From Aeromicrobium sp. (GTDB lineage: Bacteria; Actinomycetota; Actinomycetes; Propionibacteriales; Nocardioidaceae), in contig NZ_JAGLCD010000008.1 in the NCBI RefSeq assembly GCF_023146395.1, forward strand, positions 124,001 through 188,000: DNA of 64,000 nucleotides. Direction: 5' to 3'. Both the position numbers and the translations under genes were made by a program. Below the pieces are notes generated by a model. The model had not been told where the DNA came from, did no database searches, and saw only the letters and a list, made by a program, of their open reading frames with translations. Below are positions 1 to 64,000 of this stretch, in pieces. Every line of letters begins with the position of its first letter. Position 1 is the stretch's first letter.

Positions 1-9
1 ACATCGTGC

Positions 10-31
10 AGCGGCTCGCCGCTGAGCCGCT
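10..31. terminator. possible hairpin upstream of the mnh operon
   Basis: An 8-bp perfect inverted repeat (agcggctc / gagccgct) with a 6-nt loop lies before the mnhA promoter. It could end transcription of a gene outside the window. There is no T-run, so the terminator role is only a guess. Confidence 0.3.
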
Positions 32-45
32 CGGCCGCGTCCCGA

Positions 46-51
46 TAGACT
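46..51 (+). promoter_or_regulatory. -10 box of the mnh operon
   Basis: TAGACT lies 9 nt before the mnhA ATG and there is no Shine-Dalgarno sequence between them. This suggests an almost leaderless transcript for the whole antiporter operon. Confidence 0.45.
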
Positions 52-60
52 GGACGTCGA

Positions 61-2895
61 ATGATCACCCTGCTGACTGCGCACCTCGTGGCCGCAGCGG
101 GTGCCCCTGCCCTCGTCCGCCTCCTCGACCGCCGCGCGTTCCTCGTGCTGGCCCTCGTCCCGGCGGCGAGCTTCGCGTGGTTGCTCCCCCAGGTCACGGA
201 CCGCGACGTCGTGAGGCAGGACGTCGCCTGGGTCCCTGGGCTCGGTCTGGACATCTCGCTCCGCCTGGGGGAGATCAGCGGGCCGTTCTCGCTGCTGGTC
301 ACCGGCGTCGGGGCTCTCGTGCTGTTCTACTGCGGGTGGTACTTCAAGCCCGGCGACACCGAGCTCTGGCGGTTCGGCGCGGTGTTCACGGCGTTCGCCG
401 GCGCGATGCTCGGCCTGGTGCTGTCCGACAACGTCTACCTGCTCTACGTGTTCTGGGAGCTCACGACGGTCCTGTCGTACCTGCTCGTGGGTCACAACCC
501 CGAGCGGCGCGCCAACCGGCGAGCCGCGATGAACGCCCTGCTCGTCACGACGCTCGGCGGACTCGCGATGCTCGCGGGCCTGGTGATCCTGCACTTGACG
601 TCCGGCTCGCCGCTGCTGAGCGAGATCGTCGCCGATCCGCCGGAGCCCACCACGGCGGTGCAGGTCGCCGTGGCCCTCGCGCTCGTCGGCGCCGTCTCGA
701 AGTCGGCCCTCGTCCCGTTCCACTTCTGGCTGCCGGGCGCGATGGCCGCCCCCACTCCCGTCAGCGCCTACCTGCACGCGGCCGCCATGGTCAAGGCGGG
801 CATCTTCCTCGTCGCCGTGCTGGCGCCCGCCTTCGCCGACCTCGCCTGGTGGCGCCCCGTGCTCGTCACGCTCGGCCTCGTCACGATGGTCGTGGGCGGC
901 CTGCGGGCCCTGCGTCAGTACGACGTCAAGCTCCTGCTCGCCTACGGCACGGTCAGTCAGCTGGGCTTCCTGACCCTGGTGGCCTCGATCGGCACGCGGT
1001 CGGCCGCCGTGGCCGGACTCGCGATGGTCGTCGCGCACGCCCTCTTCAAGTCCACCCTGTTCCTTGTGGTCGGCATCATCGACCGCAGTGCGGGCACGCG
1101 CGACCTGCGCGACCTGTCGGGCCTGTGGCGCCTGCTGCCCTGGCCCTTCGCCGCCGCCGTCGTGGCCGGGGCCTCGATGGCGGGCATCCCGCCGACCTTC
1201 GGCTTCGTCGCCAAGGAGGCGGTGCTCGCCTCGGTCGAGGACCTCGGCGCCGACACCGGCGCCGGATGGGGCGCCGTCGCCCTCGCCGGCATCGTGGTCG
1301 GCACGATCCTGACGGTCGCCTACACCGCACGCTTCGTGTGGGGCGCGTTCGCCACCAAGGCCGACGTCCCCGCCTGCGACATCGTGCGCCGCTCCCCCTG
1401 GTTCGTCGTCGCCCCCGTGGTGCTGGCCGCCGCCTCGATCGTCGCCGGCTTCTCCGGCCCCTGGTTCACCTCGATCCTGGCCCGCGCGGGCCAGGCGTAC
1501 CCCGCGGGAGCCCACGAGCTCGAGCTCACGCTGTGGCACGGCGTGAACCTGCCGCTGCTGCTCTCGCTCACCACGCTCGTGCTCGGCGTCGCGCTGTTCG
1601 TGGCCCGTCGCCCCGTCGCGGCCCTCCAGCACGCCATGACCGATCGCCTCCCGATGCCCGATGCCGAGCAGGCGTACTACGCCGCAGTGCGCGGGGTGGA
1701 GCGCGTCTCGATCGAGCTCACCGGTCGCGTCCAGCGCGGTTCGCTGCCGTTCTACCTCGGCACCATCATCGTGGTCCTGGCCCTGGTCCCCGGCTCGATG
1801 CTCGTCCGGGCGTTCGCCCTCAACGACGGCGAGATGCGCCTCGACCTGGCCGACCGCCCGGCCCAGGTCGTGGTCGTGGCCCTCGTCGTGGCGGCCGCGA
1901 TCGCCGCGGTGCGCTCGCGGCGCCGTCTGCGCGCGGTGCTGCTCGTGGGCGTCACGGGCTACGGCACGGCGGTGCTGTTCGTGCTGCACGGCGCGCCCGA
2001 CCTCGCGCTGACCCAGGTGCTGGTCGAGACCTTCCTGCTCGTGACCTTCGTGCTGGTGCTGCGCCGCCTCCCCCCGTTCTTCTCCGAACGGCCGTTCACG
2101 GCCGACCGCTGGATCCGCGTCACGGCCGGAGTCGTCGTGGGCGGCGTCGTGGCCGGCCTCGCCCTCCTGACGGCCACCTCGCGCACGGCCGAGCCGATCG
2201 GCCCCCAGTTCGCCGAGCCCACCGTGAGCTACGGCGGCGGCTACAACATCGTCAACATCACCCTGGTCGACATCCGCGCGTGGGACACCCTGGGCGAGCT
2301 CTCGGTCCTGGTCGTCGCGGCCACCGGCGTCGCCAGCCTGATCCACCTGCTCACCGACCGCGCCGAACGCATCACCCGGGTGCCGGCCGGCTCAGGCTCG
2401 CAGCGCTGGCTGCAGCGGGTCGAGGCGGTGCGCTCCGCACGTCGCTCGGTCGTGTTCGAGGTCGTGACCCGGCTGGTCTTCCACGCCGTCATCATGTACT
2501 CGATCTATCTGATGCTCGTGGGCCACTACGAGCCCGGCGGCGGGTTCGCCGGCGGCCTCATCGCCGGCCTCGCGCTGATGGTGCGCTACCTGGTCGGCGG
2601 TCGCCAGGAGCTCGACGCCGCCGCCCCCGTCGACGCCGGGCTCGTGCTCGGCCTCGGCCTCGCCGTGGCCGCCCTGGCCGGCCTCCTGCCGACGCTGCTG
2701 GGTGGCGGGGTGCTCCAGAGCGCCATCATCGACATCCCTCTCGGCCCCTTCGGTGAGCTGCACCTGGTGACGTCGGTGTTCTTCGACATCGGCGTCTACC
2801 TCGTGGTGATCGGTCTGGCGCTCGACGTGCTTCGCAGCCTCGGCGGCGGCATCGACCAGCACGTCGCCGACGAGGACCGGGCGGTGGGCGTGTGA
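61..2895 (+). CDS. mnhA: Mrp/Mnh Na+/H+ antiporter subunit A with fused subunit B
   Basis: Large membrane subunit of the multi-subunit Na+(K+)/H+ antiporter used for sodium and alkaline-pH tolerance. At 944 residues it has the NuoL/MrpA-type proton-channel domain in about the first 500 residues, with the conserved stretches KSALVPFHFWLPGAM and AHALFKSTLF. A DUF4040-like helical region and then an MnhB-type domain follow, the latter marked by GHYEPGGGFAGGL near residue 825. No separate mnhB exists in the operon, so B is supplied by this fusion, as in many actinobacteria. It is the first gene of the operon, and its stop overlaps a small coupled ORF before mnhC. Confidence 0.95.
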   Translation: MITLLTAHLVAAAGAPALVRLLDRRAFLVLALVPAASFAWLLPQVTDRDVVRQDVAWVPGLGLDISLRLGEISGPFSLLVTGVGALVLFYCGWYFKPGDTELWRFGAVFTAFAGAMLGLVLSDNVYLLYVFWELTTVLSYLLVGHNPERRANRRAAMNALLVTTLGGLAMLAGLVILHLTSGSPLLSEIVADPPEPTTAVQVAVALALVGAVSKSALVPFHFWLPGAMAAPTPVSAYLHAAAMVKAGIFLVAVLAPAFADLAWWRPVLVTLGLVTMVVGGLRALRQYDVKLLLAYGTVSQLGFLTLVASIGTRSAAVAGLAMVVAHALFKSTLFLVVGIIDRSAGTRDLRDLSGLWRLLPWPFAAAVVAGASMAGIPPTFGFVAKEAVLASVEDLGADTGAGWGAVALAGIVVGTILTVAYTARFVWGAFATKADVPACDIVRRSPWFVVAPVVLAAASIVAGFSGPWFTSILARAGQAYPAGAHELELTLWHGVNLPLLLSLTTLVLGVALFVARRPVAALQHAMTDRLPMPDAEQAYYAAVRGVERVSIELTGRVQRGSLPFYLGTIIVVLALVPGSMLVRAFALNDGEMRLDLADRPAQVVVVALVVAAAIAAVRSRRRLRAVLLVGVTGYGTAVLFVLHGAPDLALTQVLVETFLLVTFVLVLRRLPPFFSERPFTADRWIRVTAGVVVGGVVAGLALLTATSRTAEPIGPQFAEPTVSYGGGYNIVNITLVDIRAWDTLGELSVLVVAATGVASLIHLLTDRAERITRVPAGSGSQRWLQRVEAVRSARRSVVFEVVTRLVFHAVIMYSIYLMLVGHYEPGGGFAGGLIAGLALMVRYLVGGRQELDAAAPVDAGLVLGLGLAVAALAGLLPTLLGGGVLQSAIIDIPLGPFGELHLVTSVFFDIGVYLVVIGLALDVLRSLGGGIDQHVADEDRAVGV

Positions 2896-3002
2896 ACCCG
2901 CGACGAGTGAGGACCCCCGTGAGTGAGCGTCAGCGAGCCTGGCACGACGTGATCATCGCGGCCCCGCCGCGGCTCGTGCTCGTCCAGGCGGTGCCGCGAT
3001 GA
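2892..3002 (+). CDS. 36-codon bridging ORF between mnhA and mnhC
   Basis: A GTG overlaps the mnhA stop as GTGA, and the frame stays open for 36 codons until its TGA overlaps the mnhC ATG as ATGA. It therefore links two genes that would otherwise be 103 bases apart by translational coupling on both sides. The peptide starts VNPRRVRTPVSERQRAWHDV and has a hydrophobic stretch IIAAPP...LVLVQAV. I recognise no family. It may be a coupling device, a decayed gene remnant or chance. Confidence 0.4.
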   Translation: MNPRRVRTPVSERQRAWHDVIIAAPPRLVLVQAVPR

Positions 3003-3472
3003 GCGTCGACCTCGCCCTGATCGTCGCGATCGGCGTGCTCGTGGCCTGCGGCACGACGCTCGTGCTGGAGCGCAGCCTCTCGCGGATCCTCGTGGGCTTC
3101 GTGCTGCTGAGCAACGGCGTCAACCTGTTCTTCATCGTGGCCTCCGGGCCCCCGGGGGCCGCCCCCATCGTGGGGGCCTCGGACGAGCGCATGGCCGATC
3201 CGCTCCCCCAGGCCATGGCGCTCACCGCCATCGTCATCACGCTCGGGGTCACGGCGTTCGGACTCGCCCTGGCGTACCGCACGTGGCAGCTCGAGGGGCA
3301 TGACGACGTGCAGGACGACGTCGAGGACGCCCTCGTCATCCGGCGCGCCGAGCGCGACGACACCTCGGCCAGCTTCGACGAGGTCGACGCCTCGCTCCCC
3401 GAGGAGGAGGGCGCCGACCTCCCCAGGGTCGAGGACGACGTCACCCAGGAGCCCGACGGAGGGCCCCGATGA
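2999..3472 (+). CDS. mnhC: Mrp/Mnh antiporter subunit C
   Basis: NuoK-like membrane subunit with three transmembrane helices in the first ~100 residues. The conserved run SRILVGFVLLSNGVNLFF and the PLPQAMALTAIVI helix identify the family. At 157 residues it is longer than the usual ~110-125, because of a strongly acidic C-terminal tail (about residues 103-157, many Asp/Glu) that should lie in the cytoplasm. The stop overlaps the mnhD start (ATGA), indicating coupled translation. Confidence 0.93.
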   Translation: MSVDLALIVAIGVLVACGTTLVLERSLSRILVGFVLLSNGVNLFFIVASGPPGAAPIVGASDERMADPLPQAMALTAIVITLGVTAFGLALAYRTWQLEGHDDVQDDVEDALVIRRAERDDTSASFDEVDASLPEEEGADLPRVEDDVTQEPDGGPR

Positions 3473-5037
3473 ACCACCTCGCGAGCCAGCTCGTGCTGGT
3501 GCCGGTCATCGTGCCGCTGCTGGGGGCCGGGCTCTGCCTCGCGTTCGGTCGCTCGGCCCGCGCGCAGCGCATCATCAGCATCCTGACGCTGACGATCGTG
3601 GTCGTCGCCGCCAGCGCCCTGCTCTGGCGGGCCGACCAGTTCGGCCCGCAGGCGGTCAACGTCGGCGGCTGGCCGGCCGACCTCGGCATCAGCCTGGTCG
3701 CCGACCGCCTCTCGGCGCTGCTGCTCGTGGTCTCGACCATCGTCACCCTGACGGTGCTGCTGTACTCCTTCGGTCAGGGCATCGTCGAGTTCGGCCGGGA
3801 CACCCCGCTGTCGGTCTTCCACCCGACGTTCCTCGTGCTGAGCGCGGGCGTCTCGGCCGCCTTCTTGTCCGCCGACCTGTTCAACCTGTTCGTGGGATTC
3901 GAGATCCTGCTGGCCGCGAGCTACGTGCTCATCACCCTGGGCGGCACCGAGGCCCGGGTCCGCGCGGGCACGATCTACGTGATCGTCAGCCTGATCTCGT
4001 CGGTGCTGTTCCTGATCTCGATCGCGGCGGTCTACGCGGCCACCGGCACCGTCAACCTGGCGGCGCTCCCCGAGCGCATCGCCGCACTGCCAGAACCGCT
4101 CCAGCTCGTCCTGCAGCTCATGCTGCTGCTGACGTTCTCGATCAAGGCCGCCGTGTTCCCCCTCTCGGCCTGGCTGCCCGACTCCTATCCCACGGCCCCC
4201 GCCCCCGTCACGGCCGTGTTCGCCGGGCTGCTGACGAAGGTCGGCATCTACGCGATCATCCGGGTGCAGACCACGGTCTTCCCCGAGCAGCCGTTGCGCA
4301 CGCTGCTGCTGACGGCGGCGATCCTGACGATGGTCGTGGGCATCCTCGGCGCCGTCGCGCAGTCCGACATCAAACGTCTGTTGTCGTTCACGCTCGTGAG
4401 CCACATCGGCTACATGCTGTTCGGCATCGCCCTCGCGAGCGAGGCGGGCTACGCCGGCGCGATCTTCTACGTCGTGCACCACATCACGGTCCAGACCGCG
4501 CTGTTCCTCGTCGCCGGGCTCATCGAGTACCGCAGCGGCACGACGCAGCTCGACCGCCTGGGCGGGCTCGCGCGCGCGGCACCCGTGCTCGCGCTGCTGT
4601 TCTTCATCCCGGCCATGAACCTCGCCGGCATACCGCCGTTCTCGGGATTCCTCGGCAAGCTCGCCCTGATCCAGGCCGGGACCGAGGCCGGTGACTGGCT
4701 CGCCTACACCGGCGTGGCCGCCGGCCTGGCCACGAGCCTGCTCACGCTCTACGCCGTGGCCAAGGCGTGGAACCGCGCCTTCTGGCAGCCGCGTGACGAG
4801 AACATCGAGAACGACGTCCCGTCGACCGGTGCCCTGCACCCGGGGCACCGGACCATGACCGAGGACAAGGTCCTGCGTCTGCCCCGCGGCATGGCGCTGC
4901 CGACCCTCGCCCTGGTCACGTTCTCGGTGGCCCTCACGGTGGCGGCCGGTCCGCTCGTGGGCGTCAGCCAGCGCGCGGCCGCCGAGCTCGTCGACCGCAC
5001 CCCCTACATCGACGCCGTGCTGGGTGATGTGCCGTGA
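3469..5037 (+). CDS. mnhD: Mrp/Mnh antiporter subunit D
   Basis: Second NuoL/M/N-like proton-translocating subunit, 522 residues and about 14 transmembrane segments. Family marks are the SADLFNLFVGFEILLAASYV helix, the KAAVFPLSAWLPDSYPTAPAPV segment with its conserved Lys, and SDIKRLLSFTLVSHIGYM. It works with MnhA in the proton path of the antiporter. It starts inside the mnhC stop and its own stop overlaps the mnhE GTG. Confidence 0.95.
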   Translation: MNHLASQLVLVPVIVPLLGAGLCLAFGRSARAQRIISILTLTIVVVAASALLWRADQFGPQAVNVGGWPADLGISLVADRLSALLLVVSTIVTLTVLLYSFGQGIVEFGRDTPLSVFHPTFLVLSAGVSAAFLSADLFNLFVGFEILLAASYVLITLGGTEARVRAGTIYVIVSLISSVLFLISIAAVYAATGTVNLAALPERIAALPEPLQLVLQLMLLLTFSIKAAVFPLSAWLPDSYPTAPAPVTAVFAGLLTKVGIYAIIRVQTTVFPEQPLRTLLLTAAILTMVVGILGAVAQSDIKRLLSFTLVSHIGYMLFGIALASEAGYAGAIFYVVHHITVQTALFLVAGLIEYRSGTTQLDRLGGLARAAPVLALLFFIPAMNLAGIPPFSGFLGKLALIQAGTEAGDWLAYTGVAAGLATSLLTLYAVAKAWNRAFWQPRDENIENDVPSTGALHPGHRTMTEDKVLRLPRGMALPTLALVTFSVALTVAAGPLVGVSQRAAAELVDRTPYIDAVLGDVP

Positions 5038-5570
5038 TCCGTTGGACCGCCGTGCTCGGCCTGACCCTGCTGTGGCTCCTGATGTGGGGCGACGTCACCG
5101 CCGTCCTCGTCGTGGGCGGCCTGCTCGTCTCGGTCATCGTGCTCGTGGTGTTCCCGTTCCCGAAGGCCGACTGGGGCGGCTCGTTCCGCCCCTGGCCCTT
5201 CCTGCTGCTGGTGGGGCGCTTCGCCGTCGACCTGGTCGTGGCCAGCGTCCAGGTCGCCTGGCTCGCCATCCGCCCGCAGGCGCTGGGTCGCAGCGCGATC
5301 ATCCAGGTCCAGCTCCACACCCGCTCGGACCTGCTGCTCGTGCTCACCAGCGAGCTGGTCTCCCTCGTGCCGGGCAGCCTGCTGATCGAGCTCGACGCCG
5401 ATCTCGGCATCCTGACCCTCCACGTCCTCGACGGCGGCCAGGACCTCGCCCGGGTCGAGGCGCGGGTGCTGGCCCAGGAACAGCGCCTGATCGCCGCCCT
5501 GGGCTCGCGCGCGGAGCGTGACGCGTACTGCTCGGGTCCGGCCACGACCACCCCGGAGGCGACCCCGTGA
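5034..5570 (+). CDS. mnhE: Mrp/Mnh antiporter subunit E
   Basis: Small membrane subunit of the Mrp complex, 178 residues. Two N-terminal hydrophobic helices and a third near residues 55-75 are followed by a cytoplasmic domain. The stretch LTSELVSLVPGSLLIELD is typical of MnhE. The GTG start is fixed by a GTGA overlap with the mnhD stop, and the stop overlaps mnhF in the same way. Confidence 0.93.
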   Translation: MIRWTAVLGLTLLWLLMWGDVTAVLVVGGLLVSVIVLVVFPFPKADWGGSFRPWPFLLLVGRFAVDLVVASVQVAWLAIRPQALGRSAIIQVQLHTRSDLLLVLTSELVSLVPGSLLIELDADLGILTLHVLDGGQDLARVEARVLAQEQRLIAALGSRAERDAYCSGPATTTPEATP

Positions 5571-5866
5571 CCACCGTCGGCATCGTCTGCATCGCCCTGC
5601 TCGCGGTCACGGGCACGCTGTGCCTGATCCGCATCGTCCGCGGGCCGACGACCCTCGACCGCACCGTGGCCACCGACGTCTTCATCGCCGCGTCCGCAGG
5701 CGCGATCGGCATCGAGGCCGCGATCGGGCGGCACACCACGACGCTGCCGATCATCATGACGCTGTCGCTCGTCGGCTTCCTCGGCTCGGTCAGCATCGCG
5801 CGGTTCGCCGCGCGCGACGACGGGCCGTCGCAGCGCACCGCCCGCGATCGGAAGGGACGCTCATGA
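5567..5866 (+). CDS. mnhF: Mrp/Mnh antiporter subunit F
   Basis: Small three-helix membrane subunit of 99 residues. The sequence CLIRIVRGPTTLDRTVATDV, linking helices 1 and 2, is the MnhF signature. The GTG start overlaps the mnhE stop and the TGA stop overlaps the mnhG ATG, so E, F and G are probably translated as a coupled set. Confidence 0.93.
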   Translation: MTTVGIVCIALLAVTGTLCLIRIVRGPTTLDRTVATDVFIAASAGAIGIEAAIGRHTTTLPIIMTLSLVGFLGSVSIARFAARDDGPSQRTARDRKGRS

Positions 5867-6180
5867 TCGACGTCGCCGCCGGCTTCTTCCTCCTCGCCGG
5901 AGCCCTGCTCGCCCTGGCCGCCTCGATCGCCCTCGTGCGGTTCCCCGACGTGTTCTCCCGCATGCATGCGGCCACCAAGCCCCAGACGCTCGGACTCTTG
6001 TGCATCCTCGTGGGCCTGGCGCTGCGCCTGCAGTCCGTGGGCGCCATCACGACGATCGTGCTGATCATCGCGTTCCAGCTGCTCACGGCACCCGTGGCCT
6101 CGCACATGGTGGGGCGCGCCTCGCACCGCATCGGACTGCTCGACGAGAGCCGTCTCTCGCGCAACGACCTCGACGACTGA
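5863..6180 (+). CDS. mnhG: Mrp/Mnh antiporter subunit G
   Basis: Last subunit of the Mrp antiporter, 105 residues with three hydrophobic helices. The family motif RFPDVFSRMHAATKPQTLG sits between helices 1 and 2. ATG 5863 was chosen because it overlaps the mnhF stop (ATGA); a longer reading upstream would duplicate mnhF sequence in another frame. It ends one base from the stop of the opposite-strand glycosylase gene, so the two genes are tail to tail. Confidence 0.93.
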   Translation: MIDVAAGFFLLAGALLALAASIALVRFPDVFSRMHAATKPQTLGLLCILVGLALRLQSVGAITTIVLIIAFQLLTAPVASHMVGRASHRIGLLDESRLSRNDLDD

Positions 6181-6181
6181 C

Positions 6182-7042
6182 CTACTTGACGAACTTGCTG
6201 GTGGAGCGGTCCTTGAGCGGCTTGCCGTCGGTCTGACAGGTCGGGCAGTACTGCAGCGAGGAATCGGCGAAGACGACCTCCGCGACGGTGTCACCGCACA
6301 CCGGACACGCCTCGCCGGTGCGCCCGTGCACGCGCATGCGCGTGCGCTTGTCGTCCTTGAGCTCGGCCGGTGGCTTGCCGTGCGCCTCCTGGAGGGCCTC
6401 GGTCAGGACCTGCTGGACGGCGGCCGCGAGGCGCTCGACCTCCTCGTCGTCGAGTGACTCGGCGATCGCGAACGGCGACAGCTTCGCGGCGTGCAGGATC
6501 TCGTCGCTGTAGGCGTTGCCGATGCCGGCGATGATCTTCTGGTCGCGCAGGAGACGTTTGACCTGCATGCGTCGCTGCAGCAGGGGGCGCAGGTCGAAGC
6601 CGTCGGCGAGCGGGTCAGGGCCGAGGGCCGCGATCCCGGGCACGTCGGCGGGGTCGCGCACGACGTAGACCGCCAGACCCTTGCGGGTGCCCGCCTCGGT
6701 GAGGTCGAACCCGATCGTCGGACCGTCGCCGTGGTCGAGGCGCACGCGCAGCGCGATGGGCCCAGGACCCATCGTGACCCGCTTCGTCGCGAGGTGGTCG
6801 GACCACCGGATCCAGCCGGCCTTCGCCAGGTGGATCACGAGGTGCAGGCCGTCGACGTCGACGTCGATGAACTTGCCGTGCCGGTGGACGCCCGTGACGG
6901 CCAGGCCCAGCAGCGCGTCCGGCGGCGGGTCGAACGTCTTCAGCACCGCGAACGAGGCCGGCTCGACGCCGGCCACGACGGCCCCGACCATGCGGTGGCG
7001 CAGGTCCGCGACGAGCGCGTCGACCTCGGGCATCTCCGGCAT
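6182..7042 (-). CDS. Fpg/Nei family DNA glycosylase/AP lyase
   Basis: Base-excision repair enzyme that removes oxidised bases and nicks the abasic site. The mature N-terminus is Pro2-Glu3 (MPEMPEVD), the catalytic pair of this family. The HGKFIDVDV strand follows, then the helix-two-turn-helix region RLLRDQKIIAGIGNAYSDEIL, and a C-terminal zinc finger CPVCG...YCPTC. At 286 residues it is family-sized. The ATG is fixed by the need for Pro at position 2. Sequence alone does not separate Fpg (8-oxoG) from actinobacterial Nei (oxidised pyrimidines) substrate choice, so no symbol is given. Confidence 0.9.
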   Translation of the reverse strand: MPEMPEVDALVADLRHRMVGAVVAGVEPASFAVLKTFDPPPDALLGLAVTGVHRHGKFIDVDVDGLHLVIHLAKAGWIRWSDHLATKRVTMGPGPIALRVRLDHGDGPTIGFDLTEAGTRKGLAVYVVRDPADVPGIAALGPDPLADGFDLRPLLQRRMQVKRLLRDQKIIAGIGNAYSDEILHAAKLSPFAIAESLDDEEVERLAAAVQQVLTEALQEAHGKPPAELKDDKRTRMRVHGRTGEACPVCGDTVAEVVFADSSLQYCPTCQTDGKPLKDRSTSKFVK

Positions 7043-7087
7043 GGACCTATCGTGCCACCGCCCGCGGACTCCCTCCGCCGACCTGCC

Positions 7088-8146
7088 TCAGTCGACGGTC
7101 GTGAAGAAGCCCTGCATGCCGGGCCAGGTGGTGCGCCCGGCGGCGCGGCCCGTGAGCACGCCCAGGTGCCCGCCCGGCGCCTGGAGGAGCTGGGTGCGGG
7201 GCGCCCCCGTGACGAGGTCGAGCAGATGCTCGACGGCCGGCAGGGGGGCCAGCGTGTCGTTGAGGCCCGCCACCACCAGCACCGGCACGTCGATGTCGGC
7301 CAGCCGCACCGGCCGTCCGCCGAGCTGCATCGTGCCCGTCGCGAACTCGTTGGTCCGCATGATGACGTGGTACAGCTGGCCGAACGTGCGGCCGGGGTAG
7401 GCGTACATGCTGCTCATGAACCGGTCGACGGCCTCGAGCTGGGCGAGGAAGTCGCGGTCGTCGGCGTGCGTCAGCATCGAGATCGGCTTGGTCAGGTACT
7501 TGTCGGCCGCCGACAGCTGGAAGCCCCACTTGGTCAGCGGCGCCGGCACCCCGCCGAGCGCACGGTACGTCGGACCGACCAGGCCCCCGAGCACGCGGTC
7601 GACGGGTCGCGCGAGCGCGAGCAGCGGCACCTGACGCAGGTCGAAGGGGCTCGCCACCGCCGTGACGGAGGCGACTGGCAGGTCCTGCCGCGCCGCCGCG
7701 GTGAACATCGTGAAGATGCCCCCCAGGCTCCAGCCGGCCATGTGCAGGTCCTGCCCGCCGGAGTCGACCGACGCCTCGGCGAGGGCCTCCGGCAGGAGCT
7801 TGTCGACCCAGTGCTCGATGCCGAGCGCCCGGTGGCCGAAGTTCACGGGCCCGTAGTCGACGAGGTACACGTCGCGCCCCTGGTCGACGAAGTACTCGGC
7901 GACGCTGCAGCCGCGCCGCAGGTCGAAGGCCAGGGCGGGTGCCGCGAGCGGCGGTGTCAGGAACAGCGGCTTGCCGTGCGGCCGCACCCCGTCGGCGCGG
8001 TCGTAGCGGTAGAGCGTGAACCGCTCGTTCTCGCGCACGACCTCGCGCGGCATGGGCCGCAGGTCGGCGAGCGGACGCCGCCGCACCTTGTCGACCAGGT
8101 TGACGCGAGCGGCACCGAGGTCCCGCGGGATCCGCAAGGGTGTCAT
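7088..8146 (-). CDS. PhaC-like alpha/beta hydrolase
   Basis: A 352-residue alpha/beta hydrolase resembling class III poly(3-hydroxyalkanoate) synthase subunits. The nucleophile elbow reads GWSLGG, with Ser where true PhaC has Cys. The acid is likely in VVAGLNDTLAP and the His in PGGHLGVLTG. An N-terminal YFVDQGRDVYLVDYGPV strand matches the PhaC fold. The Ser nucleophile argues for a lipase, esterase or transacylase rather than a PHA polymerase. ATG 8146 was preferred over a GTG 24 bases upstream because GGGGTGG precedes it closely. No pha genes are nearby. Confidence 0.75.
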   Translation of the reverse strand: MTPLRIPRDLGAARVNLVDKVRRRPLADLRPMPREVVRENERFTLYRYDRADGVRPHGKPLFLTPPLAAPALAFDLRRGCSVAEYFVDQGRDVYLVDYGPVNFGHRALGIEHWVDKLLPEALAEASVDSGGQDLHMAGWSLGGIFTMFTAAARQDLPVASVTAVASPFDLRQVPLLALARPVDRVLGGLVGPTYRALGGVPAPLTKWGFQLSAADKYLTKPISMLTHADDRDFLAQLEAVDRFMSSMYAYPGRTFGQLYHVIMRTNEFATGTMQLGGRPVRLADIDVPVLVVAGLNDTLAPLPAVEHLLDLVTGAPRTQLLQAPGGHLGVLTGRAAGRTTWPGMQGFFTTVD

Positions 8147-8180
8147 CGCCACCCCGGGATCATGGCACACCCGCGACTGG

Positions 8181-9398
8181 TCAGCCGCCGAACGTGAGCC
8201 AGAGCAGCGCGAGGTTCAGGCTGATGACCACCGCGGCGACCGCCCAGGCCGAGGCGGTCACGAACCGGCGGTTGACGTGCTCGCCCATGACCGACGCGCG
8301 CGACGTCAGCAGCACGAGCGGCACGAGCGCGAACGGGATCCCGAGCGAGAGCACGACCTGGGAGACGACGAGCGCCCGGCTGGGCTCGATCCCGATGGCC
8401 AGCACCACGACCGCGGGGATCGCCGTGACGAGCCGGCGCACCAGCCGGGGCAACCGGATGCCCAGCAGGCCCTGCATGACCTCGGCACCGGCCGCGCTGC
8501 CGACCGAGGTCGAGGCCAGGCCCGAGCCGAGCAGCGCGACGGCGAACAGCAGCGCCACCCCGGCCCCGAGCTCGGACGTCACGACCTCGTGGACGCCCGT
8601 GAGGGTGTCGGTGCCGTCGATCCCGAACAGCGCGGACGCGGCGAGCACCAGGAGCGAGAGGTTGAGGAGCCCCGCCAGGACGAGGGCCGAGGCGACGTCG
8701 ACCCGGGTCACCCGCAGCAGCGTCGGCACGCTGAGCCCCTCGGCCCGCGGACCGAGCCGGTCGACCGTGAGGCTGGAGTGCAGGTAGATGACGTGCGGCA
8801 TCACGGTCGCGCCGATGATGCCCGACGCCAGCAGCACGCTCTCGGCCCCGTCGAAGCGCGGCACGAGGCCCCCCACGAGATCGATCGGCGCGGGCGGGGC
8901 GACGACCAGGCCCGCGACGAACCCCACGGCGATGAGCGCGAGGAATCCCATGATCGTGCGCTCGAGCGCGCCCTGGCCGTGGCGGTCGCCGATCATCAGG
9001 ATCAGCACCGAGACCACGACCGTGACGCCGGCGCCGAGCACGAGCGGGAGGTCGAACAGCAGGTACAGGGCGATCGCGCCGCCGACGACCTCGGCGAGGT
9101 CGGTCGCGATCGCGATGGCCTCGGCCTGGAGCCAATAGGCGATCCGGGGCGCCCGGGGCAGTCGCTCCCCCAGGTGCGTCGCGAGCGAGCGCCGGGTCAC
9201 GAGGCCGAGCTTGGCCGAGAGGTACTGCACCAGCACCGCCATGACGTTGGCCAGCACGACGACCCAGACGAGGGTGTAGCCGAAGGTCGCACCGGCCGTG
9301 ACGTTGGTGGCCACGTTGCCCGGGTCGACATACGCGACGGCCGCGATGAACGCGGGGCCGATCAGCGCGATCCGGCGCCACCTGTTCCTCACCAGCAC
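8181..9398 (-). CDS. mntH: Nramp-family divalent metal ion transporter
   Basis: Proton-coupled Mn2+/Fe2+ importer of the cytoplasmic membrane, 405 residues with about 11 helices. The metal-binding DPGN motif in helix 1 (AAVAYVDPGNVATNV) and the helix 6 motif GATVMPHVIYLHS are both intact. The GTG start is preceded by CATAGT six bases upstream, so the mRNA may be leaderless. A possible manganese-responsive operator is not evident by eye. The gene is divergent from nothing: all close neighbours are leftward. Confidence 0.9.
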   Translation of the reverse strand: MLVRNRWRRIALIGPAFIAAVAYVDPGNVATNVTAGATFGYTLVWVVVLANVMAVLVQYLSAKLGLVTRRSLATHLGERLPRAPRIAYWLQAEAIAIATDLAEVVGGAIALYLLFDLPLVLGAGVTVVVSVLILMIGDRHGQGALERTIMGFLALIAVGFVAGLVVAPPAPIDLVGGLVPRFDGAESVLLASGIIGATVMPHVIYLHSSLTVDRLGPRAEGLSVPTLLRVTRVDVASALVLAGLLNLSLLVLAASALFGIDGTDTLTGVHEVVTSELGAGVALLFAVALLGSGLASTSVGSAAGAEVMQGLLGIRLPRLVRRLVTAIPAVVVLAIGIEPSRALVVSQVVLSLGIPFALVPLVLLTSRASVMGEHVNRRFVTASAWAVAAVVISLNLALLWLTFGG

Positions 9399-9404
9399 GG
9401 GTCC

Positions 9405-9410
9405 ACTATG
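9405..9410 (-). promoter_or_regulatory. -10 box of mntH
   Basis: CATAGT on the minus strand ends 6 nt before the GTG start, with no Shine-Dalgarno between. This is the leaderless arrangement seen elsewhere in the window. Confidence 0.4.
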
Positions 9411-9472
9411 GCGGAACCGTGCCTCCCCGCCCCCGGCGGCAGCACACCGGCCGCCACGGACCAGACCCCCGG

Positions 9473-9598
9473 GCGGTGAGTAGGTCGGCTATCCCTCGCG
9501 CCAGCGGTGAGTGAGTCGGCTTTCGAGGGGATCGATAGCCGACTCACTCACCGCCCCGGTCCCGCGATAGCCGACTCACTCACCGCCCCGGTCCCGCG
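9473..9598. repeat. palindromic repeat element A (GGCGGTGA family)
   Basis: Intergenic hairpin element directly after the helicase stop. Arm 9504-9521 (gcggtgagtgagtcggct) is an exact inverted match of 9537-9554 with a 15-nt loop. A 32-bp unit, 9535-9566, is repeated in tandem at 9567-9598, giving a second right arm at 9569-9586. A second left arm lies at 9473-9490 (16/18 match). Layout and sequence match element E at 43906. It may act as a terminator for the helicase gene. Confidence 0.85.
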
Positions 9599-9599
9599 A

Positions 9600-11021
9600 T
9601 CAGCGCGAGGCGCCGCCGGCGCGACCACCGGAACGGTGCTGCTGGCCGCCCTGGCCCTGGCCGCGACCGGACGCCTGCGGACGACCGCCCTGGCCGCCCT
9701 GACCCCGGGGGCGCCGGCGGCGCGAGCCACCGTTGCCGCCACGAGCGCCACCGGGGCGCCCCTGGCCGTGCTCGCCGCCGCGACCGCCGGCCGCCGGGGC
9801 GGTCTCGCCCGGGCGGCCCGTGGTGGCCATCGACTCGACCGTGAACGGCGAGGCCAGCTCGTGGCGCCGGTGCTGGCGTGCGGTGACGCCGGCCTTGCGC
9901 TGCAGCTGGAGGAGGTCGCGCAGGTCCTCGGGGGTCGTCATCGTGACGACGGTGCCCGACTCGCCCGCACGCGCCGTGCGACCGGACCGGTGGGTGTAGG
10001 CCTTGTGCTCGGCCGGGGCGTCGAAGTGCAGCACGAGCGGCACGTCGTCGACGTGGATGCCACGCGCGGCGATGTCGGTCGCCACGATGACCTGGGCGTC
10101 CCCGGAGGAGAAGCGCGCCAGGTTGCGCTCACGCTTGCGCTGGTCGAGGTCGCCGTGGAGGTCGACGGCCTCGATGCCGGCCTGCGTGAGCTGCCGCGCG
10201 ACGCGGGCGGCGCCGCGACGGGTGCGGGCGAACACGATCGTGCGAGGCGTGTTCGCCAGGAGGTCGCGCACGACCTGCAGCTTCTCGGTGCGCTCGGCCA
10301 CCACGACGTGGTGGGTCATCTCGCCCTGCTCGACGAGCGGCTCGGCCACGTCGTGCAGCACGTGGGCCGGCAGATGACGCTTGACGAGCTTGTCGACGTC
10401 GCCGTCGAGCGTGGCCGACAGCAGGAGGCGCTGGGCCGAGCGCGGTGTGGCGGTCAGCAGTGCGTCGATCGGCTTGTAGAAGCCCAGGTCGCAGAGGTGG
10501 TCGGCCTCGTCGAGCACGATGATCTCGAGATCGTCGAGGGTCACGGCCTTGCGGTCGATCAGGTCGGTCAGACGACCCGGCGTGGCGACCACGAGGTCGA
10601 CGCCGTCGCGCAGGCGCGCGGCCTGACGCCCGATCGGGACGCCGCCGAGCACCGTCATGGTGCGCAGGTGCAGGGCCTCGGCCATGCCGGCGATGTCGCG
10701 CTCGATCTGCGAGGCGAGCTCACGGGTCGGCACGAGGATCAGGCCGCGCGGGGCACGCGAGCGGCGCTGGCCGCCGGCCAGCGTGTCGAGCACGGGGATA
10801 CCGAACGACAGGGTCTTGCCCGATCCGGTGCGGGCGCGGCCCAGCACGTTGACGCCGGACAGAGCCGCCGGGATGACGACCTGCTGGATCGGGGTCGGCT
10901 CGACGATGCCCTGGCGCGCGAGCGCCTTGACGAGCGGCTTGGGCAGCCCGTAGTCGGCGAAACCGGTGACGGTGGGCAGGGTGGACGGGGTCGACGCAGT
11001 GTCGACAGGTGTGGAGTTCAC
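9600..11021 (-). CDS. DEAD-box ATP-dependent RNA helicase
   Basis: RNA helicase of 473 residues probably acting in ribosome assembly, RNA decay or cold adaptation. Ordered motifs: Q-motif region GIVEPTPIQ, Walker A ARTGSGKT, PTREL, VATPGR, DEAD (VLDEADHL), SAT, then the C-terminal ATDIAARGIHVD and HRSGRTARAG. The last ~90 residues are a Gly/Arg/Gln-rich basic tail (RGG type) typical of actinobacterial RhlE-like enzymes and likely to bind RNA. GTG 11021 was chosen because homology-like sequence begins there and GAGAGA lies upstream; the open frame further upstream looks non-coding. Confidence 0.9.
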   Translation of the reverse strand: MNSTPVDTASTPSTLPTVTGFADYGLPKPLVKALARQGIVEPTPIQQVVIPAALSGVNVLGRARTGSGKTLSFGIPVLDTLAGGQRRSRAPRGLILVPTRELASQIERDIAGMAEALHLRTMTVLGGVPIGRQAARLRDGVDLVVATPGRLTDLIDRKAVTLDDLEIIVLDEADHLCDLGFYKPIDALLTATPRSAQRLLLSATLDGDVDKLVKRHLPAHVLHDVAEPLVEQGEMTHHVVVAERTEKLQVVRDLLANTPRTIVFARTRRGAARVARQLTQAGIEAVDLHGDLDQRKRERNLARFSSGDAQVIVATDIAARGIHVDDVPLVLHFDAPAEHKAYTHRSGRTARAGESGTVVTMTTPEDLRDLLQLQRKAGVTARQHRRHELASPFTVESMATTGRPGETAPAAGGRGGEHGQGRPGGARGGNGGSRRRRPRGQGGQGGRPQASGRGQGQGGQQHRSGGRAGGASR

Positions 11022-11161
11022 GTATCTCTCAGACGAGTTCGGGCACCGGCGCGCGACACGACGTCGCGCTGCGAGATGGTGCTTCGGGGCCCTCGAGACG
11101 GTGCCGGCATGTCGCACGACACAGGGTCCAGCATTGGACTGAACAGCGGGCCTCCGCCCTC

Positions 11162-11167
11162 AGCCTA
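11162..11167 (-). promoter_or_regulatory. candidate -10 box for the helicase gene, long leader
   Basis: TAGGCT on the minus strand is the best -10 match in the 208-base gap upstream of the helicase. It would give a 5' leader of about 130 nt containing the palindrome gtccagcattggac (11126-11139). Long leaders are common for cold-responsive RNA helicases. Confidence 0.35.
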
Positions 11168-11229
11168 TCGCGAAACCACGCTCGGTCCCGCATCGGTCGA
11201 CGTGCGTTGCCCCACGTCGGCTGTCTGAG

Positions 11230-11508
11230 TCAGGCGACGAGGTCGGTGTACGACGGGTTCTTCTCGAGGAAGGACCGGATGTACGAGCACACCGGCTTGA
11301 TGCGTTCGCCGCGCTCACGGATGTCGTCGAGCGCGCCCGTCACCAAGGTCTTGGCGAGACCCTGGCCCGAGTAGGCGTCGTCGACCAGGGTGTGCGGCAT
11401 GATCAGGACGCCGTCGCGGGGCTTGATCTCGGTGAAGCCGGCGACGGCCCCGTCCACCAGGATCTCGTAGCGTCCCGCGTCGTCGTTGCGTCGAACTTCG
11501 GTGGCCAT
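11230..11508 (-). CDS. small GNAT-family N-acetyltransferase
   Basis: Compact acetyl-CoA-dependent acetyltransferase of the YjdJ/NATD1 type (COG2388-like), 92 residues. The core MPHTLVDDAYSGQGLAKTLV holds the acetyl-CoA pyrophosphate-binding loop, followed by RIKPVCSYIRSFLEKNPSY, the C-terminal pattern of this subfamily. The substrate is unknown. ATG is preceded by a good GGGGGAGAG ribosome-binding site. Confidence 0.82.
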   Translation of the reverse strand: MATEVRRNDDAGRYEILVDGAVAGFTEIKPRDGVLIMPHTLVDDAYSGQGLAKTLVTGALDDIRERGERIKPVCSYIRSFLEKNPSYTDLVA

Positions 11509-11536
11509 GTCTCTCCCCCTCGGGATCGGTGCTGGG

Positions 11537-11754
11537 CTACTGGAACAGCGCGACGAGTCCCACGAACCCGACCGCGAGGCCGAGCGCGAGCGACACCGTG
11601 ATGAGGATGGCGTGCACCGTGAAGAACGTGGTGCGTCCGCCGTTCTCGTCGCGCGAGCGGGGGTCGGCGATGATCCGCTTGGCGAACTGCGGCCAGATGA
11701 TCAGGTTCCAGGCACCGGCCACGACCAGCAGGACGGCGGCGCTGATCGGGAGCG

Positions 11755-11758
<4 letters not shown>
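11537..11758 (-). CDS. SCO4848-type small membrane protein
   Basis: A 73-residue protein with two hydrophobic helices (residues ~3-22 and ~48-72) flanking a polar loop, [19 protein letters not shown]. It resembles the actinobacterial SCO4848 family, which has no known function. Its ATG overlaps the purQ stop (ATGA), so it is co-translated with purQ. Confidence 0.75.
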
Positions 11759-12425
<667 letters not shown>

Positions 12426-12426
<1 letters not shown>

Positions 12427-12668
12427 CAGGCGTCCACCCGCACGGTGTAGTCCTCGATGACCGGGTTCGAGAGCAGCGTCTCGGCGATCTGGGCGACCTC
12501 GGCGAGCGTCGCCTCGTCGGTCGCGGCGACCTCGAGCTCGAAGCGCTTGCCCTGGCGGACATCGGTGACGCCGTCGAAGCCGAGCCGCGGGAGGGCGCCG
12601 TGGACGGCCTTCCCCTGCGGGTCGAGGATCTCGGGCTTGGGCATGACGTCGACGATCACGCGGGGCAT
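12426..12668 (-). CDS. purS: FGAM synthase subunit PurS
   Basis: Small dimeric bridging subunit that joins PurQ to PurL in the three-part FGAM synthase, 80 residues. The family pattern [24 protein letters not shown] and GKRFELEV is clear. It is the first gene of the purS-purQ-SCO4848 set. The purL gene that often follows is absent here. Confidence 0.93.
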
Positions 12669-12728
12669 GGCTGAAGTCTATCGGCGACCTCGGCCAGGAC
12701 GGCACGCGGAGCCTGCAGTTCGCCGGTG

Positions 12729-12780
12729 GGCGGTGGATCCTCCACCCAATGCGCCCTGATTCGGTGGAGGATTCACCGCC
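12729..12780. repeat. palindromic repeat element B (GGCGGTGA family)
   Basis: Arms 12729-12746 (ggcggtggatcctccacc) and 12763-12780 match as an inverted repeat at 17 of 18 positions, with a 16-nt loop. It lies between the AIM24 gene terminator and the purS start. The inner arm (tcttccacc / tcctccacc) groups it with element D. Confidence 0.8.
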
Positions 12781-12803
12781 TCCCCCGCGCCACGGAACGA
12801 CGA

Positions 12804-12840
12804 CGCCCCCGGGACCGTCGGGGCGACGGAGCCGGGGGCG
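12804..12840 (-). terminator. hairpin terminator after the AIM24-family gene
   Basis: Stem cgcccccgg / ccgggggcg (9 bp) extended inward by ccgtc / gacgg (5 bp) around a 5-nt loop, starting 15 bases after the stop. There is no clear T-run, as is common in GC-rich actinobacteria. Confidence 0.65.
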
Positions 12841-12854
12841 GTCGGAGAGCGGTG

Positions 12855-13748
12855 TCAGCCCGTGGTGGGGACCTGGGGTCCCTCGGACGGCTGCACGATG
12901 ACGAACCCGGCCCCCTGGAACGCGACCTGGAACGCCTCGCCCGAGCCACGACCGATCAACGAGCCGGCGGTGAAGCTGGACTTGATCGAGGTCTGCAGGC
13001 CCAGTGACCACGCGATGAGCGCGTTGGCGTCGGCGTACGTGGCGGCCTCGGCGGGATTGAGCACGACCGGCTCACCGTCGGTCGTGATGGCGACCCACCC
13101 CGTGCCCCGCAGGGTCGTGTTGAACAGGCCCCCGGCGACCATGCTGCCGCCCTTGACCCGCTCGACGTTCCAGTCCAGCGACGCGCTGAACGCCAGCACG
13201 GCGTTGCCGTTGACCGACAGACCACCGTTCTCGATCTGCAGGATGTGGACGTGCTTGCCGGTGTCGGCGAGGAACACGTCGCCCTGCCCGCTGACGCCCA
13301 TGAGCGACAGGCCCTCGCCCGTCAGCGCCTTCTTGAGGAACTTGGCCGCGCCGCCGCCGGAGTACTGGAAGTCGACGTTGCCCTGGTAGGCCACCATGGA
13401 GCCCTGCTTGGCCATGAACGGCTCGGCGATGCGCACCCGCAGCAGCCGGTTGTTCTGCTTGCGCGGGCCGATGCCCTCCACCTCGCTGAACGTGCCGTCG
13501 ACCAGGTCACCCGACAGGCCGGCCCACGGGTCGCCACCCACGGCCGGCTGCGGGGTCAGGCCGCCCGACTGCTGCGGGGCACCACCGCCCGCCGCGCCCG
13601 CCGCGGCGCCGGCCTGCACCGGCGGCGCTCCCAGCGGGGAGACCGACTGGGTGCCCTGGTTGCTGACGTGCTCGGTCCAGACCGTGCCGTCCCAGTAGCG
13701 GTACTCGTGCCGGCCCTCGGGGTCCGGGTGCCATCCTGCTGCCGACAT
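12855..13748 (-). CDS. AIM24-family protein with N-terminal DUF2510 domain
   Basis: A 297-residue protein. Residues ~1-28 ([20 protein letters not shown]) form a DUF2510 module with its conserved Trp residues, common in actinobacterial membrane or surface proteins. A Gly/Ala/Pro-rich linker follows, then an AIM24/TIGR00266-type beta-rich domain from about residue 75 with many Gly-containing strands ([18 protein letters not shown]). The function of the family is unclear. No membrane helix is visible. It lies 5 bases after fadD and is probably co-transcribed with it. Confidence 0.8.
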
Positions 13749-13753
13749 CGCCG

Positions 13754-15313
13754 TCAGCTCAGCTCACGCTTGAGGATCTTGCCGGTGGAGGTCATCGGCA
13801 GCTCGTCGCGGAACTCCACGACGCGCGGGTACTTGTACGCCGCGAACTGCTCCTTGCCCCACGCCACGAGGGTCTCCTCGGTGACGTCGTCGTGGTCCTT
13901 GTTCTTGACGACGACCGCCTTGATCTCCTCGCCGTGCGACTCGTGCGGGACGCCGATGACCGCGACGAGCGAGACCGCCGGGTGCTGCATCAGCACCTCC
14001 TCGATCTCGCGCGGGTACACGTTGTAGCCGCCGCGGATGATCATGTCCTTGGAGCGGTCGACGATGAAGTAGTAGCCGTCGGCGTCCTTCTTGCCCAGGT
14101 CGCCGGAGCGGAACCAGCCGTCGCGGATCGCCTCGGCGGTGGCCTCGGGGCGACCGTAGTAGCCCTTCATGATGTTGTGGCCCTTGATCGCGATCTCGCC
14201 GATCGCCTCGGGGTCGCCGTCGGGGACGTCGCTCCAGTCGTCGTTGATGAGCTTCATCTCGACGCCCGGGATCGGCTTGCCGATCGAGCCGACCCGCGGC
14301 TCCTCGCCGAACACGCTGAACGAGGCCACGGGCGAGGTCTCCGAGAGGCCGTAGCCCTCGAGGATCGTGACGCCGAAGCGCTCCTTGAAGTTCTTGTGCA
14401 CCTCGACGGGGAGGGCGGACCCGCCGGCGGCGGCGACCCGCAGGTTCGCGGCGATCTCGGCGACCGGGTGCTCCGGGGTCAACGCACCGAGCAGACCCCA
14501 GTACATCGTGGGGACGCCGGCGAAGAACGTGACCTTCTCGCGCAGCATCAGCCCGATCGCCGGCTCGGCCTCGAAGCGCGGCAACATCACGACGGTGCCG
14601 CCGAACGCGAACGCGCCGTTCTGGATCACGGTCTGTCCGAACGAGTGGAACAGCGGCAGGACGCACAGGTAGGTGTCCGGGGTCTCGGGGTTCGCGGCGA
14701 ACAGCTCGGTGCCCGCCAGCGCGTTGTCGCGCATGTTGCGGTGCCGCAGCTCGGCGCCCTTGGGCTGGCCCGTCGTGCCGGAGGTGTAGAGGATCACGGC
14801 GGTGTCGTCGTCGTCGCGCTCGACCGTCTCGAAGGCGGGCGGCTGGGCGGCCACGAGCGGTGCGTAGTGCTCCGGGCCCTCCAGCGGCGCCGGGGCGGCC
14901 GAGTCGAGCTTGATCAGGAAGAACTCCCGGCAGGAGTCGGTGGCCTGGAAGCCGTCCCACGCGGCCTCGCCGATCGGCAGGTCAGCCGTGCCCTCGAAGG
15001 CGAAGTAGGCAACCGCGTCGGAGTCGTCCAGGTGGTAGGCGACCTCGCGGGCCTTCAGGAGCACGTTGAGCGGCACGACCGTCGCGCCGGCCTTGAGGAT
15101 GCCGTAGTAGATGATCGAGAAGTACGGCAGGTTCGGGCAGGACAGCGCCACCTTGTCGCCGGGCTTGACGCCACGCTCGACCAGGAGGTTCGCGACCTGG
15201 TTGGCCGCGCCGTTGACCTGGGCGTAGGTCAGCTTGGTGTCACCGAACACGATCGCCGTGCGCTCGGCGTAGGTCTGGGCGGAATTCTCCAGCAGGGCGG
15301 CGAGATTGGCCAC
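13754..15313 (-). CDS. fadD: long-chain fatty-acid-CoA ligase
   Basis: ATP-dependent acyl-CoA synthetase of the ANL superfamily, 519 residues, activating fatty acids for degradation or lipid synthesis. Motifs: P-loop LYTSGTTGQPKGAE, GYGLSETSP, the hinge region GDLGKKDADGYYFIVDRSKDM, and the C-terminal catalytic Lys in PMTSTGKILKREL. The GTG start is preceded by AAGGAG. Its chain-length choice cannot be told from sequence. It is divergent from the antiporter at 15429. Confidence 0.9.
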   Translation of the reverse strand: MANLAALLENSAQTYAERTAIVFGDTKLTYAQVNGAANQVANLLVERGVKPGDKVALSCPNLPYFSIIYYGILKAGATVVPLNVLLKAREVAYHLDDSDAVAYFAFEGTADLPIGEAAWDGFQATDSCREFFLIKLDSAAPAPLEGPEHYAPLVAAQPPAFETVERDDDDTAVILYTSGTTGQPKGAELRHRNMRDNALAGTELFAANPETPDTYLCVLPLFHSFGQTVIQNGAFAFGGTVVMLPRFEAEPAIGLMLREKVTFFAGVPTMYWGLLGALTPEHPVAEIAANLRVAAAGGSALPVEVHKNFKERFGVTILEGYGLSETSPVASFSVFGEEPRVGSIGKPIPGVEMKLINDDWSDVPDGDPEAIGEIAIKGHNIMKGYYGRPEATAEAIRDGWFRSGDLGKKDADGYYFIVDRSKDMIIRGGYNVYPREIEEVLMQHPAVSLVAVIGVPHESHGEEIKAVVVKNKDHDDVTEETLVAWGKEQFAAYKYPRVVEFRDELPMTSTGKILKRELS

Positions 15314-15428
15314 GACGGCTCCTTGATGGTGGGAATGCGGTGCGCGTCACAGCCTACCCACGGCTCGACAGCACGTCTGGTGGCCACGAGCATGAACTCA
15401 TGTGCCCTCAAGAGGAACGGAGCCAGTT

Positions 15429-16664
15429 GTGACGACCACTGCCACCGTGCTGGTCACCGTCGGGCTGCTGGGCCTGCTCGTGGCCACGCTCTCCGCGCGC
15501 CTGCGCGAGCTGCCGCTCTCGGAGCCGCTGCTGGCCCTGGCCGTCGGCGCCGCCCTCGGTCCGGCAGCCACCGGCCTGGTCGACCTGCCGGCCGTGACCG
15601 AACGCTCCGAGGAGCTGCACGAGATCGCCCGGGTCCTGCTGGCGATCTCGGTCATGGCCGTGGCGCTGCGCTATCCGGCCCGCGACGCCTGGCGGCTCCG
15701 GGGCCCCGTGGCCCTGTTGCTGCTCGTGGTCATGCCGCTCATGGCGCTCGCTACCACCGTGGTCGCCTGGCCCCTGGGGCTCGGGCTCGCGGCCGCCTTC
15801 GCCCTCGGCTGCGCGCTGTGCCCGACCGATCCGGTGCTCGCCTCGAGCGTCGTCACCGGCACGCCGGCGGAGCGGGACCTGCCGGCGCGCACCCGGCAGG
15901 TCCTGTCGCTGGAGTCCGGCGCGAACGACGGGCTCGCGCTCCCGCTGGTCCTCCTCGCGCTCGTGCCGCTCGGCCTGGCCACCGGCGGCGAGACCGGTGT
16001 CGAGATCGGGCGCGAGGTGCTCGGCGCGCTCGCGCTGGGCGTCGTGGCCGGGTGGGTCGCCGGGCGCGCCATCCGCTCCGGCGAGCACCACGGCGCGACC
16101 GACACCGCGCCGGTCCTGGTCTTCACGTTGGTGCTCGCCGTCGGGGTGCTGGGCGCCGCGGTGCTGCTCGACGTCGGCGGCGTGCTCGCGGTCTTCATCA
16201 CCGGCCTGACCCTGAACGCGACCACGTCGGGAAGCGACCGGATGGACGCCATGGTGCTCGACGAGGCGATCAACCGGTTCGTGCTGCTCCCCGGGTTCGT
16301 GGTGCTGGGGGGCGTCCTGCCGTGGGCCGCGTGGCGCGACCTCGGCTGGGCCCTGCTGCTCGTCGTCGCCGGCGCCCTGCTCCTGCGCCGCCTGCCCTGG
16401 GTGCTGCTGCTGCGCCGGCCGCTGCGGCTCGCGTGGCGCGATGCGGTGTTCCTCGGCTGGTTCGGACCGATCGGCGTCTCCGCGGTCTTCTACCTGACCC
16501 TGCTCGCCGAGCGACTGCCGGCCGCGGACGCGACCCCCGTGCTGGCCGCCGGAACCGCCGTGGTGGCCGCCAGCACCGTGGTGCACGGTGTCACCAGCTC
16601 GCCGGGGCGCCGCCTGTACGCGCGGGCGAGCCGCGCGGCGGGCGAGTCGGGCTCGGCGGGCTAG
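15429..16664 (+). CDS. cation:proton antiporter (CPA1/NhaP type)
   Basis: Integral membrane antiporter of 411 residues with about 12 helices. The CPA1 patterns are LGCALCPTDPVLASSVVTGTPAERDLP (the TDP-like ion-site helix break) and SLESGANDGLALPLVLLAL (the ND motif). It probably exchanges Na+ or K+ for H+. GTG 15429 was preferred over GTG 15402 because GGAG lies 8 bases upstream. Its TAG stop overlaps the stop of purC on the other strand. Confidence 0.85.
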   Translation: MTTTATVLVTVGLLGLLVATLSARLRELPLSEPLLALAVGAALGPAATGLVDLPAVTERSEELHEIARVLLAISVMAVALRYPARDAWRLRGPVALLLLVVMPLMALATTVVAWPLGLGLAAAFALGCALCPTDPVLASSVVTGTPAERDLPARTRQVLSLESGANDGLALPLVLLALVPLGLATGGETGVEIGREVLGALALGVVAGWVAGRAIRSGEHHGATDTAPVLVFTLVLAVGVLGAAVLLDVGGVLAVFITGLTLNATTSGSDRMDAMVLDEAINRFVLLPGFVVLGGVLPWAAWRDLGWALLLVVAGALLLRRLPWVLLLRRPLRLAWRDAVFLGWFGPIGVSAVFYLTLLAERLPAADATPVLAAGTAVVAASTVVHGVTSSPGRRLYARASRAAGESGSAG

Positions 16665-17524
16665 AAGGTCAGCCCGGTGAGCCGCTCGTAGGCCTCGATG
16701 TACCGCGCCCGGGTGCGCTCGACGACCTCCGGCGGCAGCGACGGCGGCGGCGCGTCGCCGGCCTTGTCCCAGCCCGACTCGTCCGACAGCAGCCAGTTGC
16801 GCACGATCTGCTTGTCGTAGGACGGCTGCGGGCCACCGGGGCGCAGGTCGTCGGCCGGCCAGAAGCGGGAGGAGTCCGGGGTGAGCACCTCGTCGGCCAG
16901 CACGATCGTGCCGTCGGCGCGGGCCCCGAACTCCAGCTTGGTGTCGGCCAGGATGATGCCGCGCTCGCGGGCGACTCCCTCGGCCCGCGCGTACACCGCG
17001 AGCGTCAGCTCCCGCAGCCGCTCGGCGATCTGCGGCCCGACCTCGTCCACGACGTGCTCGAAGTCGACGTTCTCGTCGTGCTCGCCGATCTCGGCCTTGG
17101 TGGCGGGCGTGAAGATCGGCGCGGGCAGACGCGAGCCGTCGACGAGCCCGTCGGGCAACGGCACGCCGCACACCGCGCCGGTCTGGGTGTAGTCGATCAG
17201 GCCCGAGCCCGTGAGGTAGCCGCGCGCGACGCACTCGACGGGGAACATCGCGAGGTTCTCGCACACGACGGCCCGCCCGGCGACCTGCTCGGGCACATCG
17301 GTCGAGAGCACGTGGTGCGGCACGAGGTCGGCGAGCTGGTCGAACCACCACAGCGACATCCGCGTCAGGATCTCGCCCTTGTCGGGGATGCCCGGGCTGA
17401 GGACGTGGTCGAACGCGCTGATGCGGTCGGAGGCGACCATCAGCAGGTGCCCGTCGGGCAGCGTGTACAGGTCGCGGACCTTGCCCGAGTGCAGGTGGGT
17501 GGCTCCGGGGATCTCAGGCGTCAC
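16661..17524 (-). CDS. purC: SAICAR synthetase PurC
   Basis: Phosphoribosylaminoimidazole-succinocarboxamide synthase, step 8 of purine synthesis, 287 residues. Signature sequences are HSGKVRDLYTLPDGHLLMVASDRISAFD cut into its N-terminal lobe, VECVARGYLTGSG and LADTKLEFG. The GTG start sits behind a possible -10 box only six bases away, although purB ends 20 bases upstream, so purC may have both operon and own transcription. The stop shares the CTAG palindrome with the opposite antiporter gene. Confidence 0.96.
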   Translation of the reverse strand: MTPEIPGATHLHSGKVRDLYTLPDGHLLMVASDRISAFDHVLSPGIPDKGEILTRMSLWWFDQLADLVPHHVLSTDVPEQVAGRAVVCENLAMFPVECVARGYLTGSGLIDYTQTGAVCGVPLPDGLVDGSRLPAPIFTPATKAEIGEHDENVDFEHVVDEVGPQIAERLRELTLAVYARAEGVARERGIILADTKLEFGARADGTIVLADEVLTPDSSRFWPADDLRPGGPQPSYDKQIVRNWLLSDESGWDKAGDAPPPSLPPEVVERTRARYIEAYERLTGLTF

Positions 17525-17530
17525 GGGATC

Positions 17531-17536
17531 AGGCTA
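17531..17536 (-). promoter_or_regulatory. candidate -10 box of purC
   Basis: TAGCCT on the minus strand lies 6 nt before the GTG start inside the 20-base purB-purC gap. This would allow leaderless purC mRNA independent of purB. Confidence 0.4.
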
Positions 17537-17544
17537 GTGGTCGC

Positions 17545-18966
17545 TCAGAGGATCGCGCCGGGGGCGTACGCGGCGGCCTCCGGGTCGGCGTCCAGGACCT
17601 CCTGGATCCGCGCGAGGACCTCGGCGACCTGGTGGGTGGCGGCACCCGTGAACGCGATCGGCTCGGCCACGAGCGAGGCCAGGTCGGCCTCGGACAGGCC
17701 GAGACGGTCGTCGGCGGCCAGGCGCGCGAACAGGTCGTTCTCCGCCGTGCCCTGCTCGCGCATCTCGAGGGCCACCGTGACGGCGTGCTCCTTGATGGCC
17801 TCGTGCGCAGCCTCGCGGCCGACCCCCGCGCGGACGGCGGCCATCAGGACCTTCGTGGTGGCGAGGAACGGCAGGTAGCGGTCGAGCTCGCGCTGCACGA
17901 CGGCAGGGAAGACCCCGAACTCGTCGAGCACCGTCAGGAAGGTCTCGAACAGCCCGTCGGTCGCGTAGAACGCGTCGGGCAGGGCCACGCGCCGCACGAC
18001 CGAGCACGAGACGTCGCCCTCGTTCCACTGGTCGCCCGCGAGCTCGCCGATCATCGAGACGTAGCCGCGCAGGACGACCGCGAGGCCGTTGACGCGCTCG
18101 CACGAGCGGGTGTTCATCTTGTGCGGCATCGCGCTGGAGCCGACCTGGCCGGGCTTGAAGCCCTCGGTCACGAGCTCGTTGCCGGCCATCAGACGGATCG
18201 TCGTGGCGAGGTTGCTCGGCGCGGCCACGGTCTGGGCCAGCGCCGTGACGACGTCGTAGTCGAGCGAGCGCGGGTAGACCTGGCCGACGCTCGTCAGGAC
18301 CGTCGCGAAGCCCAGGTGGGCCGCGACCCGGTCCTCCAGCTCGGCCAGGAGGGCCACGTCTCCCCCGAGCAGGTCGAGCATGTCCTGACCCGTGCCGACG
18401 GGGCCCTTGATGCCGCGCAGCGGGTAGCGCTCCAGGAGCGAGTCGAGACGACCGAGCGCGACCAGGAGCTCGTCGGCGACCGTGGCGAAGCGCTTGCCCA
18501 TCGTGGTGGCCTGCGCGGCGACGTTGTGGCTGCGGCCTGCCATGACGAGCTCGGCGTTCTCGCCCGCGAGGTGGCCCAGGCGCGCCAGCGTCGCCACGAC
18601 GCGGCTGCGCACGAGCTCGAGGGAGGCCCTGACCTGCAGCTGCTCGACGTTCTCGGTGAGGTCGCGCGAGGTCATGCCCTTGTGGATGTGCTCGGTACCG
18701 GCGAGGGCGGCGAACTCCTCGATCCGAGCCTTGACGTCGTGGCGCGTGACGCGCTCCCGGGCCGCGATCGAGTCGAGGTCGACCTGGTCGACGACCGCCT
18801 CGTAGGCCTCGACGACGCCGTCGGGGGTCTCGATGCCCAGATCGCGCTGCGCCTTCAGGACCGCGATCCAGAGCTGGCGCTCCAGCACGATCTTGTGCTC
18901 GGGCGACCAGAGTCGGGCGAGCTCGGCGGAGGCGTAGCGCGAGGCGAGGACGTTCGGTGCGGTCAC
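17545..18966 (-). CDS. purB: adenylosuccinate lyase PurB
   Basis: Acts twice in purine synthesis: it splits SAICAR to AICAR plus fumarate and adenylosuccinate to AMP plus fumarate. At 473 residues it has the fumarase-superfamily signature SSAMPHKMNTRSCERV with the catalytic-loop Ser, plus GRSHNVAAQATTMGKR and MTSRDLTENVEQ. It lies upstream of purC on the same strand. Confidence 0.96.
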   Translation of the reverse strand: MTAPNVLASRYASAELARLWSPEHKIVLERQLWIAVLKAQRDLGIETPDGVVEAYEAVVDQVDLDSIAARERVTRHDVKARIEEFAALAGTEHIHKGMTSRDLTENVEQLQVRASLELVRSRVVATLARLGHLAGENAELVMAGRSHNVAAQATTMGKRFATVADELLVALGRLDSLLERYPLRGIKGPVGTGQDMLDLLGGDVALLAELEDRVAAHLGFATVLTSVGQVYPRSLDYDVVTALAQTVAAPSNLATTIRLMAGNELVTEGFKPGQVGSSAMPHKMNTRSCERVNGLAVVLRGYVSMIGELAGDQWNEGDVSCSVVRRVALPDAFYATDGLFETFLTVLDEFGVFPAVVQRELDRYLPFLATTKVLMAAVRAGVGREAAHEAIKEHAVTVALEMREQGTAENDLFARLAADDRLGLSEADLASLVAEPIAFTGAATHQVAEVLARIQEVLDADPEAAAYAPGAIL

Positions 18967-19005
18967 CGGCCCATTCTCGCAGGGGCCTCCGGCCCGACCG
19001 CCCCC

Positions 19006-19129
19006 GGCGGTGCGTCAGCGTCCGTTCCGAGCCCCGGGCGGTGCGTCAGCGTCCGTTCGGCGAGCGAAGACGGACGCGAGGTCACCGCCAGGCGGGAGCC
19101 GACGAGCCAGACCGACGCTAGGTCACCGC
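19006..19129. repeat. palindromic repeat element C (GGCGGTG family, third subtype)
   Basis: Two exact 21-bp left arms at 19006-19026 and 19037-19057 (ggcggtgcgtcagcgtccgtt) are followed by two diverged right arms ending at 19089 and 19129, both ending gtcaccgcc. Outer 7 bp and an inner gcgtc / gacgc segment pair, with an unpaired 4-5 base bulge between. It starts 17 bases after purD ends and fills most of the purD-purB gap. Confidence 0.75.
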
Positions 19130-19146
19130 CTACCGGGGCGGGAGGG

Positions 19147-20406
19147 TCAGGGGGCGATCTCGCCGAGCTCGGCCTTGAGCGCGATGTCGGTGCGGTGCTG
19201 GCCGCCCTCGATGATGATCGCGTCGACGCCGGAGTACGCACGCACGCGGGCCTGCTCGAGATCCTCGCCGACACCCGTCACGGCGAGCACCCGCCCACCC
19301 GCGGTGACCAGATGGCCGTCCGGGTCGAGCGCGGTGCCTGCGTGGATCACGTCGACGCCCTCGATCGCGTTCGCCGCGTCGACACCGAGGATACGGTCGC
19401 CGGAGCTGCTGGTGGCGGGGTAGCCGGCCGAGGCCATCACGACCGCGACGGCCGAGCCCCCCGTCCACTGCGGCAGACCGACCTCGGCGAGCGTTCCGTT
19501 GGCCGCGCCGCGCAGCAGGGCCGAGATCGGCGTGCGGAGCATCGCCAGCAGCGCCTGCGTCTCGGGGTCGCCGAACCGGGCGTTGAACTCGATGACGCGA
19601 ACGCCACGACTCGTCAGCGCAAGACCCGCGTAGAGGAGGCCGCTGAACGGGGTGCCGCGGCGGGCCATCTCCTCGACCGTGGGCACGAGCACCCGCCGGG
19701 TCACCTCGGCCACGAGGTCGTCCGGCGCCCACGGCAGCGGCGTGTAGGCGCCCATGCCACCGGTGTTCGGGCCCTCGTCGCCGTCGAGGGCACGCTTGAA
19801 GTCCTGCGCCGGCTGCAGCGGCAGCACCGTCGATCCGTCGGTGATCGCGAACAGCGACACCTCGGGACCGTCGAGGAACTCCTCGATCACGACCCGGTCG
19901 CAGGACAGTGCGTGGTCGAGGGCCTCCTGCCGGTCGTCGGTCACCACGACGCCCTTGCCGGCCGCGAGCGCGTCGTCCTTGACGACGTGGGGGGCGCCGA
20001 ACGCGTCGAGCGCCGCCTCGATCTCCTCCTGCGTCGTGCACACGCGCGCCATCGCGGTGGGCACCTCGGCGGCCGCCATGACCTCCTTGGCGAACGCCTT
20101 GGACCCCTCGATCTGCGCCGCGGCGGCACTGGGCCCGAAGCAGTCGATGCCAGCGGCGCGGACCGCGTCGGCGACGCCCGCGACGAGGGGGGCCTCCGGG
20201 CCGATCACGACGAGCTCGACCCCGAGGTCGGTGGCGAGCCGGGCCACCGCCTCGCCGTCGAGCGGGTCGACGTCGTGCAGGGTCGCGACCTGCGCGATGC
20301 CGGGGTTGCCGGGAGCGGCGTGCACCTCCGAGACGCCCGGGTCGCGAGACAGTGCCAGGGCGAGCGCGTGCTCGCGGCCGCCGGTGCCGATCACGAGGGT
20401 CTTCAC
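19147..20406 (-). CDS. purD: phosphoribosylamine-glycine ligase PurD
   Basis: GAR synthetase, step 2 of purine synthesis, 419 residues. An ATP-grasp enzyme with N-terminal VIGTGGREHALALALSRD, the central VVIEEFLDGPEVSLFA and PNTGGMGAYTPLPW, and the metal-binding RVIEFNARFGDPETQ. The GTG at 20406 is the start because the conserved KTLVIGTGGREHA begins there. A separate promoter-like TAGGGT lies 8 bases before it. Confidence 0.96.
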   Translation of the reverse strand: MKTLVIGTGGREHALALALSRDPGVSEVHAAPGNPGIAQVATLHDVDPLDGEAVARLATDLGVELVVIGPEAPLVAGVADAVRAAGIDCFGPSAAAAQIEGSKAFAKEVMAAAEVPTAMARVCTTQEEIEAALDAFGAPHVVKDDALAAGKGVVVTDDRQEALDHALSCDRVVIEEFLDGPEVSLFAITDGSTVLPLQPAQDFKRALDGDEGPNTGGMGAYTPLPWAPDDLVAEVTRRVLVPTVEEMARRGTPFSGLLYAGLALTSRGVRVIEFNARFGDPETQALLAMLRTPISALLRGAANGTLAEVGLPQWTGGSAVAVVMASAGYPATSSSGDRILGVDAANAIEGVDVIHAGTALDPDGHLVTAGGRVLAVTGVGEDLEQARVRAYSGVDAIIIEGGQHRTDIALKAELGEIAP

Positions 20407-20414
20407 ACGACACG

Positions 20415-20420
20415 ACCCTA
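20415..20420 (-). promoter_or_regulatory. candidate -10 box of purD
   Basis: TAGGGT on the minus strand lies 8 nt before the GTG start, with no Shine-Dalgarno sequence between. The gene upstream ends in a strong terminator, which supports an own promoter here. Confidence 0.45.
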
Positions 20421-20473
20421 CCGGCCGCCGCGGTCTCGTGGCCCACCTCGTCGTCACCAGGCTCGCGAGACAG

Positions 20474-20507
20474 GTGAAGGGCCCCGCCCGCAGGCGGAGC
20501 CCTTCAC
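20474..20507. terminator. strong hairpin terminator after the LPSTG protein gene
   Basis: Arms 20474-20488 (gtgaagggccccgcc) and 20493-20507 pair at 14 of 15 positions around a 4-nt loop, 16 bases after the surface-protein stop. It is the clearest intrinsic terminator fold in the left half and should insulate purD. Confidence 0.8.
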
Positions 20508-20522
20508 TGTCACGTGCTCAGG

Positions 20523-22244
20523 TCAGGCGGCGTGACGGCCCGTGAGACGTCGACGCATCAGCCAGGCCCCGGCGCCGACCATGGCCGCGCCGACGACTCC
20601 CGACATGAGCCAGACCGGCGCGCCCGTCGAGGGCAGCAGTCCACCGGCACCTCCACCGCCCCCGGAACCACCGGGAGCGGGCGGCACGAACGTCGCGGTC
20701 CGCGTCGTCGATCCGTCGGACTCGACCGGATCCCCGAAGGGGTCGGCACCCGAAGCCGTCGCCGTGTTGACGATCTCGCCCGCGGCGACGTCCTCGGCCG
20801 TGACCGTGTACGGGTCAGACGTGAACAGGACCTCGTCGTCGACCGCGATGTCGGCCGTCGCGGGATCGAGCCCGGTCACCATGGGGTCGTCGACCGTGAC
20901 GTCCGTGAGGTCCACGTTCCCCGTGTTCTCGACGACGAAACTGAAGTCGATCGTCTCGTTCACATCGGCCAGGCCGTTGCCGTTGGCGTCGTTCAGCTCG
21001 GCGAGCTTCGTGATCTCCAGGGCAGGATCGGGCTGCACCACGTTCGAGGTGAACGTGGAGGTGTTGTTGTCCGTCACAGGGTCGGACTCATTGCCGAGCA
21101 CAGATGCGGAGTTCGTCAAGGCCCCGGTGCTCGTGGCCTCCACCCGGGCGGTGATCGTGTACTCGGCGGACTCGCCGACAGCCAGGGCGCCACCGACGCA
21201 GGTCACCGTGCTGCTGCTCACGGAGCAGCCCGCGTCGTCGCTCGCGACGTCCACCACACCGGTCGGCACCGTGTCGGAGACCACGTGACCGCTCGAGCTG
21301 CCGGGGCCCATGTTGGTGACGGTCAGCGTGTATTCGATGGGCAGGCCAGCCACTGCCTGGTCGGGGCCTGTCTTGACGACGCCGAGATCGGCGGGCGCAC
21401 CGAGCGCCGCCGTGCCGTCGTTGTTGTTCGTCGTGGGGCCGGGGCTCGAGGCGACGAAGGTGAAGGTCGGCGCGTCACTGGCCGGGTCCGCGATCGAGAT
21501 CTGTCGAACCGTCCCGGTCGTGTTGTTGGAGAAGCCGAGGTTGCCGTTGCCGTAGGTCCACGCGGCACCATAGACGTAGGGCGTCTCACCCGTCGCCTCG
21601 GTCGCAAAGAAGTCGACCTCGCCCGTGCCGGGGTCGACGCGGGTCATCGTCCCGGTGGAGTTGATGCCCCAGAAATAGCCACCCACCTCCGCGAGGTCGG
21701 CCACGCCAGGTTCGGCCGACAACGTCTGCGAGCGCGCGGCGTTCTCGAGCCCCGTGGCCATGTCGATCGCCGTCAGCGTCGTGCTGCCGTTGTTGATGTA
21801 GAGGTGGCCCTCGTAGGCGACGCCGACGTGGTGCCCACCGAAGATCGTCGGTCCGACCTGCGTGACGACACCGTTCTCGCCGATCCGCACCAGGCTGCCC
21901 GCCTCGATCGCCGTCACGCCGTCACCGGCGGGGCGGTCGCTGGAGGCGATGCCGAAGATGTAGCCCGTGGCCTCGTCGAAGCCGATGGCGTTGTACGAGA
22001 CGCCCGAGTTCGGCCCCTCAGGGTTGAACGTCACGGCGCCGCTTCCGTCCGTGGTGGCGGTGAACAGCGCGGTCGGCGCCTGCTGGGCGATGAAGATCGT
22101 CGCCCGGGTCGGGTCGAAGGGGTCGCCCGGAGCCGCGCCGGCCGGAGCCGACGAGAGAGCGAGGGCGGAGGCTGCGAGAGCTGTGACCGCAAGACTGGCT
22201 CCGAGCCGGGACGCGAGGCGTGGCACGCCACATTTCAAGAACAT
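20523..22244 (-). CDS. secreted LPSTG-anchored surface protein with DUF11-type repeats
   Basis: A 573-residue cell-wall protein. Residues ~1-38 are a signal peptide (basic start, LAVTALAASALALSSAPAGA). Residues ~40-265 form a repeat-strand domain resembling DUF6923-like propellers (YIFGIASSDRP, GYFWGINSTG). A DUF11-like Ig domain follows (EYTLTVTNMGPGSSSG), then a second Ig-like CshA/DUF7507-type domain (ITKLAELNDANGNGLADVNE). The sortase signal LPSTG is at 537-541, followed by a hydrophobic helix and the basic tail MRRRLTGRH. AAGGA precedes ATG. The class E sortase at 41612 is the likely anchoring enzyme. The ligand is unknown. Confidence 0.88.
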   Translation of the reverse strand: MFLKCGVPRLASRLGASLAVTALAASALALSSAPAGAAPGDPFDPTRATIFIAQQAPTALFTATTDGSGAVTFNPEGPNSGVSYNAIGFDEATGYIFGIASSDRPAGDGVTAIEAGSLVRIGENGVVTQVGPTIFGGHHVGVAYEGHLYINNGSTTLTAIDMATGLENAARSQTLSAEPGVADLAEVGGYFWGINSTGTMTRVDPGTGEVDFFATEATGETPYVYGAAWTYGNGNLGFSNNTTGTVRQISIADPASDAPTFTFVASSPGPTTNNNDGTAALGAPADLGVVKTGPDQAVAGLPIEYTLTVTNMGPGSSSGHVVSDTVPTGVVDVASDDAGCSVSSSTVTCVGGALAVGESAEYTITARVEATSTGALTNSASVLGNESDPVTDNNTSTFTSNVVQPDPALEITKLAELNDANGNGLADVNETIDFSFVVENTGNVDLTDVTVDDPMVTGLDPATADIAVDDEVLFTSDPYTVTAEDVAAGEIVNTATASGADPFGDPVESDGSTTRTATFVPPAPGGSGGGGGAGGLLPSTGAPVWLMSGVVGAAMVGAGAWLMRRRLTGRHAA

Positions 22245-22421
22245 GATGAGGATCCTTCGGTTGCGGTTTGATCCTCGCGATTCCCCCGAGGATGATCCGC
22301 GCCGCGGCCCGTCAGCTCGGTCACGTGTACCGCCGGCCAGCAGCGTGGCGTGAGGAAACTAACAGAGCAGATCAGCGCCGCGGTGAACGCAATGGGCCTT
22401 GAGTCCATGACCTTGGTCACA

Positions 22422-23795
<1,374 letters not shown>

Positions 23796-23811
23796 CTAGC
23801 CGCCGGAGCCC

Positions 23812-23817
23812 TACTGT
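23812..23817 (+). promoter_or_regulatory. -10 box of the lipid kinase gene
   Basis: TACTGT lies 7 nt before ATG 23825 with no ribosome-binding site between, which fits a leaderless transcript. Confidence 0.5.
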
Positions 23818-23824
23818 CTCCATC

Positions 23825-24760
23825 ATGAGCACCCCAGACCGACGGTCGTCGTCACCGTGGACCGTGGTCGTGAACTCCGCGGCGGGCAGCAGCGCGGACG
23901 ACGTCGTCGACCAGGTCGTGGCGGCACTGCGCGACCGCGTCGAGGTCACGGTGGCCCGCACGTCCGACCTCGACGACCTCACCTCCGCACTCACCCGGGT
24001 CCCTGCCGACGGCACCGTCGTGGTGCTGGGCGGCGACGGCAGCCTGCACGCCGTGGTGGCGGCGCTGGACCACGTCGACCGCCTGCGCGACGTCGTCGTG
24101 GGCCTCGTGCCGCTCGGCACCGGCAACGACTTCGCCCGCACGATCGAGGTCGACCCCACCGACCCGGTCGCCACGGCGCGGGACCTGCTCGAGGCGACCG
24201 AGCGCGACGTCGACCTGATCCGCGCCGGCGACGGCTCGGTCGTGGTCAACGCCGCGCACGTCGGGGTCGGCGCCGATGCCGCCGTGGCCGCCAAGCCGTG
24301 GAAGGAACGATTCGGCATCGTCGGCTACGCGGTGGGCGCGATCGCCTCGGGCTTCTCGGCCGAGGGGTTCCGGGGCGAGGTCCACGTCGACGGTGAGGCC
24401 GTGCCCGTCCGGGGGCGCCTGCTCCAGGTCGCGGTCGGCAACGGGCGGTACATCGGCGGCGGCACCCCGCTGCTCCCCCAGGCCGACCCCTTCGACGGCC
24501 GGCTCGACGTCGTCGTGTCGTGGGCGGACCGGCCCCTGCGGCGGCTGAAGTACGCCTGGAAGCTCCGCAGCGGTCGCCACGTCGAGGGTGACGACACCGA
24601 GCCCGTGCGCGGCACGACCCTGTCGGTCCTGGTGCGCGGATCGGCCCTGCGCGAGGGCATCCCCGGCAACTCCGACGGCGAGCTCACCGACCCGGCCACG
24701 ACCCACACGTGGACCCTGGAGCCCGGCGCCTGGCGACTGCTGGTGCCGACCCGCCCGTGA
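23825..24760 (+). CDS. diacylglycerol kinase family lipid kinase
   Basis: A 311-residue DagK/YegS-type kinase that phosphorylates a lipid alcohol such as diacylglycerol. The nucleotide-binding motif GGDGSLHAVVAAL and the adjoining VPLGTGNDFART are intact. N-terminal VVVNSAAGSS is the family's first strand. ATG 23825 was chosen because the upstream open frame carries the intergenic hairpin, and a -10 box sits 7 bases before this ATG. The stop overlaps the MATE gene start. Confidence 0.88.
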   Translation: MSTPDRRSSSPWTVVVNSAAGSSADDVVDQVVAALRDRVEVTVARTSDLDDLTSALTRVPADGTVVVLGGDGSLHAVVAALDHVDRLRDVVVGLVPLGTGNDFARTIEVDPTDPVATARDLLEATERDVDLIRAGDGSVVVNAAHVGVGADAAVAAKPWKERFGIVGYAVGAIASGFSAEGFRGEVHVDGEAVPVRGRLLQVAVGNGRYIGGGTPLLPQADPFDGRLDVVVSWADRPLRRLKYAWKLRSGRHVEGDDTEPVRGTTLSVLVRGSALREGIPGNSDGELTDPATTHTWTLEPGAWRLLVPTRP

Positions 24761-26085
24761 GCCGTCCCGCGCCTCGCGCCGGGACGTCGCGCCAGATCCT
24801 CGCGGTCGCGGTGCCGGCGTTCGCGGCCCTCGTGGCCGAGCCGGTCATGCTGCTGGCCGACACCGCGATGATCGGCCACCTCGGCACGCCCGAGCTCGCC
24901 GGGCTCGCGGTCGCCTCGGTCGTGCTGACCACCGCGATCGGGTTGTGCGTGTTCCTCGCCTACGGCACGACCTCGGCCGTCGCCCGCAGCCACGGGGCCG
25001 GCCGGGAGGCCGAGGCCGGCGCCCAGGCCGTGGGCGGGCTCTGGCTCGCCGCGTCGCTCGGAGTCGTGCTGGCCGTGCTGACGGTCGCGACGGCCGGACC
25101 CGTCGCGACCGCGCTCGCGAGCTCCCCCGACGTCGCGGGGCACGCAGCGACGTACCTGCGCATCAGCGCGGCCGGGGTGCCGGCGGCGCTGCTGATGCTG
25201 GCCGCCACCGGCGCCCTGCGCGGGGTGCTCGACCTGAGGACTCCGCTCGTCGTCACGGTGTCGAGCTGCGGGGCCAACGTCGCCCTGAACGCCGTGCTGA
25301 TCTACGGCCTCGGCTGGGGCGTGGCAGGGGCGGCGCTCGGCACGGTCGTCGCGCAGTGGGGCGCCGCGGCCTGGCTCACCGCTGCGGTCCTGCGCCAGCT
25401 GCGCACGGGCGAGGTCAGCGGACGGCCCCGGCTGGACGCGCTGCTGCAGGCTGCCCGCGCCGGCGTGCCCCTCCTGGTGCGCACCGGGACGCTCCGGATC
25501 GCGGTGCTGCTGGCGACCGCCGTGGCCGCGACGTTCGGCGACGCGTCGCTCGCAGCGCACCAGGTGACGGCGACGCTCGTGACGCTGTGCGCCTTCGCCC
25601 TCGACGCCCTGGCGATCGCCGGCCAGACCCTGACCGGCCGCTCCCTCGGGGCCGGCGACGCGGACCTGACCCGAGCGCTGACCGGGCAGATGGTGCGCTG
25701 GGGCTGGGGCGTCGGGGCCGTGATCGGGACGGTCCTGGCGCTCGCGAGCCCCTGGGTCCCTGGCGCGTTCACGAGCGACTCGGACGTCGCGGCCGTGCTC
25801 GTGCCCGCCGTGCTGGCGGCCGCGCTCGTGCAGCCGCTCTCCGGTGCGGTCTTCGTGCTCGACGGCGTGCTGATCGGCGCGGGCGACGGCCGCTACCTTG
25901 CGGCTGCCGGCATCGTGGTCCTGATCGTGTACGCGCCGCTCGTGCTGCTCGTCGGCGTCGCGGACGCGGGACTGACGTGGCTGTGGATCGCCTACGCGGG
26001 CTTCATCGGTGCCCGCTGGGTCACGCTCGAGCACCGCCGCCGCAGCGAGCGGTGGATCGTGCTGGGCCCCGCCGCGGCGTCCTGA
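24757..26085 (+). CDS. MATE-family efflux transporter (DinF-like)
   Basis: A 442-residue multidrug and toxin extrusion family protein with about 12 hydrophobic helices. N-terminal pattern PAFAALVAEPVMLLADTAMIGHLGT is characteristic of the DinF branch. It probably exports cationic drugs or metabolites using H+ or Na+. GTG 24757 overlaps the lipid kinase stop as GTGA, so the two are co-translated; the functional link is unknown. Confidence 0.87.
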   Translation: MSRPAPRAGTSRQILAVAVPAFAALVAEPVMLLADTAMIGHLGTPELAGLAVASVVLTTAIGLCVFLAYGTTSAVARSHGAGREAEAGAQAVGGLWLAASLGVVLAVLTVATAGPVATALASSPDVAGHAATYLRISAAGVPAALLMLAATGALRGVLDLRTPLVVTVSSCGANVALNAVLIYGLGWGVAGAALGTVVAQWGAAAWLTAAVLRQLRTGEVSGRPRLDALLQAARAGVPLLVRTGTLRIAVLLATAVAATFGDASLAAHQVTATLVTLCAFALDALAIAGQTLTGRSLGAGDADLTRALTGQMVRWGWGVGAVIGTVLALASPWVPGAFTSDSDVAAVLVPAVLAAALVQPLSGAVFVLDGVLIGAGDGRYLAAAGIVVLIVYAPLVLLVGVADAGLTWLWIAYAGFIGARWVTLEHRRRSERWIVLGPAAAS

Positions 26086-26094
26086 GGTGGCGCC

Positions 26095-26499
26095 TCAGCC
26101 GACGAGGATCGCGTACGCCTCCGGGCTCGACTCGCGCAGGAACTCGCGGCAGCGGTGGGCCTCGGGCGCGTCGCCGAGGCGCTCCGACCCGTCGGCCAGC
26201 ACGGCCAGCGAGCGCAGGAAGCCACGATTGGGCTCGTGCGCCCACGGCACCGGGCCGAAGCCCTTCCAGCCGTTGCGACGGAGCAGGTCGAGCGAGCGGT
26301 GGTACGACGTGCGCGCGAAGGCGTAGCCCTCGACGTCGCTGCCTCCGGCGAGCGCCTCGGCGGCGAGCAGGGCCCAGGCGAGGGTCGACTCGGGGGTCGT
26401 GGCCGCGACGTCGCGCGCGGGCTCGCCCGCCGCGATCCGGCTCGCACCCGGGTCCTCGGGCAGCAGGGTCTCCGGCGGCTCTCCCAGCAGGTTCGTCAT
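26095..26499 (-). CDS. DUF3151 family protein
   Basis: A 134-residue soluble protein matching the actinobacterial DUF3151 pattern: MTNLLGEPPETLLPED, then GYAFARTSYHRSLDLLRRNGW and GPVPWAHEPNRGFLRSL, and a C-terminal CREFLRESSPEAY. Its function is unknown. The ATG follows a -10 box by 7 bases, so it is probably leaderless. It is convergent with the MATE gene, with 9 bases between stops. Confidence 0.82.
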   Translation of the reverse strand: MTNLLGEPPETLLPEDPGASRIAAGEPARDVAATTPESTLAWALLAAEALAGGSDVEGYAFARTSYHRSLDLLRRNGWKGFGPVPWAHEPNRGFLRSLAVLADGSERLGDAPEAHRCREFLRESSPEAYAILVG

Positions 26500-26506
26500 G
26501 ACGCCG

Positions 26507-26512
26507 ACCCTA
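26507..26512 (-). promoter_or_regulatory. -10 box of the DUF3151 gene
   Basis: TAGGGT followed by cggcgtc and ATG on the minus strand. The same 16-base string precedes the lipoprotein gene at 48777. Confidence 0.5.
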
Positions 26513-26534
26513 GCCGGGGGATCTACCGCGGGTC

Positions 26535-27203
26535 TCACTCGGCGTCGAGGTCCTGGGCGAAGACGCGGAAGTCGCCGTGGTCGCGGTGCATCGTCCACAG
26601 GAGCTCGGCGAGGACCTCGGGATCCTTGCGCGGGTGGCCGGGCTCGATCGACCCCGGGATGATCAGCTGCCCGACGTGGATGTCGTCCGGAGCGAGCGCC
26701 TCGTGCAGCATCTGGCCGAGCGCCGACTCCCCCGCGAAGGCGACCGAGGTGCCGGCGAACTTCGCGACCGGCCGCACCGCGCTGCCGCCGTTGACCAGCA
26801 GCACCGTGCCGCCACCGAGGAAGCGCATGTGCTGGGTCACGTGGTGCACCGCGGCGAGCGGACCGAGGATCGAGAACTCGAGCGCGGGCTGGAGATCCTC
26901 GACCGTCGTCTCGAGCACGGGGCGCAGGTACTCCTTGGCCGGCAGCGGGCTGTACTGCAGCACGTCGATGGGTCCGAGGTCGGCCGAGATCGCGTCGAGC
27001 GCCTCGCGGATCGACGCGGGCCGGCGCACGTCGGCGGTGTACCCACGGGCTTCGATTCCCTCGGCCTGCAGCGTCTCCGCGAGCTGGCGGGTGCGGCCCA
27101 CGTTGCGCGAGACCAGCCCGACCGAGAAGCCCTCCTGCGCGAACCGGCGGGCCACGGCCGCTCCGAGATTGGATCCGGCACCGATGATCGCGAGGGTCGG
27201 CAT
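26535..27203 (-). CDS. SDR-like Rossmann protein lacking the YxxxK pair
   Basis: A 222-residue short-chain dehydrogenase fold protein. The dinucleotide site reads LAIIGAGSNLGAAVARRF, a variant of TGxxxGxG, and the active-site Ser may be in LLVNGGSAV. Where the catalytic Tyr and Lys (YxxxK) should follow, the sequence is FAGTSVAFAGESALGQ with neither residue. It may be a non-classical reductase or a binding protein. AGGAGGA precedes the ATG. It lies 105 bases after the ligase of the nitrilase operon on the same strand, so membership is possible but not shown. Confidence 0.75.
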   Translation of the reverse strand: MPTLAIIGAGSNLGAAVARRFAQEGFSVGLVSRNVGRTRQLAETLQAEGIEARGYTADVRRPASIREALDAISADLGPIDVLQYSPLPAKEYLRPVLETTVEDLQPALEFSILGPLAAVHHVTQHMRFLGGGTVLLVNGGSAVRPVAKFAGTSVAFAGESALGQMLHEALAPDDIHVGQLIIPGSIEPGHPRKDPEVLAELLWTMHRDHGDFRVFAQDLDAE

Positions 27204-27308
27204 GGGTGTTCCTCCTGCAGCGTCGACGTGGGGACCTCCACCCTCTCCCGAGGGCGCCAGGTTTGCAGGTCGACGCCCAGCGCGCCCGCCGATTCGTCGG
27301 GAGGGGGA

Positions 27309-28646
27309 TCAGCGATGGAGGGAGCGGCGGGCCTTGCCGGTGTCGTCGCGCAGCGGCGTGGACGTCGTCTCGAGGGAGCGGGGGCGCTTCTCGGGGTCGA
27401 GGCGGGAGCGCACCCAGGCCAGGAGCTCGCCGGGGTCCGCGGCTGACTCCGCGACGACGTGCACGACCTCGCCGAGACCAGGATCGGGCCGCCCGACGGC
27501 CACCGACGACAGCACCGCCGGATGCGCGTCGACGACCGCCTCGACGTCGGCCGGGTGCACCGTGACGCCCCCCGTCGTGATCGCGTCGTCGAGCCGGTCC
27601 GCCACGAACACGTACCCGCCGTCGTCGATCCAGCCTGCGTCCCCGAGCCCGTGCCAGCCGGGCAGCCCGCCGTCGCGCCGCATCAGCAGCTCGCCGACCT
27701 CCCCCGGAGCGCACGTCGACCCGTCCGGACGCACCGCGCGGAACCGGGAGCCGGCGACCGGCCGTCCCACCGAACCGGGGTGCTCGAGCCACTCGTCGCC
27801 GCGGATCATCGTGAGCCCCTGCGCCTCGGTGCCCGCATACACCTCGACGACCCGCTCGGCGCCGAGCCAGCCGATCCAGTCCCGCTTGAGCGGCTCAGGA
27901 CACCGCGCCGCCAGGTGCATCACGGAGTGGAGCGAGGAGACGTCGGTCGACGCCCGCGACGGGTGCTCCCAGATCCGCGCCATCGTGGTCGGCACGAGCA
28001 TCGTCCAGCCCACCCGACGACGGCCGATCGCGGCCAGCGCCGCGCCCGCGTCGAACTGCGGCAGCACGACGAGCTCGTGGCCCGTCATGAGTCCGCGCAT
28101 CGCGTAGACGAACGGCGCGGCGTGGAACAACGGACCCGACACGAGCTGCACGACGTCGCGCGGCACGAACGGGGCCACCACGCCGTCCGGGTCGACGATC
28201 GACGGGTGCGGGTCGCGCAGCAGCTTCGGCATGCCCGTGCTCCCGCTCGAGGTCGGCGCCTTCCAGGAGGACGCCACCGCGTCCGGGAGGGGCCGGTCGT
28301 CGGTCGCGGTGATCCGGACGGGCCGGTCCACGACCAGCCGGGGCGACACGAGCTCCAGCAGACGGGCACGTTCAGCCGGCGGCAGGCGGGGCGACAACGG
28401 CTGCGGCGTCGCCCCGAGCTTCCACGCCGCGACGCAGGCGAGCACGACGTCGAGCCCGTTCGGCAGGCTCACCGTGACGAGGTCGTCGACCCCCACCCCG
28501 TCGTCCGCCCAGGTCCGGGCCAGGCGGTTCCCGAGCGACTCCAGCTCGGCCCGGGTCACGACCCGCTCCCCCACCGTGATGGCCGGCCGGTCGGGCTCGC
28601 GCTCGGCCAGGAGCGTGAACGCGCGCCCGATCGGCATGCGCGTCAT
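27309..28646 (-). CDS. AMP-dependent acyl ligase of the nitrilase operon
   Basis: An ANL-superfamily adenylating enzyme of 445 residues, resembling o-succinylbenzoate- or fatty-acid-CoA ligases. The P-loop reads SSGSTGMPKLL, the A5 region EVYAGTEAQGL, the hinge GGYVFVADRLDDAITTGG, and the C-terminal Lys is in LRDDTGKARRSL. It should activate a carboxylate as an acyl-AMP. ATG 28646 overlaps the glycosyltransferase stop (ATGA). I know no fixed ligase in this cluster type, so its carboxylate may be a product of the nitrilase step; that is inference. Confidence 0.82.
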   Translation of the reverse strand: MTRMPIGRAFTLLAEREPDRPAITVGERVVTRAELESLGNRLARTWADDGVGVDDLVTVSLPNGLDVVLACVAAWKLGATPQPLSPRLPPAERARLLELVSPRLVVDRPVRITATDDRPLPDAVASSWKAPTSSGSTGMPKLLRDPHPSIVDPDGVVAPFVPRDVVQLVSGPLFHAAPFVYAMRGLMTGHELVVLPQFDAGAALAAIGRRRVGWTMLVPTTMARIWEHPSRASTDVSSLHSVMHLAARCPEPLKRDWIGWLGAERVVEVYAGTEAQGLTMIRGDEWLEHPGSVGRPVAGSRFRAVRPDGSTCAPGEVGELLMRRDGGLPGWHGLGDAGWIDDGGYVFVADRLDDAITTGGVTVHPADVEAVVDAHPAVLSSVAVGRPDPGLGEVVHVVAESAADPGELLAWVRSRLDPEKRPRSLETTSTPLRDDTGKARRSLHR

Positions 28647-29779
28647 CGGGCGGGCAGGCGACCTGCGAGGTGCGCCTCGTAGAAGGCGACGTGCGACCGG
28701 GCCGCCCGCTCCCACGTGTAGCTGCGCGCGAGCGCCCGGCCCACCGAGGGAGGCGGCGGCGAGGTCACGGCGGTCGCGAGCGCGGCGGCGATCCCGAGCG
28801 GCGAGTCGGCGTAGGCGACGGCCGACCCGAAGACCTCCCGCAGCACCGGCAGGTCGCGCGCCACGACGGGCACACCCGCAGCCAGGGCCTCCATCGCGGC
28901 GAGCCCGAAGCCCTCCTTGGTCGAGACGAAGGCGAGGGCCTCGGCCTGCGCGACGAGCGAGGGCAGGTCGACGTGGTCGACGGCACCGAGCACCTCGTGG
29001 TCGACCGCGAGCTGACCCGCGCGACGCTCGAACTCACGGCGGTAGTCGCGGTAGTCGAACAAGGTCTCACCGCCGGCGAAGACGAGCCGCAGCTCGGGTC
29101 GTCGCCGCCGGAGCATCGCGTAGGCCTCGAGCAGGTCGATGCTGCCCTTGCGCGGCTCGATCCCGCCCAGCGCCAGGACGTAGGGCCCGAGCTTGTCCGC
29201 CCACCGCGTGCGACCGGCCGTGTCGGCGGCGCCCGCCTCGAAGCGCTCCGCGTCGACCCCGTTCGCGATGACGCTCGGCGCGAGCCCCCACCCCTGGCGG
29301 ACCTCGGCCGCGACGGCCTCGGACACGCAGATCCGCGCCGCGGGTCGCGTCACGGCCCGTTCGTGGCACGCGGCCAGCTCGGGGGTCGTGAACGTGTCGA
29401 GGTGGTGGATCGTCCGCACGCACGGCACTCCGGCGGCCATCACGGCGTTGGCGCTGATGCAGTCCTGGGCGTGCACGACGTCATAGCCGGTCCGGACCCG
29501 GGCGAACGCCTCGGCCAGCGCGGCGATCGACCGCAGGATCCGGGCGCCGACCTCCTCGCCGTCGACCCCCGGGAACGGCACCGCGTGCACCGTGACCGCG
29601 GGATCGACCGGTCGGAAGAAGCCCACGTCACCGCCCCGCGCGAGGGTCCACACGTGCACGTCGTGGCCGAGTGCCGCGAGCGCCTCCGCGAGTGCGAGCG
29701 TGTGGACCACGCCGCCGCGTGGCTTGGAGGAGTACGTCAGCAACGCGATGCGCAGCTCGCCCTGGGCTCCGGTCGTCAT
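28643..29779 (-). CDS. MSMEG_0565-family GT4 glycosyltransferase
   Basis: A GT-B fold sugar transferase of 378 residues. The N-terminal domain begins RIALLTYSSKPRGGVVHTLALAEAL. The C-terminal nucleotide-sugar site has the GT4 motif KEGFGLAAMEALAAGVPVV (E-x7-E). Its place in the cluster identifies it as the MSMEG_0565-type enzyme found in part of the known clusters, which suggests the final product is glycosylated. The ATG overlaps the stop of the upstream nitrilase-fold gene. Confidence 0.87.
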   Translation of the reverse strand: MTTGAQGELRIALLTYSSKPRGGVVHTLALAEALAALGHDVHVWTLARGGDVGFFRPVDPAVTVHAVPFPGVDGEEVGARILRSIAALAEAFARVRTGYDVVHAQDCISANAVMAAGVPCVRTIHHLDTFTTPELAACHERAVTRPAARICVSEAVAAEVRQGWGLAPSVIANGVDAERFEAGAADTAGRTRWADKLGPYVLALGGIEPRKGSIDLLEAYAMLRRRRPELRLVFAGGETLFDYRDYRREFERRAGQLAVDHEVLGAVDHVDLPSLVAQAEALAFVSTKEGFGLAAMEALAAGVPVVARDLPVLREVFGSAVAYADSPLGIAAALATAVTSPPPPSVGRALARSYTWERAARSHVAFYEAHLAGRLPAR

Positions 29780-30618
29780 CGGGACCCGCCCGGCCCGTAG
29801 CTGCTCGGGCTGAGCTCCTGGAGGTGGTGCAGGATCCGCCGCGAGCGCGCGATCTCGAGCGCGACGTCGACCTCGGCGACCGCCAGGGCGCCCTTCGACC
29901 AGGTGCGGGCCAGCACGTCGCCCCCGGGCCCGACGACCTTGGCCTGGCCGAGGAACCGCAGCCCGCCCATGACCCCGGTCTGGTTCGACGAGACCCACAC
30001 GACCTGGTTCTCGGCCGCCCGCGCGCTGTCGTACAGGTCGAACAGTCGCGACTGACGGTCCTGCGGCAGTCGCGAGGCGCGGTCGGTGACGCTCGCGGGC
30101 CACGCCGACAGGCAGGCGATGACCTGGGCCCCGTCGAGCGCGAGCGTGCGCGCCGACTCCGGGAAGGTCTTGTCGTAGTCGATCAGCATCCCCAGGCGAC
30201 CCACCGGGGTGTCGAACGCCGCGAACGCGTCCCCGGCGGCGTAGACGAGCGACTCGCCCGCCGGCTGGTGCACCTTCCGGTGCCGGCCCAGGACGCCGTC
30301 ACCCGTGACGCAGAGCGCCGCGTTGTGGTGCCGGAGCTCCCCGTCAGCGACGGTCTCCTCGGTGTAGCCGAAGCACACGACCATGTCCTCGGCCATGGCC
30401 GCGACCTGCTGGACCTCGGCCGAGCCCTCGGCGAAGGCCGGTGGCAGGGCGTCCGGGTCCGGGCTGCGCAGGTCGGCCAGGTACCCGCCGAGCGTCGCGT
30501 CGGGCAGGACCAGCAGGTCGACGCCCGCCTCGCGGGCGTCACCGATGATGCCCGCGATCTTCTCGAGGGCCCGGGGGACGTCACGCCCGAAGTGCGCGGC
30601 GACGGCGGCGAGGCGCAC
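29776..30618 (-). CDS. nitrilase-fold pseudoenzyme paralogue
   Basis: A 280-residue carbon-nitrogen hydrolase fold protein, clearly paralogous to the nitrilase at 32188 (both share HRKVHQP, TPVGR.GMLI.YDK.FPE, KVVGPGGDVLA). Lys115 of the triad is kept, but the Glu is Asp40 (LPDATLGGY, codon GAC at 30499-30501) and the nucleophilic Cys is Asp147 (MLIDYDK, GAC at 30178-30180). Loss of Cys should abolish nitrilase or amidase chemistry. The frame is intact and coupled within the operon, so it is probably kept as a structural or regulatory partner of the active nitrilase. Confidence 0.85.
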   Translation of the reverse strand: MRLAAVAAHFGRDVPRALEKIAGIIGDAREAGVDLLVLPDATLGGYLADLRSPDPDALPPAFAEGSAEVQQVAAMAEDMVVCFGYTEETVADGELRHHNAALCVTGDGVLGRHRKVHQPAGESLVYAAGDAFAAFDTPVGRLGMLIDYDKTFPESARTLALDGAQVIACLSAWPASVTDRASRLPQDRQSRLFDLYDSARAAENQVVWVSSNQTGVMGGLRFLGQAKVVGPGGDVLARTWSKGALAVAEVDVALEIARSRRILHHLQELSPSSYGPGGSR

Positions 30619-30621
30619 GGT

Positions 30622-31875
30622 CTAGTGCCGGGCCGAGGCGGGCTGCCGCGCCCCGACGATGGCGTGGAAGACGTGCTCGGCGTCGCGGGCGATGCCGGCG
30701 AAGCGTCCCGAGCCCCACGTGTGCATCCACGGCAGCCCGAGGAAGTACAGCCCCGGCACCGACGTGATCCCGCGCGTCTGGGTGGGCGCCGCGGCACCGT
30801 CGAAGACCCCGACCTTGACCCAGCGGTAGTCGGGCCGGTAGCCGATGCCCCAGACGATCGAGGTGATGCCGGCCTCCGCGAGGTCGAGCATCCGTGGCTC
30901 GTGGTCGGGCGTCCAGACCGGTTCGTACTGACCGCCCGGCGGCGCGTCGATGCCCTCGCGCTCGATGAACGCGTCGATGTCGCGGCAGATCGAGTTGTAG
31001 ACCGCGTCCGCGGAGTCCAGCGCCGCCGTCATGGTGGGCTCGAAGGACAGCCGGGTGCCCTCGGCGCCGGACATCAGGCCGTAGAGCCGCATGCCCTCGA
31101 CGGCGAACTGGCGCAGGTCGATGTCGCGACCGCCCTCGCGTCCCGTGACGTAGTGGTTGGTCTTCTCCCGCGCCGCCCGGCCGCCGGGATACTGCTGCAC
31201 CGGGGTGTCGTAGAGGCCCATGTCGGACAGCCAGGTCATGCAGTCGCGGCCCCGGTAGAAGCGCGCGACGCGGGGCGCGTCGCCCAGTGCGAGATGGACC
31301 GCGCGGCCCTCGAGGTGCAGGTCCTCGGCGATCTGCGCCCCCGACTGGCCCGAGCCGACCACCAGGACCTCACCGTCCGGCAGCTGGGCCGCGTTGCGGT
31401 AGTCGGCCGAGTGCACCTGGGTGATCGACGGGTCGATGCCCGCGGCGAAGGGCGGCACGATCGGCAGGTGGTAGCCGCCCGTGGCGAGCACCACGTGCTC
31501 GGCCTCGAGCAGCTCCTCGCCGCCGGGCCCCTGGAGGGTGAGCTCGAACCCGCCGCCCTCGCGCTCGGTCAGCAGCGTCACCGCGGTGTGCTCACGCACC
31601 GGCGGGTCGAAGCTCGCGACGTAGCCCGCGAGCCAGGCCGCCACCTCCTCGCGGTTCATGAATCCATCGGGGTCGTCGCCGTCGTAGGCGTAGCCGGGAA
31701 GGCGGCAGTGCCAGTTCGGTGTCACGAGCGTGAAGTTGTCCCACCGCCGATCGGTCCACTCGTGGGCCGTGGTGGAGGCCTCGAGCAGCACGTGCTCGAC
31801 GCCTTCGCGGGTCAGGAACCAGCTGACCGACAGACCGGCCTGGCCGGCTCCGACGATCGCGACGGGGATGCTCAT
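30622..31875 (-). CDS. MSMEG_0569-family flavin-dependent oxidoreductase
   Basis: FAD/NAD(P)H monooxygenase-like flavoprotein of 417 residues. The FAD site is VAIVGAGQAGLSVSWFL, and the second Rossmann motif VLVVGSGQSGAQIAEDL binds NAD(P)H. ATGGYHLP and the GIGYRPDYRW strand complete the fold. It is a fixed member of the sll0783/MSMEG_057x clusters and presumably oxidises a nitrogen-containing intermediate. The ATG overlaps the 0570-type stop, and it ends 3 bases before the pseudo-nitrilase start. Confidence 0.88.
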   Translation of the reverse strand: MSIPVAIVGAGQAGLSVSWFLTREGVEHVLLEASTTAHEWTDRRWDNFTLVTPNWHCRLPGYAYDGDDPDGFMNREEVAAWLAGYVASFDPPVREHTAVTLLTEREGGGFELTLQGPGGEELLEAEHVVLATGGYHLPIVPPFAAGIDPSITQVHSADYRNAAQLPDGEVLVVGSGQSGAQIAEDLHLEGRAVHLALGDAPRVARFYRGRDCMTWLSDMGLYDTPVQQYPGGRAAREKTNHYVTGREGGRDIDLRQFAVEGMRLYGLMSGAEGTRLSFEPTMTAALDSADAVYNSICRDIDAFIEREGIDAPPGGQYEPVWTPDHEPRMLDLAEAGITSIVWGIGYRPDYRWVKVGVFDGAAAPTQTRGITSVPGLYFLGLPWMHTWGSGRFAGIARDAEHVFHAIVGARQPASARH

Positions 31876-32195
31876 GACGACTCCTGGGCAGCGGACACTG
31901 AGGTCTCGGGGAGGGGCGGCTGCATGTCGAGGACCTCGACGAGGTCGGCGGGCGCGAAGCCCGCCGCGGTGGCACGGATCTGCTCGAACGAGGCCGCCGA
32001 GGCGGTGCAGGCGAAGCCGTACCGCGCCCGCACCCGCTCGCTGGCCTCGGCCAGCGCCGCCTGCGACCGGCGGGTGAAGTCGTCGACCCGGTACGTCGCG
32101 CCCGGGGCGAGGTGGTCGTGCATCACGAGCGACGGGGAGTAGCAGTCGGCGACGCGACCATCGGGCCAGCGCACGGTCACGGTCATCTCAGGCAT
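31872..32195 (-). CDS. MSMEG_0570-family nitrogen starvation response protein
   Basis: A small soluble protein of 107 residues. It begins MTVTVRWPDGRVADCYSPSL, with a conserved Cys15-type position, and continues with HLAPGATYRVDDF, features of the MSMEG_0570 family linked to this cluster. No enzyme activity is known. It overlaps the upstream nitrilase by 8 bases and the downstream flavoprotein by 4. Confidence 0.78.
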   Translation of the reverse strand: MPEMTVTVRWPDGRVADCYSPSLVMHDHLAPGATYRVDDFTRRSQAALAEASERVRARYGFACTASAASFEQIRATAAGFAPADLVEVLDMQPPLPETSVSAAQESS

Positions 32196-33036
32196 GGGCC
32201 GGCGCCTTCGTGTAGGTGTCGGGGCGCCGGTCGCGCAGGTGAAACATCGAGCGTCGCGCCGTCGCGAGAGCGGCTTCGACGTCGAGGCCCGCGATCGCCA
32301 GGCCCGCCTCGGTGCCGGTCGTGGCGAGCACGTCGCCGCCCGGACCGACCACCTTGGCGTTGGCCACGAACCGCATCGAACCGAACGTGCCGACCTGGTT
32401 GGCCGCGAGCCACACGATCTGGTTCTCGAGCGCCCGCGCCTGGTCGAAGAGGTTGAACCGCGTGGTCCAACGGTCCTCGGCGATGTCGCTCGCGCCGGCC
32501 GTGCGCGACGAGGGCCAGGCCGAGATGCAGGCCACGATCTCGGCACCGTCGAGGGCCAGGGCCCGGGCCGCCTCGGGGAAGGCCTTGTCGTAGCAGATCA
32601 GCATTCCGACGCGACCGACCGGCGTCTCGAAGGTCTCGTAGACGTCACCGGCCTGGTAGTAGAGGTTCTCCCCGAGCGGTTGGTGCACCTTGCGGTGCAC
32701 GCCGATCACGCCGTCGCCGGTGAGCGCGGCGGCGGAGTTGTACCGGGTGGGCCCGTCGGCCTCGCAGAAGCCGACGACGACGGTCATGTCGCCCGCGATC
32801 TCGGCGACCCGGCGCAGCTCGGGACCGTCCAGGTCGAGCACGGGCGGGAGGGAGTCGGGCCCGTCCCCGTCGGTGTGCAGGGTCGAGAGGTAGCCACCGA
32901 GCGCCGCCTCGGGCAACGCCAGGAGCGCGACGTCGCGCGATCGCGCCTCGGCGACCAGGTGGGTGATCTGGGCGTAGGCCTCGTCGAGGTCGCGCCCGAA
33001 GTTGGCGGCCGCGGCGGCCAGGTGGGTCATGGTCAT
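32188..33036 (-). CDS. Sll0784/Nit1-type nitrilase
   Basis: Carbon-nitrogen hydrolase of 282 residues with a complete catalytic triad: Glu43 (LLALPEAALGGY), Lys116 (HRKVHQPLGEN) and Cys148 (GMLICYDKAFPE). This family hydrolyses nitriles (R-CN) or amides to acids and ammonia. Nit1-type genes are the core of nit1C clusters, which in Pseudomonas are linked to growth on cyanide. ATG 33036 overlaps the GNAT-AIR stop. Substrate here is not known; a bound partner may be the inactive paralogue at 29776. Confidence 0.9.
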   Translation of the reverse strand: MTMTHLAAAAANFGRDLDEAYAQITHLVAEARSRDVALLALPEAALGGYLSTLHTDGDGPDSLPPVLDLDGPELRRVAEIAGDMTVVVGFCEADGPTRYNSAAALTGDGVIGVHRKVHQPLGENLYYQAGDVYETFETPVGRVGMLICYDKAFPEAARALALDGAEIVACISAWPSSRTAGASDIAEDRWTTRFNLFDQARALENQIVWLAANQVGTFGSMRFVANAKVVGPGGDVLATTGTEAGLAIAGLDVEAALATARRSMFHLRDRRPDTYTKAPAHA

Positions 33037-34496
33037 GCGGAGAGCCCTTCCGTGAGGTGCTCCGTCGCGGGGCCCAGCCCCGTGACGGTGCCGGCGATCG
33101 TGGAGGTCACGAGGCCGTCGGGCCAGCGCAGGTCGACCCCGCGGCCCTCGGTCAGCCGTCCGCAGACGGCGGTGTCGACGTGCGGCGGCAGTGCCGCCCG
33201 TGCCGGGGTGCGCTCGGCCGAGATCATCGCGAAACCCGGGAAGCAGGTAAGCCAGTCGCCAGCCTTCGCCGCGGTCGGCATGGGGATCTTCGCGACCTCG
33301 AGCACGGCCTTGCACCCGCTGGCCTCGGCGAGCATGCCGGTGGTGCCGATGACGCCGGTCATGCTGACGTCCTTGGCGGCGGTCGGGTGCAGCGCCGGCA
33401 CCACGTCGGCCAGGGCCCGCAGCTCGTCGGCCGACCGGTGCGAGGAGCTGTCCCACTGCAATCCGGTGTACCCGGGCCGCCAGCCCCCGCCCAGGTCGGC
33501 CGTGAGTCGCAGCGACTCGCCGGGGCGGCCTCCGCCGCCGGGGACCGGGTGGTCGGCGCGACCCAGGGCCGTGACGCTGAGCGACGCCGGCACGCCGAGC
33601 TGGGTGTGCCCGCCGAGCACCGGGACGCCCCAGGCCTGCGAGGCGGCGCGCAGGCCCCGGACGATGCGCCGGGCGAACGACGCGTCGCGGGCGCCCACGG
33701 CGTCGAGCAGGCCGACGGGCGCGGCACCCATCGCCGAGATGTCGTTGAGATTGACCAGGACCGCGCACCACCCGGCCCACTCCGGGTCGCGCTCGACCAT
33801 CGACGGCAGGATCGCGTCGCACGCGGCGAGCAGGTCGGACCCGGGCACCGGGGCGGCGTCGTCGCCGACGAAGCCGTCGGGCGCCCCGAGGCCGTCGGTC
33901 CCCAGACCGTCGAGGACTGCGCCGAGCGCAGCCTTCGTGGCCCGGGCGAGGCGCTCGACGCGGTCGATCGGCCAGAGCATGTGCACGTGCGGGCGCCCGT
34001 GCACGTCGAGCGTCCCGAGGGTCGTCCAGCCGAGCCGGGCGAACAAGGGCTCGTTCTGCGCCTGCACCGTGGCGTCGAAGCGCAGGGCGCCCTCAACCTC
34101 GGCTCGGGCGCAGGCCGCGCGGACCAGCGCACCGCCGATGCCTCCGCGGACGCCTGCGTGGGCGCGTGCCGCGGCGCTGACCGCCAGCCGACTGCCCGAC
34201 CACCAGCCGATGTCGCGTCCCTCGACCGCGGGCGCGATCCGGACGCCGCCGAGCACGGCCCCCTCCGGCGTCCGCGCCACCAGGACGATCGTGCGGGGGT
34301 CGTCGTCGACGCGATCGGCGTCGTGAGCGGCGAAGATCCCCTGCTCGGCCACGAACACGTCGCGTCGCAGCGCCCGGTAGGCGTCGAGATCGGCGCGCGA
34401 GTGCGCTTGCTCGACCAGGAAGGTCGGGGCGGGCGAGGGCCGCGTGCCGGTCAGGATGCCCCGGTCGAGGTCTCCCGCCGTCGTCACGTCGGCCAT
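33033..34496 (-). CDS. GNAT acetyltransferase fused to AIR-synthase-like domain
   Basis: A 487-residue fusion. Residues ~15-160 are a GNAT domain (AYRALRRDVFVAEQGIF, then the acetyl-CoA loop HAGVRGGIGGALVRAA) of the MSMEG_0567/Sll0786 type. Residues ~165-487 resemble PurM/ThiL-fold ATP-binding proteins (DAILPSMVERDPEWAGWCAVLVNLNDISAMGA cut across the substrate site, VLGGHTQLG), which corresponds to Sll0787 as a separate gene in Synechocystis. The fusion links acylation with an ATP-dependent ring-closing or phosphorylating step. ATG 34496 begins one base after the radical SAM stop; a GTG nine bases upstream is an alternative. Confidence 0.87.
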   Translation of the reverse strand: MADVTTAGDLDRGILTGTRPSPAPTFLVEQAHSRADLDAYRALRRDVFVAEQGIFAAHDADRVDDDPRTIVLVARTPEGAVLGGVRIAPAVEGRDIGWWSGSRLAVSAAARAHAGVRGGIGGALVRAACARAEVEGALRFDATVQAQNEPLFARLGWTTLGTLDVHGRPHVHMLWPIDRVERLARATKAALGAVLDGLGTDGLGAPDGFVGDDAAPVPGSDLLAACDAILPSMVERDPEWAGWCAVLVNLNDISAMGAAPVGLLDAVGARDASFARRIVRGLRAASQAWGVPVLGGHTQLGVPASLSVTALGRADHPVPGGGGRPGESLRLTADLGGGWRPGYTGLQWDSSSHRSADELRALADVVPALHPTAAKDVSMTGVIGTTGMLAEASGCKAVLEVAKIPMPTAAKAGDWLTCFPGFAMISAERTPARAALPPHVDTAVCGRLTEGRGVDLRWPDGLVTSTIAGTVTGLGPATEHLTEGLSA

Positions 34497-34497
34497 G

Positions 34498-35586
34498 TCA
34501 GGCACCTTCGCTCTGCAGGACGCTGCAGGCTCCGCACGCGGCGCATCCCGCGGCCTGGTCCGACCCGTGCATGCCGGCCTCCATCAGCGCGTGGGCGACC
34601 CGGCGCGTGACGTCCTGCAGCACCGGCGCCGCCGGTGGGGGCACCCGGTCGACATCGGTCGCGAGCGTGCCGGCCAGCGGGCGGAAGGGCACGACGAACG
34701 GGTAGACGCCCAGGTCGATGAGCTCCTGGGCCGCCTCGACCATCTCGTCGGGGTCCTCGCCGAGACCGACCAGCAGGTAGGTCGAGACCTGGTTGTGGCC
34801 GAAGACCCGCACGGCCTCCTTCCACGCCGCGCGGTACTCGTCGAGCGGGACCTGTGCCTTGCCCGGCATCCAGCGTCGGCGCACGCCGTCGTCCATCGAC
34901 TCCACGTGGATGCCGATCGACCGGGCGCCCGCCTCGTACAGGTCGGTGATGGTCTGCAGGTCGGCCGGAGGCTCGCACTGCACCTGGATCGCGAGGTCGG
35001 GCAGCACCGCGCGGACGGCCCGGACGCAGCGCGCCAGGTGGGTCGCGCCCCGGTCGCGGCCGTTCGACGTCCCGGTGGTCATGACCATCTGCGTGATGCC
35101 GTCGAGGTCGTGCGCAGCCTTGGCGACCTCGGCGATCTGCGCGGGCGTCTTGACCGCGATGGTCGAGCCCGCCTCGAGCGACTTCTCGATCGCGCAGAAC
35201 CGGCACCGTTCGGCCTCGTCGTACCGCACGCACGTCTGCACGACGGTCGTCGCGAGGACGTGAGCCGAGTGCAGCCGGGCGATCTTCTCGTACGAGACTC
35301 CGTCAGCCGTCTCGAGGTCGTAGAACGCCGGGCGGCGCACCGGCTCCACGCCGAGGCCGGTGTCGGCCCCGTCGAGGAGCAGGCGCCCCCGGTTGATCGT
35401 GAACGGGCTGTCGGGGTTGATCGGGACCGCGGTCCCGATCCCCCCGAGCAGCACGTGACCGTCGTCGCTCGGTCCCGCGCCCGACTGCCGGCTGACCGGC
35501 GCATCGAGCAGTCGGATGCCCGAGATGGCGACATCGACTCGAGTGCTGGTGCGGGTCGCTGTGGCTCCGCAGCTGGGCGCGTTCAT
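34498..35586 (-). CDS. MSMEG_0568-family radical SAM protein
   Basis: Radical S-adenosylmethionine enzyme of 362 residues. The 4Fe-4S ligands are Cys119, Cys128 and Cys131, spaced C-x8-C-x2-C (TCVRYDEAERCRFC), unlike the usual C-x3-C-x2-C and closer to BioB/LipA-like variants. Barrel motifs MVMTTGTSNGRDRG and GIHVESMDDGV follow. Three more Cys at 348, 351 and 354 (CAACGAC) could hold an auxiliary cluster. It is the key chemistry of the cluster; the reaction is unknown. GAGGAG precedes the ATG. Confidence 0.88.
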   Translation of the reverse strand: MNAPSCGATATRTSTRVDVAISGIRLLDAPVSRQSGAGPSDDGHVLLGGIGTAVPINPDSPFTINRGRLLLDGADTGLGVEPVRRPAFYDLETADGVSYEKIARLHSAHVLATTVVQTCVRYDEAERCRFCAIEKSLEAGSTIAVKTPAQIAEVAKAAHDLDGITQMVMTTGTSNGRDRGATHLARCVRAVRAVLPDLAIQVQCEPPADLQTITDLYEAGARSIGIHVESMDDGVRRRWMPGKAQVPLDEYRAAWKEAVRVFGHNQVSTYLLVGLGEDPDEMVEAAQELIDLGVYPFVVPFRPLAGTLATDVDRVPPPAAPVLQDVTRRVAHALMEAGMHGSDQAAGCAACGACSVLQSEGA

Positions 35587-35624
35587 GAGCTCTCCTCAGT
35601 CCCTGGTGGGTCGGCCGGTCGGGA

Positions 35625-36149
35625 TCAGAGGTTGTAGACCGAGTTGATGATCGCGCCCTTGCGGGCGTAGTGGATGACCGCGTCCTGCACGTCGAGCGGG
35701 TGCGCCGGGATGACGCCCTCGATCAGGTCCTCCTCGCGGATGCCGTGCAGGGCCAGGCCGAATCGGCAGCAGTACACCGTGCCGCCCTCGGCGATGTAGG
35801 TCTCGAGCGAGGCGTTCATGTTGAGCTCGCCCGGGAACCCTGCGTCGCCGGTGGTCGGGAAGCCGCGGTTGGCCGAGCACGCCAGGGTGCCCGGGCCGTA
35901 GAAGTAGATCGCCGTCTCGAAGCCCTTGCGCAGGGCCCGCGTGGCCTGCAGGATCGCGACGAAGCTGACCGACGACTCGTGCGGGATGCCGTGGATCAGG
36001 GTGAAGTACGACTGGCCCTCCTCGGCCTGGTAGTCGGGGAAGATCTTGGTGGAGCCGTAGAGGTTCGTGCCCTTCGGCAGCGACGGGTGCGCGATCTCGG
36101 CGAGCGAGGCCTCGATGTTGGCGGCGATCTGGTCGTCGATGTCGGTCAT
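35625..36149 (-). CDS. MSMEG_0572/Sll0783-family nitrogen starvation response protein
   Basis: A soluble protein of 174 residues with a DsrE-like look: alternating strands and helices (ETAIYFYGPGTLACSANRGF, EGGTVYCCRFGLALHGI) and Cys residues at strand ends. Its homologue Sll0783 in Synechocystis is induced by nitrogen starvation and affects PHB accumulation. Role here may be sulfur or intermediate handling, which is inference. AGGAG lies before ATG, so the long upstream reading is rejected. Confidence 0.83.
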   Translation of the reverse strand: MTDIDDQIAANIEASLAEIAHPSLPKGTNLYGSTKIFPDYQAEEGQSYFTLIHGIPHESSVSFVAILQATRALRKGFETAIYFYGPGTLACSANRGFPTTGDAGFPGELNMNASLETYIAEGGTVYCCRFGLALHGIREEDLIEGVIPAHPLDVQDAVIHYARKGAIINSVYNL

Positions 36150-36247
36150 CAGTTCTCCTGGTGGTGTCGGACTGGCGTGCTGCGGTGGTGGGTGTGGGGT
36201 CGTGCAGCTGGCGTCGCGCCGTTGCGGGCCAGGGCTGGTGGTCGAGG

Positions 36248-37090
36248 TCAGCTGCCGTAGAGCGCCTCGAAGTTGCGGTGGAAGAAGTGGTCGGCGAGCT
36301 CGCCGTCGCCGGCGGCGGCCGCGAGGCGTGCGTGCTCGCCGGCGAAGTCGCCCCACGGGGCGTCGGTCGCGAAGAGGATCCGGTCATGGCCGATGCCGCG
36401 CTTCTCGATCTCGTCCACGAGCCACAGCGGGGCGAAGCCGATCGTCCAGCTCGTGTCGGTGTAGACCTGCTTGCCCGCCTCGATCCAGTCGAAGAGGCGG
36501 CCGCCGATGAGCTTCATGTGGCCGCTCATGCCGCCGCCGAGGTGGACCAGGTGGATCTTGACCTCGTCGCCGTACCGGTCGACGAGATGACCGATCTGGT
36601 CGATGTCGCTCGCGGCGCCTGGCGAGGTGTGCACGTGCACCACGAGGTCGTGCTGGGCGGCGGCCGTGAAGATGCGGTCGATCTGCTCGGCGCAGTCGGG
36701 GTCGGTGGGCGAGCCGCCGAGGAGGAAGCTCGTCTTGAGCGCCTTGACCCCTCGCTCGGTCGCCAGGGCGAGGGCGCCGTCGTTGCGCGCGGCGTCAGAG
36801 GCCTTGGGCGAGACCCACAGGCCGCAGCTGACCCGGTCGTCGGCCTGGGCGGCCTCGATCGCGAGCGGGTTGAGGTCGAACGCGGCGTCGGGGATCGGCA
36901 CGCCGTAGTTCGGCAGCACCAGCGCCCGCTCGGTACCCTCGGCGTCGAGCGTCGCGAGGAACTCCGCGACCGTGGCCTTGGCGGTGATGTCGGCCTGGAC
37001 CGGCGGGCCGCCGTAGAAGGCGTACTCCGGCAGCCGGCCGATGTGGCGGTGGGAGTCCCAGTGGGGTCGCGCACCGTGAGCCGAGGTCAT
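36248..37090 (-). CDS. amidohydrolase-superfamily metal-dependent hydrolase
   Basis: TIM-barrel hydrolase (amidohydrolase_2 type) of 280 residues. Metal ligands are visible as HRH in HWDSHRHIGRL, HVH in LVVHVHTSPG, the His of IHLVHLGGG, and the Asp of FATDAPWGDF. Such enzymes hydrolyse or decarboxylate ring and amide compounds. It is the first gene of the nitrilase operon, 98 bases before the 0572-type gene. A shared transcript is likely because no terminator is seen in that gap. Confidence 0.83.
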   Translation of the reverse strand: MTSAHGARPHWDSHRHIGRLPEYAFYGGPPVQADITAKATVAEFLATLDAEGTERALVLPNYGVPIPDAAFDLNPLAIEAAQADDRVSCGLWVSPKASDAARNDGALALATERGVKALKTSFLLGGSPTDPDCAEQIDRIFTAAAQHDLVVHVHTSPGAASDIDQIGHLVDRYGDEVKIHLVHLGGGMSGHMKLIGGRLFDWIEAGKQVYTDTSWTIGFAPLWLVDEIEKRGIGHDRILFATDAPWGDFAGEHARLAAAAGDGELADHFFHRNFEALYGS

Positions 37091-37123
37091 GGCTCAAGTT
37101 CACGGCCCAGATGTTGCCGACTG

Positions 37124-37182
37124 GTTCCACCCGGAACAAGAGCGTGTGAGGTCGCGTGTCATCCACGTTTCGTGTCGACACG
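37124..37182 (-). promoter_or_regulatory. palindromes upstream of the nitrilase operon
   Basis: Two symmetric sites lie in the 172-base gap before the operon: GTTCC-accc-GGAAC at 37124-37137 and the perfect 12-bp palindrome cgtgtcgacacg at 37171-37182. They are candidate operators. I looked for a GlnR-type a/b site array and found only a weak partial match (GAAAC-n6-GACAC). Confidence 0.4.
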
Positions 37183-37262
37183 GCCGCGCCGGGCGGTCGC
37201 CCGTGGCCGGTTGTCGCTCGGGTCTGCCCGGGCCGATCCACCGACGCCACGCCCGCGAACGG

Positions 37263-37299
37263 CGAAGCCCCTCCAGGACCGGGTCCTGGAGGGGCTTCG
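37263..37299 (-). terminator. hairpin terminator of fba
   Basis: Perfect 18-bp inverted repeat (cgaagcccctccaggacc and its complement) around a single central base, 14 bases after the fba stop. It separates fba from the nitrilase operon promoter. Confidence 0.85.
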
Positions 37300-37313
37300 C
37301 ACCTGAGCAGGAC

Positions 37314-38333
<1,020 letters not shown>

Positions 38334-38411
38334 GAAGGCTCCTGGGTCACGGCGGGTCAGAGGTGGAGACGCGGACGATGTCCGCAGGCCAGTATTCCAG
38401 CCGTGCGGCTG

Positions 38412-39773
38412 TCAGGCACCGAGGGCCTTGACCGCCGCGCGCGCCGCGACCTGGATCGGGCTCCACACCGAGGCGAACGGTGGCGCATACGCGAGATCCA
38501 GCATCACGACGTCGTCGACCGTCATGCCCGCGGCGAGCGCCGTGGCCGCAGCGTCGACCCGGAGCCCGGCGTTCTCGGTGCCCACGACCTGCACCCCGAG
38601 CAGGCGCCGCGACCCGCGGTCGGCCACCAGGAGCACCGTCATGGAGCCCGCATCGGGCATGTACCCCGCCCGGTCGCTGGTCTGGATCGAGACGACGACC
38701 GGATCGAAGCCGGCGTCCCGGGCCTGCTGCTCACCCAGTCCGGTGCGCGAGATCTCCAGGGCGCAGAACTTGGTGATCGCGGTCTGGACGACGCCCGGGA
38801 AGGTCAGCCGGTTCGGCTCCTGGAGCAGCGTGGCCGCGACGTCGTCGGCCACGACCATCCCCTGCTTGTTGGCGTGCGTGCCGAGCGGCAGGTGGATCGG
38901 CAGATCGGTCGTGCGGTCGCGCGTCTCGACGCAGTCGCCCGCGGCCCAGATCCGGTCGGCTCCGACGACCCGCTGGCGCGCGTCGGTCACGATGCCGCCC
39001 TTGACCCCGGTGGGCAGGCCCGCGGCGGCGGCCAGGTCGGACCTGGCCCTGACGCCAAGGCCGAGCACGACGAGGTCGGCGGGGAGCGTCCGCCCGCCGA
39101 CGACGACACCGCGGACGTGACCGTCGTCGTCGAGCTCGAAGCCCTCGACCTCCGCCCCGGTCAGCAGCTCGATGCCGCGGGCGCGCATCGTCTCGGCGAC
39201 GATCTCACCCAGGGCCGGCTCGATGATCGACAGGGGCACCGGCGCGCGCTCGACGACCGTCGTGCCGATCCCGCGCACCACGAACGCCTCCGCCATCTCC
39301 AGGCCGACGTAGCCGCTGCCCACGACGACGACGTCCTGCGGCTTCTCCTCGAGCGCCTCGATCACGGCCCGGCCGTCCCCGAGGCTCTGCACGCCGAGGA
39401 TGCCGGCGCCGTCGATGCCGGGCAGGTCGGGCCGCAGCGGCTCGGCGCCCGTGGCGATGATCAGCACCTCGAAGCCGATGCGCTCGCCTGCGGCGGTGTG
39501 GACCTCGCGCGCCTCGAGATCGATCGCGACGACCTCGGTGTCGGTGCGCAGGTCGATACCGTTCCGGCGGTGCTCCTCGGGGGTGCGCGCCACGAGATCA
39601 TCGGCCGACTCGACCTCGCCCGCGACCCAGTAGGGGATGCCGCACGCGGAGTACGAGGTCCACTCGCCCCGCTCCAGCACGATCACCTCGTCGGAGTCCG
39701 GAAGACGACGACGCAGCGCCGCCGCGGCGCTCATGCCAGCGGCGTCACCACCGATCACGACGACGTGGGCCAT
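38412..39773 (-). CDS. FAD-dependent pyridine nucleotide-disulfide oxidoreductase (CoA-disulfide reductase/NADH oxidase-like)
   Basis: A 453-residue flavoprotein with FAD site VVVIGGDAAGMSAAAALRR, a single redox Cys in TSYSACGIPYW typical of CoA-disulfide reductase and NADH oxidases, NAD(P)H site VVVVGSGYVGLEMAEAF, and WAAGDCVE. The C-terminal dimerisation domain includes GVVQTAITKFCALEISRTGL. It may act in thiol balance or oxygen reduction. The ATG follows a -10 box by 7 bases. Confidence 0.87.
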   Translation of the reverse strand: MAHVVVIGGDAAGMSAAAALRRRLPDSDEVIVLERGEWTSYSACGIPYWVAGEVESADDLVARTPEEHRRNGIDLRTDTEVVAIDLEAREVHTAAGERIGFEVLIIATGAEPLRPDLPGIDGAGILGVQSLGDGRAVIEALEEKPQDVVVVGSGYVGLEMAEAFVVRGIGTTVVERAPVPLSIIEPALGEIVAETMRARGIELLTGAEVEGFELDDDGHVRGVVVGGRTLPADLVVLGLGVRARSDLAAAAGLPTGVKGGIVTDARQRVVGADRIWAAGDCVETRDRTTDLPIHLPLGTHANKQGMVVADDVAATLLQEPNRLTFPGVVQTAITKFCALEISRTGLGEQQARDAGFDPVVVSIQTSDRAGYMPDAGSMTVLLVADRGSRRLLGVQVVGTENAGLRVDAAATALAAGMTVDDVVMLDLAYAPPFASVWSPIQVAARAAVKALGA

Positions 39774-39780
39774 GCGGCCG

Positions 39781-39786
39781 AGCCTA
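39781..39786 (-). promoter_or_regulatory. -10 box of the FAD oxidoreductase gene
   Basis: TAGGCT on the minus strand, 7 nt before the ATG. Leaderless pattern. Confidence 0.5.
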
Positions 39787-39820
39787 GGCGCACCCCCGCG
39801 AGCCCGCTGAGCGCCAGCGG

Positions 39821-40285
39821 TCAGCCGACGTGCTTCTCGAACCAGTGCTGGGCGTACGGGTTGTCGTTGTAGCGGGGCACCTCGCGATAGCCCGATCGCC
39901 GGTACATCGCGATCGCCGCGGTCAGCTCGGCATTCGTGTCGAGCCGCACGACGGGGCGTCCGTGCCGGACTGCCTCGGTCTCGAGCCGGGTCAGCAGCCG
40001 CTGCGCGACCCCGCGGCCCCGCCAGTCGCGATTCACCCACATGCGCTTGATCTCGGCCACGCCGGGCTCCAGCCACCGCAGGGCCCCACAGCCGACGACC
40101 TCGACCCCCGAGCGACCCACCAGGAACAGACCACGGTCGCCGGTGAACTCGAGCTCGTCCTGGGCGGCCTGATCCGGGTCGAAGCCCGTCGCGAAGATCT
40201 CGTCGAGCTCACGCAGATAGGCCGCGACCGCAGCACGGGCGGCTGCCGAGCTCGGCTCCACGACCTCGACGACGACGTCGGACAT
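39821..40285 (-). CDS. GNAT-family N-acetyltransferase
   Basis: Acetyl-CoA-dependent transferase of 154 residues. The acetyl-CoA loop is in MWVNRDWRGRGVAQRLLTRL, followed by LDTNAELTAAIAMYRRSGYREV, the usual end of a GNAT domain. Substrate unknown. A TAGCAT box 7 bases before the ATG suggests an independent leaderless transcript. Confidence 0.85.
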   Translation of the reverse strand: MSDVVVEVVEPSSAAARAAVAAYLRELDEIFATGFDPDQAAQDELEFTGDRGLFLVGRSGVEVVGCGALRWLEPGVAEIKRMWVNRDWRGRGVAQRLLTRLETEAVRHGRPVVRLDTNAELTAAIAMYRRSGYREVPRYNDNPYAQHWFEKHVG

Positions 40286-40292
40286 GCCGCCG

Positions 40293-40298
40293 ATGCTA
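40293..40298 (-). promoter_or_regulatory. -10 box of the GNAT gene
   Basis: TAGCAT on the minus strand, 7 nt before the ATG at 40285. It overlaps the stop of the upstream trmH-type gene. Confidence 0.5.
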
Positions 40299-40940
40299 GT
40301 CAGCCGGCTGGGCCGCGTGCTGGCGGATCCAGGCGTGCATCGCCACGGCCGCGGCTGCGCCGGCGTTGATCGACCGGGTCGAGCCGAACTGGGCGATCGA
40401 GAGCAGCCGCTCGCTGGCCGTGCGCGCCTCCTCGCTCAGGCCCGGGCCTTCCTGCCCGAACACCAGCACGCACCGCGCGGGCAGGCCCGCCGACTCGATC
40501 GGCTCCGATCCCTCGACGTTGTCGATGCCGAGCAGCGGCAGATCGCGCTCGGCCGCCCACGCCACGAGGTCGGCGACGGTCTCGTGATGACGCACGTGCT
40601 GGTAGCGGTCGGTGACCATCGCCCCGCGCCGGTTCCACCGGCGTCGCCCCACGACGTGCACCTCGGCCGCGAGGAACGCGTTGGCCGTGCGCACGATCGA
40701 GCCGATGTTGAAGTCGTGCTGCCAGTTCTCGATCGCGACGTGGAACCCGTGGCGTCGCGTGTCGAGGTCGGCGACGATCGCCTCGTGGCGCCAGTAGCGG
40801 TAGCGGTCGACGACGTTGCGGCGATCGCCCGCCGCCAGCAGCTCGGGGTCCCAGTGGTCACCGGCCGGGAGTGGCCCGTCCCAGGGCCCGACGCCGACCT
40901 CCGGCCGCTCCGGCCCGGGCCCATCGGGCTCCTGGGTCAT
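40296..40940 (-). CDS. SpoU/TrmH-family RNA 2'-O-methyltransferase
   Basis: SPOUT-fold RNA ribose methyltransferase of 214 residues. The three knot motifs are [35 protein letters not shown] and [21 protein letters not shown]. Target (tRNA or rRNA) is not evident. Its ATG overlaps the pyrE stop, as commonly seen next to pyrE in actinobacteria. Confidence 0.9.
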
Positions 40941-41587
40941 GCCCCGTAGGCGCTGCGGTACTGCCGCACGGCCTCGAGGTGCTCGGCGTGCCGGCCGGTC
41001 TCGGCGAGGCAGGCGATGAGCTGGTCGAGATTGACGATCGCGTCGACGGCGATGCCGAGATCACGCTCGACCTCGCCGATGGCCGACAGCTCGCCCTGTC
41101 CACGCTCCTGCCGGTCGACCGCGACCGTGACCCCGACGAGCTCGGCGCCCGCGGACTCCACGATGTCGGCGACCTCGCGGATCGCGGTGCCCGCCGTGAT
41201 GACGTCGTCGATGACCAGGACCCGGCCCTCGAGCGGCGTGCCCACAATCGTGCCGCCCTCGCCGTGGTCCTTGGCCTCCTTGCGGTTGAAGCACCACGGG
41301 ACGTCGCGACCGTGCCGCTCGGCCAGCTGGACGGCCGTCGCCGCGGCGATCGGGATGCCCTTGTAGGCCGGCCCCATCAGGACGTCGAACTGCCGGTCGG
41401 CCGCCACCAGGGCGTCGGCGTAGAAGCGGCCGAGGCCCGCCAGGGCAGCGCCGGTGCGAAAGCCCCCAGCGTTGAAGAAGTACGGCGACGTGCGGCCCGA
41501 CTTGAGCGTGAACTCGCCGAAGGAGAGCACGCCGAGGTCGAGCGCGAACTCGACGAACTCCCGCTGGTAGTCGTGGACCTGCGTCAC
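40937..41587 (-). CDS. pyrE: orotate phosphoribosyltransferase PyrE
   Basis: Joins orotate to PRPP to form OMP in pyrimidine synthesis, 216 residues. The PRPP loop is [16 protein letters not shown]; other marks are [14 protein letters not shown] and [13 protein letters not shown]. It lies 24 bases after the sortase gene and is coupled to the methyltransferase gene. Confidence 0.95.
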
Positions 41588-41611
41588 TCTGCTCGACTCA
41601 TCGGGCTCGAC

Positions 41612-42334
41612 TCACGGGGCGGCAGGGGCGGCCTGGACCGCAGGCTTGTCCACGACGTCGAGCAGGTCGCCGATCACGACCCGGCGGTTGTCGGTGTGGA
41701 ACATCTCCGCGCAGGTGATCATCGTCAGGACCGGCTCGGTGGGCGTGGCGCCCCGCGCATTGGGGTCCGGGACGGGAAACAGCGGCCAGCCGGTCGTGTA
41801 GTCGACCTTGATCTCGTCGCCGTTCATGCGCAGCTTGTAGGTGAAGACCTGCGTGCGGGTCTCGATCTCGATGACGTCACCGGCCCGCAGGTCGGGAAGG
41901 CGCTTGAAGACCGCACCGCGGCCACTGCGGTGGCCGGCGATCACGAAGTTGCCGACCTCGCCGGGACCGACACCCTTCTCGTACCAGCCCACGCCGCTGG
42001 CCAGGGCCGACCGGCCCTGGGCGTCGAGCAGGTCGCTGCCGGGGATGATCGGCATCTCGTAGTCGCTGCCCCAACGATCGACGCGCAGCAGGCCGATCGC
42101 GTTGGAGTCGATGTTGTTGGCCCAGTCCTCGGAGATCTGCTCCTTGATCTCCTCCTGCTTCTGCGCCGCGACGATGTTGGTGCCGTAGAGCTCCCACCCG
42201 ACGTAGGCGATGAAGCCGACTCCGGTCAGCACGAGCGCCAGACCCAGGATCGTCAGAAGGCGGCTACGACGCCGCGGCTTGCGACGCCGCGGCGGAGGCG
42301 AGGAGGGCTGCTGAGGAGCCTCGATGACGGCCAT
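41612..42334 (-). CDS. class E sortase
   Basis: Membrane-bound transpeptidase of 240 residues that attaches LP(A/S)TG-type proteins to the cell wall. A basic proline-rich N-terminus precedes one transmembrane helix (LLTILGLALVLTGVGFIAYVG cut at 20 here: residues ~25-45). The catalytic His is in FVIAGHRSGRG and the Cys and Arg are in TMITCAEMFHTDNRRVVIG. ATG 42334 is preferred; a GTG 21 bases upstream is possible. The LPSTG protein at 20523 is the only candidate substrate seen. Confidence 0.88.
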   Translation of the reverse strand: MAVIEAPQQPSSPPPRRRKPRRRSRLLTILGLALVLTGVGFIAYVGWELYGTNIVAAQKQEEIKEQISEDWANNIDSNAIGLLRVDRWGSDYEMPIIPGSDLLDAQGRSALASGVGWYEKGVGPGEVGNFVIAGHRSGRGAVFKRLPDLRAGDVIEIETRTQVFTYKLRMNGDEIKVDYTTGWPLFPVPDPNARGATPTEPVLTMITCAEMFHTDNRRVVIGDLLDVVDKPAVQAAPAAP

Positions 42335-42412
42335 GATGCCGCCATCATTCCACACGACTCCGAAGAGTCGTCAGGAAATCGCGACCTCCGGTGTCCGGAC
42401 GCCATCACCTAG

Positions 42413-42443
42413 TTGACGAGCCAACCACGGGTGTGGGTACACT
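42413..42443 (+). promoter_or_regulatory. promoter in front of the C-loop hairpin
   Basis: TTGACG (42413-42418) and TACACT (42438-42443) are spaced 19 bases apart. This is the best two-box promoter in the window and points to the hairpin at 42452, with no ORF directly behind it. Confidence 0.55.
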
Positions 42444-42449
42444 GGGACC

Positions 42450-42490
42450 AGCCCCGCCGTTTCACCCCCCGAGAACGGCGGGGTCTTTAC
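42450..42490 (+). ncRNA. candidate small RNA with CCCCCC loop (6C-like)
   Basis: A 10-bp perfect stem (42452-42461 / 42474-42483) carries the 12-nt loop tcaccccccgag and is followed by TCTTTAC, a terminator-like end. With the promoter at 42413 this makes a unit of about 40 nt. The C-rich loop recalls the actinobacterial 6C small RNA, which has two such hairpins; only one is visible here. It may instead be just a terminator. Confidence 0.5.
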
Positions 42491-42526
42491 ATGTCCGGGG
42501 TCGTTCGTGCAGCGGCACCTGGCGTC

Positions 42527-42532
42527 TAGGCT
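42527..42532 (+). promoter_or_regulatory. -10 box of the aminotransferase gene
   Basis: TAGGCT ends 7 nt before ATG 42540 with no ribosome-binding site between. Confidence 0.5.
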
Positions 42533-42539
42533 CGCCGAC

Positions 42540-43700
42540 ATGGCCCGTCCCAGCACCCGCGTCGCGCACCTCGGCACCACGATCTTCGCCGAGATGAGCG
42601 CCCTGGCCGCCCGCACCGGCGCGGTCAACCTCGGCCAGGGATTCCCCGACACCAGTGGGCCGCCCGAGCTTCTCGACCGCGCCCGCGCCGCGATCGCCGC
42701 AGGCGAGAACCAGTATGCGCCCGGCCTCGGCACGCCCGAGCTGCGCGCCGCGATCGCCCGGCACCAGGCTCGCCACCACGGGATCGAGCTCGATCCCGAT
42801 CGTGAGGTCGTGGTCACGACGGGTGCCACCGAGGCCATCGCCGCGGCGGTGCTCGGACTCGTGGACCCCGGCGACGAGGTCGTCGTGCTCGAACCGTTCT
42901 ACGACTCCTACGTCGCGATGGTGCAGATGGCCGGGGCGGTGCCCGTGCCCGTCACGCTGCGGGCTCCGGAGTTCCGGCTCCCGGTCGACGAGCTCCGTGC
43001 TGCCGTCGGGCCGCGCACCCGGGCCATCATGGTCAACACCCCGCACAACCCGACGGGCGTCGTGCTGGGTGACGACGAGCTCGTGGCCCTCGCGGAGATC
43101 GCCGAGGAGCACGACCTGGTCGTCATCAGCGACGAGGTCTACGAGCATCTGACCTTCGACGGCGTCCGGCACCGGCCGCTGGCCACCGTGCCGGGCCTGA
43201 CCGACCGCACGGTGACGATCTCGAGCGCCGGGAAGTCGTTCTCGGTCACGGGCTGGAAGGTGGGCTGGGCCACGGGTCCCGCCGAGCTCGTGGGCGCCGT
43301 CATGGCCGCGAAGCAGTGGCTGAGCTACACCTCGGGCACCCCGTTCCAGGGCGCCGTCGCATGGGCTCTCGACCACGCCGACGGCTTCGTGGACCAGCTC
43401 GCCCGCGACCTGCAGGGGCAGCGCGACCTGCTGTGCGACGGCCTCGAGGCGGTGGGCTTCGACGTGATCCGACCCGCAGCCACGTACTTCGCGACGACCG
43501 ACATCCGTCCGCTCGGCTTCGACGACGGGCTCGACTTCTGTCGCCGTCTGCCCGAGCTCGCGGGTGTCGTGGCGGTGCCGCACCAGGTGCTCCACCTCGA
43601 TCCTGAGCCGGGCCGGCCGTACGTGCGGTGGGCCTTCTGCAAGAGGCCGGAGGTCATCGCTGAGGCGCTCGTCCGACTTCAGCGACTCTCGTCACGCTGA
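42540..43700 (+). CDS. PLP-dependent class I/II aminotransferase
   Basis: Fold type I aminotransferase of 386 residues. PLP site: SAGKSFSVTGWKVGW with the Schiff-base Lys, NTPHNPTGVV, SDEVYEHLTF and the C-terminal Arg in YVRWAFCKRPE. N-terminal VNLGQGFPDTSGPPELL matches the DapC/methionine/kynurenine aminotransferase group, so N-succinyl-DAP or methionine salvage are possible roles. ATG 42540 is chosen over an upstream in-frame start because a -10 box sits 7 bases before it. Confidence 0.87.
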   Translation: MARPSTRVAHLGTTIFAEMSALAARTGAVNLGQGFPDTSGPPELLDRARAAIAAGENQYAPGLGTPELRAAIARHQARHHGIELDPDREVVVTTGATEAIAAAVLGLVDPGDEVVVLEPFYDSYVAMVQMAGAVPVPVTLRAPEFRLPVDELRAAVGPRTRAIMVNTPHNPTGVVLGDDELVALAEIAEEHDLVVISDEVYEHLTFDGVRHRPLATVPGLTDRTVTISSAGKSFSVTGWKVGWATGPAELVGAVMAAKQWLSYTSGTPFQGAVAWALDHADGFVDQLARDLQGQRDLLCDGLEAVGFDVIRPAATYFATTDIRPLGFDDGLDFCRRLPELAGVVAVPHQVLHLDPEPGRPYVRWAFCKRPEVIAEALVRLQRLSSR

Positions 43701-43760
43701 ATAACGCTCCCTCCGCCCGGTCGTTGATCATGGCAGGACCCCCAGAAAGGCGGAGGCATC

Positions 43761-43874
43761 GTGGACCAGTGGCTCGGACTCATCGTCTCGACCCTCCTGC
43801 TGGTGGAGGCCTTCCTGCTCGCGGTGGTCATCTACCCCGTGCTCTTCGAACGCGGCTCGGGCCAGCAGGGCTGA
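43761..43874 (+). CDS. 37-residue single-helix membrane peptide
   Basis: A GTG with a strong site (aaaggcggaggcatc) before it opens a 37-residue frame: MDQWLGLIVSTLLLVEAFLL followed by AVVIYPVLFERGSGQQG. Residues ~5-27 form one hydrophobic helix with an acidic Glu inside, ending in a polar tail. I do not recognise the family; KdpF was considered but there are no kdp genes. The ideal ribosome-binding site argues that it is translated. Confidence 0.6.
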   Translation: MDQWLGLIVSTLLLVEAFLLAVVIYPVLFERGSGQQG

Positions 43875-43905
43875 GCGCCCGCCCTCGCCCTCGCCCTCGC
43901 CCCGG

Positions 43906-43989
43906 GGCGGTGACTTACTCGCCTATCGCCGGGGGCGGCGGTGAGGGACTCGTCGATCGAGGGCCTTGATAGACGACTACCTCACCGCC
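43906..43989. repeat. palindromic repeat element E (GGCGGTGA family)
   Basis: Left arm 43937-43954 (ggcggtgagggactcgtc) and right arm 43972-43989 match inverted at 16 of 18 positions. A first left arm begins at 43906. The order and inner words (cctatc ... gatag.cgact) follow element A at 9473. It begins 31 bases after the small membrane peptide gene. Confidence 0.8.
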
Positions 43990-44014
43990 CAGCGAAACGT
44001 CACCGAACGACAGA

Positions 44015-44037
44015 ACCCCGAACCGGGGGTTCGGGGT
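44015..44037 (-). terminator. terminator of the tRNA-Thr gene
   Basis: Perfect 10-bp stem accccgaacc / ggttcggggt with a 3-nt loop, 6 bases beyond the 3' end of the tRNA on the minus strand. Confidence 0.8.
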
Positions 44038-44043
44038 CCTGGG

Positions 44044-44119
44044 TGGAGCCGCCTGTCGGAATCGAACCGACGACCTTCTCATTACGAGTGAGACGCTCTG
44101 CCGACTGAGCTAAGGCGGC
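44044..44119 (-). tRNA. tRNA-Thr (anticodon CGT)
   Basis: A 76-nt cloverleaf on the minus strand: acceptor GCCGCCT pairs with AGGCGGC, D arm GCTC/GAGC, anticodon stem TCTCA/TGAGA with loop CTCGTAA (anticodon CGT at 34-36), T arm GTCGG TTCGATT CCGAC, discriminator T, and an encoded CCA. It reads ACG codons. A terminator hairpin follows. Confidence 0.95.
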
Positions 44120-44204
44120 GGAGTCCGCCGAGGATCGCCCGCCGGACCGAGGCCCGACTTTACCCACCCGGGGACGGGGAGGCGAATCCGGGTCGGCCGG
44201 CGCC

Positions 44205-44210
44205 TAGGAT
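44205..44210 (+). promoter_or_regulatory. -10 box of the chorismate mutase gene
   Basis: TAGGAT, 6 nt before the GTG start; leaderless pattern. Confidence 0.5.
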
Positions 44211-44216
44211 CGCGGC

Positions 44217-44507
44217 GTGAGCAATGACGACGTGACCGACGAGCTGGCCCGGATCCGGGCCAGCATCGACAACATCGATGCGGCGCTGGTGCACCTGCTC
44301 GCCGAGCGGTTCAAGCACACCCAGCGGGTCGGACGTCTCAAGGCGACCCACGACCTGCCGCCGTCCGATCCGGCGCGCGAGGCTCGTCAGATCGAACGGC
44401 TCCGGGCGCTCGCGATCGACGCCGACCTGGACCCGACCTTCGCCGAGAAGTTCCTGACGTTCATCATCGACGAGGTCATCCGCCACCACGAGGCCGCGCG
44501 TCAATGA
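44217..44507 (+). CDS. AroQ-type chorismate mutase
   Basis: Converts chorismate to prephenate for phenylalanine and tyrosine synthesis, cytoplasmic, 96 residues. All-helical AroQ fold with ARIRASIDNIDAALVHLLAE, KHTQRVGRLKATHDLPPSDP and REARQIERLR, which supply the substrate-binding Arg and Lys residues. No fused dehydratase or signal peptide is present. It ends 4 bases from the stop of the opposite-strand hydrolase. Confidence 0.9.
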   Translation: MSNDDVTDELARIRASIDNIDAALVHLLAERFKHTQRVGRLKATHDLPPSDPAREARQIERLRALAIDADLDPTFAEKFLTFIIDEVIRHHEAARQ

Positions 44508-44511
44508 CCCA

Positions 44512-46038
44512 CTAGCACTCCGGGTCCTTCTTCGGCACCGTGCCGTCGACCAGGTACGCGTCGACCGCGTCGGTGACGCACCGGTTGCCCGACTGGTAGG
44601 CCGTGTGGCCGTCGCCGTCGCGTGAGATCAGCACGCCGGAGTCGAGGATGTCGGCCAGCTCGACGGCCTGCTCGTACGGGGTGGCGGGGTCACGGGTCGT
44701 GCCGAGCACGAGGATCGGCGGCGCGCCCGCGGCCGAGAAGTCGACGGGGTCGGCGCTGGACTCGAAGGGCCAGGCCGAGCAGCCAGCCGCCCCCAGGGCG
44801 AGGGCGCGGCCGAAGACCGGTGAGACGGCCGCGAAGTCGGGGACGTCCGGCTCGACGTCGGCGTACGTGGGGCGCTCGGTCGCGTCGAGGCAGTTGACCG
44901 CCGTGATGACCTGCCCTGCGTTGGATCCGTAGGAGCCTTTCGGGCTGCGCTCGAAGTAGACGTCCGACAGGTACTGCAGGCCGGATCCGTCGCCCTGGCC
45001 GATCGCGAGGGTCAGCGCCGTCGTGAGCTCGGGCCACAGCGACTCCGCGTACAGCGGCAGCGCGACGCCGAAGAAGGCCTGTCCCTCGGTGAGCGGCCGA
45101 TCCGGGTCTCCCGTGGGCATCGGCTGGGCGTCGAGCTGGGCGAGGAGATCGGTGAGGCGCTGTTCGGCGGCGTCCTCGTCGGTGCCGAGCGGGCAGTCGG
45201 ACTCGGTCACGCAGTCGGCGATGTAGGCCTCGAGGGCCCGCTGGAAGCCTGTGGCCTGACCGAGCGCGGACTCGACCGGACCGAGCTCGGGGTTGATCGC
45301 GCCGTCGAGCACCATCCGGCCGACCTTCTCGGGGAACAGGGCCGCGTACGTGGCCCCCAGGTAGGTGCCGTAGGACGCGCCGAACCAGTTGAAGGTGGAG
45401 TCGCCCACGAGCGCGCGGGCGATGTCCATGTCGCGCGCGACCTCGACGGTCGACACGTGGCCGGCCAGCTCACCGGAGTTCTCCTCGCATGCCTCGGCCA
45501 TGCCCTCGAGCTGGTCGATCGCCTCCTGGACCTCGGCCGGGTCGTCCGGGGTAGGGTCGGTGTTGACGTAGGCGTCGAACTGCTCGTCGTCGTAGCACTC
45601 CAGCGGCGAGCTCTTGCCCACGCCGCGAGGATCGACCCCGACGATCGCGTAGGTGTCGAGCACGTCGTCGCCGAGCTGGTACGACATCGTGGTGGCGTAG
45701 TCGAGGGCCGATCCGCCGGGACCACCGGGATTGACGAACAGGTGCTGCTCGGCGCCGGAGTCGCCGATGACCCGCATGCGCACCTCGGTGGTCTCGCCGT
45801 CAGGGTCGGCGTAGTCGATCGGCACCGTGACGTCGGCACAGCGATCGGTGCCGCAGTCCTCCCAGTCGACCTCCTGCGTGTAGAACTGCTCCAGCCCCTC
45901 GGGCACGTCGGACTCAGCCGTGGGCTGCGGGTCGGCCCGCTCGTCGTCGCCGGACGTGAGCAGCAGCACGGCCGTGACCGACCCCGCCACGATCAGCGCG
46001 AGCACGAGCCCGCCGATGATCCAGAGCTTCTTCGACAT
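44512..46038 (-). CDS. secreted alpha/beta hydrolase with TAP-like C-terminal domain
   Basis: Exported peptidase-like hydrolase of 508 residues related to tripeptidyl aminopeptidases. Residues ~5-28 are a hydrophobic signal or anchor (LWIIGGLVLALIVAGSVTAV). The oxyanion strand FVNPGGPGGSALDY and the nucleophile elbow FGASYGTYLGA are intact. The TAP-like domain at the end carries the acid (TTRDPATPYEQ) and His (DGDGHTAYQSG). GGGGGA precedes ATG. It is likely to release N-terminal peptides outside the cell. Confidence 0.87.
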   Translation of the reverse strand: MSKKLWIIGGLVLALIVAGSVTAVLLLTSGDDERADPQPTAESDVPEGLEQFYTQEVDWEDCGTDRCADVTVPIDYADPDGETTEVRMRVIGDSGAEQHLFVNPGGPGGSALDYATTMSYQLGDDVLDTYAIVGVDPRGVGKSSPLECYDDEQFDAYVNTDPTPDDPAEVQEAIDQLEGMAEACEENSGELAGHVSTVEVARDMDIARALVGDSTFNWFGASYGTYLGATYAALFPEKVGRMVLDGAINPELGPVESALGQATGFQRALEAYIADCVTESDCPLGTDEDAAEQRLTDLLAQLDAQPMPTGDPDRPLTEGQAFFGVALPLYAESLWPELTTALTLAIGQGDGSGLQYLSDVYFERSPKGSYGSNAGQVITAVNCLDATERPTYADVEPDVPDFAAVSPVFGRALALGAAGCSAWPFESSADPVDFSAAGAPPILVLGTTRDPATPYEQAVELADILDSGVLISRDGDGHTAYQSGNRCVTDAVDAYLVDGTVPKKDPEC

Positions 46039-46112
46039 GGTGGTCCCCCGTGGTGGTCGGCTGAGTCTTCAAGAGGTCGTGGGTGGTGCTGGGACGTGCT
46101 GCGCGGCCCGGG

Positions 46113-47261
46113 TCAGGCTCGGCCGGGCACGAACGTCGCCATGAGTCGTTCGAGGGCCAGCAGCGGTGCGGCATTGGCCTCCAGCGCGAGCCGGCACTCC
46201 ACGATGGCATCGATCGCCGCCATCGTCTCCTCCACCGTCCACACCTCGGCCTGGGCCACGACCGCGTCGGTCACGTCGGCGTTGACGAGTCCGTGCGTGA
46301 CGGACGCCGCCCCGAGCTGGACCGCGGCGACGTCGCGGCAGAAGGACAGCAGGTCGAGCAGCACGCCGTCGATCGCGTCTCGAGCGAGCCGCTTGCGCCG
46401 GCGCTCCTGCTCCTTGGTCAGGCTCGAGAGCGCGCCGGCGTACCCGGCGGGGCGGCGCCCGCGGTCCTCGACACCCCAGGTGGCCTTGATGTCGTCGAGC
46501 TCGCGGGCGTCGGCGACGTCACTGAACGCCGCGGCTCGGGCCGTGGCCTCGGTGTCGACCTGCTGTGCCGCGACGAGCGCGTCACCGAGGTGAGTCACAC
46601 GCTGCGGGATCGCGAGGATCTGACGGCGTCGCTCGCGGGCCTCGGGATCACGCGCCAGCCCCCGTGCCCGACCGATGTGGCCCTGCGAGGCGGCCGCGAC
46701 GGCCGTCGCGAGCTCCGGCTCGATCCCGTCGCGGCGCACCAGGAGCTCCGCGATCGCGGCGGCGGGCGGCGTGCGCAGGACGACCGACCGGCAGCGCGAC
46801 CGGATCGTGACGATGACGTCCTCGGCCGCCGGGGCGCACAGCATCCAGATCGTCTGCGGCGAGGGCTCCTCGAGCGACTTCAGCAGCGCGTTGGCGGCCT
46901 GGTCGGTCAGCCGGTCGGCGTCCTCGACCACGAGCACCTGCCAGCGCCCGACTGCGGGGTGCAGCGAGGCGCGGCGCACCGCGTCACGGGCGAGGTCGAC
47001 GCCGATCGAGAGACCGTCGGTACGGATCGTGCGGATGTCGGGATGGGAGCCCGCCGCTGCCATGCGACAGGACTCGCACGCGCCGCAGCCGCCTGCGTCG
47101 CACTGCATCGCGGCGGCGAAGGCCAGGGCCGCGGTGGACCGGCCCGACCCGGGCGGGCCGGTGAAGAGCCAGGCGTGGGTGGCCCCGCGCGGATCGGCGA
47201 CGACGTCCCGCAGCGTGTCGACGACGGGCTCCTGCCCGACAAGCTCGGTCCACACCGTCAT
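46113..47261 (-). CDS. holB: DNA polymerase III delta' subunit
   Basis: Clamp-loader subunit of 382 residues. The AAA+ domain starts WTELVGQEPVVDTLRDVV; the P-loop is FTGPPGSGRSTAAL, with Arg in place of the usual Lys, consistent with a non-hydrolysing delta' subunit. Zinc Cys are in CDAGGCGACESC, and LLKSLEEPSPQTIWML is the Walker B/sensor region. ATG 47261 overlaps the tmk stop, and the tmk-holB pair is conserved in actinobacteria. Confidence 0.93.
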   Translation of the reverse strand: MTVWTELVGQEPVVDTLRDVVADPRGATHAWLFTGPPGSGRSTAALAFAAAMQCDAGGCGACESCRMAAAGSHPDIRTIRTDGLSIGVDLARDAVRRASLHPAVGRWQVLVVEDADRLTDQAANALLKSLEEPSPQTIWMLCAPAAEDVIVTIRSRCRSVVLRTPPAAAIAELLVRRDGIEPELATAVAAASQGHIGRARGLARDPEARERRRQILAIPQRVTHLGDALVAAQQVDTEATARAAAFSDVADARELDDIKATWGVEDRGRRPAGYAGALSSLTKEQERRRKRLARDAIDGVLLDLLSFCRDVAAVQLGAASVTHGLVNADVTDAVVAQAEVWTVEETMAAIDAIVECRLALEANAAPLLALERLMATFVPGRA

Positions 47262-47911
47262 GGCCGGACCACCTGGGCGAGACGGGCCGTGACGGCCTGG
47301 CGGATGCCGGCGTGCACGGCGGCGGGCTCCTGGTCGGCGTCGACCACGAGGTACTCCCCGGGGCGCTCGGCCGCGAGGTCGAGGAAGTGCTGGCGCACGC
47401 GCCGGTGGAACTCCAGCGGCTCGGCCTCGATGCGGTCGTGTCCGTCGCCCGCGCGACCGGCACGGACGAGCCCGACCTCCGGGTCGACGTCGAGGACGAC
47501 CGTGAGGTGTGGCCGGAGGTCGCCCGTGGCCCAGGCGGCGACCCGGGCGAGCTCGGCGGCGTCGATCGCCCGACCGGCGCCCTGGTACGCGAGCGTGGAG
47601 TCGACGTAGCGGTCGCACACCACGACCTCACCGCGGGCCAGCGCCGGCGCGATGACCGTGGCGACGTGCTCGGCCTTGTCGGCGGCGTACACGAGCGACT
47701 CGGTGCGCGGGTCGAGCGCGCCCGTGGCGGTGTCGAGCAGGATCTCGCGCAGGCGCGACCCGACGGGCGTGCCGCCCGGCTGCCTGGTCTGGAGCACCGT
47801 GCGACCCTGCTCGCGGAGCCACTCCACCACGAGACGCGCCTGGGTGGACTTGCCCCCGCCCTCGCCGCCCTCGAGCACGAGGAAGAACCCGGTGCCGGAG
47901 TCAGATGCCAT
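47258..47911 (-). CDS. tmk: thymidylate kinase
   Basis: Phosphorylates dTMP to dTDP, 217 residues. P-loop LEGGEGGGKSTQARL, substrate motif VVCDRYVDSTLAYQGAGR, and the TRQPGGTPVG loop that in this family contacts the nucleotide. It is translationally coupled to holB. Confidence 0.94.
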   Translation of the reverse strand: MASDSGTGFFLVLEGGEGGGKSTQARLVVEWLREQGRTVLQTRQPGGTPVGSRLREILLDTATGALDPRTESLVYAADKAEHVATVIAPALARGEVVVCDRYVDSTLAYQGAGRAIDAAELARVAAWATGDLRPHLTVVLDVDPEVGLVRAGRAGDGHDRIEAEPLEFHRRVRQHFLDLAAERPGEYLVVDADQEPAAVHAGIRQAVTARLAQVVRP

Positions 47912-47934
47912 GCCGGGAGCCTAGTGGTTCGCGC

Positions 47935-48777
47935 CTACAGGACCACCAGCGTGACGCCGAGGTCGAGCGCGCGGGCCTCGGCGGCGGCCAGATCGGCGGA
48001 AGCTCCAGGTGCGAGCGTGACCCGCAGGTTCGGCAGGTCGTCGTAGACCGCCTGTTGCGTGCTGTAGCTGGCCACGGCGCCGGGGGCGCCGACGAGCGTC
48101 AGGATCTCGACGACGTCGGCGACCCAGGCGCAGTCACCCGCCTCGCTGAGCGTGACCAGGCTTCCCGGTCGGCCACCCTGCCCCGTGTCGCCGACGGCCG
48201 GGCCCTCGATCGTGAAGGCGTCGACGACCCGCTCGAGCCCGGGGTCGTCGCAGAGCGCCGCGGCGACGGTCAGGGCATCGCCCTGCGACCTCAGCCGGAA
48301 CGACTCCGCGTCGGCCGATGCCTCGGTCGGGCCGATGCCGGGTCCCACGAGCTGGCGTGCCAGGTCGAGACGGCCCGCGAGGTCCTCACGCAGCTCGGCC
48401 TCCTGGTCCTCGGGCGCCGGATCGGGGACCCCGACGTGGAATGCCGCGAGCGCCGGACTCCCGGTGCTGGTCTGGGTGGGGAACCTGACCTCGAGGCTGT
48501 AGGCCACCTGGTTGTCGACCTCGTGGTGTGTGATCGCCCAGACCTCGTCGACGACCTCGTCGTCGCTCAGGCCGTCCACGACCTGGATCGTCACGTCGCC
48601 CGTGCCCGACCACGGCAAGGGATTGGTCCCTCTGGCCTCGGCGACCGCGAGGTCGTCACGGCTGTCGAGGAACGCCTGGAACTCCGACGCGAACGCCGAT
48701 CCCTTGTTGACGTCGCCGCAGCCCGCGAGGACGGCGACGACGAGAGCCGTCGCGAGTGCCGCCGTTGCGCGTCGCAT
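47935..48777 (-). CDS. putative lipoprotein of unknown function
   Basis: A 280-residue exported protein. The signal peptide TAALATALVVAVLAGC ends with a lipobox (LAGC), so Cys near residue 20 should be lipid-modified. The mature part is acidic with repeated Asp/Glu-Val patterns (VVDGLSDDEVVDEVWAI, GLERVVDAF) and two further Cys that may form a disulfide. No family recognised. ATG 48777 follows a -10 box by 7 bases. Confidence 0.72.
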   Translation of the reverse strand: MRRATAALATALVVAVLAGCGDVNKGSAFASEFQAFLDSRDDLAVAEARGTNPLPWSGTGDVTIQVVDGLSDDEVVDEVWAITHHEVDNQVAYSLEVRFPTQTSTGSPALAAFHVGVPDPAPEDQEAELREDLAGRLDLARQLVGPGIGPTEASADAESFRLRSQGDALTVAAALCDDPGLERVVDAFTIEGPAVGDTGQGGRPGSLVTLSEAGDCAWVADVVEILTLVGAPGAVASYSTQQAVYDDLPNLRVTLAPGASADLAAAEARALDLGVTLVVL

Positions 48778-48784
48778 GACGCCG

Positions 48785-48790
48785 ACCCTA
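48785..48790 (-). promoter_or_regulatory. -10 box of the lipoprotein gene
   Basis: TAGGGT, cggcgtc, ATG on the minus strand, identical over 16 bases to the DUF3151 promoter at 26499. Confidence 0.5.
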
Positions 48791-48816
48791 GACGAGGCGC
48801 TGCTCACGCGTTCACG

Positions 48817-48858
48817 ACGATGCCGGGCCCAGGACGATGCCGGGCCCAGGACGATGCC
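48817..48858. repeat. 17-bp tandem repeat, about 2.5 copies
   Basis: acgatgccgggcccagg at 48817-48833 and 48834-48850, then acgatgcc. It lies between the lipoprotein promoter and the end of the deaminase gene. No function is evident. Confidence 0.7.
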
Positions 48859-48869
48859 GCGGGCCGACC

Positions 48870-49931
48870 TCAGCCCCGGACCGCGTCGATCTCGGCGAGC
48901 AGCGCCGCCTTCTCGGCGTCGGACTGGAACGAGAACCGCACCGACTGCCGCACGAGCTCGGTGACGCCGGCGGCATCCAGCTGCAGCAGGTCGGCCGCGA
49001 CCTCGTACTCCTGCAGCAACGTCGTGGAGAACATCGGCGGGTCGTCCGACGCGATCGTCACCGGGACACCCGCGGCCACGAGCTGCGGCAGCGGGTGCTC
49101 GGCGAGGCTCGCCACCGCCCCGGTGCAGAGGTTGGACGTGGGGCAGACCTCCAGCGCGATCTGGTGCTCGGCGAGGTGGGCCATGAGCGCCTCGTCCTGG
49201 GCCGCCGCGATCCCGTGGCCGATGCGCTCGGCACCGAGGTGCTCCAGCGCGTCCCAGATCGTCTGCGGACCCGTCGTCTCCCCGGCGTGGGGCACGCTGC
49301 GCAGCCCCGCCGCGCGAGCAGCCGCGAAGTGCGGTGCGAACTGCGGGCGCGGCACCCCGACCTCCGGGCCACCCAGGCCGAAGCCGATCAGTCCGGCGGG
49401 CTGCTGACCGAGCGCGATCGCCAGGGTCGCGTCGGCCGCCGGCAGCCCGGACTCCCCCGGGACGTCGAAGATCCAGCGCAGCTGCGTGCCGTGGTCGCGC
49501 GCGACCCGGTGCCGCGCGTCCTCGATCGCCTCGCAGAACGCCTCGGGCGCGATGCCGCGGACGACCGAGGTGTACGGCGTGACCGTGAGCTCGGCGTAGC
49601 GGACGTTCTGGCGCGCGAGGTCCGCGCCGACGTCGTACGTGAGCGTCGCGACGTCCTCAGGGGTGCGGATCAGGTCGACGACCGACAGGTAGACCTCGAT
49701 GAAGTGCGCGAAGTCGGTGAACGTGAAGTACTCGGTCAGCAGCGCCGGATCGGCCGGCACCGGGCTCGACCCCTCGTGCCGGGCCGCGAGCCGAGCCACC
49801 GTGGCCGGACTCGCCGAGCCGACGTGGTGGACGTGCAGCTCGGCCTTCGGGAGCGCGGCGATCAGGTCGGCCAGCGCGGGGTTCGACGGCGCGGTGTTGG
49901 ACGGGGCGGGGTTCGACGGGGTGGGTGTCAT
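48870..49931 (-). CDS. adenosine deaminase family protein (aminofutalosine-deaminase-like subgroup)
   Basis: Zn-dependent purine deaminase of 353 residues. The first metal site reads ELHVHHVGSASP instead of the usual HxHLxG; further ligands and catalytic groups are SVPHAGETTGP, RIGHG, LEVCPTSN and IASDDPPMF. This HVHHVGSAS form is shared by actinobacterial proteins related to the aminodeoxyfutalosine deaminase of the futalosine menaquinone route, so substrate may be adenosine or aminofutalosine. The first 20 residues are a PSN/APSN low-complexity leader. GAGGAGG precedes ATG. Confidence 0.82.
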   Translation of the reverse strand: MTPTPSNPAPSNTAPSNPALADLIAALPKAELHVHHVGSASPATVARLAARHEGSSPVPADPALLTEYFTFTDFAHFIEVYLSVVDLIRTPEDVATLTYDVGADLARQNVRYAELTVTPYTSVVRGIAPEAFCEAIEDARHRVARDHGTQLRWIFDVPGESGLPAADATLAIALGQQPAGLIGFGLGGPEVGVPRPQFAPHFAAARAAGLRSVPHAGETTGPQTIWDALEHLGAERIGHGIAAAQDEALMAHLAEHQIALEVCPTSNLCTGAVASLAEHPLPQLVAAGVPVTIASDDPPMFSTTLLQEYEVAADLLQLDAAGVTELVRQSVRFSFQSDAEKAALLAEIDAVRG

Positions 49932-50112
49932 CGCGACCTCCTCGGGGGAGGCGCCCTTGGGTCCTGCCGGCCGACGAGCGTGGCGGGCCCGGCCCGTCGC
50001 AGCGCCTCTCGTGGGCCGTGGTGGTCACGCTAGCAACGCGACCGCCCAGCGTCGAGGCAGCACCGAAGCCGTGTCGAGGTCCAGCCCTGGCCCCGTCCGG
50101 CCGCGCTGGCGA

Positions 50113-50961
50113 TCAGGCGGGGGACTCCAGGCGCGCGAGGATCGCGTCGGCCGCCGGCTCCGGCGCCTCGGTGGGGATCCAGTGGCTCACCCCCGGCAGC
50201 ACCACGAGCTCGTACGGCGCATCCATGAACCGGGCGGCCCCCTCGACCGCGGCGCGCCCGATGTAGAGATCGCCGTCGCTCCAGATCATCGTCGTCGGCA
50301 CCGTCACCCGGGGGTCGCCGCCGCGATCCATGAACGGCATCGCCCGGTACCAGGCGAGGCCGCCGGGCAGGGCGCCGTAACCCACGATGTCGCGCTGGAA
50401 GCGCTCGACGGCGGCGTCGTCCATGCCCCCGGCCCGCATCCACCGCTCGACCGGTCCGCCCCGCCAGCCCGCGAGCAGCTCCGGGACGGCCGGAATCTGG
50501 AACGCGGCCATGTACCAGGACTTCAGGCCCTGGGTCGTGCGGGTCATGGCGTGCAGGAACGACGCCGGGTGCGGCACCGACAGGGCGGTCAGGGTGCGCA
50601 CGAGCTCGGGCCGCGCGATCGCGAACGACCACGCGACGATCGCGCCCCAGTCGTGACCGACCACGTGGGCCCGACCGCCGGCCAGCTCCACGAGGGCCGC
50701 GACGTCGGCGACCAGCAGCTCGATCCGATAGGCGCGACGGCCCTTCGGACGCGCGCCGGGCGAGTAGCCGCGCTGGTCGGGCGCGAGCGTGCGGTATCCC
50801 TGAGCGTGCAGCCGCGCCGCGACCTGCTCCCACGAGGACGCGCGCTCCGGGAAGCCGTGCAGCAGCACCACGACGTCGCCGTCGACCGGCCCGGCGTCGA
50901 CGACGTCGAAGATCAGGCCGTCGTGCGTGAAGGAGGTGAGGCGGTCGACCGGGGTGCTCAT
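50113..50961 (-). CDS. alpha/beta hydrolase (epoxide hydrolase/dehalogenase-like)
   Basis: Soluble hydrolase of 282 residues. HGFPE oxyanion motif (VVVLLHGFPERASSW), Asp nucleophile in VVGHDWGAIVAW, acid in TMIWSDGDLYIG and His in VLPGVSHWIPTEAP. The Asp nucleophile and HGFP pattern favour an epoxide hydrolase or dehalogenase over an esterase. Substrate unknown. A CATACT box lies 6 bases before the ATG. Confidence 0.83.
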   Translation of the reverse strand: MSTPVDRLTSFTHDGLIFDVVDAGPVDGDVVVLLHGFPERASSWEQVAARLHAQGYRTLAPDQRGYSPGARPKGRRAYRIELLVADVAALVELAGGRAHVVGHDWGAIVAWSFAIARPELVRTLTALSVPHPASFLHAMTRTTQGLKSWYMAAFQIPAVPELLAGWRGGPVERWMRAGGMDDAAVERFQRDIVGYGALPGGLAWYRAMPFMDRGGDPRVTVPTTMIWSDGDLYIGRAAVEGAARFMDAPYELVVLPGVSHWIPTEAPEPAADAILARLESPA

Positions 50962-50967
50962 ACCGCG

Positions 50968-50973
50968 AGTATG
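50968..50973 (-). promoter_or_regulatory. -10 box of the alpha/beta hydrolase gene
   Basis: CATACT on the minus strand, 6 nt before the ATG; leaderless pattern. Confidence 0.45.
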
Positions 50974-50988
50974 CCCGGTGGGCGCCCC

Positions 50989-51040
50989 GGCGGTGAGCGT
51001 TCCACCGGCTCAGCGCTCAGGGGGTGGAAGACTCACCGCC
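50989..51040. repeat. palindromic repeat element D (GGCGGTGA family)
   Basis: Arms 50989-51006 (ggcggtgagcgttccacc) and 51023-51040 match inverted at 16 of 18 positions, loop 16 nt, the same geometry as element B. It lies 21 bases after the topA stop and may terminate topA. Confidence 0.8.
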
Positions 51041-51061
51041 CCGGGATGGACAGCCCGCCGC

Positions 51062-53836
51062 CTACTCGACCTTCTTCGCGGGGGCCTTCTTCGCCGCGGT
51101 CTTCTTCGCGGCCGACTTCTTCGCGGCCGTCTTCTTCGCGGGGGCCTTCTTCGCGGCCGTCTTCTTCGCGGGGGCCTTCTTCGCCGCGGTCTTCTTGGCA
51201 GCCGTCTTCTTGGCCGGAGCCTTCTTCGCGACCTTCTTGGCGCCCTTCTTGGCCGGCGCCTTCGCGCGGCGCTCCGCGAGCAGCTCGTGCGCGCGCTCGG
51301 GCGTGATCGTGGCGACGTCGTCGTCCTTGCGCAGGCTCGCGTTGTGGTCGCCGTCGGTGACGTACGGACCGAAGCGACCGTCCTTGACGACGATCGGCTT
51401 CTCGCTGACGGGGTCGACCCCCAGCTCCTTGAGCGGTGCGGCCGCGGCGCGGCGTCCGTACGTCTTGGGCTGGGCGTAGATGGCCCGCGCCTGCTCCTCG
51501 GTCAGGGTGAGCAGCTGCTCCTCGGTCTCGAGCGACCGCGAGTCGGTGCCCTTCTTGAGGTACGGCCCGTACCGGCCGTTCTGCGCCGTGATCTCCTCGC
51601 CGTCCTCGCCCGTGCCCACGACGCGGGGCAGCGTCAGCAGCAAGACGGCGTCGTCGAGCGAGAGCGAGTCGAGGTCCATCGACGTGAACAGGCTGGCCGT
51701 GCGCGGCTTGGCGGTCTTCGGCGAGCCGTCCGGCAACGACTCCACGACGTACGGGCCGTAGCGGCCGTTGCGCGCCACGACGTCGAGCCCGGTCTCCGGG
51801 TGCGTGCCGAGGTGCTTCTCCTGGCCCGCCGGGTTGCGCAACAGCTCCCGGGCCGCGTCGAGCGTGAGCTCGTCGGGCGGCAGGTCCTCGGGCACGTTGG
51901 CCCGCGTGGGGACCTCGGTCCCGCCGTCGCCCGGCACCATCGGAGGACCCTCGACGTAGGGACCGTAGCGACCGACCCGCACCGCCACCCCCTCGCCGAG
52001 CTCGAACGTGGCCAGGCCGCGGGCATCGATGTCGGGCAGGTTCTCGACGAGCTTCTTCAGCCCCGTGTCGCCCTCGCTGTCGCCGGTCCAGAAGCCCTGG
52101 AGCACCCGCAGGCGGTCCTCGCGACCGTGCGCGACCTCGTCGAGGACGCCCTCGAGCTGGGCCGTGAAGGAGTAGTCGACCAGCCGGCTGAAGTGCTGCT
52201 CCATGAGCCGCACGACGCTGAAGGCGATCCACGCCGGCACCAGCGCGGTGCCCTTCTTGTACACGTAGCCGCGGTTCTGGATCGTGTTGATGATCGAGGC
52301 GTAGGTGGAGGGGCGGCCGATCTCGCGCTCCTCCAGCTCCTTGATCAGGCTGGCCTCGGTGTAGCGGGCGGGCGGCTTGGTCTCGTGACCGCTCGGCACG
52401 AGCTCGTGCGCGAGCACCGTGTCGCCCTCGGCCAGGCTCGGGAGCTTGGTCTGCTGGTCGTCGCCCTGGGCCGTGGGGTCCTCATGGGTCTCGACGTAGG
52501 CCTTGAGGAAGCCGTGGAACGTGATGGTGCGGCCCGAGGCCGTGAACTCGACCGCCCGGCCGTCGGCGGCGTCACCGGCAAGGCGGATCGAGAGCTGCTC
52601 ACCCTGCGCGTCCTTCATCTGCGAGGCGATCGTGCGCTTCCAGATCAGCTCGTAGAGCTTGGACTCGTCGCCGGACAGACCCGCGCTCTGCGGCGTGCGG
52701 AACGTCTCGCCCGACGGGCGGATGGCCTCGTGGGCCTCCTGGGCGTTCTTGGAGGTACCGGCGTAGACGCGGGCCTTGTCGGGCAGGTACGCCGCACCGT
52801 ACAGCTCACGGACCTGGGCGCGGGCCGCGCTGAGCGCGGTCTGGCTCAAGGTCGAGGAGTCGGTGCGCATGTAGGTGATGTAGCCGCCCTCGTAGAGCCG
52901 CTGCGCGACCTGCATCGTGCGGGCGGCGCCCCAGCCGAACTTGCGGGAGGCCTCCTGCTGCATCGTCGTGGTACGGAACGGGGCGTAGGGCTTGCGCGAG
53001 TACGGCTTGGCCTCGACCGAGGCCACCGTGAGCGGGCGCCCGCGCAGCCCCTCGGCGAGGGCCGTGACGGAGGCCTCGTCGAGCTGCACGACCTCGGGGT
53101 TCTTGAGCTGGCCGTCGGCGCCGAACGCCGATCCCGTCGCGATGCGCTGGCCCTCGACCGTCATGAGGCGTGCCGGGAAGTACTGCGGGTCGTGCTTCTC
53201 GGTGGCGTCGAACGTGGCGTCGAGGTCCCAGTAGGACGCCGACCGGAACGCGATGCGTTCGCGCTCGCGCTCGACCACGAGCCGGGTCGCGACGGACTGC
53301 ACGCGACCGGCCGACAGGCCGCTCATGACCTTCTTCCACAGGACCGGGCTGACCTCGTAGCCGTACAGGCGGTCGAGGATGCGGCGGGTCTCCTGCGCGT
53401 CGACCAGGTCCATGTCGACGTCGCGCGGGTTGGCGATCGCGCGCTGGATCGCCTCCTTGGTGATCTCGTTGAACACGATGCGCTTGACCGGGACGTTGGG
53501 CTTGAGCTCGTCGAGCAGGTGCCACGCGATGGCTTCGCCCTCGCGGTCCTCATCGGTCGCGAGCACGAGCTCGTCGGCGTTCTTCAGGAGCTTCTTGAGC
53601 TTGGTGATCTGCGACTTCTTGCCCGCCGAGACGACGTAGACCGGCTCGAAGTCGTTGTCGATGTCGACCCCGAGGCGCGCCCACGGCAGCCCCTTGTACT
53701 GGGCCGGGACCTCGTCGGCGCCCTGCGGGAGGTCACGGATGTGACCCACCGAGGCGTCCACGACGTAGCCGTCGCCGAGATAGCCCGCAATGCTGCGGAC
53801 CTTGTTCGGCGACTCGACGATCACGAGGCTGGTCAC
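51062..53836 (-). CDS. topA: DNA topoisomerase I
   Basis: Type IA topoisomerase that relaxes negative supercoils, 924 residues. Toprim domain starts SLVIVESPNKVRSI with ATDEDREGEAIAWHL; the catalytic Tyr is Tyr322 in YITYMRTDSS. The second half has repeated C-terminal DNA-binding modules (GRYGPYV occurs several times), as in mycobacterial TopA, in place of zinc fingers. The last ~60 residues are AAKK/APAKK repeats that should bind DNA. GTG 53836 follows AGAGGA and starts at the conserved toprim strand. Confidence 0.95.
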   Translation of the reverse strand: MTSLVIVESPNKVRSIAGYLGDGYVVDASVGHIRDLPQGADEVPAQYKGLPWARLGVDIDNDFEPVYVVSAGKKSQITKLKKLLKNADELVLATDEDREGEAIAWHLLDELKPNVPVKRIVFNEITKEAIQRAIANPRDVDMDLVDAQETRRILDRLYGYEVSPVLWKKVMSGLSAGRVQSVATRLVVERERERIAFRSASYWDLDATFDATEKHDPQYFPARLMTVEGQRIATGSAFGADGQLKNPEVVQLDEASVTALAEGLRGRPLTVASVEAKPYSRKPYAPFRTTTMQQEASRKFGWGAARTMQVAQRLYEGGYITYMRTDSSTLSQTALSAARAQVRELYGAAYLPDKARVYAGTSKNAQEAHEAIRPSGETFRTPQSAGLSGDESKLYELIWKRTIASQMKDAQGEQLSIRLAGDAADGRAVEFTASGRTITFHGFLKAYVETHEDPTAQGDDQQTKLPSLAEGDTVLAHELVPSGHETKPPARYTEASLIKELEEREIGRPSTYASIINTIQNRGYVYKKGTALVPAWIAFSVVRLMEQHFSRLVDYSFTAQLEGVLDEVAHGREDRLRVLQGFWTGDSEGDTGLKKLVENLPDIDARGLATFELGEGVAVRVGRYGPYVEGPPMVPGDGGTEVPTRANVPEDLPPDELTLDAARELLRNPAGQEKHLGTHPETGLDVVARNGRYGPYVVESLPDGSPKTAKPRTASLFTSMDLDSLSLDDAVLLLTLPRVVGTGEDGEEITAQNGRYGPYLKKGTDSRSLETEEQLLTLTEEQARAIYAQPKTYGRRAAAAPLKELGVDPVSEKPIVVKDGRFGPYVTDGDHNASLRKDDDVATITPERAHELLAERRAKAPAKKGAKKVAKKAPAKKTAAKKTAAKKAPAKKTAAKKAPAKKTAAKKSAAKKTAAKKAPAKKVE

Positions 53837-53941
53837 GGGGGAATCCTCTCTACGGCCGGGAACGACGGCAACCCGGCGGGCACACCGTAGCGCGTACCCG
53901 CAACACGACGGCACTCGTCGTCTGCGACGGGCGTGGCGCGG

Positions 53942-55420
53942 CTACCGCCGCGACGCCACGAGGAAGCCCTCTGCGACGAGGTCGGCGACCTCCGCGCGAC
54001 GCTCGGCCTTCAGGGTCTCGGGGTCGAGATCGAGCAGCGTCGCGATCGCCCCCACGACCTGTCCCGCGGTGAGGTCGCCGTCGCTGGCCGAGAGCAGACC
54101 GGCCGTGACGGTGTCGACGCGTCGCTCGCGACGCAGGCCCTCCTGGAGCCGGACCGTGATGACGGCGGGGTCCTCCGCACCCGGAGCGCCCCACGTGTGC
54201 TGGACGAGATCGGGGGCCGTCACCCACGGGTGGTCCAGCACGTCGCCCTCGACGTCGGTGGCCTCGCTCCAGCGCAGGACCGCCGGTCCGACGGGGCCGG
54301 CGACCTGTCCGTCCCAGGCCTCGATGCGCACCGCGGGGGTCGTGCGGCCGGCGCGGCGCAGCGTGATCCAGCCGAATCCCATGGCGCCGATGCCCTGGTC
54401 GGCGAACCAGGCGAGCCACCGGTCGTAGGCGGCGGTGTAGCCGGGGCGTCCGCGGTGGCCGGAGTCGGCGAGCCACATCTCGGCGTAGCTCTCGAGGTCG
54501 ACCTCCTCCCGCTCGAGCACCCAGGCGTCCAGGCCCGTGGGCTCGATCCAGGCCGCGAGCCGGTCCTGCCACGACCCGTCGGCGGGGTGCACCCACGAGG
54601 CCAGGAGCTGGCAGACGCCGCCGTCGGTCAGGTGGTCGCCCGCCCCGGCCACGAGGCGGCGCACGACGTCGTCCCCGACGAAGTCCGTCTCGCGGTAGAC
54701 CAGGCGGTCGCCGTCCGGCGGCGAGACCACGAAGGGCGGGTTCGAGGCGATCAGGTCGAACCGCTCCCCGGCCACGGGCTCGTACAGGCTGCCGTCGCGG
54801 ACGTCGATCTCGAGCCCGTTGAGCCGGGCCGTGAGGCGCGCCATCGCGAGCGCCCGCGGATTGACGTCGGTGGCGACGACCTCACGCGCGTGCTGCGCGA
54901 GGTGCAGCGCCTGCACGCCGCACCCCGTGCCGAGGTCGAGCGCGCGGCCGACCGGGCGGCGCGTCACGAGCCGCGCGAGCGACGACGAGGCCTCGCTGAT
55001 GCCGAGCACGTGCTCGGGCCCCACCTCCACCGGCGTCGCGTCGAGCCCGGGCGTCAGGTCGCACACGACCCACCAGTCGTGGTCCTCGTCGCCGTACGGC
55101 CGGACGTCGACCCGGGCACGGACCTCGCCGCCCGAGACCGCCAGGAGGCCCCCGGCCGCCAACGGATCGACCAGGCCCGGCAGCGCCGCGTCGACGTGCG
55201 GCCGCGCCACGGGGCGCTGCAGGGTGAACAGGCTCACGAGCGCCGCGAGGGGCGACCCGCCGGCCGCCGCGCGGGCGGCCGGGGTCGTCTCGTTGCGCCC
55301 CAGGGCGGCGTGCGCGCTGGGGCCCAGGAGCGCGTGCACCCCACCGGCCGTGAAGGAGGCCGCGCGCAGGGCGTCGGCGAGGCGGTCGGTGACGTCGGTC
55401 GGGAGCAGGAGCCGGCTCAC
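53942..55420 (-). CDS. class I SAM-dependent methyltransferase with NPPF motif
   Basis: A 492-residue methyltransferase. The N-terminal ~150 residues are a DUF7059-like accessory domain. The SAM site is [18 protein letters not shown], and [15 protein letters not shown] is the NPPF substrate motif of enzymes that methylate amino groups of bases or glutamine side chains. The C-terminal part ([20 protein letters not shown]) is typical of this actinobacterial type. The GTG overlaps the STAS gene stop (GTGA), so both are co-translated. Confidence 0.82.
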
Positions 55421-55758
55421 GCGTGGGCGGCGACGGCGGCCTCGACGCTGTCGTGCAGGCCGAACACCTTGTCGAGTCCGGTGATCTGGAAGATCTTGAG
55501 CAGGCGCTCGTGGGTGCAGACGATGTCGAGGGTGCCGTCGTCGGCGCGGACCCGCTTGAGCGCGCCCACGAGCACGCCGAGACCGGTCGAGTCCAGGAAG
55601 TCGACCCGCTGGACGTCGACGATCAGGCGCAGCTTGCCGGCCTCGATCGCCTCGACGACGGCCTCCCGCAGCCGCGGGGCCGTGTACACGTCGATCTCGC
55701 CGCCGATCTCGAGCACCTCGAACGGCGGCACCGCACGCGTCTCGACCGTGAGCTCCAT
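55417..55758 (-). CDS. STAS-domain anti-sigma factor antagonist
   Basis: SpoIIAA/RsbV-like protein of 113 residues that would bind an anti-sigma kinase and release a sigma factor. The phosphorylatable Ser is in [18 protein letters not shown], and [18 protein letters not shown] is the first half of the fold. GGGGAGATCAG precedes ATG 55758, so the longer upstream reading is rejected. No partner kinase or sigma factor is in the window. Confidence 0.9.
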
Positions 55759-55871
55759 CTGATCTCCCCTCCAGGTTCGCGCCATTCTGGCACGCCTGGC
55801 GCGGTTGCGACCGTCGACGGCGCTGCGCCGGCTGCCCCAGGGGGCGAACCGGCGTCTGAAAGACTCACGGC

Positions 55872-58172
55872 GTGCGACCGGCCGATCTCGTGACGCGCCA
55901 CGCCGAGCGCGTCACGCACGTCGAGGTGCAGCCGGCCCGCGATGCGGTCGTCGAGCCCTGGCCGGACTGGGTCCCCGGGCCTGTCCGTGCGGCCTTCGTC
56001 CGGCAGGGGGTCACCCACCTGTGGGCCCATCAGCGCGAGGCCGTCGACCACGTGCACGCGGGTCGGCACGTCGTGGTGACGACCGGGACCGCGTCGGGCA
56101 AGTCGCTGACGTTCCAGCTGCCGGCCCTGACGGCCCTCTCCGCAGGCCGCGACGGCGCCGCACTGCAGGGTTCGCGTCTGCCGTCGGTGCTCTACCTCGC
56201 ACCGACCAAGGCGCTGGCGGCCGACCAGCTCCGCCGGGTGCGCGAGCTCGACCCCCAGGTGCGCGCCGCGACGGTCGACGGCGACAACAGTCGCGAGGAA
56301 CGTCAGTGGGCCCGCGACCACGCCGCCTGGGTCCTGACCAATCCCGACACGCTGCACCACGTGATCCTGCCCGCGCACCAGCGCTGGTCGCGGCTGCTGC
56401 GCGGGCTCCGGGTCATCGTGGTCGACGAGTGCCATCACTACCGCGGTGTCTTCGGCGCCCACGTCGCCCTGGTGCTGCGCCGCCTGCTGCGGCTGTGCGA
56501 GCACGTCGGGGCGAGCCCCGTCGTGATCTGCTCGTCGGCGACCGTGGCCGAACCCGCGGAGTTCGCGCGCCGGCTGACCGGGCTGGATCCTCGCGCGGTC
56601 ACCGACGACGCCTCGCCCCATGGCGCACGCACGATCGCCCTGTGGGAACCGCCGCTGCTCGATGCCGACGACGTCGCCTCGGGGACCCGGCGCCCCGCCT
56701 CGCACGAGGCGGCCGACCTGCTGGCCGACCTCACGTCGGCCGAGGTGCAGAGCGTGTGCTTCGTGCGGTCGCGGCGCGGGGCGGAGCACGTGACCTCGCG
56801 GGCTCGCGACCTGCTGGCCGACGTCGACCCCTCGCTGCCCGGACGCGTGGCCACCTACCGCGGCGGATACCTGCCGGAGGAGCGGCGTCTGCTCGAGCAG
56901 CGTCTGCGGTCGGGTGACCTGCTCGGGCTGACCTCGACCTCGGCCCTCGAGCTCGGCATCGACGTGTCGGGGCTCGACGCTGTCGTCACGGTGGGCTATC
57001 CAGGGACCCGGGCGTCGCTGTTCCAGCAGTGGGGGCGGGCCGGCCGCGGGGGCCAGGAGTCGCTGGGCGTCCTGATCGCCCGGCCGGACCCGATCGACAC
57101 CTACCTCGTGCACCACCCCGAGACGATCTTCGCGGCGCCGCTCGAGGCCACGGTGTTCGACATCGACAACCCGCACGTGCTCGGCCCGCACCTGGCCGCC
57201 GCGGCCCACGAGCTGCCGTTGACCGAGTCCGAGCTCGACCGGTTCGGTCCCCGCGCCCGCGAGGGCGTCGACGCCCTGACCGAGGCCGGGTGGCTGCGGC
57301 GCCGGCCTGCAGGGTGGTTCTGGACGCGGCGCGAGCGGGCGAGCGATCTCGCCGACCTGCGCGGCGGGAGCGGCCGACCGGTGCAGATCGTCGACGCCGC
57401 GACCGGGCGTCTGGTCGGCACGGTCGACGCCGGCACGGCCGACAGCACGGTGCACGAGGGGGCGGTCTACGTGCACCAGGGCGACACGTACGTGGTCGAG
57501 GAGTACGACCCCGACGACGGGGCCGCCGTCGTGCGGCGCGACGACCCGGGGTGGACGACCCAGGCCCGGGCCTCGACCCGGGTCGACGTGGTCGACACGG
57601 CCCGCACGACCGACTGGGGCCACGCCAGGATCGCGACCGGCACCGTCGACGTGACGACGCAGGTGACGTCCTACCTGCGCCGCTCGTCGAACGGCGGAGG
57701 CACGCTCGGCGAGGAGCCGCTGGACCTGCCCGAGCGGAGCCTGCGCACCTCGGCGGTGTGGTGGACGCTCGAGCCCGAGCAGGTCGCGGCCTGTCTGGAG
57801 GCCGTCGACGTGCCCGGCGCGGCGCACGCCGCCGAGCACGCCTCGATCGGTCTGCTTCCCCTCCTCGCGACGTGCGACCGGTGGGACCTGGGCGGGCTCT
57901 CGACGGCCCTGCACGCCGACACCGGACGACTCACGGTGTTCGTGCACGACGGCCATCCCGGCGGCGCGGGGTTCGCCGAGCGCGGGTACGACGTCGCGGC
58001 GACGTGGCTGCGCTTCACCCGCGACACGATCGCGGCGTGCCCGTGCCCGAGCGGGTGTCCGGCGTGCGTGCAGTCACCGAAGTGCGGCAACGGCAACGAG
58101 CCGCTCGACAAGGACGGCGCGGTGCGGCTGCTCGAGGCCGTGCTGCGCCAGGCTCACGACCCGTCGAGGTAG
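55872..58172 (+). CDS. DEAD/DEAH helicase with DUF1998 domain (MrfA-like)
   Basis: SF2 DNA helicase of 766 residues, counterpart of Mtb Rv3649. Walker [20 protein letters not shown] box [16 protein letters not shown], and C-terminal [19 protein letters not shown] with [11 protein letters not shown]. The DUF1998 region ends in four Cys, [17 protein letters not shown], probably binding zinc. The MrfA relative in Bacillus acts in mitomycin-lesion repair. The GTG is preceded by AAGACT 6 bases away. The 3' end overlaps the opposite TadE-like gene by 19 bases. Confidence 0.9.
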
Positions 58173-58531
58173 CTGACCGGGGCGGCGCGGGAGGTCTGCT
58201 GCGAGGTCCAACCTCGCCCCCACCATCGGGGCGCGCGCACCTCGGTCGTGATCGTGGCCACGGCCGCGTCGAGCCGGCACGTGACGACCCGGGCGCCGTT
58301 GCGTCGGGCGACGTCGTCAGCCGCCGCGCAGGCGTCATGCCCCGACTCGACCGCCCGCGAGGCCGCGAGCGCAGCCAGGTCCGCCGCTGCTGCCGCGGCG
58401 TGCTTGGCGCGCAGCGCGCCGCCGAGCTCGACCGCGCCACCGGCGACGACGACCAGCAGGAACGCCACCCCGACGGCAGCGGTCGAGACGGCGCCACCCT
58501 CGGGGCGGCAGACCCCGGACGGCCACCTCAC
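58154..58531 (-). CDS. TadE-like pilus assembly protein (Rv3654c type)
   Basis: A 125-residue protein with one N-terminal helix (STAAVGVAFLLVVVAGGAVE) after a short basic leader, then an Ala-rich helix AKHAAAAAADLAALAASRAVE, the pattern of Rv3654c-like helicase/secretion-neighbourhood TadE-like proteins. It is likely a minor pseudopilin. GTG 58531 overlaps the tadE stop (GTGA). It is the last gene of the tad operon and overlaps the helicase 3' end. Confidence 0.78.
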   Translation of the reverse strand: MRWPSGVCRPEGGAVSTAAVGVAFLLVVVAGGAVELGGALRAKHAAAAAADLAALAASRAVESGHDACAAADDVARRNGARVVTCRLDAAVATITTEVRAPRWWGRGWTSQQTSRAAPVSYLDGS

Positions 58532-58935
58532 GGGGACTCCAGGGCTGCGACCGCCGTGGAGGACAGGTCGCGGCCGATCGGGTCGTCGAACCACGTGCCC
58601 GGCAGGGTCGCCCGCACCGAGACGACGACCTCCACGACGTCGCCGCGGCGGGTGATCTCGACCGCCGCCCCCTCGGGCGCCTGGGCCCGGGCGACCTGCT
58701 CGGCGCTCGCGACCGTGTCGCCCCGCGCGACCATGCGGGCGGCCTCGCGGGCCGCGTCGGTCAGGCGCAGCTGCGTGTAGCCGAGCGAAGCCGCCCAGAG
58801 CAGCAGCACGACGACGACCACCGCCAGGGGGGTGATGACGGCGAGCTCGGCGGTGGCCATGCCGCGCTCGGTGCGCGCGGACGGCCGGCTGCGGCGACGC
58901 GGGCAGCGCCGCGGCGCCAGGTGGTGCAGGGTCAT
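58528..58935 (-). CDS. tadE: TadE-family pseudopilin
   Basis: A 135-residue minor pilin-like protein. A basic leader ends at RTERG, followed by MATAELAVITPLAVVVVVLL, the TadE helix with its conserved Glu. The rest is an exported domain with the LTDAAREAARMVARGD helix. It corresponds to Rv3655c by order. No prepilin peptidase gene is in the window. Confidence 0.85.
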   Translation of the reverse strand: MTLHHLAPRRCPRRRSRPSARTERGMATAELAVITPLAVVVVVLLLWAASLGYTQLRLTDAAREAARMVARGDTVASAEQVARAQAPEGAAVEITRRGDVVEVVVSVRATLPGTWFDDPIGRDLSSTAVAALESP

Positions 58936-58961
58936 CGGCGGTGCTCCTCGAGCGAACGGGC

Positions 58962-58990
58962 GGGGCCGGGGCGCGTGACGCCCCGGCCCC
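58962..58990 (-). terminator. hairpin between the flp pilin and tadE genes
   Basis: Perfect 12-bp stem (ggggccggggcg / cgccccggcccc) with a 5-nt loop, 6 bases after the pilin stop. As a partial terminator or RNA stabiliser it would let the pilin be made in excess over the minor pilins downstream. Confidence 0.65.
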
Positions 58991-58996
58991 AGGGGG

Positions 58997-59185
58997 TCAG
59001 AACAGCCCGAGCGTCGGGATCTTCTCGAAGACGCCCTTGATCATGGAGTTGAACCAGTCGCTCTGGGCGATCTGCACGAGCACGCCGCCCACGGTGCAGG
59101 CACCGACGGTGCCGACGGCGTACTCCGAGGTGGTCATGCCGCGCTCGTCGCGTCGGCGGGGGCGTCGGGTGGGGATTCGACTCAT
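58997..59185 (-). CDS. Flp-type pilin (DUF4244 family)
   Basis: A 62-residue major pilin candidate, Rv3656c-like. Basic leader RIPTRRPRRRDERG, then the processing-type motif G/MTTSEYAVGTVGACTVGGVL with Glu at +5 of the mature helix. A short hydrophobic C-terminus follows. ATG 59185 is preferred over an ATG 15 bases upstream because AAAGGA is correctly spaced from it. Confidence 0.85.
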   Translation of the reverse strand: MSRIPTRRPRRRDERGMTTSEYAVGTVGACTVGGVLVQIAQSDWFNSMIKGVFEKIPTLGLF

Positions 59186-59290
59186 GAGGAGTCCTTTCAT
59201 CGAAGTGGTGGACGCCCAGAAGATGGCGCTCGGGGTGGGCGATCTGCGGAACCGTCCGTGACCTGTGGACCGGCAGCCCCTGGGGACGGA

Positions 59291-59980
59291 TCAGCCCAGG
59301 ACCGAGCCGACGAGGCCCAGGAGCGTCGGCACGATGCCGACCAGGAAGAACGCCGGCAGGAAGCACAGACCGAGGGGCAGGGCGGTGGCGACCCCGCCGG
59401 CCCGGGTGCGCCGGGTCAGCTCGGCCTGCCGCCGGCGCCGCAGGTCGTCGGCCGCGTGCGACACGACGAGGGCCGGCGCCGCACCGGACCGTTCGGCACG
59501 GACGACGGCGCGAGCGAGCGGCCCGAGGCTCGCGTGGTGCGTCGCGTCGCGCCAGACCCGGGTAGGATCGGCCACCGTGGCGAGCCGGGAGGCCAGCTCC
59601 GCGAGCTCCGCACCCACCCCACCCTGGAGGGCGCGCGCCGCCGCCGCGACCGCCGCTCCGGGCGGGCGTCCTGCGTCGAGGGCCGCCGCGACGAGGTCGA
59701 GCACCAGCGGGACCTCGGCCGGGACGATCGGTGAGGGGCGCTCGGCCCGGCCGACCCGCTCACGGACGAAGGGCGCGGCCACGCCCCCGGCCAGCGTGCC
59801 CCAGGGCCATCCGACGACGACCGTGCCCGCCAGCACGACCCCGGCTGCGACGAGGAGCCCGCGGTCGATCTGACGCGGAGCCGCCGCGACGCCCAGGACC
59901 CGCCGCGCGTGGCGGTGCGGAGAGGGTCCGACGAACAGCCCGACGGCCAGGCCCGCCAGCACCGCCGCGACCAGGCTCAC
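59291..59980 (-). CDS. tadC: TadC-like type II secretion F-domain protein
   Basis: Inner-membrane platform protein of 229 residues, Rv3657c-like. N-terminal helices (LVAAVLAGLAVGLFVG and GLLVAAGVVLAGTVVVG) precede the T2SSF cytoplasmic helices (PLVLDLVAAALDAGRPPGAA), and two helices close the protein (PLGLCFLPAFFLVGIVPTLL). GTG 59980 starts the hydrophobic segment; the reading further upstream is a shadow of tadB. Confidence 0.83.
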   Translation of the reverse strand: MSLVAAVLAGLAVGLFVGPSPHRHARRVLGVAAAPRQIDRGLLVAAGVVLAGTVVVGWPWGTLAGGVAAPFVRERVGRAERPSPIVPAEVPLVLDLVAAALDAGRPPGAAVAAAARALQGGVGAELAELASRLATVADPTRVWRDATHHASLGPLARAVVRAERSGAAPALVVSHAADDLRRRRQAELTRRTRAGGVATALPLGLCFLPAFFLVGIVPTLLGLVGSVLG

Positions 59981-60005
59981 GCGCTGGCCCTCATCCGCTC
60001 GGCCC

Positions 60006-60812
60006 TCATCCGCGTTCGGCCCGGTCGGCCGTGGTCTCGATCCAGCGCACGCCGGCGCAGGCCAGGGCCGTGCCGGCCGCCAGGCTGAGGGCGCCGGGCA
60101 GGGTCGCCGTGACGACGTGCACGGGATCCGCCCCGAGCCCCGCCCCGAGGAACAGGCCGAGGAGCGGGAGCACCGCGAGCAGGCGCCCCGTGGCACGGGC
60201 CGGCTCGACCGTCGACCGCACCTCCTCGCCGAGCTCGGTCTCGAACCGCAGCGCCCGCGCGACCCGGTCGAGCACCTCGGCCAGCGGCGCCCCGCACGTC
60301 TCGCTGACGTGCCAGGCCCCGGCGAGCGCGTCGAGCCCGGACCGCCCCGGTCCGCCGGCCGCGGCCCGCAGGGCGTCCGACGTGTCGCCGCCGAGCCCCG
60401 CCACCTGGGCCGCCGGGGCCAGGAGGGGGTGGTCGACTGCGACCGTGTTCAGGGCGCGGTGGGGCAGGACGCCGGCGCGCATCTCGGCCGCGAGCGCGTC
60501 GACGAGCTCGGTGACCTCCCGGACGGCGGCCCGGACCTGCTCCCGCTGCCGGCCGCGGCGCAGCTCACGCCGCGCGAACACGGCCACCCCGCATGCCGTG
60601 GCGACCACGACGAGCGCCGCGGCACCGTGCACCAGGGGCGGGAGGGTCGCGACGGCCGGGACACCCACGGCGAGCAGGAGTCGCGCCGGCCACCGCACCG
60701 GGGCCGCCACCCGGAGCCGGTGCGCCGCCACCCAGCCCGGGTCGGGTCGGGCCAGGAGCACGGTGCAGCCGGTCGCCACGGCGGCCCACGTCGAGAACGG
60801 CAGGGCGATCAC
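60006..60812 (-). CDS. tadB: TadB-like type II secretion F-domain protein
   Basis: Second platform protein, 268 residues, Rv3658c-like. About four helices with the T2SSF domain between (VTELVDALAAEMRAGVLPHRAL, GAWHVSETCGAPLAEVLDRV). The ATG overlaps the tadA stop. It would assemble with TadC under the TadA ATPase. Confidence 0.85.
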   Translation of the reverse strand: MIALPFSTWAAVATGCTVLLARPDPGWVAAHRLRVAAPVRWPARLLLAVGVPAVATLPPLVHGAAALVVVATACGVAVFARRELRRGRQREQVRAAVREVTELVDALAAEMRAGVLPHRALNTVAVDHPLLAPAAQVAGLGGDTSDALRAAAGGPGRSGLDALAGAWHVSETCGAPLAEVLDRVARALRFETELGEEVRSTVEPARATGRLLAVLPLLGLFLGAGLGADPVHVVTATLPGALSLAAGTALACAGVRWIETTADRAERG

Positions 60813-61972
60813 GGGCGGCGCCCCCGGCCGAGCACGGCTCGCAACGCCTCGTGGGCCGGCCCCTCCCGCACCTGGTCGGGACCGAGGACGAGGGCCGGGA
60901 CGCAGTCCGCGAGGCGATCGGGGCCCGCCTGCAGGACCCCGACGTGGTCGACCACCCGCCTACCCTGGCGGTCGCGCCGCACGTGGACGACGAGGTCGAG
61001 TCCCGCGACCAGCTGCGCGTGGAGCGCCTCGCGCGGCAGGCCCGCCGTGAGCGCGAGGGCCTCGAACCGCGCGGGCACGTCGGAGGCGGAGTTGGCGTGG
61101 ATCGTGCCGCAGCCGCCGTCGTGCCCGGTGTTGAGGGCCGCCAGCAGGTCGACCACCTCGGCACCGCGGACCTCGCCCACGACGAGCCGGTCCGGCCGCA
61201 TCCGCAGCGCCTGGCGGACGAGGTCGCGCAGCTCGACGGCGCCCCGACCCTCGACGTTCGCCGGGCGCGCCTCCAGCGCGACGACGTGCGGATGGCGGGG
61301 GCGGAGCTCGGCGGCGTCCTCGACCACGACCAGGCGCTCCTGCGCCGGCACCTCCGCGAGCAGGGCCGCCAGGAGCGTGGTCTTGCCCGATCCCGTGCCA
61401 CCCGAGACCATGAACGCCGCCCGCGACGCGACGACGCCCCGCAGGACCTCCGCGCCGTCGGGCGAGATCGATCCGGCGGCCACGAGGTCGTCCAGGCCGA
61501 GCCGGCGTCGGGCCGGGACACGCAGGCTCACGAGCGTGCCCGGCTGCGCGATGGGAGCCAGCACGGCGTGCAACCGGGTGCCGTCGGGCAGTCTCGCGTC
61601 GACCCACGGGCTCGCGTCGTCGAGCCGGCGACCCGCCAGCGCGGCGAGGCGCTGGGCGAGTCGACGGACCTCGGCGTCGTCACCGAACCGCACGTCGGTG
61701 GCCTCCAGGCCGTCGCCGCGGTCGACGTGCACCGCGTCGGGGCCGTTGACGAGGACGTCGGTGACCCCGGGGAGGCCCAGCAACGGCTCGAGCGGCCCGG
61801 CGCCGCCGGTGTCGCGGCGGACCTGGTCGACGATGGCCAGGACGGTGTCGGGGCCGAGCACACCGGGCTCGGCGCGCAGGGCCCGGGCGACGTTCTCGGG
61901 CGAGGGCGGCACCGCCTCGGCGGCGAGCCGGCGGCGGACCCGCTCGACGAGCGCCTCCGTCACGGGGCTCAC
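60809..61972 (-). CDS. tadA: TadA/CpaF-family pilus assembly ATPase
   Basis: Hexameric secretion ATPase of 387 residues powering pilus assembly. Walker A VSGGTGSGKTTLL, Asp box VVVEDAAELRPRHPHV, Walker B DRLVVGEVRGAEVVD, His box GTIHANSASD. GTG 61972 overlaps the upstream stop (GTGA); another GTG 9 bases later is possible. Rv3659c-like by order. Confidence 0.92.
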   Translation of the reverse strand: MSPVTEALVERVRRRLAAEAVPPSPENVARALRAEPGVLGPDTVLAIVDQVRRDTGGAGPLEPLLGLPGVTDVLVNGPDAVHVDRGDGLEATDVRFGDDAEVRRLAQRLAALAGRRLDDASPWVDARLPDGTRLHAVLAPIAQPGTLVSLRVPARRRLGLDDLVAAGSISPDGAEVLRGVVASRAAFMVSGGTGSGKTTLLAALLAEVPAQERLVVVEDAAELRPRHPHVVALEARPANVEGRGAVELRDLVRQALRMRPDRLVVGEVRGAEVVDLLAALNTGHDGGCGTIHANSASDVPARFEALALTAGLPREALHAQLVAGLDLVVHVRRDRQGRRVVDHVGVLQAGPDRLADCVPALVLGPDQVREGPAHEALRAVLGRGRRP

Positions 61973-63009
61973 GGCCGGGTCCCGAGTCCGACCAGCCCGA
62001 GCACGGTCGCGGCGAGCGCGTCGGACGACCGGGTCCGTGCCGGACCTCGACCTGCGGCGACCGACCGCGGGACCGCGCGGCGGTGGGCCGTGCGCGCGAC
62101 GACCGGGACCGGGAGATGGGTCGCGAGCACCGCACGACCGAGGCCACCGGGGACCCCGCGTCCGACCGCGACGACCGTGCCCGCGCTCTCGTGCACCGCT
62201 CCGAGCAGCCGTCGCGCGGCGGCCACACCGCGCAGGTCCTCGGGCACCACGACGAGCGTGAGCTCGGCCGCGGCGAGGACGGACAGGGCCGAGGGGTGCC
62301 GAGGGACGTCGATCACGACGAGGTCGGCGGCCCGGCGGGCCGCCGACACGACGCCGCGGGCGTCGGGCACCGCCGCCGACCCGTCGCGGGACCGGGTCAG
62401 GTAGGAGACGCCCCGGTGACGCGGCAGGACCTCGACGAGAGCCCCGGCCGGCAGCCGGCCACCGCCGAGGTCGAGGGTGTCCCACCGGGCACCCTCCTCG
62501 ACCTCGGCTCCGAGCACGAGGTCCAGACCCCCGCACGGGTCCAGGTCGCACAGCACGGTGCGCCAGGACCGGCGGGCGGACGCCAGGGCGAGCCCCGCAG
62601 CGACCGTGGAGGCCCCCGCGCCTCCGACGGCACCCACCACGGCCAGCACGCAGGCCTCCGCACGACCTTCGAGCGCCGCGGCGAGCAGCTCCAGGGCCTC
62701 GGCCTGCGCCTGCGCGTCGGGGCGGCAGACGAGCGCCGCCCCGAGTCGCACCGCGAGGCGCCACAGCTCGTCGTCGTGCCCGACCTCGGCGTCGACGAGC
62801 AGGACGTGCGGACGACGCGCGACCTCGGCGTCGGCCAGCGAGCGCGCCATCGCGGCGTCGACGACGACGGCCGGGGCCTCGGCCCAGTGCCGCCGGGCCG
62901 CGGCGACGCTGCCGACCGGCTCGGTGACCGCACCCAGGGCGGCGGCCCACCGCGCGGCCGCCTCTCGGGTGACGACGTCGGTGGCCGCGACGACGACTGC
63001 AGCATCCAT
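61969..63009 (-). CDS. CpaE/Ssd-like MinD-family protein
   Basis: A 346-residue protein matching Rv3660c (Ssd) by position. Residues ~1-115 form a receiver-like domain. The MinD/ParA-type part starts VLAVVGAVGGAGASTVAAGL, where both signature Lys of the deviant Walker A are missing, so ATP hydrolysis is doubtful. CDLDPCGGLDLVLG and LVVIDVPRHPSAL follow. It likely places the Tad machine at the cell pole or septum. First gene of the leftward tad operon. Confidence 0.85.
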   Translation of the reverse strand: MDAAVVVAATDVVTREAAARWAAALGAVTEPVGSVAAARRHWAEAPAVVVDAAMARSLADAEVARRPHVLLVDAEVGHDDELWRLAVRLGAALVCRPDAQAQAEALELLAAALEGRAEACVLAVVGAVGGAGASTVAAGLALASARRSWRTVLCDLDPCGGLDLVLGAEVEEGARWDTLDLGGGRLPAGALVEVLPRHRGVSYLTRSRDGSAAVPDARGVVSAARRAADLVVIDVPRHPSALSVLAAAELTLVVVPEDLRGVAAARRLLGAVHESAGTVVAVGRGVPGGLGRAVLATHLPVPVVARTAHRRAVPRSVAAGRGPARTRSSDALAATVLGLVGLGTRP

Positions 63010-63114
63010 GCCCCGAGCGTCCGGGATCCGCGGCCCGCCCGCGAGGCCCGTGTCGGCGCCTGTGGACGGCCGGCGCAGCCCCCTGACCTGGGGACGACGG
63101 TCGTCGCGGACCCC

Positions 63115-63120
63115 TATGCT
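63115..63120 (+). promoter_or_regulatory. -10 box of the HAD hydrolase gene
   Basis: TATGCT, 6 nt before ATG 63127; the strongest leaderless example in the window. Confidence 0.55.
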
Positions 63121-63126
63121 GGGCCC

Positions 63127-63945
63127 ATGGAGCAGCCGGTCGACAGGCGAGGGGCCGCGTTCTTCGACCTCGACAAGACGATCATCGCGAAGTCGAGCAC
63201 CCTCGCGTTCAGCCGTCCGTTCTTCGCCGAGGGGCTGCTCAGCAGACGCACCGTCCTGCGCAGCGCCTACGCGCAGTTCATGTTCGCGGTCAGCGGCGCC
63301 GATCACGACCAGCTCGAGAAGATGCGGGCCTACCTGACCCAGATGGTGACCGGGTGGGAGGTCGCCACGGTCCGCCAGGCGGTCGCCGAGACCCTGCACT
63401 CGATCATCGAGCCGCTCGTGTACGACGAGGCCGTCGCCCTGATCGCCGAGCACCGCGCGGCGGGGCGCGACATCGTGATCGTCTCCGCCTCGGGCTCGGA
63501 GGTCGTCGAGCCGATCGGCGACCTCCTCGGCGCCGACGTCGTGGTCGCCACGACGCTCGTCGTGGAGGACGGCCGCTACACCGGGGAGATCGACCGCTAC
63601 GCGTACGGCCCGCACAAGGCGGAGGCGATGGTCGAGCTCGCCGACGAGCGGGGGTACGACCTGGCGGCGAGCTACGGCTACTCCGACTCCGCCACCGACG
63701 TGCCGATGCTCGAGGCGGTCGGGCACCCGTTCGCCGTGAATCCCGACAGGGCGCTGCGGCGCGCGGCCGAGGAGAACGGCTGGCCCGTCCTGGAGTTCCG
63801 GCGTCCCGTGGCGCTGACGTCGCCCCTGCGCCTCGACACCCCCGTGGGCAAGATCCTCGTCAGCGCGGCCGGTGTCGGTGCCCTCGCGGGCGCCGTGGTC
63901 GCGGCCGTGCTGGTGTCCGGGCGCCGCTCGCGCAGCTCGGCGTAG
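63127..63945 (+). CDS. HAD-IB family phosphatase (SerB-like)
   Basis: A 272-residue HAD-superfamily hydrolase, Rv3661-like by position next to ssd. Motif I AAFFDLDKTIIAKSS (Asp nucleophile), motif II IVIVSASGSE, motif III Lys in YGPHKAEAM, motif IV YGYSDSATDVPML. A hydrophobic C-terminal helix (GVGALAGAVVAAVLVSG) with a basic tail suggests membrane attachment. Substrate unknown; lipid phosphates are possible in this branch. Confidence 0.88.
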   Translation: MEQPVDRRGAAFFDLDKTIIAKSSTLAFSRPFFAEGLLSRRTVLRSAYAQFMFAVSGADHDQLEKMRAYLTQMVTGWEVATVRQAVAETLHSIIEPLVYDEAVALIAEHRAAGRDIVIVSASGSEVVEPIGDLLGADVVVATTLVVEDGRYTGEIDRYAYGPHKAEAMVELADERGYDLAASYGYSDSATDVPMLEAVGHPFAVNPDRALRRAAEENGWPVLEFRRPVALTSPLRLDTPVGKILVSAAGVGALAGAVVAAVLVSGRRSRSSA

Positions 63946-64000
63946 CCGGTCTCCCGGCGACGGTCGGGACGCTCGCGAAGAACCTCGGCCGGAGGGGTTG

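Follow-up and report, generated by a model that had tools for sequence, protein, structure and literature searches.

A conserved actinobacterial paralogue of the nitrilase superfamily without the catalytic cysteine, a probable pseudoenzyme of an MSMEG_0565-0572-type operon

Introduction

The locus considered here raises the question of why an operon should retain a second member of the CN hydrolase (nitrilase) superfamily that has no catalytic Cys. The reaction of this superfamily proceeds via a Cys thiolate, and of the two paralogues encoded in the window (the whole 64,000-nucleotide stretch of Aeromicrobium DNA that was analysed), one, termed A, has Cys at the nucleophile position and the other, termed D, has Asp. 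Genes of the D type are widespread in actinobacteria and are labelled amidase or carbon-nitrogen hydrolase, yet the nucleophile is gone in every copy examined. A sequence-only reading of this DNA had taken D to be a catalytically dead nitrilase, kept by selection for a non-catalytic role such as that of a hetero-oligomer partner.

In the accessible text of the open-licence literature we found no description of a catalytically dead nitrilase, and no earlier description of a clade-wide pseudoenzyme in the superfamily. A heteromeric precedent is provided by NIT4A and NIT4B of sorghum, two nitrilase paralogues that make up one heteromeric enzyme (PMC5154151). These are plant proteins from a different branch, however, and the accessible text of that paper claims no partner that lacks the nucleophile.

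The operon and its type

The MSMEG_0565-0572 gene families lie side by side on one strand of the window (Table 1), in the order, along the minus strand, amidohydrolase, MSMEG_0572 family, radical SAM, GNAT-AIR-synthase-like fusion, A, MSMEG_0570 family, flavoprotein, D and glycosyltransferase. The intact frame and the ATGA coupling attributed to D at the outset are both present: its reading frame is open in the window, and its stop codon and the start codon of the glycosyltransferase gene that follows share the ATGA at 29776-29779. Further ATGA overlaps join the MSMEG_0570-family gene to that of the flavoprotein and the GNAT fusion gene to A; the A and MSMEG_0570-family genes share eight bases, and D starts three bases past the flavoprotein stop. 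The amidohydrolase gene adjoins the cluster in most of the fetched clusters with room for it. After the glycosyltransferase gene the window carries, as do many Aeromicrobium loci, a gene for an AMP-dependent ligase (27309-28715), and after that an SDR gene (26535-27203); these two may extend the pathway in Aeromicrobium.

Table 1. Features of the operon and of the D gene, in window coordinates
Feature	Coordinates	Strand	Remarks
D, CN hydrolase paralogue without catalytic Cys	29776..30618	-	280 aa, GTG start; PF00795 113.1 bits
Asp147 codon, nucleophile position of D	30178..30180	-	GAC
Asp40 codon, general-base Glu position of D	30499..30501	-	GAC; variable among orthologues
Lys115 codon, catalytic-triad Lys kept in D	30274..30276	-	AAG
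Glu122 codon, second Glu kept in D	30253..30255	-	GAG
A, sister CN hydrolase	32188..33036	-	E43, K116, E123, C148; PF00795 131.8 bits (scanned with one extra upstream codon)
MSMEG_0565-family glycosyltransferase	28643..29779	-	TIGR04047 460 bits, cut-off 259.85 (scanned as 28643-29776)
MSMEG_0569-family flavin-dependent oxidoreductase (flavoprotein)	30622..31875	-	TIGR04046 634.2 bits, cut-off 498.35
MSMEG_0570-family nitrogen-starvation protein	31872..32195	-	TIGR04042 118.2 bits, cut-off 79.85
MSMEG_0567-type fusion, GNAT acetyltransferase and AIR-synthase-like domain	33033..34505	-	TIGR04045 112.9 and TIGR04050 455.9 bits, both over cut-off
MSMEG_0568-family radical SAM protein	34498..35586	-	TIGR04043 506.9 bits, cut-off 303.7
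MSMEG_0572/Sll0783-family protein	35625..36149	-	TIGR04044 237 bits, cut-off 109.85, scored on the longer ORF 35625-36356, inside which we picked the start codon
Amidohydrolase, head of cluster	36248..37090	-	PF04909 61 bits

The operon had initially been called a nit1C cluster, and on this point the assignment has to be corrected. Against the TIGR04048 cut-off of 502.6 bits (subfamily 1, Nit6803) A and D score 42.8 and 27.5, so true Nit1C membership was rejected; over their NCBIfam cut-offs in the window are the families MSMEG_0565, 0567, 0568, 0569, 0570 and 0572. Judged by gene content, the cluster is of the MSMEG_0565-0572 ('gpr') type and not a true Nit1C. The two types have much company in common, in that the Nit1C companion genes are present in the window over NCBIfam cut-offs: radical SAM, GNAT, AIR-synthase-like, flavoprotein and two small-protein families, as far as Nit1C is set out in the accessible text of PMC1199592 and PMC11049912. 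The same text gives Nit1C one nitrilase, of subfamily 1, whereas the window has two CN hydrolases, one of them without the nucleophile. The only strong TIGR04048-like gene of the genome (G000:C20:113700-114614) lies about 40 kb from the operon, outside the window, and scores 269.7 bits, below the cut-off.

In M. smegmatis, MSMEG_0565-0572 bears the name gpr, for GlnR-dependent peroxide resistance. According to the accessible text of the paper concerned, these genes are induced by GlnR in nitrogen starvation, their deletion leads to peroxide sensitivity, and MSMEG_0566 is a putative aliphatic amidase that could aid nitrogen assimilation (PMC6039565). The term aliphatic amidase recurs for MSMEG_0566 in the accessible text of two transcriptome papers, and MSMEG_0566 and MSMEG_0571 stand among nitrogen-responsive genes in the available parts of PMC4222082 (8.94 and 48.04, unlabelled figures) and PMC4617892 (2.96 and 4.06). 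In four loci of one family (L210, L211, L213 and L217) the order is MSMEG_0572 family, A, flavoprotein, radical SAM, GNAT-AIR-synthase-like fusion, D, glycosyltransferase, and D therefore sits where MSMEG_0566 stands; by synteny only, MSMEG_0566 should correspond to D and MSMEG_0571 to A. The gene order of the window differs from that of M. smegmatis, with A before the flavoprotein and D after it.

The nucleophile position of D

D is a member of the CN hydrolase superfamily by descent and fold, and probably not as an enzyme. It has the sequence profile and the alpha-beta-beta-alpha fold of the superfamily (PF00795), and AF2 monomer models of D and A have pLDDT values of 94.1 and 92.8. The nearest solved fold, that of the PH0642 amidase (6ypa/1j31), is 25% identical to D and has Cys146 where D has Asp147. 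From the Glu-Lys-Cys triad D keeps the Lys; the Cys site is Asp, and the Glu site is D, G, H, Q or Y. The residues originally singled out were all recovered at the codon level. Asp147 and Asp40 stand opposite C148 (TGC, 32593-32595) and E43 (GAG) of A, the preserved Lys115 stands opposite K116 (also AAG), and the change from Cys to Asp, TGC against GAC, does take two base changes.

Among orthologues the altered nucleophile is uniform. Asp occupies the site in all 143 distinct D sequences (copies removed), with Cys in none, while each of the 144 A-type or A-like rows has Cys at that site. Even the codon is constant, being GAC in each of the 106 D genes paired with an A gene in the codon analysis. 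Lys at position 115 is likewise found in 143 of 143, and the second Glu, Glu122, which we take to be the one labelled the 'tetrad Glu', in 142, the remaining sequence having Asp. At the general-base site the 143 sequences have Asp (127), Gly (7), His (4), Gln (3) or Tyr (2). Of the two substitutions on which the sequence-only reading had been built, that at 147 has therefore proved to be fixed, whereas Asp40 varies and, to judge from this alignment, is free of constraint. Farther afield, 16 loci of CN hydrolases, most of them from the same genus, were picked for comparison; the 11 that could be aligned, four of which are near-copies, all have Cys at the corresponding place.

At eight positions (147, 151, 189, 192, 202, 223, 263 and 268) D and A are each fixed for a different residue, as at 189 and 192, with Q and L in D against W and R in A. 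The eight fall mostly in segments that follow the nucleophile, lead up to and make up the last long helix, or belong to the tail; these segments we take to be the dimer surface of the superfamily. Invariant in the mixed alignment are Y148-D149-K150, F152-P153-E154, W173-P174, N204 and N212.

Selection and ancestry

The simplest account of such a protein would be a decaying pseudogene or a sequencing error, and with two of three triad residues gone D has the look of one. The agreement of every orthologue on Asp speaks against this, as do the D reading frames: all are open except in five search rows, where the matched span contains one TGA that is probably the natural stop codon close to the C terminus. 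D is also the less variable of the two paralogues. Over 77 dereplicated rows of D and 90 of A, mean site entropy is 0.903 versus 1.105, and 36% versus 28% of columns reach 95%. Values of dN/dS were obtained by the Nei-Gojobori method, which saturates in these GC-rich genes. With dS limited to 0.05 to 0.8, there were 49 disjoint gene pairs, and in 35 of them the value was lower for D than for A (medians 0.211 and 0.261; sign test p 0.004). Over all 5431 pairs with dS of 0.05-1.2 the medians were 0.345 for D and 0.398 for A, and among the 25 closest pairs listed, which share sequences, D had the lower value in 24. Purifying selection on D is, by these estimates, stronger than on A, the opposite of decay. 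The relaxed dN/dS that was to be looked for is absent, and the proposal that selection retains D is borne out by the fixed Asp147 together with the lower dN/dS; the same two results refute pseudogene or error as an explanation, the probability of which we consider negligible.

The D sequences form a single clade, with support of 99/94 in a careful 55-row tree and an SH-aLRT of 97 in a quick 97-row tree, and the loss of the nucleophile therefore happened once in what was sampled. In the best tree the sister of D is a set of Cys-bearing genes (L227-L230; 84/87), with none of the alternatives rejected (p-AU 0.39 to 0.46), and these may represent the catalytic-type sister. They are lone genes of other actinobacterial classes, found outside the cluster, and have several residues in common with D, with Q at 189 and L at 223 (L227/L233, L228/L234, L229/L236 and L230/L237 are the same genes).

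Distribution of D with and without A

Within the genus, 19 of 49 genomes have D, and within the family 62 of 341. An even sample of the class gave 33 D-bearing genomes among 394, and a phylum sample of 396 added one from a different class (G1037); the best 80 of 423 relatives in named genomes come from at least eight actinomycete families. A accompanies D in all 19, in all 62, in 32 of the 33 and in each of the 20 D-bearing genomes of one further genus. A occurs without D in 16 of the 394 class-level genomes, and D is therefore not obligatory for A; the D-less genomes are mostly from two genera of one family and so stand for few independent events. D without A occurs in one genome (G367), where the gene (L188:8297-9202) has the Asp, the Lys and the motif intact and adjoins an unrelated gene. 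That genome contains no A, no MSMEG_0572-family gene and no MSMEG_0565-type glycosyltransferase over cut-off.

The flavoprotein is also linked to D. Of the 33 class-sample genomes in which an MSMEG_0569 flavoprotein exceeds the TIGR04046 cut-off, 31 contain D. No MSMEG_0569 match was seen in 14 of the 16 loci that lack D, two of these loci starting at A. Four gaps between A and the glycosyltransferase gene were read in D-less loci (L190, L191, L192 and L196), and each holds another FAD-type oxidoreductase; an oxidoreductase of this other type, with FAD_binding_3 as best Pfam match, is also encoded in L189 (8360-9850), yet D is present there.

Across the 122 rows of partnered A, 72 sites are fixed, and 17 of them differ in at least one of the 18 unpartnered rows. 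The changes number 7, 8 and 11 in two D-less groups, presumably 'Frankiaceae-like', and L235/L238, and 0 to 6 when partnered lineages are taken out in turn. There are none in L186 and L187, the D-less A closest to the partnered ones, and A therefore does not need D there. Several of the changed states (Q190, L224 and L264) recur in D or the Cys-bearing relatives and so may be ancestral; we do not count these differences as evidence.

Discussion

With a catalytic residue lost clade-wide from a protein under purifying selection, we regard D, at a probability of about 0.85, as a conserved pseudoenzyme of the nitrilase superfamily, that is, as a conserved non-hydrolase. It is probably a helper protein, not an amidase; that it acts as a non-catalytic subunit, with A as the likeliest partner, we put at even odds. 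In the sequences sampled, the nucleophile of D was lost in a single ancestral event, and the protein has since been under a constraint stronger than that on A, normally in the same operon. Because the superfamily reaction needs the Cys thiolate, D would not be expected to hydrolyse C-N bonds. The salt bridge that in active enzymes joins the general-base Glu to the Lys may in D have passed to Asp147 and Lys115, which would keep the pocket folded and leave position 40 free to drift, but not positions 115, 122 and 147. D would then pair with A across the usual dimer surface of the superfamily, and might stabilise A, set its assembly or limit the access of substrate. When co-variation between D and A was scored (mutual information over 106 pairs with a Neff of 63, which makes for a weak test), a single one of the 60 top-ranked inter-protein pairs fell in the supposed interface segments, against 1.6 expected; the top-60 mean exceeded that of random pairing, as shared ancestry alone would have it. 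Co-residence with A and the links to flavoprotein and glycosyltransferase favour a helper role inside the pathway, with no single partner singled out. The original suggestion of selection for a non-catalytic role has thus fared well as regards the protein and its Asp147 and less well as regards the partner, given that A occurs without D and, in one genome, D without A.

A non-catalytic D need not be a partner of A. The MSMEG_0565-family glycosyltransferase or another enzyme of the operon might be served instead, and it is the glycosyltransferase, not A, that is the constant gene neighbour of D: its gene comes next after D, on the same strand, in 103 of the 107 distinct loci that have room for it, whereas the gene upstream of D varies (flavoprotein in 65, A in 35, the GNAT fusion in 4, or others). 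The ATGA overlap in the window points the same way, and the near-coincidence of D with the flavoprotein in the class sample would suit another enzyme. The glycosyltransferase gene is, however, also present in all 16 fetched D-less loci, and one locus (L207) has D with no such gene adjoining. CN hydrolases, moreover, have a known surface for pairing among themselves, and we know of no complex between a CN hydrolase and a glycosyltransferase. We consider a partner other than A unlikely.

Alternatively, D may be repurposed and not dead, the fixed Asp147, Lys115 and Glu122 either binding a ligand of the pathway, as in a sensor or carrier, or running a different reaction. The near-absolute conservation of the three charged residues, the invariance of most of the active-site neighbourhood in the mixed alignment, the fixed Q189 and L192 peculiar to D and the persistence of the orphan D with its motif intact would all fit. 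Much of that invariance is common to A, however, and may be structural, and the general-base position is free to vary. Cys variants of the superfamily have also been solved as inactive forms with bound ligand; an example is C146A of the PH0642 amidase (6ypa), which is reportedly inactive. On balance a repurposed D seems rather unlikely. A re-tooled charged site would account both for the greater conservation of D than of A and for the one genome in which D persists though the cluster is absent; that an intermediate of the MSMEG_0565-0572 pathway is bound, sensed or converted at such a site, giving D an activity or signalling of its own, is in our view improbable.

If D is a subunit or a sensor, amide hydrolysis by D is not to be assumed in work on this nitrogen-starvation operon, and the D-A pair would provide, in two natural paralogues, a test case for the control of nitrilase oligomers. 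The cluster has also moved onto a plasmid with D in it: the mobilizable plasmid pLP1 of Rhodococcus qingshengii (L280, NZ_CP088909.1) carries a cluster with both A and D, with IS3 transposase genes on both sides. The plasmid D again has Asp at the nucleophile site, and the annotation gives A and D the same name, 'carbon-nitrogen hydrolase family protein'.
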